Of a stretch of 46,598 nucleotides of DNA, positions 1 through 46,598 are shown in pieces. The notes under the pieces were generated by a model, which had not been told where the DNA came from, ran no database searches, and worked only from the letters and a program-made list of their open reading frames with translations. Both the position numbers and the translations under genes were made by a program. Positions within the stretch are counted from its first letter, which is position 1; every line of letters starts with the position of its first letter. Source of the stretch: a virus; IMG/VR virus record IMGVR_UViG_3300050821_023944, positions 1-46,598 of that record; one strand, 5' to 3'.

Positions 1-168
1 ATGATCGCGGTCGAAGTGCTTGGTTGGGCTGTGATCGCCTTGATTGGTCTCGCGGCAGTGGCTTGTCTCGCCGCACTGTATGTCTACGTGCTCGTGGGGA
101 TGGGGATCCCGTGGCTGATCCGTGATGCGTTCCGGTGGCTGGCCGGCCATAGGAGCACCGAGGGATGA
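1..168 (+). CDS. small membrane protein, possibly 5'-truncated
   Basis: A 55-residue ORF starts with ATG at the first base and ends in TGA, overlapping the next gene by ATGA. Residues about 7-40 form one long hydrophobic segment rich in Val, Leu, Ile and Ala. A basic tail (WLIRDAFRWLAGHR) follows, so it is predicted to be a single-pass membrane protein. No family is recognised. The true start could lie upstream of the window because nothing before base 1 can be seen. Confidence 0.6.
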   Translation: MIAVEVLGWAVIALIGLAAVACLAALYVYVLVGMGIPWLIRDAFRWLAGHRSTEG

Positions 169-533
169 GCGAGCAGTGGTCAACCCCAACGCCTATTGAT
201 GATGTGACGCTAGCGTTCCCGGCGAATGCGCTGGATCTGATGCCTTCGCGCGAGGAATGCGAAGTTGGCCTAGCCGAGTTGAGCGAGAAGGATCGCCGCA
301 AGTGGATCGACTTCCAGTCCCAGTGGTTTAGCTGTGGGCTACCGGAGGGCGTCGAGCTCCATATGCGGGACGGCATCGACGGCGAGATAGCGTTCCGGCA
401 TCTCTCGGCGATCCAGGGCTCCTTCGCTCCGAAGCACGAGCACAAGATGGAAGCAGTGGCCTATCTCGCGAGCCGGTGGATCAAGAAGGTCGAGATCCAG
501 AAGTCGGCGGGGCATAGGAGGCCGGGAGCGTGA
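165..533 (+). CDS. hypothetical protein, 122 aa
   Basis: The start overlaps the previous stop (ATGA) and the stop overlaps the next GTG, so translational coupling is likely. The product is soluble and mixed helical: an acidic N-terminal half (residues 29-48 include EECEVGLAELSEKDRRKW) and a basic C-terminus. There is no signal peptide, membrane segment or known catalytic motif. I do not recognise a family. It is the second gene of a tightly packed run of small genes upstream of the terminase. Confidence 0.7.
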   Translation: MSEQWSTPTPIDDVTLAFPANALDLMPSREECEVGLAELSEKDRRKWIDFQSQWFSCGLPEGVELHMRDGIDGEIAFRHLSAIQGSFAPKHEHKMEAVAYLASRWIKKVEIQKSAGHRRPGA

Positions 534-754
534 GCCGGGACTATGCACGTCTTGCCTGTTGTTGTGTTCTGTTGTTGCCGTTCGCGTCGTGTGGGTCGGC
601 GTGGCAGGATCGCCAGACGTATGAATGGCCGGTGGCTACTGGTGTAGCGGTCAGGGAATGCGCGTCGCGTCGTGCTGGCGAACGGGTGATGCCCGAATCG
701 TGGGAAGTGGTTTTTGAATGTGGGGTCGGGCTGCCGCGTGTGGTGTCTCGATGA
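530..754 (+). CDS. putative small lipoprotein or exported protein
   Basis: GTG start overlapping the previous TGA; 74 residues. The N-terminus has a short basic stretch, then a hydrophobic Cys/Val/Leu core ending in LLPFASC|G, a plausible lipobox with Cys21. The mature part is about 50 residues with two further cysteines (RECAS, FECG). It is predicted to be exported and perhaps lipid-anchored. The T-rich codons (runs of tgttgttg) differ from the neighbouring GC3-rich genes. Function unknown. Confidence 0.5.
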   Translation: MSRDYARLACCCVLLLPFASCGSAWQDRQTYEWPVATGVAVRECASRRAGERVMPESWEVVFECGVGLPRVVSR

Positions 755-1068
755 GGTATAGGGAAGCGGTCTTGAGTGGGTTGACGGTGCAGCAGCGTCG
801 AGCGGTCGTGCGTGCTCGAGCTGGTGTTCTGGCGCGACTCTGGGATAAAAAGCGTGGCGGCTGTAGGACTTGTCTTTCTATCTGTTCGACGTGCAGGTCG
901 GGTAAATATATGGAAGGAAAGGACTATCGCGATCAAGGCCTGTGGCATTGTGAGTGGGTCGCTACGGGCTTGTCCGTTGAGGAGATATTGCGTATCGACC
1001 CGATGATCGTGGGGTCGAATCTGTTGATGCTTGAACTGAGTATCGCTGAAGCAAACGGGGTTGTATGA
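751..1068 (+). CDS. small Cys-motif protein, 105 aa
   Basis: The ATG at 751 overlaps the previous stop as ATGA, so I prefer it to an in-frame ATG 33 bases upstream. Residues about 38-50 contain GGCRTCLSICSTCRSG, two CxxC pairs that could hold a zinc ion. An Arg-rich N-terminal helix (QQRRAVVRARAGVLARLW) and an acidic C-terminal helix flank it. This looks like a small nucleic-acid- or protein-binding adaptor, but no family is recognised. Codon use is more AT-rich than in the structural genes. Confidence 0.55.
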   Translation: MRYREAVLSGLTVQQRRAVVRARAGVLARLWDKKRGGCRTCLSICSTCRSGKYMEGKDYRDQGLWHCEWVATGLSVEEILRIDPMIVGSNLLMLELSIAEANGVV

Positions 1069-1394
1069 TGGCTGATTCTCAGCGGATAGACCCTGTACTG
1101 GTCGAGAAGGCGCGCACATGCGTGGGCACGCGACTACCCGACGACACGTTCCCCGAAGAGCCCGGCGCCTACTCCAAGGTCTTCGGTGGCGAATGGGTGG
1201 TAAGCACGCCCGATGGGTGCATCTTCCACCTCGCGAGCGAGCGAAGACCGGACCGCAACGGCAAACACCATGAGGTCGAGGAGCACGAGGACGGTTCGAT
1301 CAGCGTCCTCCCGCGCCCGGGCAATAGCAACTCGATCCTGAGTCCCAAGGGCTGGCACGGTTACCTGGAGCGCGGCGTCTGGAGGGCAGTATGA
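1065..1394 (+). CDS. hypothetical protein, 109 aa
   Basis: Starts ATGATGG, overlapping the previous stop. The C-terminal half has a beta-rich pattern ending in WHGYLERGVWR, preceded by GSISVLPRPGNSNSI. This resembles the C-terminal layout of small phage and mobile-element proteins of the DUF6527 type (Gly-rich strands, then a Trp-His-Gly-Tyr-like tail before a terminal GVWR). I treat that only as a resemblance. Function is unknown. It is coupled to the zinc-knuckle gene downstream. Confidence 0.65.
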   Translation: MMADSQRIDPVLVEKARTCVGTRLPDDTFPEEPGAYSKVFGGEWVVSTPDGCIFHLASERRPDRNGKHHEVEEHEDGSISVLPRPGNSNSILSPKGWHGYLERGVWRAV

Positions 1395-1696
1395 CCATCG
1401 ATCGGATGGTCGAGAAAGTGCAGGTAGCCCCTGAGGTCTGCCCTGTATGCGATGAGAAGCGCGCTCGACCGGGCTGCGTCCATCCAGTGCGATGCGGTCA
1501 GTGCGGTGAGCCTGTCTGTGTCGATAACCCTTGCTGCGGGCGTCCAGTAGAGCAAGGAGACGCCGAGGTGCAGGCCCATCAATGCCCTCGTTGTGAGGGG
1601 CTCGGCCGGGTCACGACCGACAGTGCGCTGGGTATGACGGGGCGTTGTCGGCTGTGCGATGGCGAAGGCGAGATCGAGCAAGGAGACACCAAGTGA
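1391..1696 (+). CDS. DnaJ-type zinc-knuckle protein, 101 aa
   Basis: Twelve cysteines fall in CxxC pairs: CPVC near residue 17, CGQCGEPVC near 35, CCGRP near 48, CPRCEGLGR near 65 and CRLCDGEGE near 86. The last two match the CxxCxGxG repeat of DnaJ-like zinc domains, suggesting a small zinc-stabilised binding protein. There is no catalytic domain and no membrane segment. The start overlaps the previous stop (ATGA), and the stop overlaps the GTG start of the VRR-NUC gene. Its 3' end carries that gene's Shine-Dalgarno. Confidence 0.65.
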   Translation: MTIDRMVEKVQVAPEVCPVCDEKRARPGCVHPVRCGQCGEPVCVDNPCCGRPVEQGDAEVQAHQCPRCEGLGRVTTDSALGMTGRCRLCDGEGEIEQGDTK

Positions 1697-1995
1697 GCTC
1701 GAGCGCGCTCAAGCAGAGCGAGAAGCAGTTCCAGGGTGCGGTGGTCGAGTATGCCGAGCTGAACGGTTGGAAGACATATCACACGTTCGATTCGAGGAGG
1801 AGCGATCCGGGCTTCCCCGATCTGGTCCTCTCACGCGATGATCGGCTCGTCTTTCTGGAGCTGAAGTCGGAAACGGGCCGAGCCTCGACGGCACAGCGAG
1901 ACTGGTTGGATGCTCTGCAGCGTGCTCCGGGGATCACTGTCGGCGTGATGCGTCCTCGTGACTGGGCGACTCTCGAAGAAATGTTGAGCCGATGA
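1693..1995 (+). CDS. VRR-NUC domain nuclease
   Basis: The GTG at 1693 is chosen because it overlaps the previous stop (GTGA) and follows AGGAGA by about 7 bases. The 100-residue product is one PD-(D/E)xK-type domain: Glu10 in helix 1 (SEKQFQ), DPGFPDLVL with Asp43, LELKSETG with Glu56 and Lys58, and the later QRDWLDAL helix with Gln68. This order matches stand-alone phage VRR-NUC proteins, metal-dependent nucleases thought to act on structured DNA during replication or recombination. All expected acidic and lysine residues are present, so it is probably active. Confidence 0.88.
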   Translation: MSSSALKQSEKQFQGAVVEYAELNGWKTYHTFDSRRSDPGFPDLVLSRDDRLVFLELKSETGRASTAQRDWLDALQRAPGITVGVMRPRDWATLEEMLSR

Positions 1996-2288
1996 TTAAG
2001 CGTGTGTGTCGCTGTCCAAAGAAAGAGTCGTTGGAGGGTATGCGTACTGATGCGGTCTGGGCTTCGAAAGCATGTGCGCTGCGCTGGAGTCGCGAAAACC
2101 CCGGCAAGGAGCTTCCCGGCCGTGGTAATGCGCACATAATCGACACACGGGGACGGTCTGGGAGGCAAGTGAGCGCCCGAAAGATGGAAAGGGTGCTCAC
2201 TCACAAGTACGGGTGGCCGCACTCAGTAGCTCACGAGGCTGTGAATGAGGCGTTGCCCGAGGCTCAACGATCAAAGGAGGCAGCGTGA
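1992..2288 (+). CDS. hypothetical basic protein, 98 aa
   Basis: ATGA overlap with the nuclease stop. The first 10 residues (MIKRVCRCPK) are basic with a CxC. The rest is helical and Arg/Lys-rich and ends acidic (EALPEAQRSKEAA). No signal, membrane segment or known motif is seen. Its 3' end supplies an AGGAGG Shine-Dalgarno for the next gene. Coupling to the nuclease hints at a DNA-related role, which is inference only. Confidence 0.6.
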   Translation: MIKRVCRCPKKESLEGMRTDAVWASKACALRWSRENPGKELPGRGNAHIIDTRGRSGRQVSARKMERVLTHKYGWPHSVAHEAVNEALPEAQRSKEAA

Positions 2289-2500
2289 CCATTGCTCACA
2301 ATCACGCGGCGGGAACGATCTGTGGCGAGAGCTGCCCGTTGCTGCATGAGCGGGTGGCGCCGGGTACGAAGTCGAGCGTGAGCGACTGGGCGCGCTATCG
2401 CATTGCACTCGAACGCATACGCGACCGAGGCTGGGTCGAGGACGCCCTTGATCCGCAAGGTGCTGCACGGATCGCAAAGGAGGCGCTTGGCGATGTCTGA
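2285..2500 (+). CDS. hypothetical protein, 71 aa
   Basis: GTG start overlapping the previous TGA, with AGGAGG at 2276-2281 giving correct spacing. The N-terminal half holds His and Cys residues (HNHAAGTICGESCPLLHE) that could bind metal. The C-terminal half is a helix-rich Ala/Arg segment ending in KEALGDV. No family is recognised. It is a member of the same coupled operon. Confidence 0.6.
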   Translation: MTIAHNHAAGTICGESCPLLHERVAPGTKSSVSDWARYRIALERIRDRGWVEDALDPQGAARIAKEALGDV

Positions 2501-2690
2501 TCTTCCTCTAGACGAGACCGCGCTAGCCGCAGCAGCATTGGATGCGCCGTTTGTGGGTCGCTCGGTGGTTGAGCGCATCGTCTCTACTTATCTGAGAAAG
2601 GCGCGATTCGAGGTGGTGACTTTGTGCGGCAGGACGTATGTCAAGACTCCGTGGGTTTCTGTTGTCCAAGCCGAGAGCGAGGAGGAGTGA
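2493..2690 (+). CDS. hypothetical protein, 65 aa
   Basis: The ATG at 2493 is preferred to an in-frame ATG 90 bases upstream: AAAGGAGG at 2476-2483 is correctly placed and it overlaps the end of the previous gene by only 8 bases. The product is acidic at both ends, with a central helix (VVERIVSTYLRK) and a short beta segment (FEVVTLCGRTYVKTPWVSVV). No domain is recognised. Its terminal GAGGAGGAG also serves as a Shine-Dalgarno for whatever is translated next. Confidence 0.55.
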   Translation: MSDLPLDETALAAAALDAPFVGRSVVERIVSTYLRKARFEVVTLCGRTYVKTPWVSVVQAESEEE

Positions 2691-2740
2691 TGGGCTCTAA
2701 AGACTTGGAGAAGGATGAGCGAGAGGGAGCGGCGGCGTGA
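2690..2740 (+). CDS. mini-ORF, 16 aa, possibly a coupling peptide
   Basis: TGATG overlap at 2688-2692 behind a strong GAGGAGGAG Shine-Dalgarno, ending in TGA at 2738-2740, which overlaps the next GTG at 2737. The peptide MGSKDLEKDEREGAAA is highly charged. It may be translated only to carry ribosomes from the upstream gene to the downstream zinc-ribbon start. There is no evidence of an independent function. Confidence 0.3.
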   Translation: MGSKDLEKDEREGAAA

Positions 2741-2963
2741 CCCGTCTCTGCGCATGCAACTGTGGTCAGCCGGTCGCTCCTCGTAAGGTGCCCGCTACGC
2801 AACTTCAGCGTGCCGGACGCGGGATTGGACAGAGTCTTTCAGGACTATCGGATGGAGGATCATCGAGTGTTCGTTTCGCAAGCAGAGATCGACCAGATCA
2901 GAGGCAAGATGCGCCGCCGCGTTCTCGAGCTCCCTGTCGAGTACGGCAAGCTGGGCGAGCTAA
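2737..2963 (+). pseudogene. CxCxCG zinc-ribbon gene with an apparent -1 frameshift
   Basis: From GTG 2737 the frame reads MTRLCACNCGQPVAPRKV, the start of a small phage zinc ribbon (C-A-C-x-C-G-x-P-V). The expected second half, YATSACRTRDW, appears one frame back from 2796 and runs to TAA at 2961. The two halves join only with one extra base, or a -1 ribosomal slip, near 2785-2796 (gtgcccgc). Either the gene is broken, the sequence has lost a base, or slippage occurs. The distal part overlaps the next gene. Confidence 0.5.
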
Positions 2964-3595
2964 AGCTTCCCGTGAGGGAAGGCGGTGTCTATACGCTCAA
3001 ACCACCGATCCCATATGTCCGGTATCGCGGTGAAGCGGAACGACACCAGCCGACACGCGCGATAGCTGTCTTGCGGCTGATCGACCTGTGCGACATGCCG
3101 AGGCGGACGGTCACGATCACCGTCACCCATCCCCCGGAACGTCAGGGTGACAAGTGGCTGATCCGTTTCGAGAAGGGTGACTGGCGAAACGAGTTGGGCG
3201 ACCCCGTCTACCTAGCCAAGTACGGTGACTTCACGATGACCGCGAGCAAGCAAGCCGTCCCTGGAGACCCCGAGCTGATGAGCCCGTTCGCTGAGGATTT
3301 GGCGCGAGCTCGAGCACGAGCGCTCGAACGGCGCATCAGCCCTGACCGGGAAATCGTCCGGAGGATCAAAGGCGAACTCTCGCCGCTACAGAAGAGCATG
3401 ATCGCGATGAAGGCCCGCAACCGTCTGAACCTGATCTTGAAGGAGATGGACAAGCTCGACGCTGAACTTTCGGTGGATGAGGCTGCTACATTCCCGGAGT
3501 CAGTTTGTGCTGCCCGCCAAATGTCCGCTGCAGTAGAAGGCGAACCCCGGCCATGCGGCACCGAATCCGTCGTGTCTCTAGAGTCAGCAGCATGA
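2852..3595 (+). CDS. hypothetical protein, 247 aa
   Basis: The ATG at 2852 is the most natural start; the frame is open further upstream to 2762, where it crosses the zinc ribbon. Residues 1-140 are beta-rich with ordered segments (VREGGVYTLKPPIPYVRY, RTVTITVTHPP, DKWLIRFEKGDWR). Residues 150-235 are helical and charged, rich in Arg and Glu. The early part has the feel of a small-molecule or RNA-binding barrel such as ASCH/PUA, but I cannot establish this. The stop overlaps the next start (ATGA). Function unknown. Confidence 0.65.
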   Translation: MEDHRVFVSQAEIDQIRGKMRRRVLELPVEYGKLGELKLPVREGGVYTLKPPIPYVRYRGEAERHQPTRAIAVLRLIDLCDMPRRTVTITVTHPPERQGDKWLIRFEKGDWRNELGDPVYLAKYGDFTMTASKQAVPGDPELMSPFAEDLARARARALERRISPDREIVRRIKGELSPLQKSMIAMKARNRLNLILKEMDKLDAELSVDEAATFPESVCAARQMSAAVEGEPRPCGTESVVSLESAA

Positions 3596-3855
3596 GCGAT
3601 TCCGCTGACCAGCCGACTGTTTCCCATGTTGCGGAGAAGCTCCACGCCTACCGGATGATCGAGGACAACTACGTGGGTGGCGTTGTTCACATCGTCGTTG
3701 ACGACGGGAACGTCGAGCAAGCTCATGCGGACTGGTGCCTAGACCAGGCGAACGCAAATGGCAATCCCATCGATATTGAGATCGCAACGCTTGTCGCCGC
3801 TCTGTCCGATGCTGAGCGCAGGGAACTTGCGGACCTCGATACTTACCCGCGATGA
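3592..3855 (+). CDS. hypothetical protein, 87 aa
   Basis: ATGA overlap on both sides. The core is VGGVVHIVVDDGNVE followed by AHADWCLDQANANGNPID, a beta-hairpin followed by helices. A C-terminal helical segment (LVAALSDAERRELADLDT) follows. It resembles small conserved proteins of unknown function found before the packaging genes in actinophages, but I have no firm family name. Soluble, acidic, no signal peptide. Confidence 0.65.
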   Translation: MSDSADQPTVSHVAEKLHAYRMIEDNYVGGVVHIVVDDGNVEQAHADWCLDQANANGNPIDIEIATLVAALSDAERRELADLDTYPR

Positions 3856-4115
3856 CCACCACGCCGCGCGACGAACTAGCGTCTGAACTGAAGGCAGCAG
3901 GCTTTGCGGGTGAGGTCAGCACGGTCGATTACTGTGCGATTTGCGACACACCAGCGATTCCAGTGAGCGACGGTTGGGTTTGTGCGGAGCATCCTGCGCA
4001 TCCCATCATCCACGTTGAGGTTGTATCCGCTATCGAGGCGCTTGAGATTGCCAAGCAGCGCAACGAGGCCGTCCAACAACTTGCCGAAGTCCGCAAGGTC
4101 TTGGAATCCGAATGA
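3852..4115 (+). CDS. small zinc-ribbon protein, 87 aa
   Basis: Residues about 28-47 read CAICDTPAIPVSDGWVCAEH, a CxxC plus a CxxH pair consistent with a one-zinc ribbon. The C-terminal 35 residues form a predicted helix or coiled coil (EALEIAKQRNEAVQQLAEVR). It overlaps both neighbours by ATGA and lies just before the small terminase, whose own N-terminus is also zinc-binding. A nucleic-acid or protein adaptor role is plausible but unproven. Confidence 0.65.
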   Translation: MTTTPRDELASELKAAGFAGEVSTVDYCAICDTPAIPVSDGWVCAEHPAHPIIHVEVVSAIEALEIAKQRNEAVQQLAEVRKVLESE

Positions 4116-4705
4116 CCAAGCGCACCTGCAAGGGCACCACCAGGAAGGGCACGCCATGTGGTGCGAACCCCTTGAAGCCCGGCACGATCATCGAAGGCGT
4201 TACGGTCACCGGCAAGTGGTGTCGTACCCACGACGGAGATCTTCCATCTTCAGCCAAGTTGCACGCTACGCGCACGCGTGAGCAGATGGGCGGCAGACCA
4301 AAGAAGCCCAGTCCAACAGAGATTGAGCGTCGCCTGATCGAGGAGAACGTGATCGCGTGGCAACGCCCGTATTGGCGGACGTTGGGCTACGACATGGTGA
4401 TGGGCGAGGACGGCCCGGAACTGTTGGAGCGCGAGGATGGTGGCGCGAAGCTGTTCGGGGAGAGCAAGGACGGCTATATCAACGTCAGTCCGCACGAGGA
4501 TTTGGGCGCGATGATCGCAGCAGCCGAGAAGCTTAGGGATCGTGTATTCGGCCGTCCGAAGCAGTCGAGTGAGGTGACGGTCATTACCCAGGACGTGATG
4601 GATCAGGCGATCGAACGGTTGGAGGCGGAACTTGCCATCAACGATCCAGGTAGCGGCGAGCCCGGAGTCGATCGAGCGATACAAGCAACTGAGGGCTCAA
4701 GCTAA
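4112..4705 (+). CDS. terS: putative terminase small subunit with N-terminal zinc knuckle
   Basis: Assigned mainly by position: it directly precedes and overlaps the large terminase by 74 bases. Residues 1-42 carry a DUF5763-like knuckle (CKGTTRKGTPCGANPL then KWCRTH). Residues 55-150 are helical and charged. A C-terminal helix (QDVMDQAIERLEAELA) could be the oligomerisation or motor-contact segment usual in TerS. No HTH is obvious by eye. The overlap hides the large-subunit start inside this gene and suggests coupled translation. It is expected to recognise pac/cos DNA and load the motor. Confidence 0.6.
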   Translation: MTKRTCKGTTRKGTPCGANPLKPGTIIEGVTVTGKWCRTHDGDLPSSAKLHATRTREQMGGRPKKPSPTEIERRLIEENVIAWQRPYWRTLGYDMVMGEDGPELLEREDGGAKLFGESKDGYINVSPHEDLGAMIAAAEKLRDRVFGRPKQSSEVTVITQDVMDQAIERLEAELAINDPGSGEPGVDRAIQATEGSS

Positions 4706-6392
4706 AGCCCGTCGAACGCAACACAAGGATGCGACGCCCGGCGTTCTGGCGCGCAGGCTTGATCCTCTGACAGTCCAAACATCCGCCCTCGACCTTATCG
4801 ACGGGGAGCTTGTCCAGATCCGTGACGGGCTTCGCATGATGTTCGAGCGGCGCAGTCACTTCGCCAGACTAATGGCCGCCGGCTTCTCAGACGCCGAGGC
4901 GATCCAGGCCGCACAAGACGAGGTACCTCAAGCAGGCAATGATCGCTTGACGGTCTCGATGCCGCCACAGGAGGGCAAGAGCAGCCGTGTGGGCCGCTAC
5001 GGAATCCTGTGGTTGCTACGCCAGTTCCCCGGCTTGCATATCGGGCTCGTCTCCTACGATGGCGACCATGCGAACCGGATCAGCTACATGATCCGCGGCG
5101 ATATCGAAGTCTTCAATGGTGAAGGTGGCAACCCCGACTTGGGTTTGCGGCTCGCTAAGAACCAGAAAGCTATCGGCCGGTGGATGCTCGCCCAACCCCA
5201 CGGTGGGGACGTGTATGCCATCGGCATCGGCGGAGGCATCACGGGACGCCCGATCGACCTGCTGTTGATCGACGATCCAGTCAAGGACATTCGGGCAGCC
5301 GACAGTGTGCTTCTTAGCAGTCAGGCATGGGATTGGTGGCAGACCGCCGCACGTCCGAGGCTCGCACCGTGGGCACCAGTGATCGTCGTAGCGACGCGCT
5401 GGCACGAGGCTGATCTGATCGGGCGGATGCTTACCAAGCAACAGGAGGACGAGCAGGCCGGTCTTGAACACTTCGACCGCTGGCATGTCGTCAACATCCC
5501 GGCGCAGGCCGACCATGATCCCAACAAGGCCGAGACAGACCTTCTAGGACGTGAGCCGGGCGACTTCATGTCCAGTGCCCGTGGACGTACCCGCGAGCAG
5601 TGGGAGGCCACGAAGGCTGCGACAGCACCACGCTTCTGGACCGCGCTCTACCAGGGACGCCCAACACCAGATGTCGGTGACGTGTGGCTGAAAACATGGT
5701 GGCGCCGGTATGACGAGCCGAAGTGGTCACAGCAACCCGACGGCACATTCAAGCTGCCCGGTGCCGATAGTGCGCTCCTATCAATCGACTGCGCCTTCAA
5801 GGACAAGAAGGACAGCGACTATGTGACGATGGGCGTCTGGGCGAAGTACGGCGCCGACAGCTACCTGATCTACCAGGTGTGGGCACGACTGAACTTCACC
5901 GACACCTGTACGGCACTCAAGCGTGTCGCTCGCCTGTTTCCCGGTGCGCACCGCAAGCTCGTGGAGGATAAGGCGAACGGGACCGCAGTTATCGAGTCCC
6001 TGAAGCGGACGGTGCCGGGCATCATCCCGATCACCCCAGTCCAACACAAGCGTGCTCGAGCGGAAGCCGTCAGCCCGTTCATCCGGGCAGGCAATGTGCA
6101 CCTGCCGACATCCAGCTTGGCTGCCATGTCCGCCGAGATCAGCTGGGACGTTGAGACGTTCCTAGTCGAGGCGACATCGTTCCCAAACGGTGCCCACGAC
6201 GACCAGGTAGACCAAGCATCCCAGGCCCTCGCCGAGCTGTACCTGGGCAAACACGGTCCAGCGCAGATCCTCACACCGCAAGGCGAAGTGCCGCGTCGTA
6301 TCAGCTCACCAGAACGCGGCACACCAACAAACCTTCCTCCCCATTTGCGCAGGCTGACAGAACGCCAATTGCAACGACCGAAAGGCAGATGA
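4632..6392 (+). CDS. terL: terminase large subunit
   Basis: 586 residues, in the usual TerL range. The ATPase domain has a Walker A-like PPQEGKSS at 111-118, Walker B LLLIDDP at 210-216 and the coupling motif VATRWHE at 253-259. The RNase H-fold nuclease has Asp386 in LLSIDC, Glu445/Asp446 in VEDKANG and Asp523/Asp524 in AHDDQVDQ. It cuts concatemers and drives DNA into the prohead. The likely start is a TTG at 4632 with GGAGG at 4621-4625, inside the small-subunit gene. Motif completeness indicates an active enzyme. Confidence 0.95.
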   Translation: MPSTIQVAASPESIERYKQLRAQAKARRTQHKDATPGVLARRLDPLTVQTSALDLIDGELVQIRDGLRMMFERRSHFARLMAAGFSDAEAIQAAQDEVPQAGNDRLTVSMPPQEGKSSRVGRYGILWLLRQFPGLHIGLVSYDGDHANRISYMIRGDIEVFNGEGGNPDLGLRLAKNQKAIGRWMLAQPHGGDVYAIGIGGGITGRPIDLLLIDDPVKDIRAADSVLLSSQAWDWWQTAARPRLAPWAPVIVVATRWHEADLIGRMLTKQQEDEQAGLEHFDRWHVVNIPAQADHDPNKAETDLLGREPGDFMSSARGRTREQWEATKAATAPRFWTALYQGRPTPDVGDVWLKTWWRRYDEPKWSQQPDGTFKLPGADSALLSIDCAFKDKKDSDYVTMGVWAKYGADSYLIYQVWARLNFTDTCTALKRVARLFPGAHRKLVEDKANGTAVIESLKRTVPGIIPITPVQHKRARAEAVSPFIRAGNVHLPTSSLAAMSAEISWDVETFLVEATSFPNGAHDDQVDQASQALAELYLGKHGPAQILTPQGEVPRRISSPERGTPTNLPPHLRRLTERQLQRPKGR

Positions 6393-6395
6393 ACC

Positions 6396-6737
6396 ATGGC
6401 TGCAGGAACAGGCACGGAAGACAACGCAGAGAAGCTCCTCAAAATCCTTCACCGGAGCGAAAGCCCGGCATTCTCCGAACCGACGCTAGTCTCGGGCACC
6501 GCACAGCAGGACGCGACCGGCGTCAACACCACCTGGTACATACCAGTCGTAGGCGGCACCGCTGGCACGGTCAAGGTCGAAATCGGCCCAGTCGAAGCAA
6601 CGGCGCATACACTCATCCCGGCAACGGCCGCGAACGCCGTATCCGGGCAGACGCTCACCGTGAAACTGCCAGCAAACTGGTGGATCAAGGTGACCACAAG
6701 CGTCGCTACGGTCGGCAAAGCAGTCGTCAGCACCTGA
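6396..6737 (+). CDS. hypothetical structural-region protein, 113 aa
   Basis: Starts 3 bases after the terminase stop. A charged N-terminal helix (EDNAEKLLKILHRSE) precedes a Val/Thr/Ala-rich beta region (residues 30-113, e.g. TVKVEIGPVEATAHTLIP and QTLTVKLPANWWIKVTTS). This looks like a small beta-sandwich. Proteins like this commonly sit between terminase and portal in actinophages and may be virion decoration, but the role here is not established. Confidence 0.7.
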   Translation: MAAGTGTEDNAEKLLKILHRSESPAFSEPTLVSGTAQQDATGVNTTWYIPVVGGTAGTVKVEIGPVEATAHTLIPATAANAVSGQTLTVKLPANWWIKVTTSVATVGKAVVST

Positions 6738-6740
6738 GCC

Positions 6741-7076
6741 GTGAACGTCGAGTTGTTGCGGCGGGACGTTCATCCCGCCGAGATCGCCATGCCCGACGGC
6801 ACGGTCCTATCAGGCTGTCGTGTGTTCGTGACTACGCACCGTCTGATCGCATGGCAGGTCGTCGGGCATAAACCCACACAGGTGCTAGATGTCGAGTTGG
6901 CCGAGCCAAACAGCGTGCCAGCAAGCAGGGCGACACTACCTGGCAATGGCCGTCTTGAGTGTCGGCTGGTTGATGGCGGCACGGCCTGGGTCAACAAAGG
7001 ACGCGGTTGCGGTTGTGGGTCGCCGTTGAAGGCGCTCGGGCCGCCTGTGCCTTGGACACGACGGGAGGCGACATGA
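6741..7076 (+). CDS. hypothetical protein with Gly-Cys tail, 111 aa
   Basis: GTG start 3 bases after the previous stop. A beta-rich domain (GTVLSGCRVFVTTHRLIAWQ) resembles a PH-like or GRAM-like strand order. The C-terminus reads WVNKGRGCGCGSPLKALGPP. That Gly-Cys motif is familiar from small proteins near the portal gene in other actinophages. The fold and role are unproven. The stop overlaps the next start (ATGA). Confidence 0.65.
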   Translation: MNVELLRRDVHPAEIAMPDGTVLSGCRVFVTTHRLIAWQVVGHKPTQVLDVELAEPNSVPASRATLPGNGRLECRLVDGGTAWVNKGRGCGCGSPLKALGPPVPWTRREAT

Positions 7077-7243
7077 CTAGCAGTACGCCACTCCGATGGC
7101 CGGTCAGCACGGCCACGACCTTCACTGCTGGCATGACTCGTTCGATGAACGGTCCAGCGACCGGATACTCGATCTGCGTGCCGGGCTTCGAGCCATATGG
7201 GTTGTGGAATGCGCCGCTATTCGAGGGAAGCGATATGCCGTGA
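7073..7243 (+). CDS. hypothetical protein, 56 aa
   Basis: The ATG at 7073 overlaps the previous stop (ATGA) and the TGA at 7241-7243 overlaps the next GTG. An acgggaggcg Shine-Dalgarno lies 3-9 bases upstream. The product is Ser/Thr/Pro-rich with no charged helix. It ends SDMP after the segment VPGFEPYGLWNAPLFEG. No domain is recognised. It is kept because both junctions are coupled. Confidence 0.5.
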   Translation: MTSSTPLRWPVSTATTFTAGMTRSMNGPATGYSICVPGFEPYGLWNAPLFEGSDMP

Positions 7244-7584
7244 GCTTCACGACGATCACGATCACCACCACCGAGATACGGCCCAACGGCGAACCGGCCC
7301 AAGGCACCGTCACAGCCACGTTGAGCGAGCCGATCACAAACGGTACGACCACGATCGACCCGACACCGATCCTGGCCGAACTGAACGGTGAAGGCAAGCT
7401 CAAGGCCCAGTCGGGTGAGGCGTTCACGCTCGTCGCCAACGACGACACGGGCACTACACCCGAGGGTTCCGAGTACACGTTCCTGATCGAGATAGCCGAC
7501 GCACCCGTCCGCTCGTTCAAAGCGATCGTGCCGCACACGGCCACCGAAGGCAAAATCACTCTGGCCGAACTGGAGGAGCTGTGA
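7240..7584 (+). CDS. putative beta-sandwich structural protein, 114 aa
   Basis: The GTG at 7240 overlaps the previous stop; 144 upstream in-frame bases are open but overlap two other genes. Alternating Thr/Val/Ile strands (FTTITITTTEIRP, GTVTATLSEPI, EYTFLIEIADAP) give an Ig-like or fibre-head-like pattern. A C-terminal acidic stretch LAELEEL follows. It may be a head decoration or fibre-attachment protein because it sits just before the portal. The assignment rests on composition and position only. Confidence 0.6.
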   Translation: MSFTTITITTTEIRPNGEPAQGTVTATLSEPITNGTTTIDPTPILAELNGEGKLKAQSGEAFTLVANDDTGTTPEGSEYTFLIEIADAPVRSFKAIVPHTATEGKITLAELEEL

Positions 7585-7844
7585 CGCATTCTTTCTGGTG
7601 GCTGATCGTTGACGCGCTCGCGGTCTACCGGCTCGCCATCCTCATCACCAAGGACTCGATCACTCAGCCGATCCGCGACGCTGCGGGCGAACGCATGGTG
7701 CTGTTCTTGACATGTCCCTGGTGCGTTGGCATCTGGATCGCCGGCGCCATAGTCGTCCTGACTCGCTTCGTACCATCAGCATGGCAGTACGCCGCATTCG
7801 CCTTGGCATTGTCGGGCGTCACAGGTTTCCTGGCGGAGCGATAG
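7581..7844 (+). CDS. DUF1360-type small membrane protein
   Basis: GTG start overlapping the previous stop. The motif order DALAVYRLAILITKDSIT...LTCPWCVGIWIAG matches the DUF1360 family of small phage and bacterial membrane proteins: YRL, then a T-x-D segment, then a CPWCxGxW motif. A predicted membrane helix covers VGIWIAGAIVVLTRFV and a second covers AAFALALSGVTGFL. Function is unknown in the family. It sits immediately upstream of the portal, as often seen in actinophages. Confidence 0.8.
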   Translation: MTHSFWWLIVDALAVYRLAILITKDSITQPIRDAAGERMVLFLTCPWCVGIWIAGAIVVLTRFVPSAWQYAAFALALSGVTGFLAER

Positions 7845-7847
7845 CCG

Positions 7848-10373
7848 ATGGCCAAGCGCCGGCTGGCCCTCAGGCGAAAGGCGACACCCCAACGCCAACC
7901 AGGACTACGAGTCCTAACCGCCTCTTCACGCCGTCTTGACCTGAAGAACAAGACGGAGGCACGCCAGTTCCGTGCACTTCGACAAGGCTGGCAAGCAGAC
8001 GCCTGGAACGCTAGGGACTCGATAGGCGAGCTGCGATACGCCGTCCAGTTCCTAGCAAACAGCGCATCGAGGATGCGTCTGTTTGTTGCTGCGGAGCCGA
8101 GCGAAGGTGAGTCAGACGACCCGATCTCCCTGGACAAGGTCGAGGGCGTTCCCCCCGAGGTCGCTGAAGTTGCGACGCAAGCAATGCGAGATCTCGGACG
8201 CGGCAAGCTCGCACTGAAAAACCTCCTCAAGGCGCAAAGCACAAACGTCTCAGTGGCCGGCGAGTGCTTCCTACTCGGCCAAACCGACCCGGAAACCGGG
8301 GAAGAACACTGGTCCATCCGCTCCACTGACGAGATCGTGGCGAAGGATGAGGCGTGGTGGATGCGCGAGATCCCCGACGGTCCACAGGGGATCATTCCGT
8401 GGGTCAAGCTCGACCCGGAACTGACGGTCGTCTCACGCATCTGGGTGCCGCATCCCAGGTTCGGGCTACTCGCGGATTCCGCAGTCAAGGCAATCCTCGA
8501 CGATCTGGATAGCCTCGGAATCCTGCGCCGCGGCATCCGTGCTGACGCTAAGTCTCGTCTTGGGCGAGGTGTCCTGCTCGTGCCGGAGGAGGCAATCCTC
8601 AAGACTCCGACCGACGACAACGAAGACCCTCAGGCGGACCCGGTCTTCGATGCGATCACCCGCGCGCTGATGGAGCCCATCTCCGATGAGGGTGTCGCTT
8701 CTGCTGTCGCACCGATAGCGATCCGTGCACCTGCGGAAGCTCTCAAGGAGTTCAGGCATCTGACGTTCGCACAGCCGTTTGAAGAGCAGGCCGCGAAGGC
8801 CCGCGAAGAGCTGATCGGGATCATCGCCACCAGCATCGACCTCCCCAAGGAGGTCATCATGGGAATGGCCGATCTAAACCACTGGACATCGTGGCAGGTC
8901 GACGACAACACGTTCAGGTATCACGTCGAGCCGCACGTCATCGGACTCTGCGACGGCCTCACCGGCGCTTATCTACGACCATATCTCAAGGCTGCTGGCG
9001 TCGATCCCGAATGGGTCCGACGGCTCGTCATCTGGTACGACCCGACCGAGCTCGTCACCCACCCTGACCGGACAGCCGATGCCGAAAAGGCTCACGCCGC
9101 GTTCGTCATCAGCGACGAGGCATATCGGGACGCCGCGGGTTTCACCGACGCGGACAAGCCAAGCGTCGAGGAGCTTGAGTTTCGTCAGTTCCAGCACATT
9201 CGGACAATGCCCCCGAACCTCCTCATGGAGTTCGCGCGCCGCGCAGACCCCACGCTTGTCGTGCCGCCGATCACAGTTGCGGGCACCATTCCAGGTATCA
9301 AGCCCGGCGGTGTCGACGCTGGACCTCCCGCATCAGTCGCACCCACCGGCGGGCTGCCGTCGTCGCCAACCTCGCCGGTTGGGCAGCCGCCGGTGGGTGA
9401 AGACGATCCACCTGCCGACCAGCCCGCCCAAGGACCACCACCGATCACCGCGTCGGGCTACTCGAACGCTCAGACGGTTCGTCTGTCACGCAAGCTCGCC
9501 TCGATCGACAGGGATCTCCGGGCACGACTCCAAACAGCAGCGAACGCGGCGATGCTCCGTCAGCTCGAGCGTGCCGGCGCGAAGCTCCGCACCAAGGTCG
9601 CGAAGGACGAGACACTGCGCACGAAGATCGCTCACCGTCCAAACGAGCGTGTACCCGCGATCTTGGGTGAATCGCTCGTAGCAGCGACCGGGCTATCTTC
9701 GGCGGATTTGATGGGTAGCGATGATTGGTCTGGTCTGAAGGCCCAGTTCTACAGTTGGACCGAGACCGCGCAGAAGCAAGCGATTGCCACAGCCATCCGC
9801 ATCGGTTCGCTCGCGGAAGACGCCGATGCTGTCAAGGCTGCGGAAGCCGCAATGGCCACAGGCCGCGACTTGGGTTGGGAAGTCCTCACGAACGCACTCA
9901 CCAACCTCGGCCACCATCTCCTCTACAACCCCGACCCGAACGTCGGCCCCGGCGACTGGGCGGACCTGAACCCCGACACGCTCGTACCCACCGGCACGAT
10001 CCGAGCAGCACTCGGAGTAGCGGGCGGGGGAGACCTCGGGATCATCCCTGGCAGCGAAAGCACGATCGCACTCGGCTCCCCGATAGGCCAGATCGGGACG
10101 GGAGCGACGATCACCGAACTGATCGAAAGCTCAGGGACCGTCGAACAGGACAAATACGAATGGGATCACGGGCCGAGCCTCAACCCATTCGAGCCACACC
10201 TCAACCTAGACGGAACGGACTTCGCGAGCTTCGACAGCGAAGCCCTAACGAACGGCACCGGCTTTCCTGACAACGCCTACTACTTCCCGGGCGACCACGA
10301 AGGCTGCTCATGCGATTTCACCCCCTTGTGGGTGCAGGCGGAAACCGAATCATCAACCGAAGGAGAGTCATGA
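7848..10373 (+). CDS. portal protein fused to a MuF-like C-terminal domain
   Basis: 841 residues, much longer than a normal portal (about 450-520). Residues 20-470 follow the HK97/SPP1 portal pattern: wing and stem sequences, and a clip region with SIDLPKEVIMGM and DDNTFRYHVEPHVIGLC. Residues 475-540 are a Pro/Gly-rich linker. Residues 545-830 are helical, then end in YYFPGDHEGCSCDFTPLW, like the His/Cys motif closing MuF-type minor head domains. One polypeptide probably supplies both the packaging ring and an internal head protein. The stop overlaps a duplicated ATG. Confidence 0.9.
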   Translation: MAKRRLALRRKATPQRQPGLRVLTASSRRLDLKNKTEARQFRALRQGWQADAWNARDSIGELRYAVQFLANSASRMRLFVAAEPSEGESDDPISLDKVEGVPPEVAEVATQAMRDLGRGKLALKNLLKAQSTNVSVAGECFLLGQTDPETGEEHWSIRSTDEIVAKDEAWWMREIPDGPQGIIPWVKLDPELTVVSRIWVPHPRFGLLADSAVKAILDDLDSLGILRRGIRADAKSRLGRGVLLVPEEAILKTPTDDNEDPQADPVFDAITRALMEPISDEGVASAVAPIAIRAPAEALKEFRHLTFAQPFEEQAAKAREELIGIIATSIDLPKEVIMGMADLNHWTSWQVDDNTFRYHVEPHVIGLCDGLTGAYLRPYLKAAGVDPEWVRRLVIWYDPTELVTHPDRTADAEKAHAAFVISDEAYRDAAGFTDADKPSVEELEFRQFQHIRTMPPNLLMEFARRADPTLVVPPITVAGTIPGIKPGGVDAGPPASVAPTGGLPSSPTSPVGQPPVGEDDPPADQPAQGPPPITASGYSNAQTVRLSRKLASIDRDLRARLQTAANAAMLRQLERAGAKLRTKVAKDETLRTKIAHRPNERVPAILGESLVAATGLSSADLMGSDDWSGLKAQFYSWTETAQKQAIATAIRIGSLAEDADAVKAAEAAMATGRDLGWEVLTNALTNLGHHLLYNPDPNVGPGDWADLNPDTLVPTGTIRAALGVAGGGDLGIIPGSESTIALGSPIGQIGTGATITELIESSGTVEQDKYEWDHGPSLNPFEPHLNLDGTDFASFDSEALTNGTGFPDNAYYFPGDHEGCSCDFTPLWVQAETESSTEGES

Positions 10374-10446
10374 CCGTTTACGACCTGATCCATGAAACCG
10401 AATCATCAACCGAAGGAGAGTCATGACCGTTTACGACCTGATCCAT
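10341..10446 (+). repeat. perfect 53-bp tandem duplication
   Basis: Two identical 53-bp copies lie head to tail (10341-10393 and 10394-10446). Each contains the last codons of the portal gene, its aaggagag Shine-Dalgarno, an ATGA junction and the first eight codons of the next gene (MTVYDLIH). The unit length is not a multiple of three. As a result, translation from the first ATG runs into the portal-tail frame of the second copy. Confidence 0.97.
10370..10426 (+). CDS. 18-aa chimeric mini-ORF made by the duplication
   Basis: From the first ATG the reading is MTVYDLIH followed by ETESSTEGES, i.e. the N-terminus of the downstream gene joined to the C-terminal tail of the portal. It ends in TGA at 10424-10426, overlapping the second ATG. 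It has its own Shine-Dalgarno, so it may be translated. It is more likely a by-product than a functional peptide. Confidence 0.4.
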   Translation: MTVYDLIHETESSTEGES

Positions 10447-10620
10447 AAGCTCTCGCAGTATCCGGCGGACACCAAGGTCATGGTGGCCCAGGACTGGAGT
10501 GAGCCACTCGTTGACGATGAGTATTTGATAATCGAAGGCGATCCGACGCTCGCGATCCACGGTACCGGCCATGCGATCCGCCCGGACGAGCTTGCGCGGC
10601 TCACGGCCGCAACGGCATAA
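10423..10620 (+). CDS. hypothetical protein, 65 aa
   Basis: Starts at the second copy of the duplicated ATG, with aaggagag at normal spacing. Sequence MTVYDLIHKLSQYPAD then VMVAQDWSEPLVDDEYLIIEGDP: a small alpha/beta protein with an acidic middle. Short proteins opening with TVxDLIxxLSQYPxDxxV are common in phages and mobile elements, but their function is not known to me. It sits between portal and protease, with 27 bases before the next gene. Confidence 0.65.
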   Translation: MTVYDLIHKLSQYPADTKVMVAQDWSEPLVDDEYLIIEGDPTLAIHGTGHAIRPDELARLTAATA

Positions 10621-10647
10621 GCCACGACGAATAGGGAGGCGATCACA

Positions 10648-12654
10648 ATGAAGAAGCGCAAACTCTCCAACCCGCATTCGCGTGCGGAGCTGATCGCCTC
10701 CTACGCCTACGGCGAAGGGTCGGCTAAGCCACCCGTCGAACCGAAGCCCAACGAAAAGAAAGAGCCGGCCACCGACCCGGACGCGGAAGTCAGCGCGGCC
10801 CTCGACGCTGCGAAGGCTGCTGTAGACAAGGCTGTCAAGCTCCAAGAAGCGGACCCTGACGGCACGACCGATCCGCACGACAAGGCTGTGCTCGAAGGGC
10901 TGGCGCCTACCACCGATCCGATCGACGAGAACGGCAACGTAGACGACGAACATGCCTGCACCAACCCTGACTGCAACCACCTCGCCTCAGCCCACGCCGA
11001 CACCCCAGACGGCAAGAACCGTGGCCCATGCTCGATGCAGGGCTGCGAGTGTCCCGCGATGGAGGTCAGCAGCGAACACAACGAAACCGAAGGGGAAGCT
11101 GAAGGCGATGGCGATGAACCCGAGATCGGCAAGGAAGATACTGCTGCGTCGGGCGACGCTTTCGCCACGGTTGTACCAGCCGAGCCCGAGGCGCGGGCGC
11201 CAACGGAGGCCGCGCCGGACCCGAACCTGAACGCTCCACCGGCTGTCGAGCCCGGTGAAGCGATGGGACCCGAATTCTCCGGCGTCCTCATCATCGAGGG
11301 CCAACCCACCGGTGATGGTCGCGAAATCGCACCCGAAGCACTCACCTGGCGCGATCCCCCGCTCCCGCTGATGGGCCTAAAGACCGAAATCCATGATCCC
11401 GAGGGTTTCGACATGAACGACCCCGCAGTCATCGCGGGACGCATCGACACCCTCACCCGCGAACCCGGCGAAGGCAACACGCAGCTCATCAAGATCAAAG
11501 GGTTCTATCTCGCCAACGAGGACGGCATGTACTTCGCCGACCTCACAGAGGCAATGGGTCGGATCGGCATGTCAGGCGACGTCGCGATCCAAGCATCTGA
11601 GGTCACGGTCGAGGACGTAGACGAGATGGGCTTCCCGACCGACATGAGCGAGGTCCTGACCGAGGGCACCATCATGGGCGGCACAGCCTGCCCATTCCCT
11701 GCTTTCCAGGGCGCCTATATCGTTCTCGGTGACGGTACGGACACTGCTGAAGCGAAAGCTATCCCACAGCAGACTGAGACACCAGAAGTGCCCGATCAAC
11801 CACCCGCTGCCGTGACGGCTGGCGGCCAGTTGATCCACTGGATGACCTACGAGGAGTGTGAGCCCTGCTCCCAAGGCGTAGAGGTGATCGTCGCCTCCGG
11901 CGCTGGTCCGACTAGGCCACCGAAGTCGTGGTTTGAGGACCCAAACTTCACCGAGGGTGACGGGCGACTAGTCGAGATATTGGACCGTCGTGGGAAGCGT
12001 GCGCTCGGCGGCAAGTTTGCCTGTCCACTCACCATCGAGGCGAACGGCCGGGTCTACGGGCATATCGCACCTTGGGGTATCTGCCACACCGGGATCGACG
12101 GCCAGTGCATCCTCGCACCACGCTCCGCTGTTGATTACACCCACTTCAAGCGCGGCCAACATATCCTCACTGCTGAGGGAGAGAAGGTACGTGTGGGTGT
12201 CCTGACAGCCGACGCCGGCCATGCCGCCACCAAACTATCCGCATCCGCGGCAATGGCGCATTACGACAACAGCGCATGGGCTGCCGCAGACGTAAATGCC
12301 GGCAATGACGAGTACGGCATCTGGATCGCTGGTGCGGTTAGGCCAGACGCCACCGAGGCACAAATACGCGCTCTAACCGCTGCAAGCATCTCCGGTGACT
12401 GGCGTGAGATCGGTGGCCAGCTCGAGCTAGTCGCCGCGCTCTGCGTCAACCAGCCCGGTTTCCCTCTCGCTGTTGTGGCGGCCGGGAAACGCGAGAGCCT
12501 CGTCGCTTACGGTGGCGGTGTGATGCACCGACTCAAGCATCCCGTCCAACCGGCACAACCCGAGGGTGACATCGCCCTCCGTGCAGCCATGGGACCTCTC
12601 CTCGGTGAGGCCAAGAGTAGGGCGCGCGAGCGCATCGCAGCACTCACCAGCTAA
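10648..12654 (+). CDS. capsid maturation protease with scaffold-like N-terminus
   Basis: 668 residues. Residues 20-210 are low-complexity, acidic and Ala/Pro-rich (scaffold-like). They contain a knuckle C-x4-C-x2-H-x4-H followed by C-x4-C-x-C around residues 102-136. From about residue 215 the actinophage capsid protease signature starts (FSGVLIIEGQPTGDGR, ALTWRDPPLPL). The C-terminal half has APWGICHTGIDGQCI, GHAATKLSASAAMAHYDN, WAAADVNAGNDEYGIWIAGA and SGDWREIGGQLELVA, all typical of the family. It should cleave scaffold and capsid delta domains during head maturation. Exact catalytic residues cannot be fixed by eye. Confidence 0.8.
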   Translation: MKKRKLSNPHSRAELIASYAYGEGSAKPPVEPKPNEKKEPATDPDAEVSAALDAAKAAVDKAVKLQEADPDGTTDPHDKAVLEGLAPTTDPIDENGNVDDEHACTNPDCNHLASAHADTPDGKNRGPCSMQGCECPAMEVSSEHNETEGEAEGDGDEPEIGKEDTAASGDAFATVVPAEPEARAPTEAAPDPNLNAPPAVEPGEAMGPEFSGVLIIEGQPTGDGREIAPEALTWRDPPLPLMGLKTEIHDPEGFDMNDPAVIAGRIDTLTREPGEGNTQLIKIKGFYLANEDGMYFADLTEAMGRIGMSGDVAIQASEVTVEDVDEMGFPTDMSEVLTEGTIMGGTACPFPAFQGAYIVLGDGTDTAEAKAIPQQTETPEVPDQPPAAVTAGGQLIHWMTYEECEPCSQGVEVIVASGAGPTRPPKSWFEDPNFTEGDGRLVEILDRRGKRALGGKFACPLTIEANGRVYGHIAPWGICHTGIDGQCILAPRSAVDYTHFKRGQHILTAEGEKVRVGVLTADAGHAATKLSASAAMAHYDNSAWAAADVNAGNDEYGIWIAGAVRPDATEAQIRALTAASISGDWREIGGQLELVAALCVNQPGFPLAVVAAGKRESLVAYGGGVMHRLKHPVQPAQPEGDIALRAAMGPLLGEAKSRARERIAALTS

Positions 12655-12818
12655 CCCAGTTTTCACCTCACACAAGTTCCCGCCTGGGAGCCTGCTATAA
12701 GTTTCGGCACGGTCGTAATAGCGGCTGGTCGTCACGCATAGCGGACTCCCTCAAGACGCAACGGCATAGCCGGGGAGCGTCACCTCGTAACTCATCGAGC
12801 CCTGAAGGAGTCCCCGCT
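12655..12818 (+). promoter_or_regulatory. structured leader of the major capsid gene
   Basis: This 164-base gap is the longest in the head operon. It holds TATAAG at 12696-12701, a possible -10 without a convincing -35. Two arms, CATAGCGGACTCC (from 12737) and CATAGCCGGGGA (12765-12776), can each pair with the segment GGAGTCCCCGCTATG at 12807-12821. That segment contains the capsid Shine-Dalgarno and ATG. Mutually exclusive hairpins could therefore mask or expose the start. Pairing is visible in the sequence; regulation is inferred. Confidence 0.55.
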
Positions 12819-14537
12819 ATGGACCGCATCAACGAACTACTTGAGAACCTGACGACCCTCTCCGACGAGGAGCTGACAGAGCTACGCTCGGCCATCTCCG
12901 ACGAGTTCGGCCGCCTAGACGGCGAGGCCACGACCGTCGAGAACGTCGCCCTCATGAACAAACTCGCCGACGCTGGCGACCAGGTCATGGCGGAGTCCGC
13001 AAACCGCGAGGCCGCACAACAGCAGGCCGAGGCCGACAAGGAGTCCGCCCGCCAACGCATCGCCGCCCTCAACGGTGAAACCGAAGACGAGCCCGAGGCA
13101 GAGCTCGAGGTCCCCGAGGCCGAAGAGAAAGAGGACGATGAGGATGAGCCCGAGGCGGAGACGGAGGAGTCCGTCGAGGAGCCCGAGGCCGTCGTCGCCA
13201 CAGGTGCCGTCGCTCGAATGGCCGCCCGCCAAGGGAAAGCCAAACCAAGCCCCGAGGCCGAGTCGCCTACCGGCACTGCCCTTGTTGCTGCCGCCGGCTA
13301 CCAGGCCGGACGTCCAGTCACAGACAGAAGGGATCTCGGCCAGATGCTCGGCGAGGTGGCGTGGCAGCAGGTCAGCGGAAACCTCCTCAACCAGAAGGTG
13401 ATCGTCGCCTCAGCCAAATTCGAGTACCCCGAGGATCGAATCCTCGGCCCCGACGCACAGCGCAACACGGAGCTGATGGAGGCCATCGCGGGAATAAACG
13501 CGCCACGCTACGACCGCCAGACCGGTGCTCTCGTCGCATCCGGGGGCATCTGCCAGCCCGGGAACGTGGACTATTCCATTCCAACGCTTGCGTCTGCTGA
13601 GCGTCCCCTGAAGGAAGGCCTCACGGCTTTCGAGGTGACGCGCGGCGCCCTGCGGTTCATCAAGCCCGGCGATCTCGCTGAATGGGAATCCGCCACGGGG
13701 ATCTGGACTGAGGTGACCGACGCTGAACCAGCTGGTGCTACGAAGCCTGTGAAGGTGATGGTCTGCGGTGAAGAAGTCGAGGTGTTCGTTGAGGCCGTCT
13801 CGACGCGGCTCGGGTTCGGCAACATGCAGTCACGGTTCGCCCCCGAGCAGATCGCCGCGAATACCGACCTCGCTTTCGCGGCGGCTGCGAGGGTCGCGGA
13901 GAACAATCTCCTCAAGCTGATCAGCGAAGTCGCGGTTGCGGATCAGACCAGCGGAGCCCTGTTGGGTGCCACCCGTGACCTGATCACGGTGATCGACCAG
14001 ACGGTCGCCGCATACAGATGGCTACACCGTCTGTCCGACTCGCAGGCCCTCACCGCGATCTTCCCGGCATGGTTGCGGGCGATCATCAAGACCGACATTG
14101 CTCGCGAAATCGGGCACAGCCAGAACGACGGTTGGAACGCATTGATGATCTCCGACCAGCAAGTCGACGATCTGATTACTGCGCACGGTGTCAACCCGAT
14201 CTGGCACATGGACGGTCAGGCCGCGAAAGGCAGCGAATGGCCACTCCAGGGCTTCGCAGCCCCGACAGCCAAAGGTGCGGTTGTGAAATATCCGACGAAG
14301 CTGCTCTGGTATTTCTTCGCCGAGGGTCAGATCCAGTTCCTCGACGGTGGCCGCTTGGACCTCGGCGTCGTCAGAGATGCGACCCTGGATGCGACGAACG
14401 ATTATGAGACGTTCGTCGAGACGTTCGAGGGGATCGCGGACCGTGGGTTCGCCAACGGCGTGCTCCAGCTCTCCACCGAACTCTGTGCCAACGGTGGAAC
14501 AGCCGGCACGATCGCCACTGCCGGCGACTGCGCCTAA
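12819..14537 (+). CDS. major capsid protein (HK97-fold) with long acidic delta domain
   Basis: 572 residues. Residues 1-135 form a helical coiled coil and then a very acidic Glu/Pro/Asp tract (EAEEKEDDEDEPEAETEES), fitting a scaffolding delta domain to be removed by the upstream protease. Residues about 150-572 form the shell domain, with the DLGQMLGEVAWQQV segment, an E-loop and a long spine-helix region (EQIAANTDLAFAAAARVAE). A C-terminal A-domain stretch follows (TKLLWYFFAEGQIQFLDGGRLDLGVVRD). AAGGAG lies 8 bases before ATG. Place in the operon and size agree with actinophage capsids. Confidence 0.85.
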   Translation: MDRINELLENLTTLSDEELTELRSAISDEFGRLDGEATTVENVALMNKLADAGDQVMAESANREAAQQQAEADKESARQRIAALNGETEDEPEAELEVPEAEEKEDDEDEPEAETEESVEEPEAVVATGAVARMAARQGKAKPSPEAESPTGTALVAAAGYQAGRPVTDRRDLGQMLGEVAWQQVSGNLLNQKVIVASAKFEYPEDRILGPDAQRNTELMEAIAGINAPRYDRQTGALVASGGICQPGNVDYSIPTLASAERPLKEGLTAFEVTRGALRFIKPGDLAEWESATGIWTEVTDAEPAGATKPVKVMVCGEEVEVFVEAVSTRLGFGNMQSRFAPEQIAANTDLAFAAAARVAENNLLKLISEVAVADQTSGALLGATRDLITVIDQTVAAYRWLHRLSDSQALTAIFPAWLRAIIKTDIAREIGHSQNDGWNALMISDQQVDDLITAHGVNPIWHMDGQAAKGSEWPLQGFAAPTAKGAVVKYPTKLLWYFFAEGQIQFLDGGRLDLGVVRDATLDATNDYETFVETFEGIADRGFANGVLQLSTELCANGGTAGTIATAGDCA

Positions 14538-14582
14538 ACCGCACTAGTAAGAAGTCGGAGCGGATAAGGGAGGGATTGCGAT

Positions 14583-15872
14583 ATGACCAGCACGCGCTTG
14601 GCGGTACCTGTTCCCGCGATCCCTCCCGAACCGCCAGTAATCACACTCCTCGACTCAGCACTCAGACCAGACAAGACGACAGACCCCAGCGGACAGCCGC
14701 TCGATGCGATCACGCCAGAGCAGATGGCGGCACTCCCACCTGATCTCAGGGCTGAGCTTGAGGCCCGCAAAGGCGACTACTGGCTGAAGGGCATCACCTA
14801 TGCGCCAGAGAACCATTGGCCAGTCGAGCTACGCGACGCCTGCGACGGGTCGAGTATCGACCTGCCGCCAATCCCGGCCCCTCGCGGCTTGACACTCACC
14901 GAAGAGGCCGGCGGCACGGTCAAAGCAGAAGAACTCGAATACCAGGTGACCGGCAAGAACGCCAACGGAGAGACCACCGCCCTGGCCGCAGTCAAAATCA
15001 CGCCCTCCAAAGAAGGGTCTGTCAAGCTCACCTGGGAAAAGGACAACGAGACCGCCCAATACAAGATTTACGGTCGAGCGAAAGGCAGCCTGAAACTCAT
15101 CAAGACGGTGGGTCCGTTCGACGACGATGAAGCTGCCGAATGGGTAGATAACGGGTCACTCGCGCCGGGTTCACCCAAACCACCATCATCCAACACCACG
15201 GGCGGTGGGGGCTCCTACACCAACCTGCCGAACGTCATCGCGATCCCCTACGGCATGGTCGCCGAGGATTACTGCAACACGTTCAGCTTCGACGCCCGCG
15301 ACTTCAAGGGCCGCGCCGAACGCCTCCTCGAGAACGGCAAGTACCAGGCTACGGAGAAAGAGTTCTGGACCGGCACCCTCGCACAAGCCAAGGGCCTGCC
15401 AAACAACTACCTGGCGAAGGAAGGCACCGCAACCAACCTCACACCAGGGACCGTCCCGTCGATCGAACGCGGGCTGGAGATCATGCAGGCCGCGCTCAGC
15501 GAATGCGGCTTCGGCGGTAGGGGCATGATCCACGTCCAACGCCAAGCTGCACCAAACCTGCTGCGTACCCGCCGGGTAGGGAATCTGTTGCTTGACATGT
15601 TCGACAACATCGTCGTCCCTGGCGTCGGCTACACAGGCACAGGACCAGGTGGTGTCGAACCGAAACCCGGCTGTTCGTTCATCTACGCCACCGACATGGT
15701 CGCCGCGCGGGTCGAGGACGAGTGCCAGGTCTTCACCGAGACGTTCGCTGAAGCGACCGACTGGTCACAGGGCGGGGAACCGAACACGATCCGGATGCGC
15801 GCCCAAAAGTTCGCGATCGCCTATTTCGACGCCGCGTGCTGTTTCTGCACCGAAGTAGAACTACAAAAATAG
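14583..15872 (+). CDS. structural protein with inserted FN3/Ig-like domain, 429 aa
   Basis: Good Shine-Dalgarno (gggaggg) 8-10 bases before ATG. Residues 1-95 and 215-429 look like one structural domain. Between them, residues about 100-195 form an FN3/Ig-like insert (GLTLTEEAGG, YQVTGKNANGETTA, GSVKLTWEKDNETAQYKIYG). The C-terminal part has NTFSFDARDFKGRAERLL and several cysteines near the end (DAACCFCTEVELQK). It lies between capsid and probable tail-tube genes, so a second head or head-surface protein is likely. No exact family is assigned. The insert could bind cells or mucus glycans. Confidence 0.7.
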   Translation: MTSTRLAVPVPAIPPEPPVITLLDSALRPDKTTDPSGQPLDAITPEQMAALPPDLRAELEARKGDYWLKGITYAPENHWPVELRDACDGSSIDLPPIPAPRGLTLTEEAGGTVKAEELEYQVTGKNANGETTALAAVKITPSKEGSVKLTWEKDNETAQYKIYGRAKGSLKLIKTVGPFDDDEAAEWVDNGSLAPGSPKPPSSNTTGGGGSYTNLPNVIAIPYGMVAEDYCNTFSFDARDFKGRAERLLENGKYQATEKEFWTGTLAQAKGLPNNYLAKEGTATNLTPGTVPSIERGLEIMQAALSECGFGGRGMIHVQRQAAPNLLRTRRVGNLLLDMFDNIVVPGVGYTGTGPGGVEPKPGCSFIYATDMVAARVEDECQVFTETFAEATDWSQGGEPNTIRMRAQKFAIAYFDAACCFCTEVELQK

Positions 15873-15892
15873 TCAATTCAAGGAGTTAGCAG

Positions 15893-17113
15893 ATGACCGT
15901 CATCAACCCCACCGCATCAATTTTCGCGGTTGCTACACGCATCTGCGCTCTAGACGTCGAAGGCTACCCCGACCCCGGGAACGCCATGTACGTCACCGAA
16001 CAAATGATGAAGACCAGCCTCACACCTGTCATGGAGACGGGTGATGAACCCGTCGTGAAGAACGCCGCGGGCAACATCGCCGCATGGGCGAAGCACGCCG
16101 ACATGGTCAAGTACGGCACCATCGCACTCGAACTCTCCATCCCAGACCCCGCGCTTGAGGCGCTCTGCACCGGAGCGACGCTGCTCGGGTCGTCTGCCGC
16201 CGCCCTGGGCGAACCGTCCGGTCTGACCGTCACACCGCAGATCACGGGTGGGGAACTCGCCGCGAGCACCTACGGCTACCGTGTATCCCAGTACAACTCG
16301 TTCGGAGAGTCGAAGGCCCTCACCGACGTATCGGCCGCTGTTGCCTCGGGCACCACGGGTGCGGTCGTCGTGTATGCAAAGCCTGTCGCTGGAGCTCTCG
16401 GGCTCAGGGTGTACGGCCGTACGATCGGCGTCGAGCAGTTCTTGGGCACGATCCCCAACATCGGGGAACCCGAAACGAACGCGGCGATCAAAGCCGAAAC
16501 ACCCACATCGATCACTTGCGTCGCCCTCACAAAGTCGATACCGAAGGGCACTAAGTTCGTAGTCGAATCAGATGCCGACACCCCGAAGGTTATCTTCACC
16601 ACTACCGCATTTTGTCCGGTGGGCGTTGTGACGATCCCTGTCGAAGCATCCGGAGCCGTCGGGACAGAAATCGCTACGAAAAAGAAGCTGCTCGCAGTCT
16701 TCGTAGACACGGGTGCGATCACACCGTCAGGCAACCTTCCCCAGGAAGACCAGACGGCAGGGGCTGGCGAAAACCTGGGCGTGAACGCTTCCGAACTCGG
16801 GATCGTCGGCAACGAAAACGGTGTCTCGATCGAGGTGTTCGCGAAGGCCATCGAACACGGCCGCCAAGCTAACAGGCTTCCGTTCGTCCACTGGATACTC
16901 CCGAGGGTTACAGGGATGCACATTCAGCCCCGTGATCTTACGAACGCGAACACGGCCACGATCCTTGAGGGTCAGGCTGGCGAGAACCCGAACTGGGGTA
17001 CAGGCCCTGTCGGCGACTGGCCGTCAGCTTCTACTCGCTGGTATGGCCGGTTGCGGTGTGGGCGTGCGATCGTCCCGAAAGCGTCGTTTGAAAACACGCC
17101 AGCGACCGTCTAA
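15893..17113 (+). CDS. putative major tail (tube) protein with inserted Ig-like domain
   Basis: 406 residues. The N-terminal part (NAMYVTEQMMKTSLTPVMETG, GTIALELSIPDPALEALCTG) and C-terminal part (NGVSIEVFAKAIEHGRQANRLPFVHW, FEG-like ILEGQAGENPNWGTGPVGDWP) follow the order I know from actinophage tail-tube proteins. Residues about 105-210 carry an inserted FN3-like domain similar in layout to the one in the previous gene. The position before the adaptor is unusual for a tube gene, so a head-surface protein remains possible. Shine-Dalgarno AAGGAG precedes the ATG. Confidence 0.55.
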   Translation: MTVINPTASIFAVATRICALDVEGYPDPGNAMYVTEQMMKTSLTPVMETGDEPVVKNAAGNIAAWAKHADMVKYGTIALELSIPDPALEALCTGATLLGSSAAALGEPSGLTVTPQITGGELAASTYGYRVSQYNSFGESKALTDVSAAVASGTTGAVVVYAKPVAGALGLRVYGRTIGVEQFLGTIPNIGEPETNAAIKAETPTSITCVALTKSIPKGTKFVVESDADTPKVIFTTTAFCPVGVVTIPVEASGAVGTEIATKKKLLAVFVDTGAITPSGNLPQEDQTAGAGENLGVNASELGIVGNENGVSIEVFAKAIEHGRQANRLPFVHWILPRVTGMHIQPRDLTNANTATILEGQAGENPNWGTGPVGDWPSASTRWYGRLRCGRAIVPKASFENTPATV

Positions 17114-17115
17114 CC

Positions 17116-18000
17116 ATGATCCCGCGTAGTGGTGCTTGCGCCCCGTGGATCTCGGTCCCGGAAGTGCAAGCACTACCGAAGGTCAAGACCCGCGGCGAAG
17201 CGGTCATCGAGAAAGGCGAACTTGAAGACGTCCAGCTTGAAGACCTGTGTGCTGAGAGCGCGACCGCGGCGTCAGACATCCTCTACGAGCTGTCGGGGTG
17301 TATCTTTCCCGGTGAGTGCGGGCCCGTCACCGTCAGGCCTGTTTCGCGACCGACGGATATCGATACACGATCGTGGGCGAGCCTATCTCCGGTCGGATGG
17401 ATATCAACACAGGGCCTCGCCTCAGCCTATGGCTCGTATAATCCGGCCGTCCTCGCGCGCTATGGTTCGTTGGAGCCACCGACGATTGAGTTGCCCTATG
17501 CGGTAACAGGAATCGTGCAGGTCAAGATCGACGGTGAAGTAATTCCTGCGGATGAATACGAACTCCGCGACTTCAAGTCGCTCGTCAGGATCAGACCGTC
17601 ATCGAGCACGGTACCCGTCGCTCGCTACGGATGGCCGACATCGCAGATCATGGATTTGGCCGATACGGAACCGGGCACGTTCAGCATCACATATATGTTC
17701 GGTGTGCCACCGCCGGCAGCGGGCAAGCTGGCCGCAAAGAAGCTAGCCGAATATCTCATCATGCCTCAGCTCGGGGATGCGACACACTATCCGCAGCGGA
17801 TACGGTCGATCAGCAGGCAGGGCGTATCAGCAATGGTGACAGACGTGCTCGACCTGCTGAAGCAGGGGATGCTCGGCATCTACGAGTGCGACCTGTTTAT
17901 CAACAGTGTCAATCCGAACCGGAACGCTCGACAGGCCGCTGTCTGGAGCCCCGACCTAGGGCGTCCCGGCCGGCGTACCGAAAGACCCTCACTCTCCTAA
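17116..18000 (+). CDS. head-to-tail adaptor (connector) protein
   Basis: ATG 2 bases after the previous stop; 294 residues. The order is typical of gp6/gp15-like adaptors: a helical N-terminus with VQLEDLCAESATAASDILYELSG, a beta-rich central barrel (PVRPVS... , VTGIVQVKIDGEVIPADEYELRD), a helical KLAAKKLAEYLIMPQ, then SRQGVSAMVTDVLDLLKQGMLGIYECDLFINSVNP. It is expected to dock under the portal after packaging. The C-terminus ends in a basic Arg-rich tail. Strong CCTAAGGAGGG for the next gene overlaps the stop region. Confidence 0.75.
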   Translation: MIPRSGACAPWISVPEVQALPKVKTRGEAVIEKGELEDVQLEDLCAESATAASDILYELSGCIFPGECGPVTVRPVSRPTDIDTRSWASLSPVGWISTQGLASAYGSYNPAVLARYGSLEPPTIELPYAVTGIVQVKIDGEVIPADEYELRDFKSLVRIRPSSSTVPVARYGWPTSQIMDLADTEPGTFSITYMFGVPPPAAGKLAAKKLAEYLIMPQLGDATHYPQRIRSISRQGVSAMVTDVLDLLKQGMLGIYECDLFINSVNPNRNARQAAVWSPDLGRPGRRTERPSLS

Positions 18001-18010
18001 GGAGGGCGCG

Positions 18011-20683
18011 ATGGTGGATGAAGCGCTACCCATACGCCGACTGACCGAAGCGGGAATGACCACAGGCGAGCTCGCGAAGCTCGAAAATACTTGGCGTGAG
18101 TATCCAGACAACCGTAAGCAGATCGTCAAGTTCTTCGCCAAACTCGCCCTCGAAGACATCATCGAATGGCTCGAAGTTCAACGGGTGGTCGGTCACTTCT
18201 CAACGACTTATGATCCGGTGACTGACCCGGTGCAGGTCGGGTTGGACGAGGGCCTCGCATTGAGTAGCTTTATCCCGCTTACCCAGAAGGGCGCGTCCGA
18301 AGGTGTAGCGACACTCAACAGCAAAGAAGAACTCGCCGCGTCGCAAGTGCCGGTTTCGGTGGTAAGCGGAAGTTCCATCCCGGCTGCTACTTCGGGGCAG
18401 GTGCCGGTGTCAAACGGTGAGGGGAGTTGGACACCGGAAACGATTGCTGGTCTCGGGAACGCTCTGCTGTTCGTCGCGCAGGCGCTGACTTCCTCTCAGA
18501 AGGTTCAGGCGCGCTCCAACATCGACTTCCTGTTGACCCTCGCTGCTGCGATCGACTCAACGGTACGGACGAACCTAGCGACGAACCCGGGGTTGGAGGC
18601 GGCGGAAACTAACTGGGTCAACTTCGCGGGTACCGGGGGGGCGCTTACTGCTAGCCGCGTGACCGATGCCACTCTGGGGCACGCGTATGAGCTGACCTGG
18701 ACGACTGAACCCACGGGCGTCGGGGGTGGGGGGTTTGGTTCTACGACCGCCGGGATCGCTGTGGTGCCAGGCCAACCGTTTGCCGCGTCGCTGGGGGCGT
18801 GTCCGAGTATCGCGCAGCAGATGTGTGTGCTCGTGAAGTTCTACAAGTCCTCTGGGGTGCAGGTGGGATCGACGTTGTTTGGTCCCTCCCGGACTATTGC
18901 TGCTGGGGAATATGTAACGCTGCTCGCTCCCGCGAGCACGCAGGTCCCGGCTGAAGCGGCGTTCGCGACTGTTCAGGCAACCCCCACGGGTGGAGGTGCC
19001 GTCCTTTGGCCGGTCGGCGCGACGCTCCTTCTCGGGCAGTGCATGGTCGAGGCTGCTGCTGCTGTTGGCCCGTGGTTCGATGGTGACTCGCAGACAGGGA
19101 GCTGGACCGGCACGGCGCATGCTTCTACGAGCCAGGGCGTCTTGCAACAGTTTGCTCCTCTTTCGCAGCCGAACTTCACCGGGGCTGTCGTTCCGTCCTG
19201 GAATGGCAGTGCACTGGCGACCTTCTCACAGGCAAACAGTTTCAACTCCTCAGCGATGCACAACAAGCTCGGGTGGGTGACCGCCACCGCGTTCAATGTC
19301 TGGGATCTTGTTTACGTCGAGGGGAACCTGTGGTTTGAGTGCATCAGTGCGCACATATCGGGGACGTTCCTAACGGACTGGCAGGCCGGTAAGTGGCGGC
19401 TCATATCGAACGGGACAAAGAATCTGAGCGAGCCACCGAGAGCGATCAGCGATTACGCCTCAGCGCGCCTCGCGGCAGTCAGCGCGGCGCTGCATCCCCT
19501 TCCTCCGACAGTGTCCTATCTCGCGTCGGGATTCTCGCTGTCAAGCATTCTCGGTTCGACGTATGTCGAACACGTCTACAGCGAAGGCGGCTTGCCGGTC
19601 CGCAAGGTCGGTGTCGTGACTTCGACCGTCAGCGAGGGAGGCGTGAACTGCGAGCGGAACGTCGCGGTCGGCTCCTCTTATGCAGGAGGGGCAAGTGGAC
19701 CGAGCCCGTACAGTCTTGAGTTCATACTCTCCGTTCCGAAAACTGCTGATGGGACGATCGTGCTCTCCCATGTCCCTCAGGTCATCTCCGGTGGGCCTGG
19801 GGTGGGTGTTTGGGTCGAGATCGATGGTCGTCCTGCGACATGGGCGATGCAACGCGACAGCGCTCCGGTCAGCGGGTCGCTGCGAGGGATAGAAATCACC
19901 GGACTGCCGACGGGGACACATCTGATCCGTCTCACTTGCCAGCAGATCGACTGGCATTCAATCTCCGTCACCGGTAACGCACAAATCGCCGCGTCAACAT
20001 CGACACGCAAGACGGTTTATATCCTCGGTGATTCGTGGATCGCGGGCGGCGGCTCGACCAATGCGCACCCTACATGGCCGCACTCCATTGCACCGTTGCT
20101 CGCCAAGCTACTCGACGCGGACACCGCGTTTGGTGGTCAGGGATCGACGGGATATTGCGTGAACCCCGGATCGCCTGCGAGCGTGTTCGGTTCGACCGAT
20201 CGACTAAATGCCATCACGGCCTACGCACCGAACTATCTACTGGTGTTCGGGTCCGAGAACGACGACACGTCGGCCTCGAGTGTTCAGGCCGCGGCGACGG
20301 CCCTCTACAGCGCCATCGCGACCGCTCTACCAGCCTGCAAAATCATGGTTGTAGCGCCACAGTCCACGATCGCGTCAACGCAGGGCAACCGTGTCACAAG
20401 CACCAACGGAGTACAAGCCGCCGCTGAAGCAGCATCGAACGTGGTCGGGGCGACGGCCATCAAGCCGATCGGGTCTAGCGCACTACCAAGTCAGGCGTGG
20501 ATGAGCGGCAACGGTCATCTCGGAGCGGCCGACAGTCTCGGTGCTTCTGACTCATACATGTGGACCGACGGTCTACACACGACCGTGTTCGGGGACCACT
20601 ACTACGCACGCCGCATATTCGAGGGGATCGTCGAGCTGTTTGATACGGCCGGTTTGATCGGCGTGGATGGCTTCTCGCTATGA
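18011..20683 (+). CDS. large fibre/spike with C-terminal SGNH (GDSL) esterase domain
   Basis: 890 residues. Residues 1-60 form a helical anchor module ending EDIIEWLEVQRVVGHFS. About 190-370 holds a carbohydrate-binding-like beta-sandwich (NLATNPGLEAAETNW). About 420-470 has a small module typical of phage fibres (WDLVYVEGNLWFECISAH). Residues 665-880 form an SGNH hydrolase: GDSW with Ser675, a block II Gly, GSEND with Asn750, and DGLH with Asp853/His856. It probably deacetylates or de-esterifies a surface polysaccharide. The location between adaptor and neck genes suggests a head- or neck-attached fibre rather than a tail-tip spike. Confidence 0.85.
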   Translation: MVDEALPIRRLTEAGMTTGELAKLENTWREYPDNRKQIVKFFAKLALEDIIEWLEVQRVVGHFSTTYDPVTDPVQVGLDEGLALSSFIPLTQKGASEGVATLNSKEELAASQVPVSVVSGSSIPAATSGQVPVSNGEGSWTPETIAGLGNALLFVAQALTSSQKVQARSNIDFLLTLAAAIDSTVRTNLATNPGLEAAETNWVNFAGTGGALTASRVTDATLGHAYELTWTTEPTGVGGGGFGSTTAGIAVVPGQPFAASLGACPSIAQQMCVLVKFYKSSGVQVGSTLFGPSRTIAAGEYVTLLAPASTQVPAEAAFATVQATPTGGGAVLWPVGATLLLGQCMVEAAAAVGPWFDGDSQTGSWTGTAHASTSQGVLQQFAPLSQPNFTGAVVPSWNGSALATFSQANSFNSSAMHNKLGWVTATAFNVWDLVYVEGNLWFECISAHISGTFLTDWQAGKWRLISNGTKNLSEPPRAISDYASARLAAVSAALHPLPPTVSYLASGFSLSSILGSTYVEHVYSEGGLPVRKVGVVTSTVSEGGVNCERNVAVGSSYAGGASGPSPYSLEFILSVPKTADGTIVLSHVPQVISGGPGVGVWVEIDGRPATWAMQRDSAPVSGSLRGIEITGLPTGTHLIRLTCQQIDWHSISVTGNAQIAASTSTRKTVYILGDSWIAGGGSTNAHPTWPHSIAPLLAKLLDADTAFGGQGSTGYCVNPGSPASVFGSTDRLNAITAYAPNYLLVFGSENDDTSASSVQAAATALYSAIATALPACKIMVVAPQSTIASTQGNRVTSTNGVQAAAEAASNVVGATAIKPIGSSALPSQAWMSGNGHLGAADSLGASDSYMWTDGLHTTVFGDHYYARRIFEGIVELFDTAGLIGVDGFSL

Positions 20684-21084
20684 CGAGCTTCAAGGACCTC
20701 ATCCCGGTCGACGCCAACGAACACATCATCGGGGTGCTATCCACCGTCGCCGACACTGGACCGGAAGGCTACAAACTGGTCAACGGGGAAGGCACGATCC
20801 TTGAATGGAAAACACCCTCCGACGGGAAACTGCACGCGATCTACATGCCGGGGGTCATCGTTGCGACATCGACCGAGACGGCAGGCGCGATCAGCGTGAC
20901 CTACACAACAGGAGGGGTCGAACACACCGCCACGATTGATTCAGGTGGCCATTCATCTGGCACCGTCTCACCCACAAGCGGGAGTTCCTACACGGTAGAC
21001 CCCGGAACGACCATCACCGTCAAGCAATCCTCCAAATTGACGGCCGGCGCCGCCAAGCTGCTCCTGAAGATCCTGAGCGACTAG
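20680..21084 (+). CDS. putative small beta structural protein, 134 aa
   Basis: ATGA overlap with the esterase gene. A Thr/Gly/Ser-rich beta pattern runs through the whole length (AGAISVTYTTGGVEHTATID, GTTITVKQSSKLTAGAAK) after a short N-terminal segment (FKDLIPVDANEHIIGVLS). It looks like a small decoration protein or fibre partner. Coupling to the fibre gene supports a shared virion structure. No enzyme motif is seen. Confidence 0.65.
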   Translation: MTSFKDLIPVDANEHIIGVLSTVADTGPEGYKLVNGEGTILEWKTPSDGKLHAIYMPGVIVATSTETAGAISVTYTTGGVEHTATIDSGGHSSGTVSPTSGSSYTVDPGTTITVKQSSKLTAGAAKLLLKILSD

Positions 21085-21168
21085 CACTGCCGCTATGCGT
21101 GAGCAGGGGAGGACCTAACTCGACACCTGGAAGTTCGCATCATCGGACAACACGACGGAGGTTGGGTT

Positions 21169-22116
21169 ATGCTTCGCGCCGTGGCGGAGATGCGGTTTGG
21201 GATCACGTATGACGGGCCAGCGCTGACAGACGGGAGGATGCCCGTCCGTGATCTCGCGCCAGCCCTGTTCGCGCTGGGCGAACTGTTTACTGAAGCGAGC
21301 CTTGTCGCACATCCGGACCGCGATCCGGCGTCGCTGAACATCAAGGCGACGCAAGACGGTTCGTTCATCGTTGATCTCGCCCTACATTCGCCCGACACAT
21401 GGGATCAGATCCTCAACCTCTTCGACGGGCACGTCGCCGGGGCACTCGACAATCTGCTCGGCATCATCCTCGGTGCGGGTACTGTAGGTAGCGGCCTGTT
21501 CGTGCTGATACGCCGACTCAACGGTCGGAACATCTCCGAGCGCGAGACGCTGGACTCGGGACTCATCCGGATGACGCTCCAAGATGGCGCGGTCCTCGAA
21601 GGATCACCCGAGGTGTTGGCGCTCTACGATCGCGAAACGGCGAGAGCGAACGCGAAGAGGGTCGTGGAGCCGCTTGAAAGCCCAGGCGTGGACTCCGTCG
21701 CATTCTCACGCGACGGCCAACGGCAGTTCGAGATCGGGAAGGACGATCTCGCCGCCTACGCGTCCGAACCGGACGGTGAGACGCTACTCGACCACGAGAT
21801 TGAGTCTGTCGTCACGCTGACCCAACCAACGCTTGAAGGTAAATACAAGTGGCGGTTCAGTGAGGGCGACAACACCATGACGGCGTCGCTTGAGGACGCC
21901 GATTTCCGGGCGCGGATCGATTCGGGAGAGGCGTTCAGACAGGGCGACATGCTGCGCGTCCGTATGCATATCGTCCAGACGCAGCGCGGTGACAAGCTCC
22001 AAACGGAGCGTACGATCGTCGAGGTCTTGGAGCATTACCCGCGCCATATTCAAACGCAGATAGAAACTGTCGTACATCCGTCCGCGAACACCGACCACAC
22101 GACTGGGGTCGGCTAG
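21169..22116 (+). CDS. accessory membrane protein of unknown function (cargo gene)
   Basis: 315 residues; GGAGG 7 bases before the ATG. The order is a beta/alpha N-terminal domain (MRFGITYDGPALTDG, VRDLAPALFALGELFTEAS, GSFIVDLALHS), one Gly-rich membrane helix about 92-114 (LLGIILGAGTVGSGLFVLI), then a basic RRLNGR. A C-terminal domain follows, ending with KYKWRFSEGD, LEDADFRARIDSGEAF and RVRMHIVQTQ. From memory this matches a broadly distributed, uncharacterised bacterial family with the same DLAPALLALGDLF and ADF-x-I-x-G motifs. It is not a known virion part. It probably acts in the infected cell, e.g. defence or exclusion, which is inference. Confidence 0.75.
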   Translation: MLRAVAEMRFGITYDGPALTDGRMPVRDLAPALFALGELFTEASLVAHPDRDPASLNIKATQDGSFIVDLALHSPDTWDQILNLFDGHVAGALDNLLGIILGAGTVGSGLFVLIRRLNGRNISERETLDSGLIRMTLQDGAVLEGSPEVLALYDRETARANAKRVVEPLESPGVDSVAFSRDGQRQFEIGKDDLAAYASEPDGETLLDHEIESVVTLTQPTLEGKYKWRFSEGDNTMTASLEDADFRARIDSGEAFRQGDMLRVRMHIVQTQRGDKLQTERTIVEVLEHYPRHIQTQIETVVHPSANTDHTTGVG

Positions 22117-22134
22117 CTTCGTAGGCCAACATAA

Positions 22135-22194
22135 AGCGCCCCCGCGAGACGGCAATCTCCGGGGGCATGGCCACACCTAAACAGGAGGTGCGAC
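22135..22194 (+). promoter_or_regulatory. leader element A: GC hairpin plus conserved Shine-Dalgarno block
   Basis: Stem GCCCCCG (22138-22144) pairs with CGGGGGC (22160-22166) around a 15-nt loop. The block ACCTAAACAGGAGGT (22175-22189) follows, and then the GTG at 22195. The same arrangement occurs on the minus strand at 33661-33715 with the same stem and loop lengths. No U-tract follows the stem, so it is not a standard intrinsic terminator. Confidence 0.7.
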
Positions 22195-22386
22195 GTGCCA
22201 AAGGGTATCCAAGGACCATCGTCTTGCTCGATCGAGGGCTGCGAGCAGCCGCACGAGGCACGAGGCTGGTGCCACAAGCACTACCGGCGCTGGCTTGCGC
22301 ATGGTAACCCGCATCGGGACTGCCGTACGTGTCACCGCGAACGAGCGCGCCGACAACGAGCTAATCAGGGAAGGAATAAATCGTGA
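22195..22386 (+). CDS. small zinc-finger protein, 63 aa
   Basis: GTG start 5 bases after AGGAGGT. The sequence CSIEGCEQPHEARGWCHKHY then RRWLAHGNP is the short Cys/His knuckle often seen in phage HNH-associated or stand-alone DNA-binding proteins. CRTCHRERARRQR follows as a second pair in a very basic tail. Likely a small DNA- or RNA-binding protein. The stop overlaps the next GTG. It is the gene served by leader element A, which is odd inside a late structural operon. Confidence 0.7.
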   Translation: MPKGIQGPSSCSIEGCEQPHEARGWCHKHYRRWLAHGNPHRDCRTCHRERARRQRANQGRNKS

Positions 22387-22862
22387 CTGTTGACAGAAGT
22401 ACTTTCGATCCGTTCGCGCCATCGCCGGCCCCCAAAGCCAAGCGCAAGCCCAAACCGAAGGAGACGCCCATGCAATTCCCCGGAACCCGACTGCTATCCG
22501 CTGGAGCGTCTGATGCTGAGGTCACACAGCTCGAGGCCGAGCATGATGCGGCGAGCCCCGAAGCCCAGGAAAGCCGGATACGGCACCTGGAGAAAATCGC
22601 TGAGGGCGACATCGTGGAGTGGCTGGAGGAGCTGCGCAAAGCCGGCCACTTCGGCAAGCCCGAGGTGCCTGCCGAGGCCGAGGCCACGGACGAGGCGCCG
22701 GCTGACGAAGTGCCCGCGCAGGAGCCCGAGGGCACGACGGCTGAGCCCGAGCCTGAGCCCGAGGTGGCCGAGGAGACCAAGGCCGAGGAGGAACCCAAGC
22801 CGAAGGCGAAGCGCAAGCCGAAGGCTACGGAGCCCGAGGAGCCTGTCGAGGCAGCCGAGTAG
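22383..22862 (+). CDS. hypothetical acidic/low-complexity protein, 159 aa
   Basis: GTG at 22383 with AAGGAA upstream; an in-frame ATG at 22470 (residue 30) has a stronger AAGGAG and could be an alternative start. Residues 37-90 form a helical module (LLSAGASDAEVTQLEAEHD... GDIVEWLEELRKAGHFG) similar to the first 60 residues of the SGNH fibre. The remainder is Glu/Pro/Ala-rich, ending in a Lys-rich KPKAKRKPKA stretch. The shared module suggests both proteins bind the same partner. Role unknown; virion or neck scaffold possible. Confidence 0.6.
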   Translation: MTVDRSTFDPFAPSPAPKAKRKPKPKETPMQFPGTRLLSAGASDAEVTQLEAEHDAASPEAQESRIRHLEKIAEGDIVEWLEELRKAGHFGKPEVPAEAEATDEAPADEVPAQEPEGTTAEPEPEPEVAEETKAEEEPKPKAKRKPKATEPEEPVEAAE

Positions 22863-23350
22863 TGCGAGCAACAGAAGCAGCCCCTGCGCTCCTCGCTGCG
22901 TTCGTCAAGCAGTTGGAGGCGCAGGGGATAGAGTTGCCCGAGCGGCAGTATGTGGCGCCGGGGTCTATAGCCGTTTGGGATAGCGAACAGCTAGCAATCA
23001 ACCTCCAAGACATTCTGCGAGGTCAGCCCGGCGAAGCGGTCGAGAAGACCACATGGCCAGTCCCGACGGTCGTTGTCGCGCAGTTCGCTGTCCAGCTCGT
23101 ACGCCTAGTACCAGCACTGTCTAACGACGGGCCGTTGCAAACAGTGGTCCCCGGTGAAGTTGAAATCGGTGTGTCAGGCATGCAGGCAATGGATGACGCC
23201 GACGCGATCGTCGAGGCAGCCCTAGCGATCCAGCAAGCGCACACCGTCACAGAACCCGGCATGGGCTTCGGGATCGGCCAGGTCAGCACGCTTGGTCCCG
23301 AGGGTGGATTGGCAGCGGTCATGTTGAAGGTGACGATCAGCCTCGACTAA
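22862..23350 (+). CDS. putative tail terminator/neck protein, 162 aa
   Basis: The GTG overlaps the previous TAG by one base. The N-terminal helix is followed by LPERQYVAPGSIAVWDSEQLAINL, a segment I know from actinophage neck/tail-terminator proteins. A beta core (EVEIGVSGMQAMDDADAIVEAALAI) follows, then a C-terminal strand (LAAVMLKVTISLD). Length and position just before the gp10-like gene fit a tail terminator capping the tube. Not proven. Confidence 0.55.
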   Translation: MRATEAAPALLAAFVKQLEAQGIELPERQYVAPGSIAVWDSEQLAINLQDILRGQPGEAVEKTTWPVPTVVVAQFAVQLVRLVPALSNDGPLQTVVPGEVEIGVSGMQAMDDADAIVEAALAIQQAHTVTEPGMGFGIGQVSTLGPEGGLAAVMLKVTISLD

Positions 23351-23360
23351 GGAGGCCCGA

Positions 23361-23777
23361 ATGGCCGAGATCAAGCTAGTTCTTGACGGCGCACGCCTCG
23401 CTGAGCTCTTGCACTCACCGACGGGCCCTGTAGGCCGTCACATGATCGAGCGTGGAGAGCTAGTCAAGCAAGGCGCCCGTGCTCGAGCGCCACGCAAGTC
23501 GGGTTGTCTCCAGGGTTCGATAGTCAAGCGTGTCGAAGATCGTGTTGAGGGCATTGCTATCCGCGTCATCGCCGACACGTCACCATGCTCGCCCGACCGC
23601 AAGTCGTATGCGCTGTTCGTACACAATGGCACCCAGGCTCACACGATCGAAGCAAAGAACGCAGGGGTCCTGAGCTTCGAGTGGCATGGGGAGCGCGTGT
23701 TCTTCGCGTCGGTGCTGCATCCCGCGACCCGCGGGCACCCATTCCTACGCGACAGCCTCCCGCTCGCCGTCGCCTAA
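23361..23777 (+). CDS. HK97 gp10-like tail completion protein
   Basis: 138 residues. VKQGARARAPRKSGCLQGSIV early on and SYALFVHNGTQAHTIEAKN, then HPATRGHPFLRDSLP near the end, are the landmark order of HK97 gp10-like proteins (RxxAPxxTGxL ... YAxxVExGTxxH ... xxPFLRxAL). It helps join tail to head. Strong AAGGAGG overlaps the preceding stop (gactaaggagg). A 43-base gap with a strong hairpin follows. Confidence 0.8.
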   Translation: MAEIKLVLDGARLAELLHSPTGPVGRHMIERGELVKQGARARAPRKSGCLQGSIVKRVEDRVEGIAIRVIADTSPCSPDRKSYALFVHNGTQAHTIEAKNAGVLSFEWHGERVFFASVLHPATRGHPFLRDSLPLAVA

Positions 23778-23799
23778 ACAAACTGCCATCAGGTACCGG

Positions 23800-23861
23800 C
23801 AGGGTCCCCCGCTCCTGACTTGGTGGCGGGGGACCTAACCAAGTCAACCCAAGGAGTAACC
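23800..23861 (+). promoter_or_regulatory. leader element B: 9-bp hairpin before tail chaperone gene
   Basis: GTCCCCCGC (23804-23812) pairs perfectly with GCGGGGGAC (23826-23834), loop 13 nt. ACCTAACC and AAGGAG (23851-23856) follow, then the GTG at 23862. The layout is like leader elements A and C, with a less conserved downstream block. It may act as a terminator/attenuator or a ribosome-access element ahead of the chaperone gene. Confidence 0.55.
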
Positions 23862-24323
23862 GTGGAACTAGACCCCATCGGACGGGTAGAGAATCCTGAC
23901 GATCTCGACTTCGAGCCAATCGTCATACCCGTCGTCGGATACACACGCAAGGGGAAGGAGGTCCTACACAAGGCCCAGTTCCGATCAGTAGCTCCCGCCG
24001 GCCAGACAGTCGCTGTGCTCAGGAACATGGCCCCCACTGGTGGGGTCCCGGCAGCACAGATGATGACGTTCCTCGACGCATGTGTACTAGCGGAGGATCG
24101 CGAAGCATGGAACGCCTTTCTCGATAACTCCGAGGTCGAAATCGAACAGTCAACTCTCGTGCGTGTGTACGCGGCGCTGATGGAGACGTATGCTGCCCGC
24201 CCTACGATGCCGCCCGGCGACTCGTCTGGTACTGGGAAGACAACGAAGCAGACCTCTCAGGCCGCCTCACGCTCGCGGGCATCTCGTTCGCGGAAGAGCC
24301 CCTCGCGCTCGCGCTCGACCTGA
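23862..24323 (+). CDS. tail assembly chaperone G-type protein
   Basis: GTG at 23862 behind AAGGAG; 153 residues in the zero frame. The N-terminal part is acidic (NPDDLDFEPIVIPVVGY). The middle is helical (MTFLDACVLAEDREAWNAFLDN, STLVRVYAALMETY). The last 40 residues are Ser/Arg/Lys low-complexity, typical of out-of-frame reading beyond a slip point. Position directly before the tape measure, and an overlapping second frame, identify it as the lambda gpG equivalent. It guides tape measure folding and is absent from mature tails. Confidence 0.8.
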   Translation: MELDPIGRVENPDDLDFEPIVIPVVGYTRKGKEVLHKAQFRSVAPAGQTVAVLRNMAPTGGVPAAQMMTFLDACVLAEDREAWNAFLDNSEVEIEQSTLVRVYAALMETYAARPTMPPGDSSGTGKTTKQTSQAASRSRASRSRKSPSRSRST

Positions 24324-24520
24324 TCTACACCTACTGGCTCGACGATCTCGTACCAGCCGGTGAGCAGCGCGTAACCATCCGCCGCAAGCTAGACGAAGCC
24401 CTCGCGCGGCCACTAGAGAAGCAGGCCGCCGAAGCGTACGACAAGGAGAACTGGGGACTCACACCAGAGGCCATCGCTGCCGCTGAAGAAACCGATGCCC
24501 TTTTCCCGGAAACGGAGTGA
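24128..24520 (+). CDS. tail assembly chaperone T extension (-1 frame)
   Basis: The -1 frame is open from 24128 to TGA at 24518-24520 with no usable start of its own. From about 24203 it reads like a real protein: YDAARRLVWYWEDNEADL, then ALALDLIYTYWLDDLVPAG and a charged helix ending LFPETE. It should be made as a G-T fusion by ribosomal slippage in 24128-24323. A candidate is GCCCGCCCT (24195-24203), where prolyl-tRNA could move from CCT to CCC; no classic X-XXY-YYZ heptamer is present. The tape measure starts 3 bases after its stop. Confidence 0.7.
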   Translation, partial: LRGRNRTVNSRACVRGADGDVCCPPYDAARRLVWYWEDNEADLSGRLTLAGISFAEEPLALALDLIYTYWLDDLVPAGEQRVTIRRKLDEALARPLEKQAAEAYDKENWGLTPEAIAAAEETDALFPETE

Positions 24521-24523
24521 TAC

Positions 24524-27500
24524 ATGGTAGTAGGTGAGGCATCGGTCATTATTGTTCCTGAGACGGCTGGCTTTGCAGCCGCTCTCGACGCGGAGTCGGA
24601 GGGAGCGTTCGCCAATTTCAAGAAGGACGCGGAGACGGCGGGCGACGATGCGGGCACTGGCCTACGAGCCGGGGTCCGCGACGAGGCTGGAAAGATCGAG
24701 GGCGATCTAGGCGAAGTAGGCGCCAACGCCGGCCTAGCGATGCGCAAAGGCGTCGAGGACGGCAGTAAAGGCGTCGAGAACGATCTTGGTGATCTTGGGG
24801 CCGCGGCAGGAGTGAATCTTCGCAAGGGCGTCGAGGGTGAGGCGTCAAAGCTAGAGAGCGATCTCGGGAACGTCGGCAACGTGGCTGGCGGGAAACTCCG
24901 CGAGGGCGTCAAAGGCGAGACGGGGAAGCTCGCCGACGACATGGAGAAAGACGGCGAGGAGGGCGGCGACCGTCTCTCCAAGGGCATGGGCAAAGGCATG
25001 GAGAAGCTAGCCGGCCTCATCTCCAACACAGGATTGCCGTTGGGTGGACTCTCGTCGAAGGTAGACAACGCTGGGAAGGCGATGCAGGACGCCGACGGCA
25101 AGGTGAGCGGCTTCTCCGGCACGCTCTCTCACCTCGGCGGTTACGCACTGCTCGGAGTCGGTGCCGGATTTGCCGTCGCGGCTGTCGCTGGGATCAAGCT
25201 TGCCGAGTCGATGCAGACAGCGGAGGTGTCGATCGCGAATGCATCGGGGACGGGAGTCAACGCTGCTAAGGCAATCGGCGATGCTTTTCTCGGGACTGCA
25301 TTCAAGAGCACCTTTTCAGGGCTCGAAATGGCAAAGGCATATGCGGTAGTCGCAGCCCAGTTGAAGAGTACGGAGGGCCACGCACTCTCAACCGGCGACG
25401 CGATGAAGGTGATGAGTGCGGCCTCCGATCTAGCCGAGGCGAAGCAAATTGACCTTGGATCAGCCACTGAAACGGTCGCGAAAACCATGCAGGTATTCGG
25501 GCTAAAGGCTGACGAAGCTGCGCACGCATCCGATGTTCTCTACCAAGGGTCCGAAGCAACCAAACAGAGCGTCGAATCTCTTGGAAACCAGCTCGCCAAG
25601 ATGAAGTCCAAGCTGGGCGAAACATCTGGGAGCATCGGCCAGCTCACGGGGTTGCTGGTCGATATGACCAATCAGCACATAACCGGCCGGGCGGCCGTGA
25701 CGGGGTTGAGCACCGGCCTGAATACCCTTGAGAAGTCCGCCGAGGCTACCGGGACCGCAACACGGGCACAGAAATCGGCGTTTGAAGCATTGAGCCCAAG
25801 CTTGCAAGCACTCGCAAAGCGGTACGAGGACGGGTCACTGACGTCCAAGGAATTCAAGAAGGAGACGGAAGGGCTATCGCCAGCCCAAGCAACGCTCGTC
25901 GCATCATTCACCAAGGCATCAACGGCCGTGCAGGCGGCCCAGTCGAAGTACAAGGAACTCGGGGTCACCGCCTTCGACAGTCAAGGCAAGTTCGTCGGCA
26001 TGGGCTCCATCATCGACCAACTCGCGCCCAAGTTCCAAAAGATGTCCAAAGAACAGCAGCTCGCCGCCGCGACCACCCTATTTAGTGCCGGCGCCGCCAA
26101 GCAGATGACCGCAATCATCGACGCCGGCCCAGCCGCTTACAACAAGGCTACGGCTGCTGTCGAAAAGCATGGTGCTGCCGAGGCTGCCGCAAAGAAGCAG
26201 GGCGAAACACTGAAGGGCGAGGTGGAGAGGCTCGGAAAGGGCGTCGAAGACCTAGCAAACCGCTTTGGTGGGGTGCTGATCCCGGTAGTGACAAAGCTAG
26301 CAAAGACGCTAGCCGACACTACCGTGTTCGTTGCACAACACAAGGCTGCGATGATCGCTCTCGCTGTCGTGATAGGTGGGCCCCTTGTTGTCGCGATCTC
26401 AGCCTATGTCGCTACGGTCGTATCTGCCGCTGCGTCGAGCGTTGCGGCGTTCGCGACCATTGCCTCCGGTGCCGAGCTAGCCGAGGGACAAACACTCGGG
26501 GCCACGGCTTCGATGGCGGCAGGATGGATCAGCAGCACCGCAGAGGCGGTAACGGCCGCTGGTGCGACGGTAGCGTCGTGGGTAGGAATCGGGGATGCCG
26601 CGATGGCCGGTGGCGCTGCTACTGCTGCCGGTATCGCGATCGGCACAGCCGGGATCTCTCTCCTGGTCGTAGGGATCGTGGAGCTGGCGTCGCACTGGAA
26701 AGAAGTATGGGGCGACATCAAGGCAGTCGTCTCCGACGCCGTTAGCTTCATCGAGGGTCATTGGAAACTACTACTGCCGATCCTGCTCGGGCCGTTCGGG
26801 CTGCTGATCGACGGGATCGTCAAGTTCCATACACAGATCACGGGCGTATTCACGAGCATCGTCAACTTCATCACGACAGCCTGGACCAAAGTCAAGGCAT
26901 CGGCGAGCGAACTCATCACGTCCCTCGTCTCGTTCTTCTCGCAGCTACCCGGCAGGCTCACCGGCTTCTTTACCACGATCGTCAACTTTGTCATAGCCAC
27001 CTGGACGCGAATCAGGGCCACTGCCCAAGAACTCGTCAACAGTGTCGTGACATTCTTTAGCGCTCTGCCGGGGCGTATCGCAGGATTCTTCACGACTGTC
27101 GGTAGCGATGCTCAGCACGTATGGGACACGATCAAGCGGGACGTCTCGACATTGGTCGAGGATGTCATCGACTACTTCAAGGAACTGCCTGGGCGTATAA
27201 CGAGCGGGATCTCGAACCTAGCTGGCGATGTCGCCAAAGTCTGGAACCAGATAGGCAAAGGGGCCAGTGGCTTGATCGGTGAAATCGTCAAGTTCTTCAG
27301 CGGACTGCCCGGGGAAGTAATGGGCGTCGTATCGAAACTGCCAGCCGAAATGCTGAAGCTCGGCGAACATATGGTCGAAGGCGTCATTCATGGCTTTGAA
27401 AAACTCGCCGGAAGCCTCCTAAGCGCCGCAGAAAAAACACTACTCTCGCCCATCGAAAAGGTCGCTAAAAAACTAGGTATCAGCAGCCCAAGTAAAGTCA

Positions 27501-29101
27501 CAGAAAAGCACGGCGAAGCCATCGTCGAAGGCTATGCCACGGGCATGAAGAAAGCTGCCCCAAAGATGGAGGCGGCTGCCGCCGATGTGTCCCAGACAGT
27601 CTTGAAGTGGGCGAAGCTCGCAGAAGAAGCCGCTGCCAAGTACCACGTCTCGGCAGCCCTACTGTTGGCAGACATCGACGCTGAGTCCAGCGGCGACCCT
27701 CTTGCTAAGTCGTCAGCAGGTGCTCAAGGTCTCACCCAGTTCATGCCCGGAACGGCGCAAGAGTATGGCGTCAAGTACGGAGCAGGTCCTGCTGAAACCC
27801 GTTCGCAGGTCTTTGGGCAGGCTAAGTATTTGACCGACCTCGGCGTGCAACAGGACGCCCGACTCGCCCTCGAAAAATACAACGGAGCACCGGGCAGCGC
27901 CGAAAGCACCTCGTACGCAACCGAGGTCCTGGGCAAGGAGTCAGGCTACTCCCACGCACTGGGCTCGGGCTCAAAATCCTCGGCGACTAACTCCACTGAA
28001 CAAAAGGCGGCACTCGACAAGCAGGTGGCCCAGCAGCATCAGGCCCTCGCCGAATGGGTAGCGAAGACTACTGCCAGTGTCGCCGACGGCACCAAGGCCC
28101 AGAAGGCAGCCGTCGCCCAGGAGATCGCCGACCGCAAGGCGATGGTCGCGAAGGAGATCGCCGACGAGAAGGCCGGTCTCACGGTCCAGCAGGCCCAGCA
28201 GAAGGTCGAGCTACAAAAGCAGACGAGCGACCAGAAGGCCGGTAATTCGGTCCTGGACAAGATGCTCGAGGCGATCCACTCGGGCAGCTTGAAGACCCTC
28301 GAAAAAACGTTGTACACCGTCCATCTCGACGGGCTAGCCAAAATCGAGAAAGACCTCGACAGTGACCACAAGACCGCGCTCGCCAAGCTCTCCGGTGAAC
28401 TAGTCAAGGTTCACAAGGAAGCCCTGGAAAAGCAGACGGCGCTAGAGGTCAAGGCCACGAAGGAAGTCGACGAAAAGGCGGCAGCGGCGGCAGCCAAGGT
28501 CCGGGAAGCCAACGAAAAAGCCGCAGAAAAGGCAGCCGAAGAACAAGTCAAGGCTCGCGAAGCCTCGGAAAAGGCGGCGGAAGAAGCGGCTAACGCTCAG
28601 GCTGCTGCGATCACGAAGGCGACGACGATCGTCTCCGACGAAGCCTCCAACAAGACCCAGGAAATCTCCGACTCCACCAAGGTCGCCCTCGACAAGCAAG
28701 CCGAAATCGGCCTATCGGGCACAGAAGCCATCGCGGCTCACCTGCAAACCGTCTTTGATGAAGTGACCCAACAGGGCGATAAGGAAATCGGCGTAGCCAA
28801 GGTCGCCGAGGACCAAGCGGCGGGCACGGGTGTGATCGCGGAAGCTGAAGCTGCACGTCATTTGGCTGAAGTAGAAAACGCCGCGAAAATCCGTGAGGCC
28901 GAAGCGCAGTCGAAAGAGGAACTCGCCGCCAAAGGCAACGCGGCGAGCACGACAACGACACAGACGAACGCGCCGATCAATGTCTACATAAACGGGACCG
29001 GCCTCTCAAATGCAGGCATTGTCGCCGAGATTGGCTGGGCAGCAAAGATAGGCACACTGCCCGTCGCTCCACCACCTACACCTATCACGACACCAGCATG
29101 A
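24524..29101 (+). CDS. tape measure protein with SLT lytic transglycosylase domain
   Basis: 1525 residues, predicting a tail of roughly 220-230 nm if about 0.15 nm per residue applies. Residues 43-146 are four 26-residue repeats. About 200-400 is the TP901-like tape measure core. Several hydrophobic segments (about 600-770) and two WT-rich repeats (about 780-860) follow. Residues about 1028-1150 form an SLT domain: ALLLADIDAESSGDP with catalytic Glu1054, GLTQFMPGTA, then ALEKYNGAPG. The last 370 residues are Ala/Lys/Glu coiled coil. The enzyme domain probably thins peptidoglycan at DNA entry. Confidence 0.95.
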   Translation: MVVGEASVIIVPETAGFAAALDAESEGAFANFKKDAETAGDDAGTGLRAGVRDEAGKIEGDLGEVGANAGLAMRKGVEDGSKGVENDLGDLGAAAGVNLRKGVEGEASKLESDLGNVGNVAGGKLREGVKGETGKLADDMEKDGEEGGDRLSKGMGKGMEKLAGLISNTGLPLGGLSSKVDNAGKAMQDADGKVSGFSGTLSHLGGYALLGVGAGFAVAAVAGIKLAESMQTAEVSIANASGTGVNAAKAIGDAFLGTAFKSTFSGLEMAKAYAVVAAQLKSTEGHALSTGDAMKVMSAASDLAEAKQIDLGSATETVAKTMQVFGLKADEAAHASDVLYQGSEATKQSVESLGNQLAKMKSKLGETSGSIGQLTGLLVDMTNQHITGRAAVTGLSTGLNTLEKSAEATGTATRAQKSAFEALSPSLQALAKRYEDGSLTSKEFKKETEGLSPAQATLVASFTKASTAVQAAQSKYKELGVTAFDSQGKFVGMGSIIDQLAPKFQKMSKEQQLAAATTLFSAGAAKQMTAIIDAGPAAYNKATAAVEKHGAAEAAAKKQGETLKGEVERLGKGVEDLANRFGGVLIPVVTKLAKTLADTTVFVAQHKAAMIALAVVIGGPLVVAISAYVATVVSAAASSVAAFATIASGAELAEGQTLGATASMAAGWISSTAEAVTAAGATVASWVGIGDAAMAGGAATAAGIAIGTAGISLLVVGIVELASHWKEVWGDIKAVVSDAVSFIEGHWKLLLPILLGPFGLLIDGIVKFHTQITGVFTSIVNFITTAWTKVKASASELITSLVSFFSQLPGRLTGFFTTIVNFVIATWTRIRATAQELVNSVVTFFSALPGRIAGFFTTVGSDAQHVWDTIKRDVSTLVEDVIDYFKELPGRITSGISNLAGDVAKVWNQIGKGASGLIGEIVKFFSGLPGEVMGVVSKLPAEMLKLGEHMVEGVIHGFEKLAGSLLSAAEKTLLSPIEKVAKKLGISSPSKVTEKHGEAIVEGYATGMKKAAPKMEAAAADVSQTVLKWAKLAEEAAAKYHVSAALLLADIDAESSGDPLAKSSAGAQGLTQFMPGTAQEYGVKYGAGPAETRSQVFGQAKYLTDLGVQQDARLALEKYNGAPGSAESTSYATEVLGKESGYSHALGSGSKSSATNSTEQKAALDKQVAQQHQALAEWVAKTTASVADGTKAQKAAVAQEIADRKAMVAKEIADEKAGLTVQQAQQKVELQKQTSDQKAGNSVLDKMLEAIHSGSLKTLEKTLYTVHLDGLAKIEKDLDSDHKTALAKLSGELVKVHKEALEKQTALEVKATKEVDEKAAAAAAKVREANEKAAEKAAEEQVKAREASEKAAEEAANAQAAAITKATTIVSDEASNKTQEISDSTKVALDKQAEIGLSGTEAIAAHLQTVFDEVTQQGDKEIGVAKVAEDQAAGTGVIAEAEAARHLAEVENAAKIREAEAQSKEELAAKGNAASTTTTQTNAPINVYINGTGLSNAGIVAEIGWAAKIGTLPVAPPPTPITTPA
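24650..24961 (+). repeat. four 78-bp (26-aa) repeats in the tape measure gene
   Basis: Units start at residues 43, 69, 95 and 121, each opening with AG and following AG-x2-LRxGV-x-GEAxKLExDLGxVG. The exact 26-residue period without gaps points to recent tandem expansion of a coiled-coil segment. Confidence 0.75.
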
Positions 29102-29484
29102 ACACTTATGACCCCGATGAGTCTGTTGTGGCTGCCCAGCGGTGGGCCGACCTAATCTTGGCGGACGACCTCGATGGGGCGTTGCAACTTACACATCCGA
29201 GTGTACGTGACTCGCTACCCGCAATCGCACAAGGCCTCTCCGAGGATATTCGCGAGGCTTTTAGAGAGTGGACATGGGCCTATAGGTCACGCCCGTTGAC
29301 GCCTGGGCGTGAGGTAGTGAGACTGGTAGGCCCGGATGGTATGGCCCAGCTTGAGGCGAAGTACGTTGCGGGAGAACCAGACGAGCAGGTGTGGTGCGAC
29401 GACACGGTCGAATTTATCATGGAATATACAAACGACGGACGCTGGTTGTGTTGCGGGCAGTCTGACTGGGTTGTTCCTGCCTGA
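29098..29484 (+). CDS. hypothetical protein, 128 aa
   Basis: ATGA overlap with the tape measure stop and one-base overlap with the next ATG. The N-terminal helices VVAAQRWADLILADDLDGAL and LPAIAQGLSEDIREAFREW precede beta segments (REVVRLVG, DTVEFIMEYTNDGRWLCCG). The helix-helix-strand order with an ADDLDGALQLTHP-like opening resembles NTF2/SnoaL-like small domains; this is tentative. It sits where a tail protein would be expected but lacks repeats or coiled coil. Confidence 0.65.
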   Translation: MNTYDPDESVVAAQRWADLILADDLDGALQLTHPSVRDSLPAIAQGLSEDIREAFREWTWAYRSRPLTPGREVVRLVGPDGMAQLEAKYVAGEPDEQVWCDDTVEFIMEYTNDGRWLCCGQSDWVVPA

Positions 29485-30425
29485 TGTTCCCTAGCTCAAG
29501 TGAAAGTCTGCCGACTCTCGCTGTTCGCCAAATGCACTATCGGGGCCTGACGTTCTCGGGAACGGTTCATGGCACCAACTACCAGTATCAGTCGCTGGTC
29601 GGGATCGACAATCCTCCGATCGTCTCTGGTGATGTGCAGCGTGCGCTCGACCAGGGGGAACAGGCCGGCCTCGACGTGTACCAAGGACGTGACATCACGT
29701 TGCAGCAGGCAATCGTCGCGAAACGCGGGCAAAGCTCCGCAGCCGCAGACCTAGAACTCGAGGAAGCAAGCCAAGCGATGGGCGCTGTCATGGCCGTCGC
29801 AGGGGACACCGAATACCCGCTCTACATCCAGCGGCCGTCCGGCTTGTATGCGTGCATGGCGCGTCCCCGGAAGCACAACTTCACCGAGGACATCAACATG
29901 GTCTTGGCGAAGGGCGGCGTAGCTACCTCATTGTGGCACGCGACCGATCCCCGCTGGTATTCGTGTCCAACCCAACTGGAGTCGGTCGGGCTTCCCGAAC
30001 CGTCCGGCACCGAAGGGCTCAAATTCCCGCTCGAATTCCCGCTCTCGTTTGGTGGCGGCTCGGCTGGCGGCATCCTCGAATGTAACAACGCCGGTAGCTT
30101 CGAGATGCGGCCCATACTGACGTTCACGGGACCGTGCAAAAACCCGGTCGTGCAAAGCCTATTGATCCCGGGCGAACCGTCACTCGGATTCAACATCACC
30201 CTCGAACCGGGTGACACGCTCGTCCTTGGCACCGACTACCAGACCGTGATCTACACGCCCAACGGTTCACCTTTCGGGGCGCCCGCAAGGAAAACGGCGA
30301 TGAAAACAAACACCTGGTTCAACTTTCCCCCCGGCATGAACAAGCTGCTGTTCACGACCAGTGACAGCGTGGCGGTGGCTGGGACGTTGACTGCGGAATG
30401 GGCGTCAGCTCGCCCGAGCCTCTGA
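29484..30425 (+). CDS. distal tail protein (Dit-like)
   Basis: 313 residues, starting TGATG. It is the first gene after the tape measure block, the usual Dit position. N-terminal strands (MHYRGLTFSGTVHGTNYQYQ) and the central EYPLYIQRPSGLYACMARPR fit the belt domain. The C-terminal part is a galectin-like beta-sandwich (GSFEMRPILTFTGPCKNP, LGFNITLEPGDTLVLGTDYQ, TWFNFPPGMNKLLFTT). It should form the hexameric hub at the tail tip. Confidence 0.75.
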   Translation: MFPSSSESLPTLAVRQMHYRGLTFSGTVHGTNYQYQSLVGIDNPPIVSGDVQRALDQGEQAGLDVYQGRDITLQQAIVAKRGQSSAAADLELEEASQAMGAVMAVAGDTEYPLYIQRPSGLYACMARPRKHNFTEDINMVLAKGGVATSLWHATDPRWYSCPTQLESVGLPEPSGTEGLKFPLEFPLSFGGGSAGGILECNNAGSFEMRPILTFTGPCKNPVVQSLLIPGEPSLGFNITLEPGDTLVLGTDYQTVIYTPNGSPFGAPARKTAMKTNTWFNFPPGMNKLLFTTSDSVAVAGTLTAEWASARPSL

Positions 30426-31642
30426 TGTACTCGAACCCGTTCGTATACAAGGCGTTCGACCTGATGAGCATGGAAGAACTCGACCCGCTCCCATACACGG
30501 GCGTGACGTTCGGTCGCCAGATCAACTCGCCCGGGCCATGGTCGGGGAATCTACTGCTCTCTGATAAGGGCGTGAAAGAACTGCGCTACCTCGAATCCAG
30601 CAGACCAGCCCGTACAGCATTGTTCGTTGACTATCTCGGGACGCTCATCTGGGGCGGCATGATCTGGACCCGCAAGTACAAGGAGACCACACGCTCGATG
30701 GCAGTGGGGGCTCAAGAGTTCGGCTCGTATTTCCAACAGCGCCTGCAGGCCGCCGACTACTCGACCACCTGGGAAACCGAAGCTGGGTTGAGCCCACTAC
30801 TGATCGTGCAGAAGATCGTCGAAGACGCCCAAGCCAAGGAACTCGAACTGTGCGGCAAATACGCCGCTGGGAAGATCGGGTTCACGATCAACGCGACAGC
30901 CGGCGAAGCGCCACCGATCAAAGTCTCCTATCCCGCGACACAGCTACAGACCATCGAAAGCATAGTCTCCACGCTCTCCCAAATGGGGTTGACTGCAGGG
31001 TTCGACTACAGCTTCGACGTCGAATACCTGCCGGGCACACTGACGCCAGCAGTCACCATGAACCTCTGGTATCCCCGCCAAGGACGCACGGCCGGCGAAA
31101 CAGGGATTATCATCCAAACCTCGGACCTGACCGATAACGAATACTCCGAGGATGGCACTAAGCAAGCCAACTCCGTCACGGTCACGGGTTCAGGATCTGG
31201 GGGTCTCCAACCCGCCGATGTGATCGCAACACAGGTCTTGGACGAAGGCTATCCGCTGCTTGAGACGATGGTCAGTCACACGCAGCTCAACAATGAGAGT
31301 GTGCTCGTCAATGTCGCGTTCGGCGAAGCCCGACTACGAGCATGGCCAGTAGACACACCCGTCCTCACCCTGCCCGTCCCGCTACCCGACGCCGAAGGCA
31401 ACGTGGACCCGACGAAGTTCTCTTTCGGGAGCTTCAGTCTCGGAGACGACTTCCTCTGGAACGTCGCGCGGCTCGCAGGCGAAGGCGAGAACCAGTCTCC
31501 ACGCTGGCCCAACGGTATGGAATACGAATGGCGGATCAACGGCTGGACCTGCACAGCCGACCCCGGCAAGCCGACGCTGACGATCGACCCCGGCATCCCA
31601 CCCACCGGACCGGGCTGGCCTGCGCCCGCACCGATCGAATAG
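30425..31642 (+). CDS. tail-associated hub protein (Gp37/Tal-like)
   Basis: The ATG at 30425 overlaps the Dit stop (TGATG); an in-frame GTG-type start 27 bases upstream is less likely. 405 residues. Conserved hub features: SPGPWSGNLLLSDKGVKELRYLE, YLGTLIWGGMIWTRKYK, QEFGSYFQQRLQ and later TVTGSGSGGLQPADVIATQV. This is the pattern of Siphovirus ReqiPepy6 Gp37-like proteins that form the baseplate hub below Dit. The C-terminus is Pro-rich (PPTGPGWPAPAPIE). Confidence 0.75.
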   Translation: MYSNPFVYKAFDLMSMEELDPLPYTGVTFGRQINSPGPWSGNLLLSDKGVKELRYLESSRPARTALFVDYLGTLIWGGMIWTRKYKETTRSMAVGAQEFGSYFQQRLQAADYSTTWETEAGLSPLLIVQKIVEDAQAKELELCGKYAAGKIGFTINATAGEAPPIKVSYPATQLQTIESIVSTLSQMGLTAGFDYSFDVEYLPGTLTPAVTMNLWYPRQGRTAGETGIIIQTSDLTDNEYSEDGTKQANSVTVTGSGSGGLQPADVIATQVLDEGYPLLETMVSHTQLNNESVLVNVAFGEARLRAWPVDTPVLTLPVPLPDAEGNVDPTKFSFGSFSLGDDFLWNVARLAGEGENQSPRWPNGMEYEWRINGWTCTADPGKPTLTIDPGIPPTGPGWPAPAPIE

Positions 31643-31645
31643 CCG

Positions 31646-32191
31646 ATGCCCGGTATTACCCGTCCAGCTCGCGAAGCCTACCTAGAGCAGATCGAAAACC
31701 TCGAAAAGCAAGTCCGGGCGCTACAGACCCAACAGCAGTTCGTCATCACCGACCCATCCAAGGCTACGGGCGATCCGGCACATGGCTATGCGACGGTCGT
31801 CATTGGTCCGCTCAACACGATTTGCGGTATAGCCGCCTTTGGCGCGGCTGCATGGCAGAACGACAAATGGGTCCAGATCGGCGAAGACACCGGATGGATT
31901 GATGTGACTTCCTTCTCTAATTCTTGGGTTGGGTCAGGGGTCGCCTATCGAAAGGTAGCTAGTGTCGTGCGCCTTCGGGGCGAGTTCAGTAGCGGTACTT
32001 CGTTGGGAACGGCGTTTACGCTGCCTGTGGGATTTCGTCCAGACCAAAACGCTTTCTATGCGATGGGCGCTTGGTTCAACGACGCATCCGGATGCAACGT
32101 TTTGGTGGATGCAAACGGCGAAGTAAAGCCATCCACGAACGGTACATACGAACGGGTCGCTCTCGACGGCATCACCTTTACCACCGATTAG
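31646..32191 (+). CDS. short tail fibre with N-terminal coiled coil
   Basis: 181 residues. The coiled coil YLEQIENLEKQVRALQTQQQ near residues 12-31 probably trimerises the fibre. About 35-85 holds a small beta module (ATVVIGPLNTICGIAAFGAAAW) and 85-181 a jelly-roll-like knob (GWIDVTSFSNSWVGSG, VVRLRGEFSSG, FTLPVGFRPD, ERVALDGITFTTD) typical of phage receptor-binding heads. Likely a cell-binding tail tip fibre. Knob codons are more AT-rich than the upstream hub gene. Confidence 0.75.
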   Translation: MPGITRPAREAYLEQIENLEKQVRALQTQQQFVITDPSKATGDPAHGYATVVIGPLNTICGIAAFGAAAWQNDKWVQIGEDTGWIDVTSFSNSWVGSGVAYRKVASVVRLRGEFSSGTSLGTAFTLPVGFRPDQNAFYAMGAWFNDASGCNVLVDANGEVKPSTNGTYERVALDGITFTTD

Positions 32192-32200
32192 GAGATACGC

Positions 32201-33088
32201 ATGGCGATCAACAAAATACCGTTTGTCGTTGCGAGCACCGAAGCCGAGAGCACCGCTGCCCTGTTCCGTCAGGCGATCTCATCGTTCCTGAATCCGGCTG
32301 GTGGCACGGTCGCCGAAAAAGGCTTGACCGTCAAAGCGAAAGCCACACCGAACATGGAAGTCGAAGTCGAAGGCGGCGACCCCAATGGCCAGATATGGAT
32401 ACCCGGAACATCCCTGTCGAACCAGGGCTTGTATTTCTGCTCGGTTGATTCGACTACGGGACTTGCGATCGGCGCGGCCTCCACGTCAAATCCCCGCATC
32501 GACACGATAGTCGCGAGGGTTGAGGACTCGTTCTACGCCGAATCGAAAAACGAATTCCTACTCGAAGTAATCGCGGGTACACCTAAAGCCGGGATCAGCA
32601 AACCACCCAAAACGAAAGCCGAAGCCGAAGCCGATGGGGCCGGGGCTGTCTCCGTTTCGTCATACGCCTTGGCCTATGTACTGGTGCCGCAGAACGCACC
32701 CGCGATCACATCGGGTGATATCGAAAATGTATCGTCTCGCGTATCTCTCCCAGCCGGATCTGTTGGAGATTCGCAGATCACCAAAGGGCGCGCGCTCGTA
32801 GAGACAGAAAACGCATATAGCGGCACTGTTTCTCGAACTAATAATACAGAATATGAACCTAGCTCGACAAGATTTGTATTTGTTACCGTTTTGGTAAAAG
32901 GGAATGCGGCAGAACCCACTCAATTCGTGGTGAAGATTAATGGTGAAGCTATAGCTTACCAAAAGTGCCCAGCCGAATCGGGTATTATATCTCAGGCATC
33001 CTTCTCGTTTCTTTGCCCCCCCAAAGCAAAGTGGAAGGTCGAACTAAGTTTTGGTATCTTTATCGAATCCAGTTACCTTACACTTTAG
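32201..33088 (+). CDS. baseplate/receptor-binding protein, AT-rich C-terminus
   Basis: 295 residues after taggag. Residues 1-190 resemble phage baseplate upper proteins: GLTVKAKATPNMEVEVEGGD, QGLYFCSVD, PRIDTIVARVEDSFYAES, EVIAGTPKAG, LAYVLVPQNAPAITSGDIENV. From about residue 205 (base 32815) the sequence turns AT-rich with unlike codons and encodes a new beta domain (TRFVFVTVLVKGN, QFVVKINGEAIAYQKCP). That end was probably exchanged recently, as expected for a receptor-binding tip. Its stop overlaps the convergent minus-strand gene. Confidence 0.75.
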   Translation: MAINKIPFVVASTEAESTAALFRQAISSFLNPAGGTVAEKGLTVKAKATPNMEVEVEGGDPNGQIWIPGTSLSNQGLYFCSVDSTTGLAIGAASTSNPRIDTIVARVEDSFYAESKNEFLLEVIAGTPKAGISKPPKTKAEAEADGAGAVSVSSYALAYVLVPQNAPAITSGDIENVSSRVSLPAGSVGDSQITKGRALVETENAYSGTVSRTNNTEYEPSSTRFVFVTVLVKGNAAEPTQFVVKINGEAIAYQKCPAESGIISQASFSFLCPPKAKWKVELSFGIFIESSYLTL

Positions 33089-33654
33089 TGCATCCCATTT
33101 TCTTCAAACCACGCCTCTTCTTCGGGCGTTGATGGAAACGATTCGCCATTCGCTTCCGTAGCTTCTATTTGTTCAAGGGTGACGGCTTCGCATTCTTCTT
33201 CTTGTTCGGCGGCGTTGTAGATGCACGATTCGTATTCAGTTGGTTCTGCCGTGGCCTTGTGGGCCTTCTTTGCCTTGGCCTTATGGTGGCCTGCCGTAGC
33301 CGTGTGCGCTTCACCGTAGATGAGCTGGATGTATTTCTTCCAACCTCGATTCGCCGCTTCGCCTTTGCCGCACCACGCGCCGCCTGCTCCCTGTCCGCAG
33401 TGCCAGTGGTCTACTTCTATCGGGCCGTCTGATTCGGGCTCTTCTGGGTATCTGTCTTTCCCGCGGCCGTTCTCTAGGTCGCTGAGCACTTTGATGGCTT
33501 CGAGACAAGGGACGTGGCCGTAGGCAACTAGCACCTTTGATGGGTGGGGGAAACGTGCAACGTTGATCGTGCCGCACGAGCGTGTGCTCGCACTGGCTCC
33601 TGCGGGCACCGCGAGTACGGCGAGTACGGCGAGGGTGGTGGCGATACGCTTCAT
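33085..33654 (-). CDS. secreted Cys-rich protein with Lys/Ala linker, 189 aa
   Basis: Signal peptide MKRIATTLAVLAVLAVPAGASA, signal peptidase I site after ASA. The mature part has SCGTINVARF, VPCLEAIKVLSDLENGRGK, DHWHCGQ and AWCGKG, four spaced cysteines matching the domain in the neighbouring minus gene. A K/A-rich segment (HHKAKAKKAHKATAEP) and an acidic tail follow. Not a virion or lysis protein by sequence. It is oriented against the late operon behind its own leader element, so it is a cargo gene acting outside the cell. Function unknown. Confidence 0.75.
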   Translation of the reverse strand: MKRIATTLAVLAVLAVPAGASASTRSCGTINVARFPHPSKVLVAYGHVPCLEAIKVLSDLENGRGKDRYPEEPESDGPIEVDHWHCGQGAGGAWCGKGEAANRGWKKYIQLIYGEAHTATAGHHKAKAKKAHKATAEPTEYESCIYNAAEQEEECEAVTLEQIEATEANGESFPSTPEEEAWFEENGMH

Positions 33655-33720
33655 GGGTCGAACCTCCTGTTTAGGTTTGGCCGGCCCCGGGGCGTTGGAC
33701 CGCCGCCGGGGCGCTTAGTT
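33655..33720 (-). promoter_or_regulatory. leader element C: minus-strand copy of element A
   Basis: Read on the minus strand: stem GCCCCGG (33712-33706), 15-nt loop, CCGGGGC (33690-33684), then GGCCA and ACCTAAACAGGAGGT (33675-33661, one base shift in spacing), CGAC and the ATG at 33654. Compared with element A, one stem pair is changed on both arms (C-G to G-C), i.e. a compensatory change. The stem, loop length and Shine-Dalgarno block are all conserved. Confidence 0.7.
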
Positions 33721-33758
33721 CCGAGGACCGGGACGGTAGCGCATCCGGGGATGTCTTG

Positions 33759-34463
33759 TCAATCGGGCAGCGCTAGGACTAGTTCAGAGTGGCCGTGGGT
33801 TTCGCGGATGCAGGCTGGCGTTGGTTCTTTGCCGACTTCCCCACATAGCCAGCCTTTGGAGAGCAAGCGGCCATTGATAAACGACGTTTTGTGGTCGGGC
33901 TTTCCGGACCCATGCAGATAGGAGCCCAGGACCTTCCTGGCGGTGGCGCAAGACTCTGGCCCTTCATAGATCGACACATCCCAATTGAGTTTGGTGGCGC
34001 TCACCGTGCCGCATTCCCTTGTGGTTGATTTATGGGGTATGAGTTCTCGGCCCGATGTGCGATCGAAGGTATGGGACTGGCCCACCAAAGTGCTTTCGTT
34101 TTCCGCGTAGATGTATAGGCAGACATGTATGTCTCGCGGAAGGCCATAGGGCAGGATTGCGAAGGTGTTGTCGGAGGCCCCCGGAGTGGTTTGGAGTTCT
34201 CCGCTCCACGCACTATGCGAAGCGTCGAAGGTGATGGGACATTCCACGCTGCTGGAGTAGGTAGACGCCTCAGCGAACCAATCGCACGTAGAGTCCGGTT
34301 CGGACAGATATTCGGGGCAGTTGTGGTGGACTTCCGCCGTTACCTGGATCTCTTCGCTTTCGGGCAGCGACCGGATAGTTGCACCCCCGCTATCAGCGAG
34401 TGCGCTTGATGCCGTCATGCCCATCGTTGCGAGCGTGGCGAGTAGGACGAGTCGCTTGGTCAT
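33759..34463 (-). CDS. secreted Cys-rich protein, 234 aa, paralogue of neighbour
   Basis: Signal peptide MTKRLVLLATLATMGMTASSALA, cleavage after ALA. Residues 25-145 form a beta-rich domain with several cysteines. Residues 150-225 repeat the domain of the downstream minus gene: ECGTVSATKL, SCATARKVLGSYLHGSGK, GWLCGEV and PACIRE. The CGT...C-x-x-A-x-KVL...W-x-C order is frequent in secreted proteins of soil Actinobacteria as far as I recall. Shine-Dalgarno gggagg lies upstream. Possible lysogenic-conversion or superinfection factor; this is inference. Confidence 0.75.
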   Translation of the reverse strand: MTKRLVLLATLATMGMTASSALADSGGATIRSLPESEEIQVTAEVHHNCPEYLSEPDSTCDWFAEASTYSSSVECPITFDASHSAWSGELQTTPGASDNTFAILPYGLPRDIHVCLYIYAENESTLVGQSHTFDRTSGRELIPHKSTTRECGTVSATKLNWDVSIYEGPESCATARKVLGSYLHGSGKPDHKTSFINGRLLSKGWLCGEVGKEPTPACIRETHGHSELVLALPD

Positions 34464-34579
34464 CTGTGTTGCCTCCCTTGGCCTTTCGTTTGAGCGGGCG
34501 ACAACGTATCAAAGTGTCCGAATGACCTGAATATCGGGGGTTCCTGGATGTCGATATCGAGCTGGCGCGCTGATGAGGA

Positions 34580-34789
34580 ATGAGCCGGAGTCGTTCAGTG
34601 TGGGCGCGGGTCGTCCAAGACTGGCCCCGGTGGGCCCAGGTCGCAGGCGTGCTGTTGGGGTCGTGGCAGATCCTGGCATGGCAGGTCTCGGGCCACGAAC
34701 CGAACCTGGGAGTCATGACGTTCGCGGGAGCGCTGCTCATGTTCCAGCGCGCGGCGACGGCCGCCCGCCAGCGAAAGGACGAAAGTTGA
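34580..34789 (+). CDS. small membrane protein of lysis region, 69 aa
   Basis: N-terminal basic part (MSRSRSVWARVVQDWPRWAQ), then hydrophobic GVLLGSWQILAWQV and VMTFAGALLMFQ as two short membrane segments, and a basic tail (RQRKDES). The layout matches small actinophage membrane proteins located just before lysis genes, possibly holin-like. The Shine-Dalgarno is poor. It is the first rightward gene after the two minus genes, so a promoter should lie in 34464-34579; I see none that is convincing. Confidence 0.6.
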   Translation: MSRSRSVWARVVQDWPRWAQVAGVLLGSWQILAWQVSGHEPNLGVMTFAGALLMFQRAATAARQRKDES

Positions 34790-34878
34790 GCTGGCTACGC
34801 CACCACCACCTCGTCCTGGTGTGTGCTGGGAGTGCTGTGGCTGCTGTCGTCCAGTGGGCTGGAGGTTTCCATGTCTAG
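34786..34878 (+). CDS. very small membrane peptide, 30 aa
   Basis: TTG start overlapping the previous TGA (TTGA), with AAAGGA 6 bases upstream. The product MSWLRHHHLVLVCAGSAVAA continues as a hydrophobic helix with WAGG near the end and stops in TAG at 34876-34878. It overlaps the next ATG by 8 bases. A single-helix lysis-associated peptide is plausible, but translation is unproven. Confidence 0.4.
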   Translation: MSWLRHHHLVLVCAGSAVAAVVQWAGGFHV

Positions 34879-35182
34879 GGTGCGGCGTGCTACTGCGGCG
34901 ATATGGCGGTTCCTTGACCGGATCGGTTGGGTCATCGCGATCGTCTTCGTCGCGATCGCGCTCTACAAGCTCCACCATGACGAGCAAGCGAACAAGAAGG
35001 CGGCCGCACACACTCGCACCGTCCAAATTCAGGGTGGTCCTGTCGCCGTGTGTTTGCGGGAGGTCATGGAAAACGTGGCTCCGTTGCTGGAGCGTGTCCC
35101 TACGGTTGAGCAGCCCCTAGAAGCCTATGTGCGGCTGCAGTCCAAGCGTTATGTGGGCGTTGTGTGTCCGGATAAGCCCTGA
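34871..35182 (+). CDS. single-pass membrane protein, 103 aa
   Basis: The ATG at 34871 follows GGAGG by 5-6 bases. A basic N-terminus (MSRVRRATAAIWRFLDRIG), one membrane helix (WVIAIVFVAIALYKLHH), then an outside domain of about 60 residues with two cysteines (VCLREVMENVAPLLE, VVCPDKP). The topology would suit a lysis accessory or an envelope anchor, but no family is recognised. One-base overlap with the next gene (TGATG). Confidence 0.6.
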   Translation: MSRVRRATAAIWRFLDRIGWVIAIVFVAIALYKLHHDEQANKKAAAHTRTVQIQGGPVAVCLREVMENVAPLLERVPTVEQPLEAYVRLQSKRYVGVVCPDKP

Positions 35183-35490
35183 TGTTCGCTGTCCTTCACT
35201 TCGTCAGTCAGGCCAAACAGGAAGGACAGCCTGTAGTCATCACGAGCTGGGTCGAACTCTTGACCGTTGTCTCGATCGTCGGCGTCCTCGCCTCCGTAGT
35301 TGTGACTGTGATCCGGTATTGGAAGGCGACGGAATGCCATATCGCGGGTTGCCATAAACACCAGTGGAAGAGAGTCGCCGGGACCGATCACGTGGTGTGT
35401 AAGAAGCACCATCCGGACGATGAGCCGACGCACGCACAGGTCCTCGAGGACCACAAGACCGCTCGCGTCGGCGTAGCTCGCAGTCTCTAA
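35182..35490 (+). CDS. membrane protein with C-terminal zinc ribbon, 102 aa
   Basis: A membrane helix around residues 22-46 (WVELLTVVSIVGVLASVVVTVI) precedes CHIAGCHKHQWKRVAGTDHVV then CKKHHP, a Cys/His ribbon. The order of helix plus CHxxGCxxxxxxxVAGTxxxVCxxHHP is a known actinophage type found next to lysis genes. Its function is unknown. It is followed by 23 bases and the endolysin. Confidence 0.7.
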   Translation: MFAVLHFVSQAKQEGQPVVITSWVELLTVVSIVGVLASVVVTVIRYWKATECHIAGCHKHQWKRVAGTDHVVCKKHHPDDEPTHAQVLEDHKTARVGVARSL

Positions 35491-35513
35491 CCCACCTCTA
35501 AGGAGGCGTCTCT

Positions 35514-36320
35514 ATGAAGGTTCGTTGTCTCGCGGCGCTCGCCGTGCCGCTCGCACTTGCCGGTTGCAGTTCGACCGTGACGCACACCGTCACCGAGTTG
35601 ACGCCGGCTCCGGTCGTGACCTATATCCCGCCGGAAAGCTCCGTGACCCCAGAAGGCGCGAAGCCCGTGGCGCCCCCGGTCTCGTTGAAGCCGACGGTCA
35701 CACACGAGCTCACGATCGACTCGACGGGCTTGCGTCTGATCGAGGGCTTCGAGGGGTATTCGCGGTGTGCCTACTGGGATCCCTACGGTCACGTCTACAC
35801 AGCTGGGTTTGGTCAGACGAAAAGGATCTATGCGGGATTCTGTTTCGCTAGTCGTGCTGCCGCTGAACAGAACCTAAAGCGGTCCGTCCAAGCGGAATAC
35901 GAGTGGGCGGTTCACGCGATCGGCTACCCGTTTGACCAGCATGAGGTCGATGCGCTCGACAGCTTCGCCTACAACGTCGGCGCGGGAGTGTTTGTTGGCG
36001 CTCTCAGGGCAGACCTGGCCAGCGGCCATATCTATGCGGCGAGCCGGATCATGTTGCAGTACGACCACGCCGGGGGAATAGTCCTCGCCGGCTTGAGGCT
36101 ACGCCGAGAAATCGAGGTGCGGCTACTCCTCGCGCCGGAGCCGAAACCGAAGCCTTCTCGGGCTGCGCTGTTGCGTGAGCGAGAAGCCCTTCGGGTTGAC
36201 CTGACACGCCACCGCTGCCGGATTGCTCCTTACCACGGTCGTGGTCGTTACCACGCCATCTGCCATCGCTGGCTCAGTGAGGGCCAGTCCGTTGACCGTC
36301 AACTGAAAGGAACCAAATGA
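35514..36320 (+). CDS. endolysin, GH24 lysozyme with lipoprotein signal
   Basis: 268 residues behind AAGGAGG. MKVRCLAALAVPLALAGCSS is a lipoprotein signal with lipobox LAGC (Cys18). Residues 65-215 form a GH24 lysozyme: LIEGFEGYSRCAYWDPYGHV then YTAGFGQT, giving catalytic Glu80 with Asp89 and Thr96, plus SFAYNVGAGVF. It cleaves the glycan backbone of peptidoglycan. The basic C-terminus has LRVDLTRHRCRI and HAICHRWLSEGQ, perhaps a wall-binding unit. Lipid anchoring or Sec export is unusual for an endolysin and suggests holin-independent export with controlled activation. Confidence 0.88.
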   Translation: MKVRCLAALAVPLALAGCSSTVTHTVTELTPAPVVTYIPPESSVTPEGAKPVAPPVSLKPTVTHELTIDSTGLRLIEGFEGYSRCAYWDPYGHVYTAGFGQTKRIYAGFCFASRAAAEQNLKRSVQAEYEWAVHAIGYPFDQHEVDALDSFAYNVGAGVFVGALRADLASGHIYAASRIMLQYDHAGGIVLAGLRLRREIEVRLLLAPEPKPKPSRAALLREREALRVDLTRHRCRIAPYHGRGRYHAICHRWLSEGQSVDRQLKGTK

Positions 36321-36697
36321 AGCTCCAGCTCCCCTCGTGGGCGACCACCGTGGGTGGACTCGTCACGGGCATCCTCGCCGTCCTCAACCAGACCACCTTT
36401 AGTTTCGCTGCCCAGTGGCAGGTTTACATCACGATCGCACTGTTCTTCTTGTCGGGTATCGGGATCAGTCCGTTGGTGGGTCCAGCTTTCAGGGCCGCGT
36501 TGCATATCTCGACGAGGGTGAGCTTGGTTATCTCCTCCGCGCTTGGAGCGTTGGCGTTGGCTGCTACGACCCTCTCGATATCGAGCGGGGCCAAGGGAGC
36601 GATCCTTGGTGTCCTGACGTTCCTCGCGGCGCTCGGGTTTGCTCCCACTGCGGTCGGTGTGAGCTATGCCGCTCGGATCAAAGGAGCACGGCGATGA
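36317..36697 (+). CDS. putative holin, 126 aa
   Basis: ATGA overlap with the endolysin stop. Three to four hydrophobic segments: about 10-25 (VGGLVTGILAVLN), 34-55 (VYITIALFFLSGIGISPLV), 68-88 (VSLVISSALGALALAATTL) and 94-118 (AILGVLTFLAALGFAPTAVG). It ends in a basic KGARR. Size, topology and neighbourhood fit a holin that permeabilises the membrane at lysis. No sequence family is certain. Confidence 0.75.
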   Translation: MKLQLPSWATTVGGLVTGILAVLNQTTFSFAAQWQVYITIALFFLSGIGISPLVGPAFRAALHISTRVSLVISSALGALALAATTLSISSGAKGAILGVLTFLAALGFAPTAVGVSYAARIKGARR

Positions 36698-37404
36698 ATA
36701 GGTACAAGCTCGGTCGCACCCCAGCAGTCCGTCCCGCCGCACTGAAGGACCTGAGCGTCTACGCGAAGGGGTCCTTGCCCGCGCCGCCCAGGACGGTGGA
36801 AGTACCGAAGGCGTCCTATCCGATCGACGGTAACGCGACCTATGGTGATTGCACGATCGCCGGGGTCGCCCATCTGATCGCTGCATGGAACGCGGAGACG
36901 CACGAGCACGACCCGGTCCCCTCGGAAGAGACGATCGTCCAGGAGTATTTCAAGCTCACCGGCGGTGAAGATACCGGCCTGAACGAGGCTGAAGTCCTCA
37001 AGGCGTGGCAGACGACGGGCCTGTTCGGTGAGCAGATCGCCGGTTATGCCACCGTCAACCCAAAGGACCTGCTGCAGTTGCACCAGGCTGTCGCGTTCTA
37101 CGGTGGCTGCTACTTGGGGATCGAATGCCCCGAGTCCGCGCAAGAACAGTTTGCCGCGGGAGAACCGTGGACGTACGAGGACTCGCCGGTCGAGGGAGGC
37201 CATTGTGTCGTTGCCCTTGGATACGGCCCGAACGGTGGATTGCACTGCGCGACATGGGGCGGCATCGCCGTTCTCGAGGCGAGCTTTCTAGCGCACTATC
37301 TCGACGAGGCGTGGATGGTCCTGCCGCACCAGATGGTCGAGGCCAAGGGTGATGCTCTCGGGATCGACCTCGCGTCGCTTGAAGCCGACCTAGCACGCGT
37401 CTGA
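36694..37404 (+). CDS. papain-like cysteine protease in the lysis cassette
   Basis: The ATG at 36694 overlaps the holin stop. 236 residues without signal peptide. DGNATYGDCTIAGVAHLIAAW carries the nucleophile Cys53. EGGHCVVALGYGPNGGLHC supplies His170, and ATWGG follows with Trp188. The KLGRTPA opening, TGLF.EQIAGYA and FYGGCYLGIECP segments match a wide bacterial family of C39/C1-like proteins I recall with the same motif order. Cys and His are both present, so it is probably catalytic. The role may be peptide or peptidoglycan cleavage, or host protein processing late in infection. Confidence 0.72.
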   Translation: MNRYKLGRTPAVRPAALKDLSVYAKGSLPAPPRTVEVPKASYPIDGNATYGDCTIAGVAHLIAAWNAETHEHDPVPSEETIVQEYFKLTGGEDTGLNEAEVLKAWQTTGLFGEQIAGYATVNPKDLLQLHQAVAFYGGCYLGIECPESAQEQFAAGEPWTYEDSPVEGGHCVVALGYGPNGGLHCATWGGIAVLEASFLAHYLDEAWMVLPHQMVEAKGDALGIDLASLEADLARV

Positions 37405-37898
37405 TGACGGACACGGTCGAGGTAGGCGGCGTTCTCAAGCGCGAGCTCGACGAGAACGTCGCCTACCCAAAGCACCCACCACGCACAGGGAGCACGATCT
37501 ATAAGCGCACCCACCACCACCTCGTCTATGACATGGACGCGCCCTGTTGGATCTGTGGTATCCGCCACTCGACGGGCGGCGCGATGGAGACCCACCACTA
37601 TCGGTTCGAGTGGGCGTCCCAGTTCGGTCTTGATCTAGCGAAGGTCGAGGCGGACTTCCCCGACCTAACCGACCGACAGAAGCTCGCGGAATGGGTTGAC
37701 TCGGAGGGCAACATGCTTGTCCTGTGCGCTGCACACCACAGGGGCAAGTACACGGGTATCCACGAGATCACCTACCCCGCATGGCTGTTGCAGCGCTATG
37801 AAGGCGCGGAGTTCTCGTTTATTGACCAGCACGCCGTACCAAAGGCGCACACCGGCCTATTGGCGAACGGTGATCCACATCCAGGAGGCCCGGCATGA
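37404..37898 (+). CDS. HNH-like treble-clef protein, 164 aa
   Basis: TGATG overlap with the protease stop. PCWICG (Cys48, Cys51), METHHYRFEWA (His64, His65), NMLVLCAAHHRGKY (Asn103, Cys108, His111, His112) and GIHEITYPAW (His120) give the order of an HNH/treble-clef fold with two structural Cys pairs. A metal-dependent endonuclease is likely, perhaps for packaging or recombination, though this lysis-region family has no tested function known to me. AGGAGG at its 3' end serves the next gene. Confidence 0.68.
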   Translation: MTDTVEVGGVLKRELDENVAYPKHPPRTGSTIYKRTHHHLVYDMDAPCWICGIRHSTGGAMETHHYRFEWASQFGLDLAKVEADFPDLTDRQKLAEWVDSEGNMLVLCAAHHRGKYTGIHEITYPAWLLQRYEGAEFSFIDQHAVPKAHTGLLANGDPHPGGPA

Positions 37899-38002
37899 AC
37901 CTCGACTCGAAAGGTGGCTATAGGCTCGCGTTGCTCGTCGCCGGCTTTGTAGGTGCTGGTGTGGTCTATGGCGTTGGCGAACTCGTACGCCACGTCCTCT
38001 AA
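37895..38002 (+). CDS. small membrane peptide, 35 aa
   Basis: The ATG at 37895 overlaps the previous stop (ATGA) behind CAGGAGGC. The product MNLDSKGGYRLALLVAGFVG continues as a Gly/Val-rich helix and ends LVRHVL. A single-pass inner membrane peptide is predicted. It overlaps the sigma-factor start by 35 bases. Confidence 0.55.
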   Translation: MNLDSKGGYRLALLVAGFVGAGVVYGVGELVRHVL

Positions 38003-38483
38003 CGGGGTGGAGCTAGCCGATTTCGAATCGTATGCTTGGTTCCTCGCGAACCGGTACAAGCCGTTCCTTGGTGGTGGTGACGAGGACGACGTGTTTCAAG
38101 AGGCGATGGTCTCGGCATGGTTATCGATCACCAAATGGGACGGGCCGGGTGATGGCGAGTCGTATGTGATGACGCACATGAAGTGGGATGTGCTCGACCA
38201 TATTCGTGCTTATCGCGGTTCGAAAAACGCTCCCGTGCTCGTCGCGTTCGAAGATAGTGTTGGTCCGGACGTGACGTTCGAGACGGTCCTCGAGCGGGAG
38301 CGTCTACGCACAATCATCGAGACCGTGCAGGGATTGTCGGGTTGGCAGCGGGCACGCATGGCTAACCGTATCCAGGGCTTATCGAACGTTCAGATCGCTC
38401 GAGCAGAGGGGTGTACGGTCACAGCGATCGACCGTTCGTTCTGGAAGACGAGACGAGCCCTCAAGCTCGCTCTCGCTGCTTAG
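37968..38483 (+). CDS. phage sigma-70-like (ECF-type) sigma factor
   Basis: About 171 residues from the ATG at 37968; GTGs at 37953 and 38007 are alternatives. Region 2 is seen in FLANRYKPFLGGGDEDDVFQ, EAMVSAWLSITKW and HMKWDVLDHIRAYRGSKN. After a short linker, region 4 is seen in ERLRTIIETVQGLSGWQRAR and LSNVQIARAEGCTVTAIDRS with a basic recognition helix. It probably redirects host RNA polymerase to phage promoters. The late position and minimal two-region size are noteworthy. Its stop overlaps a convergent minus gene. Confidence 0.78.
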   Translation: MALANSYATSSNGVELADFESYAWFLANRYKPFLGGGDEDDVFQEAMVSAWLSITKWDGPGDGESYVMTHMKWDVLDHIRAYRGSKNAPVLVAFEDSVGPDVTFETVLERERLRTIIETVQGLSGWQRARMANRIQGLSNVQIARAEGCTVTAIDRSFWKTRRALKLALAA

Positions 38484-38689
38484 ACGGGCCAGATACGTCG
38501 CAGCATCCACCGCAACCGGGGGAAGCGCGGCGCCGGATAGTCGCCGCTGACGATCCACGGGGGGATGTTGTAGAGCCGGGCGACGTGGCGCATATCGAAC
38601 CGCTCGGTCTCGATAGGTACCTCTCTGCCTTTGACGAAGGCTTTCCCGGCCGGGATGTTGATCGGCTCCAAGTGTCGAGGATTACTCAT
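38480..38689 (-). CDS. small protein with portal-like motif, 69 aa
   Basis: MSNPRHLEPINIPAGKAFVK opens it; RFDMRHVARLYNIPPWIVSG is close to the F-x-x-x-x-x-AR-x-x-x-IPPxxV clip motif of HK97-type portals. RFPRLRWMLRRIWPV ends it. It may be a portal fragment reused as a small regulator, or an independent small family. It converges on the sigma gene with a 4-base overlap. No clear Shine-Dalgarno. Confidence 0.55.
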   Translation of the reverse strand: MSNPRHLEPINIPAGKAFVKGREVPIETERFDMRHVARLYNIPPWIVSGDYPAPRFPRLRWMLRRIWPV

Positions 38690-38725
38690 CCCTGAATCTT
38701 ACCGCTCGTAGTGGAGGGTGAAGAC

Positions 38726-38875
38726 TCAGGTGAAGAGGCGATCAAGGCCACGCTCAATCAACCCTTGTAGTTCGCCGAACAGTTCGGCAAGGAGGTCGAA
38801 GACCGTGTAGCGCTTGAAGGTCGGTCCGACTGGGTGGCGTGTGGCCCTGTAGCCCTGGCGGTAGTGCTCAAGCAT
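38726..38875 (-). CDS. hypothetical protein, 49 aa
   Basis: ATG at 38875 (minus) to TGA at 38728-38726. Sequence MLEHYRQGYRATRHPVGPTF then a helical FDLLAELFGELQGLIERGLD, ending RLFT. Amphipathic helix; no known domain. The intervening 36 bases to the next minus gene suggest a two-gene minus transcript. Shine-Dalgarno weak (ggggtaag). Confidence 0.45.
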   Translation of the reverse strand: MLEHYRQGYRATRHPVGPTFKRYTVFDLLAELFGELQGLIERGLDRLFT

Positions 38876-38973
38876 TCGTCTAGCTTACCCCGTCGAGGTG
38901 ACGGGAAGGCGTCAGTTGGGTTGACGCGATCCATGCCCGGGTTGTGCCCGAGGCGACCCTGAACGGAGGTCTG

Positions 38974-39386
38974 ATGCAGTCCGACTACTCCTATCCCTCA
39001 TCGCCGTCCTCGCATTCGGGCCGGCTCATACACAGCACCGCTCCACGACCCTGCACGGTCAAGATCGGCACCACGCGGTACTCGGTCACGCTCGTCGGCA
39101 CCGCAGCCGAAGCGTCTTCGACCGTTTCAACCTCTGCGTAGCCAACCACGAGGCCGGCAACCCCGGTAGCGAGCTAGAGAGCACCGTCGACTGGCACATC
39201 GTCGACAACGGTTACGGCGGCGGTTTCCAGTTCGTGCCCTCGACCTGGTTGGCTGCCGGCGGCGGCCGGTACGCTCGAGAACCGCAAGACGCCACGCCGG
39301 AACAGCAGACGATCATCTTCAACTCGTACGAGAAGCGCGACCCCGGGGCTTGGCCGATGTCTGTGCCCGCTTGTGGTGGCGCCTAA
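38974..39386 (+). pseudogene. Rpf/transglycosylase-like secreted protein, frameshifted at its start
   Basis: An ATG at 38974 follows a good gGGAGGt, but its frame gives nonsense to 39141. One frame back, right after the ATG, the reading is a signal peptide (VRLLLSLIAVLAFGPAHT). Residues like FDRFNLCVANHEAGN, NGYGGGFQFVPSTWLAAGGG and DATPEQQTIIFN follow to the TAA at 39384. That is the resuscitation-promoting-factor/transglycosylase-like domain with the catalytic Glu in NHEAGN. The body is intact; only the join to ATG needs one base. Could be a real knockout, a base missing in the sequence, or a -1 slip. Confidence 0.65.
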
Positions 39387-39392
39387 CAGACG

Positions 39393-39416
39393 AGGGGCCC
39401 GCCGAAGCGGACCCCT
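39393..39416 (+). terminator. stem-loop after the Rpf-like gene
   Basis: AGGGG-c-CCGC / GCGG-a-CCCCT with a CGAA tetraloop, 9 pairs and one mismatch, 7 bases after the stop. No T-run follows. It could end transcripts from either side, which is plausible at the edge of the right-arm genes. Confidence 0.5.
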
Positions 39417-39551
39417 ACGCCGTATCTTGCTTGTGGGTAGCGTTCTGTTCGGCCACCCAGCGGAACTTCGTACCTAGCTGCTACGGACTATCTTAGGTGG
39501 TGTCCGGACGGCTTGTCAAGATGCAGGGGAATGAGCTTGCAGCTTGAATAA
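39417..39551. other. spacer without recognisable gene
   Basis: 135 bases between the stem-loop at 39393-39416 and the tRNA. No ORF, promoter or repeat that I can support. Together with 39624-39781, which holds only the hairpin at 39731-39759 and a -10-like CCTATAACG near 39695, this is a low-coding-density stretch of the control region. Confidence 0.5.
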
Positions 39552-39623
39552 GGCCCCCGGCGGGATTCGAACCCGCGACCTCCCAGTTAGCAGCTAGGTG
39601 CTCTTCCGCTGAGCTACGAGGGA
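39552..39623 (-). tRNA. tRNA, anticodon GCU (Ser codons AGC/AGU), without the long serine arm
   Basis: Minus strand 39623-39552, 72 nt, no encoded CCA. Acceptor TCCCTCG/CGGGGGC with a mismatch at 1-72. D-stem GCTC/GAGC. Anticodon stem CCTAG/CTGGG with loop CTGCTAA (anticodon GCT). Variable loop AGGTC only 5 nt; T-arm GCGGG-TTCGAAT-CCCGC. Serine tRNAs in bacteria carry a long variable arm; this body, with a T1 start, looks like an asparagine tRNA whose GUU anticodon became GCU. Function may be lost, or the charged amino acid may differ from the anticodon. Confidence 0.8.
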
Positions 39624-39730
39624 CGAGCATCGTAGCTTTGTTCGGTGTGGTGTAGGAGTCGATCCACAAGTCAGCACGGCGGTTTGAAGAAACCTATAAC
39701 GGGCGGATCAACGGGCCGTCCAGACCGCAG

Positions 39731-39759
39731 GCCGGGGTGACCTATCGGAAGTCCCCGGC
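39731..39759. terminator. GC hairpin between tRNA and RHH gene
   Basis: GCCGGGG (39731-39737) pairs with CCCCGGC (39753-39759), loop 15 nt. It lies just downstream of the minus-strand RHH gene and upstream of the minus-strand tRNA. No T-run on either side. Stem length 7 and loop 15 equal those of leader elements A and C. Confidence 0.45.
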
Positions 39760-39781
39760 ACCGAATTGAGCTTGAAAGAGG

Positions 39782-40003
39782 TCATCGGTCTGTCATCTTT
39801 GCGATGCTGCGCACGACCGCTCGATCGTAGGCTGCATCCTCTCCGAGCAATGCCACCTCAAGTGCGCGATTTACTACCCAGGATGCGGAGCGGTCGATCT
39901 GCTTGGCCTTCTCCCTGAGCAGCTCGTCCAGCTCGGCGGAGAGACGGAACGAGCGTTGGACATTCTTGGTACTCATGCTCTTCAGCAGCTTGGTATCAGT
40001 CAT
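39782..40003 (-). CDS. ribbon-helix-helix (CopG/Arc-type) repressor
   Basis: About 73 residues from the ATG at 40003; an ATG at 40012 lies inside the -10 box and one at 39976 is further in. VQRSFRLSAELDELLREKAK gives the DNA-contacting strand and helix A. Then QIDRSASWVVNRALEVALLG is helix B with the S-x-S turn, typical of RHH proteins. It likely dimerises and binds the palindrome in its own promoter. No toxin partner is adjacent, so it is more likely a stand-alone regulator. Confidence 0.8.
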   Translation of the reverse strand: MTDTKLLKSMSTKNVQRSFRLSAELDELLREKAKQIDRSASWVVNRALEVALLGEDAAYDRAVVRSIAKMTDR

Positions 40004-40036
40004 GCAACACATTGTATCACAGTGGGATACATTTAC
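40004..40036 (-). promoter_or_regulatory. RHH promoter with palindromic operator; leaderless
   Basis: TGTATC (40013-40018) and GATACA (40026-40031) form an inverted repeat with 7-base spacer. On the minus strand the same stretch contains TACAAT as -10 (40016-40011), with TTGCGT about 18 bases upstream as a weak -35. The gap from -10 to ATG 40003 is 7 bases, so transcription should start at or next to the A of ATG. A protein on the palindrome would cover the -10, giving autorepression. Confidence 0.65.
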
Positions 40037-40101
40037 GCAACCGGCCGACTGTAGGGGTAGACTCCCTCGCGGCTATTAAACCAAGCTCCGGCTCCATCCT
40101 C

Positions 40102-40321
40102 GGTGCCCAAGCGGACACGTGGCGCACCATCTAAGCGGCTCTCAGCTATTACGGCTGGGGCCGCTTTCGTCGTTTAAGGGGCTAAGGGGAGGGCTGGCGC
40201 GCAAACATCTTGGGGATGAATGGGTGCGCCAGCCCCCGCTAGGACCGAATGGGCGTCCGGCCTGCTCAACCGGACGGGAGCATACACGAATCTTTGCGGG
40301 TAAACCGTCAAGGGCTTACCC
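40102..40321 (+). ncRNA. candidate structured RNA: five consecutive stem-loops
   Basis: No convincing ORF lies between 40037 and 40363. Five stems follow each other: GGTGC/GCACC (40102-40128), AAGCGGC/GCCGCTT (40133-40166, then ttcgtcgttt), GGGCTGGCGC/GCGCCAGCCC (40191-40235, perfect 10 bp), CGTCCGG/CCGGACG (40254-40276) and GGGTAA/TTACCC (40298-40321). The second is terminator-like. The array lies between divergent RHH and XRE genes. It may be a non-coding RNA, a leader of the XRE gene or a terminator cluster; which cannot be told from sequence. Confidence 0.45.
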
Positions 40322-40363
40322 CATGGACTAGACGGGGGTTGGCGTGAGAGTGTTTCCGACTCG

Positions 40364-40609
40364 ATGCCAGCCCAAGCCAAAGACGCCGATCCAGCCCTCG
40401 GGGTCGTCCTGCGACGCCTACGCGAAGAACGAGGCCAGACTCTAGAAGGGCTCGGACAGAACCAGAAAGTCCGGTTGACCGCCGGGTCGCTCAGCATGAT
40501 CGAGCTAGCCCAAGCCGACCCTGGGTGGGGGAAGGTCATGCGGATCATCGACGGGCTCGACGTCTCGCTCATCGAGCTGGCGGAAGCCGTAGAACGCGAG
40601 CGCGGCTAA
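40364..40609 (+). CDS. XRE-family (HTH_3) regulator, 81 aa
   Basis: ALGVVLRRLREERGQTLEGLG is helix 1-2, then QNQKVRLTAGSLSMIELAQA with an SLSMIE turn into the recognition helix, and WGKVMRIIDGLDVSLIELAE completes the five-helix Cro/CI fold. There is no C-terminal domain, so a small Cro-type regulator. The 3' end overlaps the convergent membrane protein gene by 4 bases. No clear Shine-Dalgarno is seen; the stem-loop array lies directly upstream. Confidence 0.8.
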   Translation: MPAQAKDADPALGVVLRRLREERGQTLEGLGQNQKVRLTAGSLSMIELAQADPGWGKVMRIIDGLDVSLIELAEAVERERG

Positions 40610-41322
40610 TGCGATCCGGTTATCGGTTGATGACGCCGCCAGGGCCGACGTGCGGCACCTGGGACGGTCCCGGCACGGGCATCGGGGGCGGCGGCTTGAA
40701 GGGAGGCTGGTTGCCGAACGTCATAGGCTGCTGGGGCGATTGTGGTGGCCGCGGGGGCTGTGGCTGCTGTGCGGTCATGGCTCCTTACCTTTGTCGGCCT
40801 ATCAAGAGCGATCAAAAGCGCTGCAACGACGAGACCTACGGAAAGAATACCAAGTGCCCCGCGAAGGAGCTGCCCCTTCTGCGTGACGCGGGTTCCGTTC
40901 CTCTCAAACGCTGCATCGAGGTCGACGAGTAGCTGTAGGCGCGCCGCGCCAGCTTGCAGCCCACCATAGGTGGCGTAGAACTCGAGCGCTTGGGGTCCGA
41001 GGTCTGTGTTCTTGGCGAAGATCGACCATAGGCAGAGCACGGTGGCGATCGCCATGAAGGGAAGGGGGACCCACCACCAGGTCTGGAGGAGATCCTTCGC
41101 GGCGATATTGGCTGCTAGGAGAGCTCCGTTGAATGCAAGGACGCCCATCGTGCGTCCGTCGAGGCTCGTCTCGTCCGAAATCTGGGCTAGTAGCTGGATT
41201 GTTGACAGGTCGAGGGTTGCTGTCAGGATGACGTCTTGGTCGTCCTCTGGTAAGGCAATTTGAGGGTTGTCGTCGTGCAAGGTCGAGCATGATACCCAGA
41301 CGTGCAATCCCCACTTGTCCAT
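40606..41322 (-). CDS. three-helix membrane protein, SLATT/Pycsar-effector-like layout
   Basis: 238 residues. An N-terminal helical domain (DDQDVILTATLDLSTIQLLA) is followed by two membrane helices (MGVLAFNGALLAANIAA, VPLPFMAIATVLCLWSIF). A conserved DLGPQALEFYATYGGLQAGA amphipathic stretch leads to LLVDLDAAFERN and a third helix (ALGILSVGLVVAALLIAL). A Pro/Ala/Arg-rich tail of about 60 residues ends it. The layout resembles small multi-helix effector proteins of bacterial signalling/defence systems (SLATT or Pycsar-type), but no nucleotide cyclase is adjacent. Possible superinfection exclusion factor. Start ATG 41322 lacks a Shine-Dalgarno. Confidence 0.62.
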   Translation of the reverse strand: MDKWGLHVWVSCSTLHDDNPQIALPEDDQDVILTATLDLSTIQLLAQISDETSLDGRTMGVLAFNGALLAANIAAKDLLQTWWWVPLPFMAIATVLCLWSIFAKNTDLGPQALEFYATYGGLQAGAARLQLLVDLDAAFERNGTRVTQKGQLLRGALGILSVGLVVAALLIALDRPTKVRSHDRTAATAPAATTIAPAAYDVRQPASLQAAAPDARAGTVPGAARRPWRRHQPITGSH

Positions 41323-41337
41323 AGATACGAATATCTA
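41322..41337. promoter_or_regulatory. inverted repeat TAGATA-CGAA-TATCTA at a start codon
   Basis: A 6-bp perfect inverted repeat with a 4-base centre touches the ATG of the minus-strand membrane gene, where a leaderless promoter or operator would sit. It is AT-rich in a GC-rich neighbourhood. Binding protein unknown; one of the XRE or RHH proteins is a candidate. Confidence 0.45.
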
Positions 41338-41413
41338 GAAACACGTTCTTCCCTGAAGTGTCCCAGCATGTAAGATCGCCCCCGGCAACGACTTCTCAAG
41401 GGGGAGACAGCGC

Positions 41414-41962
41414 ATGGATGCAGCCGGGTTAGACCCCACCACCCAGGCAGACACAGACCTAGCGACCGAGAGAGCACGCATGCTCTTCGCCGCAGCCTGC
41501 AACGGCGCGGCCCACCAGCCGGGCCTGCCACTCCACGAACGCGCCGGCTATCTAGCGATGCGACGCGAAGCCGTACGGCTCGCCACCGGCGAGGCAGAGC
41601 TAACCCCAGTGTTGCATATAGGCTACAGTTGCACGGACCGGGACGATCCTATAAGGTCACGCCCCGTGGGCGAACGTACGTTCGGTAGGACGACTGAGGA
41701 GCTTCAGCGGGGACCGATGATGGAGGCGCCAAACAGGGACGAAACGCCGGTGGGTGAGTGGGAGGCGCATGCCGAGTTTGACCTTGGGCTACTCATTGGC
41801 TCGTACCTTCGGCGGAATCCTCCTCCCGTCGATTCCCATCTGGCGGTAGAGCTAGACGACTGTGCGCGAGATTTCGAAGTCGCTGGCCGGGCTCACCTTG
41901 CCCAACTTGGCCGAGGTCCGCTACGTCTAGCACCTCGCGGGGCGTTCCCCACACGACGATAG
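41414..41962 (+). CDS. hypothetical protein, 182 aa, 3' part antisense to XRE gene
   Basis: ATG behind agggggagacagcgc. The first 65 residues look coding (DLATERARMLFAAACNGAAH, RAGYLAMRREAVRLATGEAE). The middle spans a palindrome and a promoter-like stretch. The last 55 residues lie antisense to the minus-strand XRE gene. A later internal start (ATG about 41717) is possible. The 3' half may not be translated, or the two genes may truly overlap. No domain is recognised. Confidence 0.45.
   Translation: MDAAGLDPTTQADTDLATERARMLFAAACNGAAHQPGLPLHERAGYLAMRREAVRLATGEAELTPVLHIGYSCTDRDDPIRSRPVGERTFGRTTEELQRGPMMEAPNRDETPVGEWEAHAEFDLGLLIGSYLRRNPPPVDSHLAVELDDCARDFEVAGRAHLAQLGRGPLRLAPRGAFPTRR
41629..41684 (+). 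promoter_or_regulatory. promoter-like stretch with perfect 14-bp palindrome
   Basis: TTGCAC (41629-41634), 15 bases, TATAAG (41650-41655), then a perfect palindrome CGAACGTACGTTCG at 41671-41684 just past the expected start point. The spacing is short for sigma-70. The palindrome has the size of an operator for a dimeric HTH protein. It lies inside the ORF 41414-41962, which makes one of the two readings doubtful. Confidence 0.4.
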
Positions 41963-42164
41963 CCCAGAGCACGTACGGAGGCGTCACGGGCGTTTTGCCT
42001 TCCTCCATGCGCGCGATCGAGCCGCGCTCTACACCCATCTGACTCGCGGCCTTCGTCTGACTGAGATTCGCATGTTGCCGGGCGAGCTTCCAACGCTCGC
42101 GCAGGCTTAGTTGTGTGTTTGGGTCGGCCATCCGTGGCTTGATCGTCGCGCATCCGTGCGGCAT
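41793..42164 (-). CDS. XRE-family repressor, CI-like arm of divergent switch
   Basis: 123 residues from the ATG at 42164 (AAGAAGG lies 6-7 bases before it on the minus strand); the ATG at 42131 is an alternative. LSLRERWKLARQHANLSQTK, AASQMGVERGSIARMEEGKT and PYVLWAIVVWGTPREVLDVA are the HTH_3 helices. A Gln/Arg-rich C-terminal tail could dimerise but is not a CI peptidase. Only 60 bases separate it from the oppositely oriented XRE gene at 42225, the geometry of a repressor/Cro switch. Confidence 0.78.
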   Translation of the reverse strand: MPHGCATIKPRMADPNTQLSLRERWKLARQHANLSQTKAASQMGVERGSIARMEEGKTPVTPPYVLWAIVVWGTPREVLDVADLGQVGQGEPGQRLRNLAHSRLALPPDGNRREEDSAEGTSQ

Positions 42165-42188
42165 TTGACGCCTTCTTTGAGGAAAGTC

Positions 42189-42224
42189 TTGACAGGCGTG
42201 TAGTGCTATGCTACATTATGTGGC
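42189..42224 (+). promoter_or_regulatory. consensus sigma-70 promoter with overlapping inverted repeats
   Basis: TTGACA (42189-42194), exactly 17 bases, TACATT (42212-42217), then 7 bases to the GTG at 42225. The expected start of transcription coincides with the GTG, giving a leaderless mRNA. GTAG-N7-CTAC (42200-42214) and ACATTATGT (42213-42221) are inverted repeats covering spacer and -10, likely operators for one or both flanking XRE proteins. This is the best-matching promoter seen in the window. Confidence 0.8.
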
Positions 42225-42455
42225 GTGACACCACACACATCCCCCAAGTTCGACCTCGCAAGCGCCCGAATCAACGCTGGCCACTCCGTACGTTCGCTGG
42301 CCGCGCAGATAGGGATAGACGCCCGAACGCTGGGCCGCCTGGAACGCGGTAAGCCGGTACATCCGGGCAGCGCCAAGAAGATCGCGGATTGGGCTGGCGT
42401 CGAGGTCACTGACTTGATGCCTGCCAAGCCTCAGGGGCGGAGGGCAGCCGCATGA
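42225..42455 (+). CDS. XRE-family regulator, Cro-like arm of switch
   Basis: Leaderless GTG start; 76 residues. FDLASARINAGHSVRSLAAQ, IGIDARTLGRLERGKPVHPG and SAKKIADWAGVEVTDLMPAK are a complete XRE HTH with recognition helix DARTLGRLE. A short basic tail (GRRAAA) overlaps the next start by ATGA. It is the first gene of the rightward early operon. A Cro-type role is inferred from size and the divergent partner. Confidence 0.82.
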   Translation: MTPHTSPKFDLASARINAGHSVRSLAAQIGIDARTLGRLERGKPVHPGSAKKIADWAGVEVTDLMPAKPQGRRAAA

Positions 42456-42742
42456 CGGCCTTGGCTCTTGTTTCCGAGGAGGCGCTAGTCGCTGCGGGGG
42501 GTCTGGTCGATCTGGTCGAGCCTGTCCGCGAGAAGAACGATCGCGTCCCGGAGTCCAAGCGAGACGCTCATCAGCATCTGGAGCGTCTCTTGCTCACTTG
42601 TCGGTTCCTCGCCGCCTTCGACGTGGTACCGGAGGATGGGTGGGCTGCCGCGCAACGCACGGCTGAGGATCTGCTCGACTTCATCTTTCAGGGACATCCA
42701 GAGCATGATCCCAGACACCAGGCTTCGAGGGCTGCCGCATGA
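42452..42742 (+). CDS. early operon protein, 96 aa (antisense ORF also plausible)
   Basis: ATGA-coupled on both sides. MTALALVSEEALVAAGGLVD, then helices HQHLERLLLTCRFLAAFDVV and WAAAQRTAEDLLDFIFQGHP, ending RAAA. GC at third positions is moderate to high. No family is recognised. A minus-strand ORF at 42485-42697 covers most of it and has comparably good codon statistics, so only one may be the real gene. The unbroken coupling chain favours this one. Confidence 0.5.
   Translation: MTALALVSEEALVAAGGLVDLVEPVREKNDRVPESKRDAHQHLERLLLTCRFLAAFDVVPEDGWAAAQRTAEDLLDFIFQGHPEHDPRHQASRAAA
42485..42697 (-). CDS. putative antisense small protein, 70 aa
   Basis: ATG at 42697 to TAG at 42487-42485. MSLKDEVEQILSRALRGSPP is a charged helix, then EGGEEPTSEQETLQMLMSVS and LGLRDAIVLLADRLDQIDQT, an amphipathic helix with natural composition. 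Third positions are about 75-80% G/C, similar to the structural genes. No Shine-Dalgarno is clear. It pairs with the next minus ORF as a possible two-gene transcript running against the early operon. Confidence 0.42.
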   Translation of the reverse strand: MSLKDEVEQILSRALRGSPPILRYHVEGGEEPTSEQETLQMLMSVSLGLRDAIVLLADRLDQIDQTPRSD

Positions 42743-43122
42743 CGGCTCTAGCTCTAGCTTCCCGAGTTGGGGAGGATTTCTCCGTCTTGGATGGTGGCGT
42801 GGCGGGGTGTCTGGTTCTCTCGCCAGACCAACAGGATGACGTGGGCTGTGCGGGCGACAACAACCTCCTCGGTAGGGGCGGCGTTTTGGGTTGCTCGACC
42901 GGCGGCCTCGAGGTCGCGGACGGTGATGGTGATTTGTTCGGTGGTGGCCATGTCGTGAGAGTGGACTGGCCCGGTACGAGACTGGTTGGTCTTCAGTGTG
43001 AATACGGTCTGCGTCCTTCTTTGACTGTAGAAGACGTGTTGTTCCCCGGCTACAGACACGCGTCACGCGGAGTTTCCTGCAGGTCTTCGGATAACCATGA
43101 TTCTAAGGCAGCGGCGGCATGA
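42739..43122 (+). CDS. early operon ORF, 127 aa, doubtful reading
   Basis: The start overlaps the previous stop and its own stop overlaps the next ATG (ATGA both ends). After the MTALALAS opening the sequence is Gly/Val/Asp-rich without predicted helices (GGVAGCLVLSPDQQDDVGCA), the look of an antisense reading. The minus-strand ORF 42754-42951 is better by codon bias. It may be translated only as a coupling bridge, or the minus ORF may have been inserted into an older gene here. Confidence 0.35.
   Translation: MTALALASRVGEDFSVLDGGVAGCLVLSPDQQDDVGCAGDNNLLGRGGVLGCSTGGLEVADGDGDLFGGGHVVRVDWPGTRLVGLQCEYGLRPSLTVEDVLFPGYRHASRGVSCRSSDNHDSKAAAA
42754..42951 (-). CDS. putative antisense small protein, 65 aa
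   Basis: ATG at 42951 to TAG at 42756-42754. MATTEQITITVRDLEAAGRA then TQNAAPTEEVVVARTAHVIL and WRENQTPRHATIQDGEILPN: a natural alpha/beta composition. Third positions are about 80% G/C, clearly higher than in the plus-strand reading. No Shine-Dalgarno and no obvious promoter. Function unknown; with 42485-42697 it could form a leftward transcript opposed to the early operon. Confidence 0.52.
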   Translation of the reverse strand: MATTEQITITVRDLEAAGRATQNAAPTEEVVVARTAHVILLVWRENQTPRHATIQDGEILPNSGS

Positions 43123-43349
43123 AGGCCTATCAGCTTGAGCGGCTAGGCGTTCGATTGTCGAGCGTGTTGCGCGAGACGCAAGCTCTCCGTAAGGACCTGG
43201 AAAAGGCCGGTCTTTTGGCAATCGCGCTACCCGAAGCTGAAAATGCTCTCTGCGAGGTGCGTGACCGGCTAGATGGGGAGATCGGTCGTGTTCGTCGCAT
43301 AGGGGCTGAAGAAGCCTCACGGAACATGATTGCTGACGGGGGTGCCTGA
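43119..43349 (+). CDS. hypothetical protein, 76 aa
   Basis: ATGA overlap upstream, one-base overlap downstream (TGATG). Mostly helical: LERLGVRLSSVLRETQALRK, DLEKAGLLAIALPEAENALC, EVRDRLDGEIGRVRRIGAEE. A heptad-like spacing of Leu/Val suggests a coiled coil. No motif identifies a function. Part of the coupled early operon. Confidence 0.6.
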   Translation: MKAYQLERLGVRLSSVLRETQALRKDLEKAGLLAIALPEAENALCEVRDRLDGEIGRVRRIGAEEASRNMIADGGA

Positions 43350-43639
43350 TGGGTATTGAGCGTACTGTTCGTGCGGTCGCCGAAGCAGCAGCCGGCTACC
43401 TGTCAGGTTCTAAACCGTTCGCGGTCGTGAGTGTGGATAACGAGAACCGTGCAACGTTCGTCGGGGCTTATAAGAGTCGGCTGATCGCGAACGGGATCGC
43501 TACACGATCGATGGGTGATCATGTCGATGGTTGGGTTCGTGCTTACGTGGCTGCTCGCAACAATCGTGGTGCGATCATCGTATTGACTGGGCGTGTTGTT
43601 GTAGGGAAGTACACGCCTTGCGGGGAGTGTGCATCGTGA
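43349..43639 (+). CDS. hypothetical protein, 96 aa
   Basis: ATG at 43349. MGIERTVRAVAEAAAGYLSG is helical, then KPFAVVSVDNENRATFVGAY, HVDGWVRAYVAARNNRGAII and VLTGRVVVGKYTPCGECAS. Alpha/beta composition ending in CGEC, possibly half of a metal site. Codons are less GC3-biased than in the structural genes. No known family. The stop overlaps the next GTG. Confidence 0.6.
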   Translation: MGIERTVRAVAEAAAGYLSGSKPFAVVSVDNENRATFVGAYKSRLIANGIATRSMGDHVDGWVRAYVAARNNRGAIIVLTGRVVVGKYTPCGECAS

Positions 43640-43722
43640 CCTGGGTATCGGTTATCGCAGCATCCCTTGTGGAAGTGGTTGTGATCATGTTCATAGGTTT
43701 CGTCGTGTTGGTGAATCTATGA
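43636..43722 (+). CDS. tiny membrane peptide, 28 aa
   Basis: GTG at 43636 overlapping the previous TGA, and TGA overlapping the next ATG. Sequence MTWVSVIAASLVEVVVIMFI then GFVVLVNL: hydrophobic throughout, one membrane helix. The coupling on both sides supports translation. Role unknown. Confidence 0.5.
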   Translation: MTWVSVIAASLVEVVVIMFIGFVVLVNL

Positions 43723-43958
43723 CTCGTATCCCTGACACGTGGCGTATCAGCCCGGTGGATGCTGAGGGTGGTTTCGAGGCACGACGGTTGGCTGAGGATG
43801 ATCACCCGTTTGGTGGTTTGGCTATCCAGGGCACCGAGGAGCAGTGTGTTAACGCTGCGTGGATAATCGAGGTTCACGGTCCTAGTGAAATCTTGCATGG
43901 GCTGAAAGTGTCGCCGTTGTTGCGTAAGCCTCCACGAGCTGACCGGGTGGCGGCATGA
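43719..43958 (+). CDS. hypothetical protein, 79 aa
   Basis: The ATG at 43719 overlaps the peptide stop. MTRIPDTWRISPVDAEGGFE then AIQGTEEQCVNAAWIIEVHG and a basic LLRKPPRADRVAA tail. Small soluble alpha/beta protein; no family recognised. ATGA overlap with the next small gene. Confidence 0.55.
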   Translation: MTRIPDTWRISPVDAEGGFEARRLAEDDHPFGGLAIQGTEEQCVNAAWIIEVHGPSEILHGLKVSPLLRKPPRADRVAA

Positions 43959-44062
43959 CCTTTCTCGCTTCACTGTTCCTCCACGCCCTCCAAATCCTTG
44001 CTCCTATCGCGGGTGTTGGGGTCCTCTGGAAGCTCTTGACTGACCCGTGGGGGACACGATGA
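43955..44062 (+). CDS. small membrane peptide, 35 aa
   Basis: The ATG at 43955 overlaps the previous stop. MTFLASLFLHALQILAPIAG then VGVLWKLLTDPWGTR: one hydrophobic helix with an amphipathic end. The TGA at 44060-44062 overlaps the next ATG. Third very short membrane ORF in the early operon. Confidence 0.5.
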   Translation: MTFLASLFLHALQILAPIAGVGVLWKLLTDPWGTR

Positions 44063-44316
44063 GCTGGCTAGCATGGGTGATCCTGGCAGCACTGGTTGGT
44101 GTGGGTGTTCTCTTCGCTTGTGCTCTCGCGTGGATTGCTCAACAGGCTGATGCTCAACCGGCGGTCGCGTCGTGTGACCATCCTGGATGCTCACGGCTAG
44201 CCACGGTCAAACTGGATGTCAACGGGCGCAAGTGTTACTCGTGTGAATCTCATGTCGGCGAGATAGTCCGCGAAGCCTCAGACTCTTCTTTTGAGGCATT
44301 CGGTGTTGCGGCATGA
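44059..44316 (+). CDS. membrane-anchored zinc-ribbon protein, 85 aa
   Basis: The ATG at 44059 overlaps the previous stop. A membrane helix at residues 3-27 (LAWVILAALVGVGVLFACAL) precedes a soluble part with CDHPGCSRLATVKLDVNGRK then CYSCESH, a four-Cys zinc ribbon. Topology resembles 35182-35490 (helix plus ribbon) but the sequences differ. It may tether a complex to the membrane. Function unknown. Confidence 0.62.
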   Translation: MSWLAWVILAALVGVGVLFACALAWIAQQADAQPAVASCDHPGCSRLATVKLDVNGRKCYSCESHVGEIVREASDSSFEAFGVAA

Positions 44317-44714
44317 CCGAGTATTGCGAGCTTGACTTCGTTTGTCCTGACCACGGTTGCGAGCATTACAAGATCCCGGTCGAGGTGCGGTGTCGTACCG
44401 AACCGTTGAACGTCACGACCCCTATCGATGATCGCGACTTGGACTGTGAGTGTGGGGACCGTCTCATCCAACATGACCTGTTGGGATGCGAGAGCGTGTC
44501 ACCGGAGACTCGACGTAGGTACAAGGCGTTCGCTGCGACGGCGTGCCTCGCACTAGTCGGGCTCGTTGGTTGCGGCGGAGCTTCGGTTGCACGCCGAGTC
44601 AACACAGCCTGCGGACCCGGTGCTCATACCGTGTCGGTTGAAAGCCACGGCACATGGCATACCTACTGGGTTGTCAGGTGCAGTGACGGCACGGTCCGGA
44701 TGGTGGGCGAATGA
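44313..44714 (+). CDS. zinc-binding domain joined to lipoprotein-like segment, 133 aa
   Basis: ATGA overlap upstream. Residues 1-58 contain Cys/His pairs (CPDHGCEH, DCECGDRLIQHD). Residues 68-85 read YKAFAATACLALVGLVGCGG, a lipoprotein-type signal with lipobox LVGC. The rest is a small domain with two cysteines (NTACGPGAHTVSV, WVVRCSDG). A lipobox in the middle of a protein is odd. An internal GTG near 44494 would give a normal small lipoprotein, so two in-frame products are possible. Confidence 0.5.
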   Translation: MTEYCELDFVCPDHGCEHYKIPVEVRCRTEPLNVTTPIDDRDLDCECGDRLIQHDLLGCESVSPETRRRYKAFAATACLALVGLVGCGGASVARRVNTACGPGAHTVSVESHGTWHTYWVVRCSDGTVRMVGE

Positions 44715-44938
44715 AACTCCGTCCCCGCAAGCGTGTCGTGTTGGCCGACCTTTCAAGACCCCGTATCGGAGAGACAAGCCGACCTGTGGCCAGCGGCGTC
44801 CATGTGAGCGTGGCTCGACGGACGATGCTTGGCGCGATCGGTTTTACGTCTGTACATAGAAATGACGGTCGAGGGTTGGAGCCCCGACCGTCTCACCCAC
44901 ACGAGGAAGGAACCCTCAGTGAGCAGAGATCAGCATAG
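44711..44938 (+). CDS. basic ORF, 75 aa, doubtful
   Basis: The ATG at 44711 overlaps the previous stop. MKLRPRKRVVLADLSRPRIG starts plausibly but the frame continues through a strong hairpin (44864-44892) and overlaps the next gene's start. If real, it is a small basic protein. If not, the stretch 44715-44918 is mostly untranslated leader. Confidence 0.35.
   Translation: MKLRPRKRVVLADLSRPRIGETSRPVASGVHVSVARRTMLGAIGFTSVHRNDGRGLEPRPSHPHEEGTLSEQRSA
44864..44918 (+). promoter_or_regulatory. hairpin leader D before a small gene
   Basis: GACGGTCG (44864-44871) pairs with CGACCGTC (44885-44892); GGG/CCC extends it after one bulged A. Then gaggaaggaa as Shine-Dalgarno and the GTG at 44919. Same hairpin-then-ribosome-site order as leaders A-C, but without the ACCTAAACAGGAGGT block. 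No T-run. Confidence 0.5.
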
Positions 44939-45140
44939 CGAGATACCAGTAGGGGAGCCGTGCGCATTGTGCGGCGCACCTGCTGGAGTGACGTGCGCGG
45001 ACTACATGTACCTGCAGCACTTGAACAGCGCCCATCAGACGGTCGAGCAAGCCTTCACTTCGCCGGAGTTGGATCGGGAGATCGAGTTGGCCGAGTTCGC
45101 TACTGAGCGTGAGCGTAGGGCGCAAAGGAGCGTCGCGTAA
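44919..45140 (+). CDS. small zinc-binding protein, 73 aa
   Basis: GTG at 44919 behind GAGGAAGGAA; an in-frame ATG upstream lies before the hairpin and is not preferred. VGEPCALCGAPAGVTCADYM gives CxxC plus a third Cys. Then HLNSAHQTVEQAFTSPELDR and a charged helix (IELAEFATERERRAQRSVA). Likely a small adaptor. The stop is followed directly by the ATG of the next gene. Confidence 0.62.
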   Translation: MSRDQHSEIPVGEPCALCGAPAGVTCADYMYLQHLNSAHQTVEQAFTSPELDREIELAEFATERERRAQRSVA

Positions 45141-45141
45141 A

Positions 45142-45558
45142 ATGGCTACGTTCGTGATCCGTGGCGTCGAGAAGAAGCGCCAATTTGACACTCAACACGG
45201 CACCTTCCAAGCGTACGCGTTGACGCTGGAGGCGGCCGACAAGAGCCTCGTTACCGCAGAGCTAGTCCAGAAGCCCGAGACAGCACAACCCGCTATCGGA
45301 GCATCCGTCGAAGGGACGCTAGAGGACGGTCAGTACGGCAAGCGGTTTAAGAAGGACCGTGCCCCTGGCGCGCCCGGGGGTAGAGCGCCCGTGGACCCTA
45401 AGCGGGAGACACGGATCACACATATGCACGCACAGAAGTGCGCGTTGTCATATGCACACTTGAGACAAGCCCAAGGCAAGCTCCCGGCAGAGTTCGGCCT
45501 CCAAGACCTTTTCATCGTCGCTAAGAAGTTTCGTGAAGACGTGGAGAGCATCGGATGA
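45142..45558 (+). CDS. OB-like protein, possible ssDNA-binding protein, 138 aa
   Basis: ATG one base after the previous stop. MATFVIRGVEKKRQFDTQHG then TFQAYALTLEAADKSLVTAE and LVQKPETAQPAIGASVEGTL give an OB-like strand order. EDGQYGKRFKKDR follows, then a Pro/Gly linker and a helical end (QKCALSYAHLRQAQGK, LFIVAKKFREDV). From memory, actinophage replication regions carry proteins with this same PAIGxxVEGTxEDGQYGKKFKK pattern, often proposed to bind single-stranded DNA. No catalytic residues. Confidence 0.62.
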   Translation: MATFVIRGVEKKRQFDTQHGTFQAYALTLEAADKSLVTAELVQKPETAQPAIGASVEGTLEDGQYGKRFKKDRAPGAPGGRAPVDPKRETRITHMHAQKCALSYAHLRQAQGKLPAEFGLQDLFIVAKKFREDVESIG

Positions 45559-45734
45559 GCACCCTGGAGCGATACAAGACCGCCCTCGAACTGATCGGCT
45601 ATCGAGAGATGTGCCATGACTCGGAGGCCGAGGAGATGCGCCAGCTCGCCAGGAACGCCGTCGGAATGAACAACCCGATCCCCTCCCGTACGCGACCTTT
45701 CACCGACCCAATCGAGGCCGACCATGGACACTGA
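45555..45734 (+). CDS. hypothetical protein, 59 aa
   Basis: The ATG at 45555 overlaps the previous stop (ATGA). The stop at 45732-45734 overlaps the next gene by 11 bases. MSTLERYKTALELIGYREMC then HDSEAEEMRQLARNAVGMNN and a Pro/Arg tail. Helical, acidic then basic. No family recognised. Confidence 0.55.
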   Translation: MSTLERYKTALELIGYREMCHDSEAEEMRQLARNAVGMNNPIPSRTRPFTDPIEADHGH

Positions 45735-46377
45735 GCAAAGCCAGGAACTAGTCGTCGTCGATCGGTACACAGGCGACGTCTTCGACCCAGCCAAGGCTGA
45801 CACGGCCCGTTTGGCTGCGTTCTGCACAAACCTCGGCGAACTACGCAAGGAACTAGCCGAGGCGGAGCGGGTCGTCAGCGACGAGCTGGTCGATCGCATG
45901 GATCGTGAAGCTCTCTACACGCTGCACGTGGAGGACGGCGAACAACGGTGGGAGATCAAAGGGGCGAGCCAGACCGCTGGCACCACGGTCTACCTGCAAG
46001 ACGTTCTCGAAACAGAGCTAAAAGGCTTGGTGGACGAGAACACGATCACCCCCGATGCCGCGGGTCGAGCACTACACCGTCACATCAGCCTGCAACTCGG
46101 TGTCCCCTGGAACGCTGACCCGCAAGAGATCGCGCAGAAAGTCAAGGAAGCATTGTCGATTGAGGTCGCGGGAGTAACCGTCACCGTCGAGCGGGCTGAA
46201 GCACGAGCTGTCCCTGCGACTTCTGGGATCAACGCGTTGCGCAAGCAGCCCGGCACCGTGAGCGCTATCGACCGGGCTAAGCGCGAACAGCCACCTGGCC
46301 GGCGTAAGGCGATCGTGAAGTTGAAGGGCCAACAAGTACGCGACCGCCCTACGGGCGAGAAGGGAACTGACGCCTGA
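45724..46377 (+). CDS. conserved-type phage protein, 217 aa, unknown role
   Basis: ATG 45724. A helical start (RLAAFCTNLGELRKELAEAE, RVVSDELVDRMDREA) leads to a short beta segment (LYTLHVEDGEQRWEIKGAS). A long helical middle follows (VYLQDVLETELKGLVDENTI, TPDAAGRALHRHISLQLGVP) and a basic C-terminus (RRKAIVKLKGQQVRDRP). It has the look of a replication or recombination accessory protein because it follows the OB-like gene, but no motif proves it. The TGA overlaps the next ATG. Confidence 0.55.
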   Translation: MDTEQSQELVVVDRYTGDVFDPAKADTARLAAFCTNLGELRKELAEAERVVSDELVDRMDREALYTLHVEDGEQRWEIKGASQTAGTTVYLQDVLETELKGLVDENTITPDAAGRALHRHISLQLGVPWNADPQEIAQKVKEALSIEVAGVTVTVERAEARAVPATSGINALRKQPGTVSAIDRAKREQPPGRRKAIVKLKGQQVRDRPTGEKGTDA

Positions 46378-46598
46378 TGGAGTTCGTCAACGTCACAACA
46401 CAAGCCGAGCTCGACAAGGCACTCGAGGAAGGCAACGCCGTTCCTGTTGTCGTCGGCAATGGCACTTTCGAGATCCGATCAGGTTCTCCCGAGATCCACA
46501 TAAAGGGGTCGTCGAGCCCGAGCATGGAGGCCCGGGGGTCGTCGAGCCCGAGCATGGTGGCCCGGGAGTCGTCGAGCCCGCGCATGGTGGCCTGGGAG
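46377..46598 (+). CDS. decapeptide-repeat protein, 3'-truncated by window end
   Basis: The ATG at 46377 overlaps the previous stop (TGATG). 74 codons are visible with no stop. MEFVNVTTQAELDKALEEGN, then a VVGNGTFEIR strand, then decapeptides GSSSPSMEAR, GSSSPSMVAR, ESSSPRMVAW. The 10-residue period with small residues and alternating hydrophobic positions suggests a beta-solenoid that continues beyond the window. Similar repeated S-x-V-x-A proteins occur in phages and bacteria with unknown function. Its true length cannot be seen. Confidence 0.7.
   Translation, partial: MEFVNVTTQAELDKALEEGNAVPVVVGNGTFEIRSGSPEIHIKGSSSPSMEARGSSSPSMVARESSSPRMVAWE
46506..46598 (+). repeat. 30-bp tandem repeats at the window end
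   Basis: Three units (46506-46535, 46536-46565, 46566-46595) of the form ggg-tcg-tcg-agc-ccg-agc-atg-gag-gc(c) differ at a few bases, and a fourth unit begins at 46596. All are in frame. Assemblies often break in such arrays. Confidence 0.9.

Follow-up and report, generated by a model that had tools for sequence, protein, structure and literature searches.

A minus-strand pair of predicted exported proteins sharing a four-cysteine domain at the tail-lysis junction of an actinobacterial-type phage

Two minus-strand genes, P0001 and P0002, stand in a phage genome with tail genes on one side and lysis genes on the other, and this position raises the question of what proteins with the marks of secretion are doing there, where they came from, and when they are made. 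We address it for IMG/VR record IMGVR_UViG_3300050821_023944, the whole of which (46,598 bases) was analyzed as a single stretch, referred to here as the window; the record may itself be a fragment. Judged from sequence, the two genes are a genuine pair encoding predicted exported accessory proteins, and the four-cysteine domain that both carry is uncatalogued and probably descends from a host. We put at about an even chance the more specific reading that they are moron-type cargo of an actinobacterial phage, exported, acting at the host envelope, and read while the phage is resident.

The gene pair and its setting

The window reads as a tailed phage of actinobacterial type. It has a terminase, a portal, and a major head protein with PHROGs family matches, and half of the portal's length aligns at ~33% identity with the portals of Microbacterium, Gordonia, and Mycobacterium phages. 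Some of the structural and packaging genes have peculiarities of their own: the terminase (4632–6392) contains an insertion of ~35 residues near residue 70 that is missing in four aligned relatives, and the portal (7848–10373) has 841 aa compared with about 570–640 aa in five relatives. The adjoining structural genes at 14583–15872 and 15893–17113 both match the esterase/lipase family phrog_19622 through a similar stretch, and this common match suggests a shared inserted domain. The features on which the following account relies are listed below, each with the evidence for it.

32201–33088, plus strand: last tail/virion structural gene (convergent with P0001; PHROGs)
33085–33654, minus strand: P0001, predicted exported protein of 189 aa (ORF, BLASTP, cysteine count, signal-peptide filter)
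33655–33732, minus strand: 5' leader of P0001, with a GC-rich hairpin and AGGAGG at 33663–33668 (sequence; shuffle test)
33733–33762, minus strand: promoter-like site TTGACA-18-TACCGT upstream of P0001 (pattern count)
33759–34463, minus strand: P0002, predicted exported protein of 234 aa (ORF, BLASTP, cysteine count, signal-peptide filter)
34464–34579, no strand assigned: divergent intergenic region of 116 bp (sequence reading)
35514–36320, plus strand: GH24 endolysin with a lipoprotein-type N-terminus, LAGC (Pfam/PHROGs; sequence reading)
41793–42164, minus strand: HTH transcriptional repressor-like gene (phage repressor family match)
42225–42455, plus strand: divergent HTH gene (phage repressor family match)

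The ORF listing agrees with an earlier note on this DNA in placing both frames at these coordinates on the minus strand, opposite to the late genes, and the position between tail and lysis genes described there holds as well, with a tail/virion structural region at 31646–33088 (PHROGs) on one flank and the GH24 endolysin on the other. The last tail gene runs toward P0001 from the opposite strand, and the two genes have 4 bases in common. At the other end of the pair, a small plus-strand ORF at 34580 is divergent from P0002, and the intergenic region contains the GGGAGG ribosome site of P0002 (34472–34477) together with a weak -10-like sequence, TACGTT. The endolysin has a 50% identical relative (4920–5729 of locus L274) in which a Cys also follows a hydrophobic start, and both may be membrane-anchored endolysins.

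A dedicated leader had likewise been attributed to one of the two genes, and P0001 is indeed preceded by an upstream region of ~104 nt with AGGAGG and TTGACA-18-TACCGT, the -35 element of which shares bases with the stop codon of P0002. In Actinobacteria, TANNNT can serve as a -10 sequence. The promoter-like site was first noticed by eye, before sites were counted, and TTGACN-16..18-TANNNT occurs three times on the two strands of the window (1.2 expected), which is not remarkable in itself. A stricter sigma-70 (TATAAT) scan found no promoter before P0001, and the leader hairpin does not stand out from those of shuffled sequences (z -1.2). Another of the three sites, TTGACA-17-TACATT at 42189, falls between the divergent HTH genes, which may form an immunity switch. 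No integrase was recognized among the window ORFs that were scanned (part of all ORFs), and a resident state is thus possible, albeit unproven. Elsewhere in the window, a complete tRNA-Ser (GCT) gene lies on the minus strand at 39551–39624 in a gene-poor stretch, and the ORF at 44313–44714 encodes a product of 133 aa with 11 cysteines (8.3%) and no Pfam match, which is possibly metal-binding.

Export features and the shared domain

Clear signal peptides had been claimed for both proteins, and direct reading of their N-termini, MKRIATTLAVLAVLAVPAGASAS for P0001 and MTKRLVLLATLATMGMTASSALA for P0002, bears this out: each has the Sec-type features of a basic start, a hydrophobic core, and small residues at -3/-1. 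Neither signal peptide ends in a lipobox Cys. Both proteins are also among the four of 232 window ORFs (those of at least 70 aa) that pass a crude filter for a signal peptide plus at least four cysteines. Sec export of P0001 and P0002 is therefore a well-supported prediction. Cysteines are abundant in both, with six in P0001 (3.2%) and eight in P0002 (3.4%); of 44 other window ORFs that were counted, 40 have a content of at most 2.34%.

P0001 consists of a signal peptide (residues ~1–23), a Cys domain (~24–116), a Lys/Ala/His-rich linker, and an acidic tail that holds two further cysteines (144 and 155), while P0002 has a signal peptide of the same extent, an N-terminal domain without a match, and the Cys domain at its C-terminus. 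The domain occupies the following positions, for both of which the evidence is BLASTP, a shuffle test, and a low-confidence model.

33307–33585, minus strand: shared Cys domain of P0001 (residues ~24–116)
33762–34028, minus strand: shared Cys domain of P0002 (residues ~146–234)

In a single BLASTP comparison the two proteins share 21 of 69 aligned residues (30%, E 2e-4), and their local alignment reaches z 8.5, with none of 3000 shuffles as good. The alignment joins the C-terminal domain of P0002 to the N-terminal half of mature P0001, over a domain of ~85 residues with four conserved cysteines (C27/C50/C86/C95 in P0001, C151/C172/C207/C218 in P0002) and the conserved order CGT-x(n)-C-x2-A-x-K-V-L-x(n)-W-x-C-x(n)-C. 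Taken together, the BLASTP score, the shuffle result, and the shared motif and cysteines establish that P0001 and P0002 are paralogous. The earlier note had thus read a shared domain and its residue order correctly; its description of the domain as C-terminal applies to P0002 and fails for P0001, where the domain comes immediately after the signal peptide.

AlphaFold2 predicts, with low confidence (mean pLDDT 67 and 60 for the two domain models), the same order of elements in both domains, namely strand, strand, helix, and then strands. Each model was built on a four-row alignment of the same four sequences, and because of this the two are not independent and offer only a weak check on the structural similarity that the earlier note asked for. 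With these low-confidence models as queries, Foldseek returned no match at E <=0.001 in PDB and BFVD, and VIA-align gave a best Z of 3.6 in a list that did not include PknH-like folds.

Relatives in bacteria and in related phages

The domain lies outside the families that were consulted. Scans of P0001 and P0002 against Pfam, PHROGs, NCBIfam, and PADLOC gave no match, PDB sequences yielded chance matches only for both proteins and for the domain profile, and tblastn with either protein found nothing in phages or in plasmids. Locus searches with single proteins (P0001, P0002, a tail protein, and the product of the gene at 36694) returned no relative. A motif pattern hit four stretches of viral contigs, none of the domain family, and a tighter one, which does recover P0001 from the window, hit nothing in the same contigs. 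The first pattern was also found in none of 296 genomes, a result that is uninformative because the same pattern missed G106 and G275, the two genomes in that set known to hold a relative.

These two relatives, both in genomes of Actinomycetota, are the convincing products of the search for bacterial homologues. L088 (genome G275) is a membrane protein in which an N-terminal Pkinase domain (17–231, E 1e-45) is followed by a hydrophobic stretch, then by a Pro/Ser linker, and finally by the Cys domain, the ectodomain of this Ser/Thr kinase. L108 (genome G106) is a secreted protein in which a weak TIG match precedes a C-terminal Cys domain; it has extra Cys. All four cysteines align between the phage domains and L088. 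P0001 is nearer to L088 (z 11.0, Gumbel p ~4e-7, 0 of 3000 shuffles as good) than it is to P0002, and P0002 is related to L088 at z 4.9 (2 of 3000 shuffles as good) and to L108 at z 5.9. The similarity between L088 and L108 is weak (matched by 35 of 3000 shuffles), and that between P0001 and L108 is lower yet (76 of 3000); owing to these weak similarities, it is mainly P0001 and P0002 that tie the family together.

Profiles were run against samples of up to 396 Actinomycetota genomes; the samples overlap, so that the counts are not additive, and sensitivity was limited, only part of the candidates being scored in many genomes. Twenty of 396 genomes matched in one search and four of 217 in another, with one convincing case each (L088 and L108, respectively). 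No convincing case emerged on reading from the 18 of 296 genomes with E <=0.1 or from the six of 118 that matched, and searches of 66 genomes (the class of G275) and of 119 genomes each recovered a single match, the source itself. A search of 239 genomes with the whole of L108 matched 10, comprising the source and nine whose similarity lay outside the Cys domain and lacked the domain motif. In 538 kb of G106, the profile revealed no further copy of the domain (best E 0.05) and is a better test there than a regular expression, which proved too strict for L108 itself with its extra Cys. Thus, of the proposal that soil Actinobacteria have multiplied this domain, the presence of relatives in Actinomycetota stands, and the expansion is not confirmed by these shallow searches. 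Host ancestry of the shared domain is plausible on these comparisons. Both loci also have an HTH gene beside a nucleotidyltransferase-like gene, a toxin-antitoxin-like arrangement (106–946 in L088, 2217–3178 in L108) that may be coincidental.

Two candidates from a tblastn search with the L088 domain, each at E 2, were rejected: gp89 of phage Phrappuccino, which lacks the C-x2-A-x2-V and W-x-C parts, and an Azospirillum match that lies on the opposite strand of an annotated gene. The L108 protein had no tblastn match in phages.

Related phages were approached through the terminase, for which 80 related loci were kept among viral contigs. A domain profile matched none of the records of 50 of these 80 loci, a set in which there was no positive-control match, and a motif scan of 451 kb (the 80 terminase loci, 12 relative stretches, and the window) gave three matches, namely the P0001/P0002 pair and one judged to be chance. 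The tail-lysis junctions of two relatives were read closely, and neither has the pair. G726, whose terminase and cysteine-protease-like lysis-region gene are 69% and 76% identical to those of the window, respectively, has at this junction collagen-like fiber genes together with a 371-aa gene on the plus strand, the latter looking on reading like a glycosyltransferase. In L274, whose endolysin is 50% identical, tail genes are followed by a small gene and then the endolysin, without a comparable exported pair. The GC3 of the pair (0.61 and 0.66) is lower than that of the core genes listed (0.69–0.78). This absence from the relatives examined and the lower GC3 fit cargo in a variable region; two adjoining tail genes are equally low in GC3 (0.55 and 0.61), however, and the compositional signal of the pair may therefore be regional. 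A G726 locus, L223, has opposite-strand ORFs of its own upstream of minor tail genes (1753–2262 and 2439–2924, both on the minus strand); they have membrane or export-like N-termini and no Cys motif, and the region is perhaps another cargo slot.

Possible roles of the pair

If the pair is moron-type cargo, P0001 and P0002 would leave the cell by the Sec route, and the shared domain would likely be stabilized by disulfides outside the membrane, as suggested by the even cysteine counts (6 and 8) and the four conserved positions. The kinase-ectodomain context of L088 points to binding of an envelope component. The genes would be read from their own promoter or promoters against the late operon, most likely during residence, and the benefit would most likely fall at the surface, as superinfection exclusion or a changed host envelope, for which Ltp, gp41, and the Sbash prophage operons (see below) serve as precedents. 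To our knowledge, the exported cargo of actinobacterial phages is poorly mapped. The four-cysteine domain, which has no match in Pfam, NCBIfam, or PHROGs, links such cargo to a secreted bacterial protein and to the exterior of a Ser/Thr kinase, and the pair suggests a route by which phages might alter envelope sensing or exclude rivals.

The location between the tail genes and the endolysin would also suit lytic-phase helpers, exported during infection and acting on the envelope to regulate lysis or release, and an exported protein of Cutibacterium acnes phages is strongly expressed in active infection (PMC11480721). We nevertheless consider such a role fairly unlikely, given that the pair lies on the strand opposite to the late genes, has no similarity to PHROGs lysis families, and is missing from this place both in G726, with its homologous neighbor, and in L274, with its homologous endolysin. 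The direct adjacency to tail fiber genes and the similarly low GC3 could instead indicate minor virion proteins that look exported yet are packaged, e.g., adhesive fiber accessories. This is highly improbable: signal peptides would remove the products from the cytoplasm, where tailed phages assemble, and the genes are on the opposite strand and lack a PHROGs tail match. Patchy presence and differing GC3 would be expected as well of host DNA picked up by chance or through a recent recombination event, without benefit to the phage, but two diverged paralogues have kept intact frames, ribosome sites, and signal peptides, which suggests upkeep by selection and leaves this explanation a slim chance.

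The kinship with L088 invites a further reading, in which free copies of a kinase ectodomain act as soluble decoys of a host sensor, soaking up its ligand or binding a partner and thereby altering envelope signaling. The P0001 domain has its nearest relative on the outside of a membrane-bound Ser/Thr kinase, and in mycobacteria one domain type is common to PknH and to free exported proteins and lipoproteins (PMC4118811). We regard decoys as doubtful all the same, since a single kinase carrier was found and L108 is not a kinase; moreover, what these proteins share may be no more than a common module for binding the envelope. Literature searches on exported phage proteins and kinase decoys listed no such decoy. 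We give little credence to the bolder form of this idea, that phage-borne soluble sensor-kinase ectodomains intercept an envelope ligand and rewire host signaling from outside.

For the preferred reading of envelope-acting cargo, several known systems offer partial parallels. In the PknH sensor-domain family, Rv3705c, LpqQ, and LppH are free exported relatives of the kinase ectodomain, so that one disulfide-bearing extracytoplasmic domain type is found on a Ser/Thr kinase as well as in exported proteins that stand alone (PMC4118811). The pair and L088 show a like arrangement, and their four conserved cysteines may likewise form disulfides. The phage domain differs in its size of ~85 residues and in its occurrence in a phage, and none of P0001, P0002, and the L088 domain gave a Pfam match of the PknH-sensor kind at E <=1. 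In Streptococcus phage TP-J34, Ltp is a surface-exposed superinfection exclusion lipoprotein that blocks DNA injection, and it resembles the pair in being a phage-encoded exported protein outside the membrane (PMC3952083). Ltp is, however, a lipoprotein of the lysogeny module with two helix-turn-helix repeats (PMC3952083), whereas the pair lacks a lipobox, lies between tail and lysis genes, and is predicted, with low confidence (pLDDT 60–67), to be mostly strand with one helix.

The exported protein gp41 of Cutibacterium acnes phages, which has been proposed to act in superinfection resistance, resembles the pair in that it belongs to actinobacterial phages and has a C-terminal part predicted to be mainly strand with one helix (PMC11480721). 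Compared by description, it differs in being conserved in all C. acnes phages tested, and the portion of the account at hand mentions no Cys domain (PMC11480721). Mycobacteriophage Sbash expresses genes 30/31, 32–34, and 37–39 in lysogens, some of them leftward (PMC6426596). These accessory operons recall the pair, and the Sbash defense pair adjoins a likely tail gene; that pair, 30/31, is RexAB-like and in this respect unlike the exported Cys proteins described here (PMC6426596).
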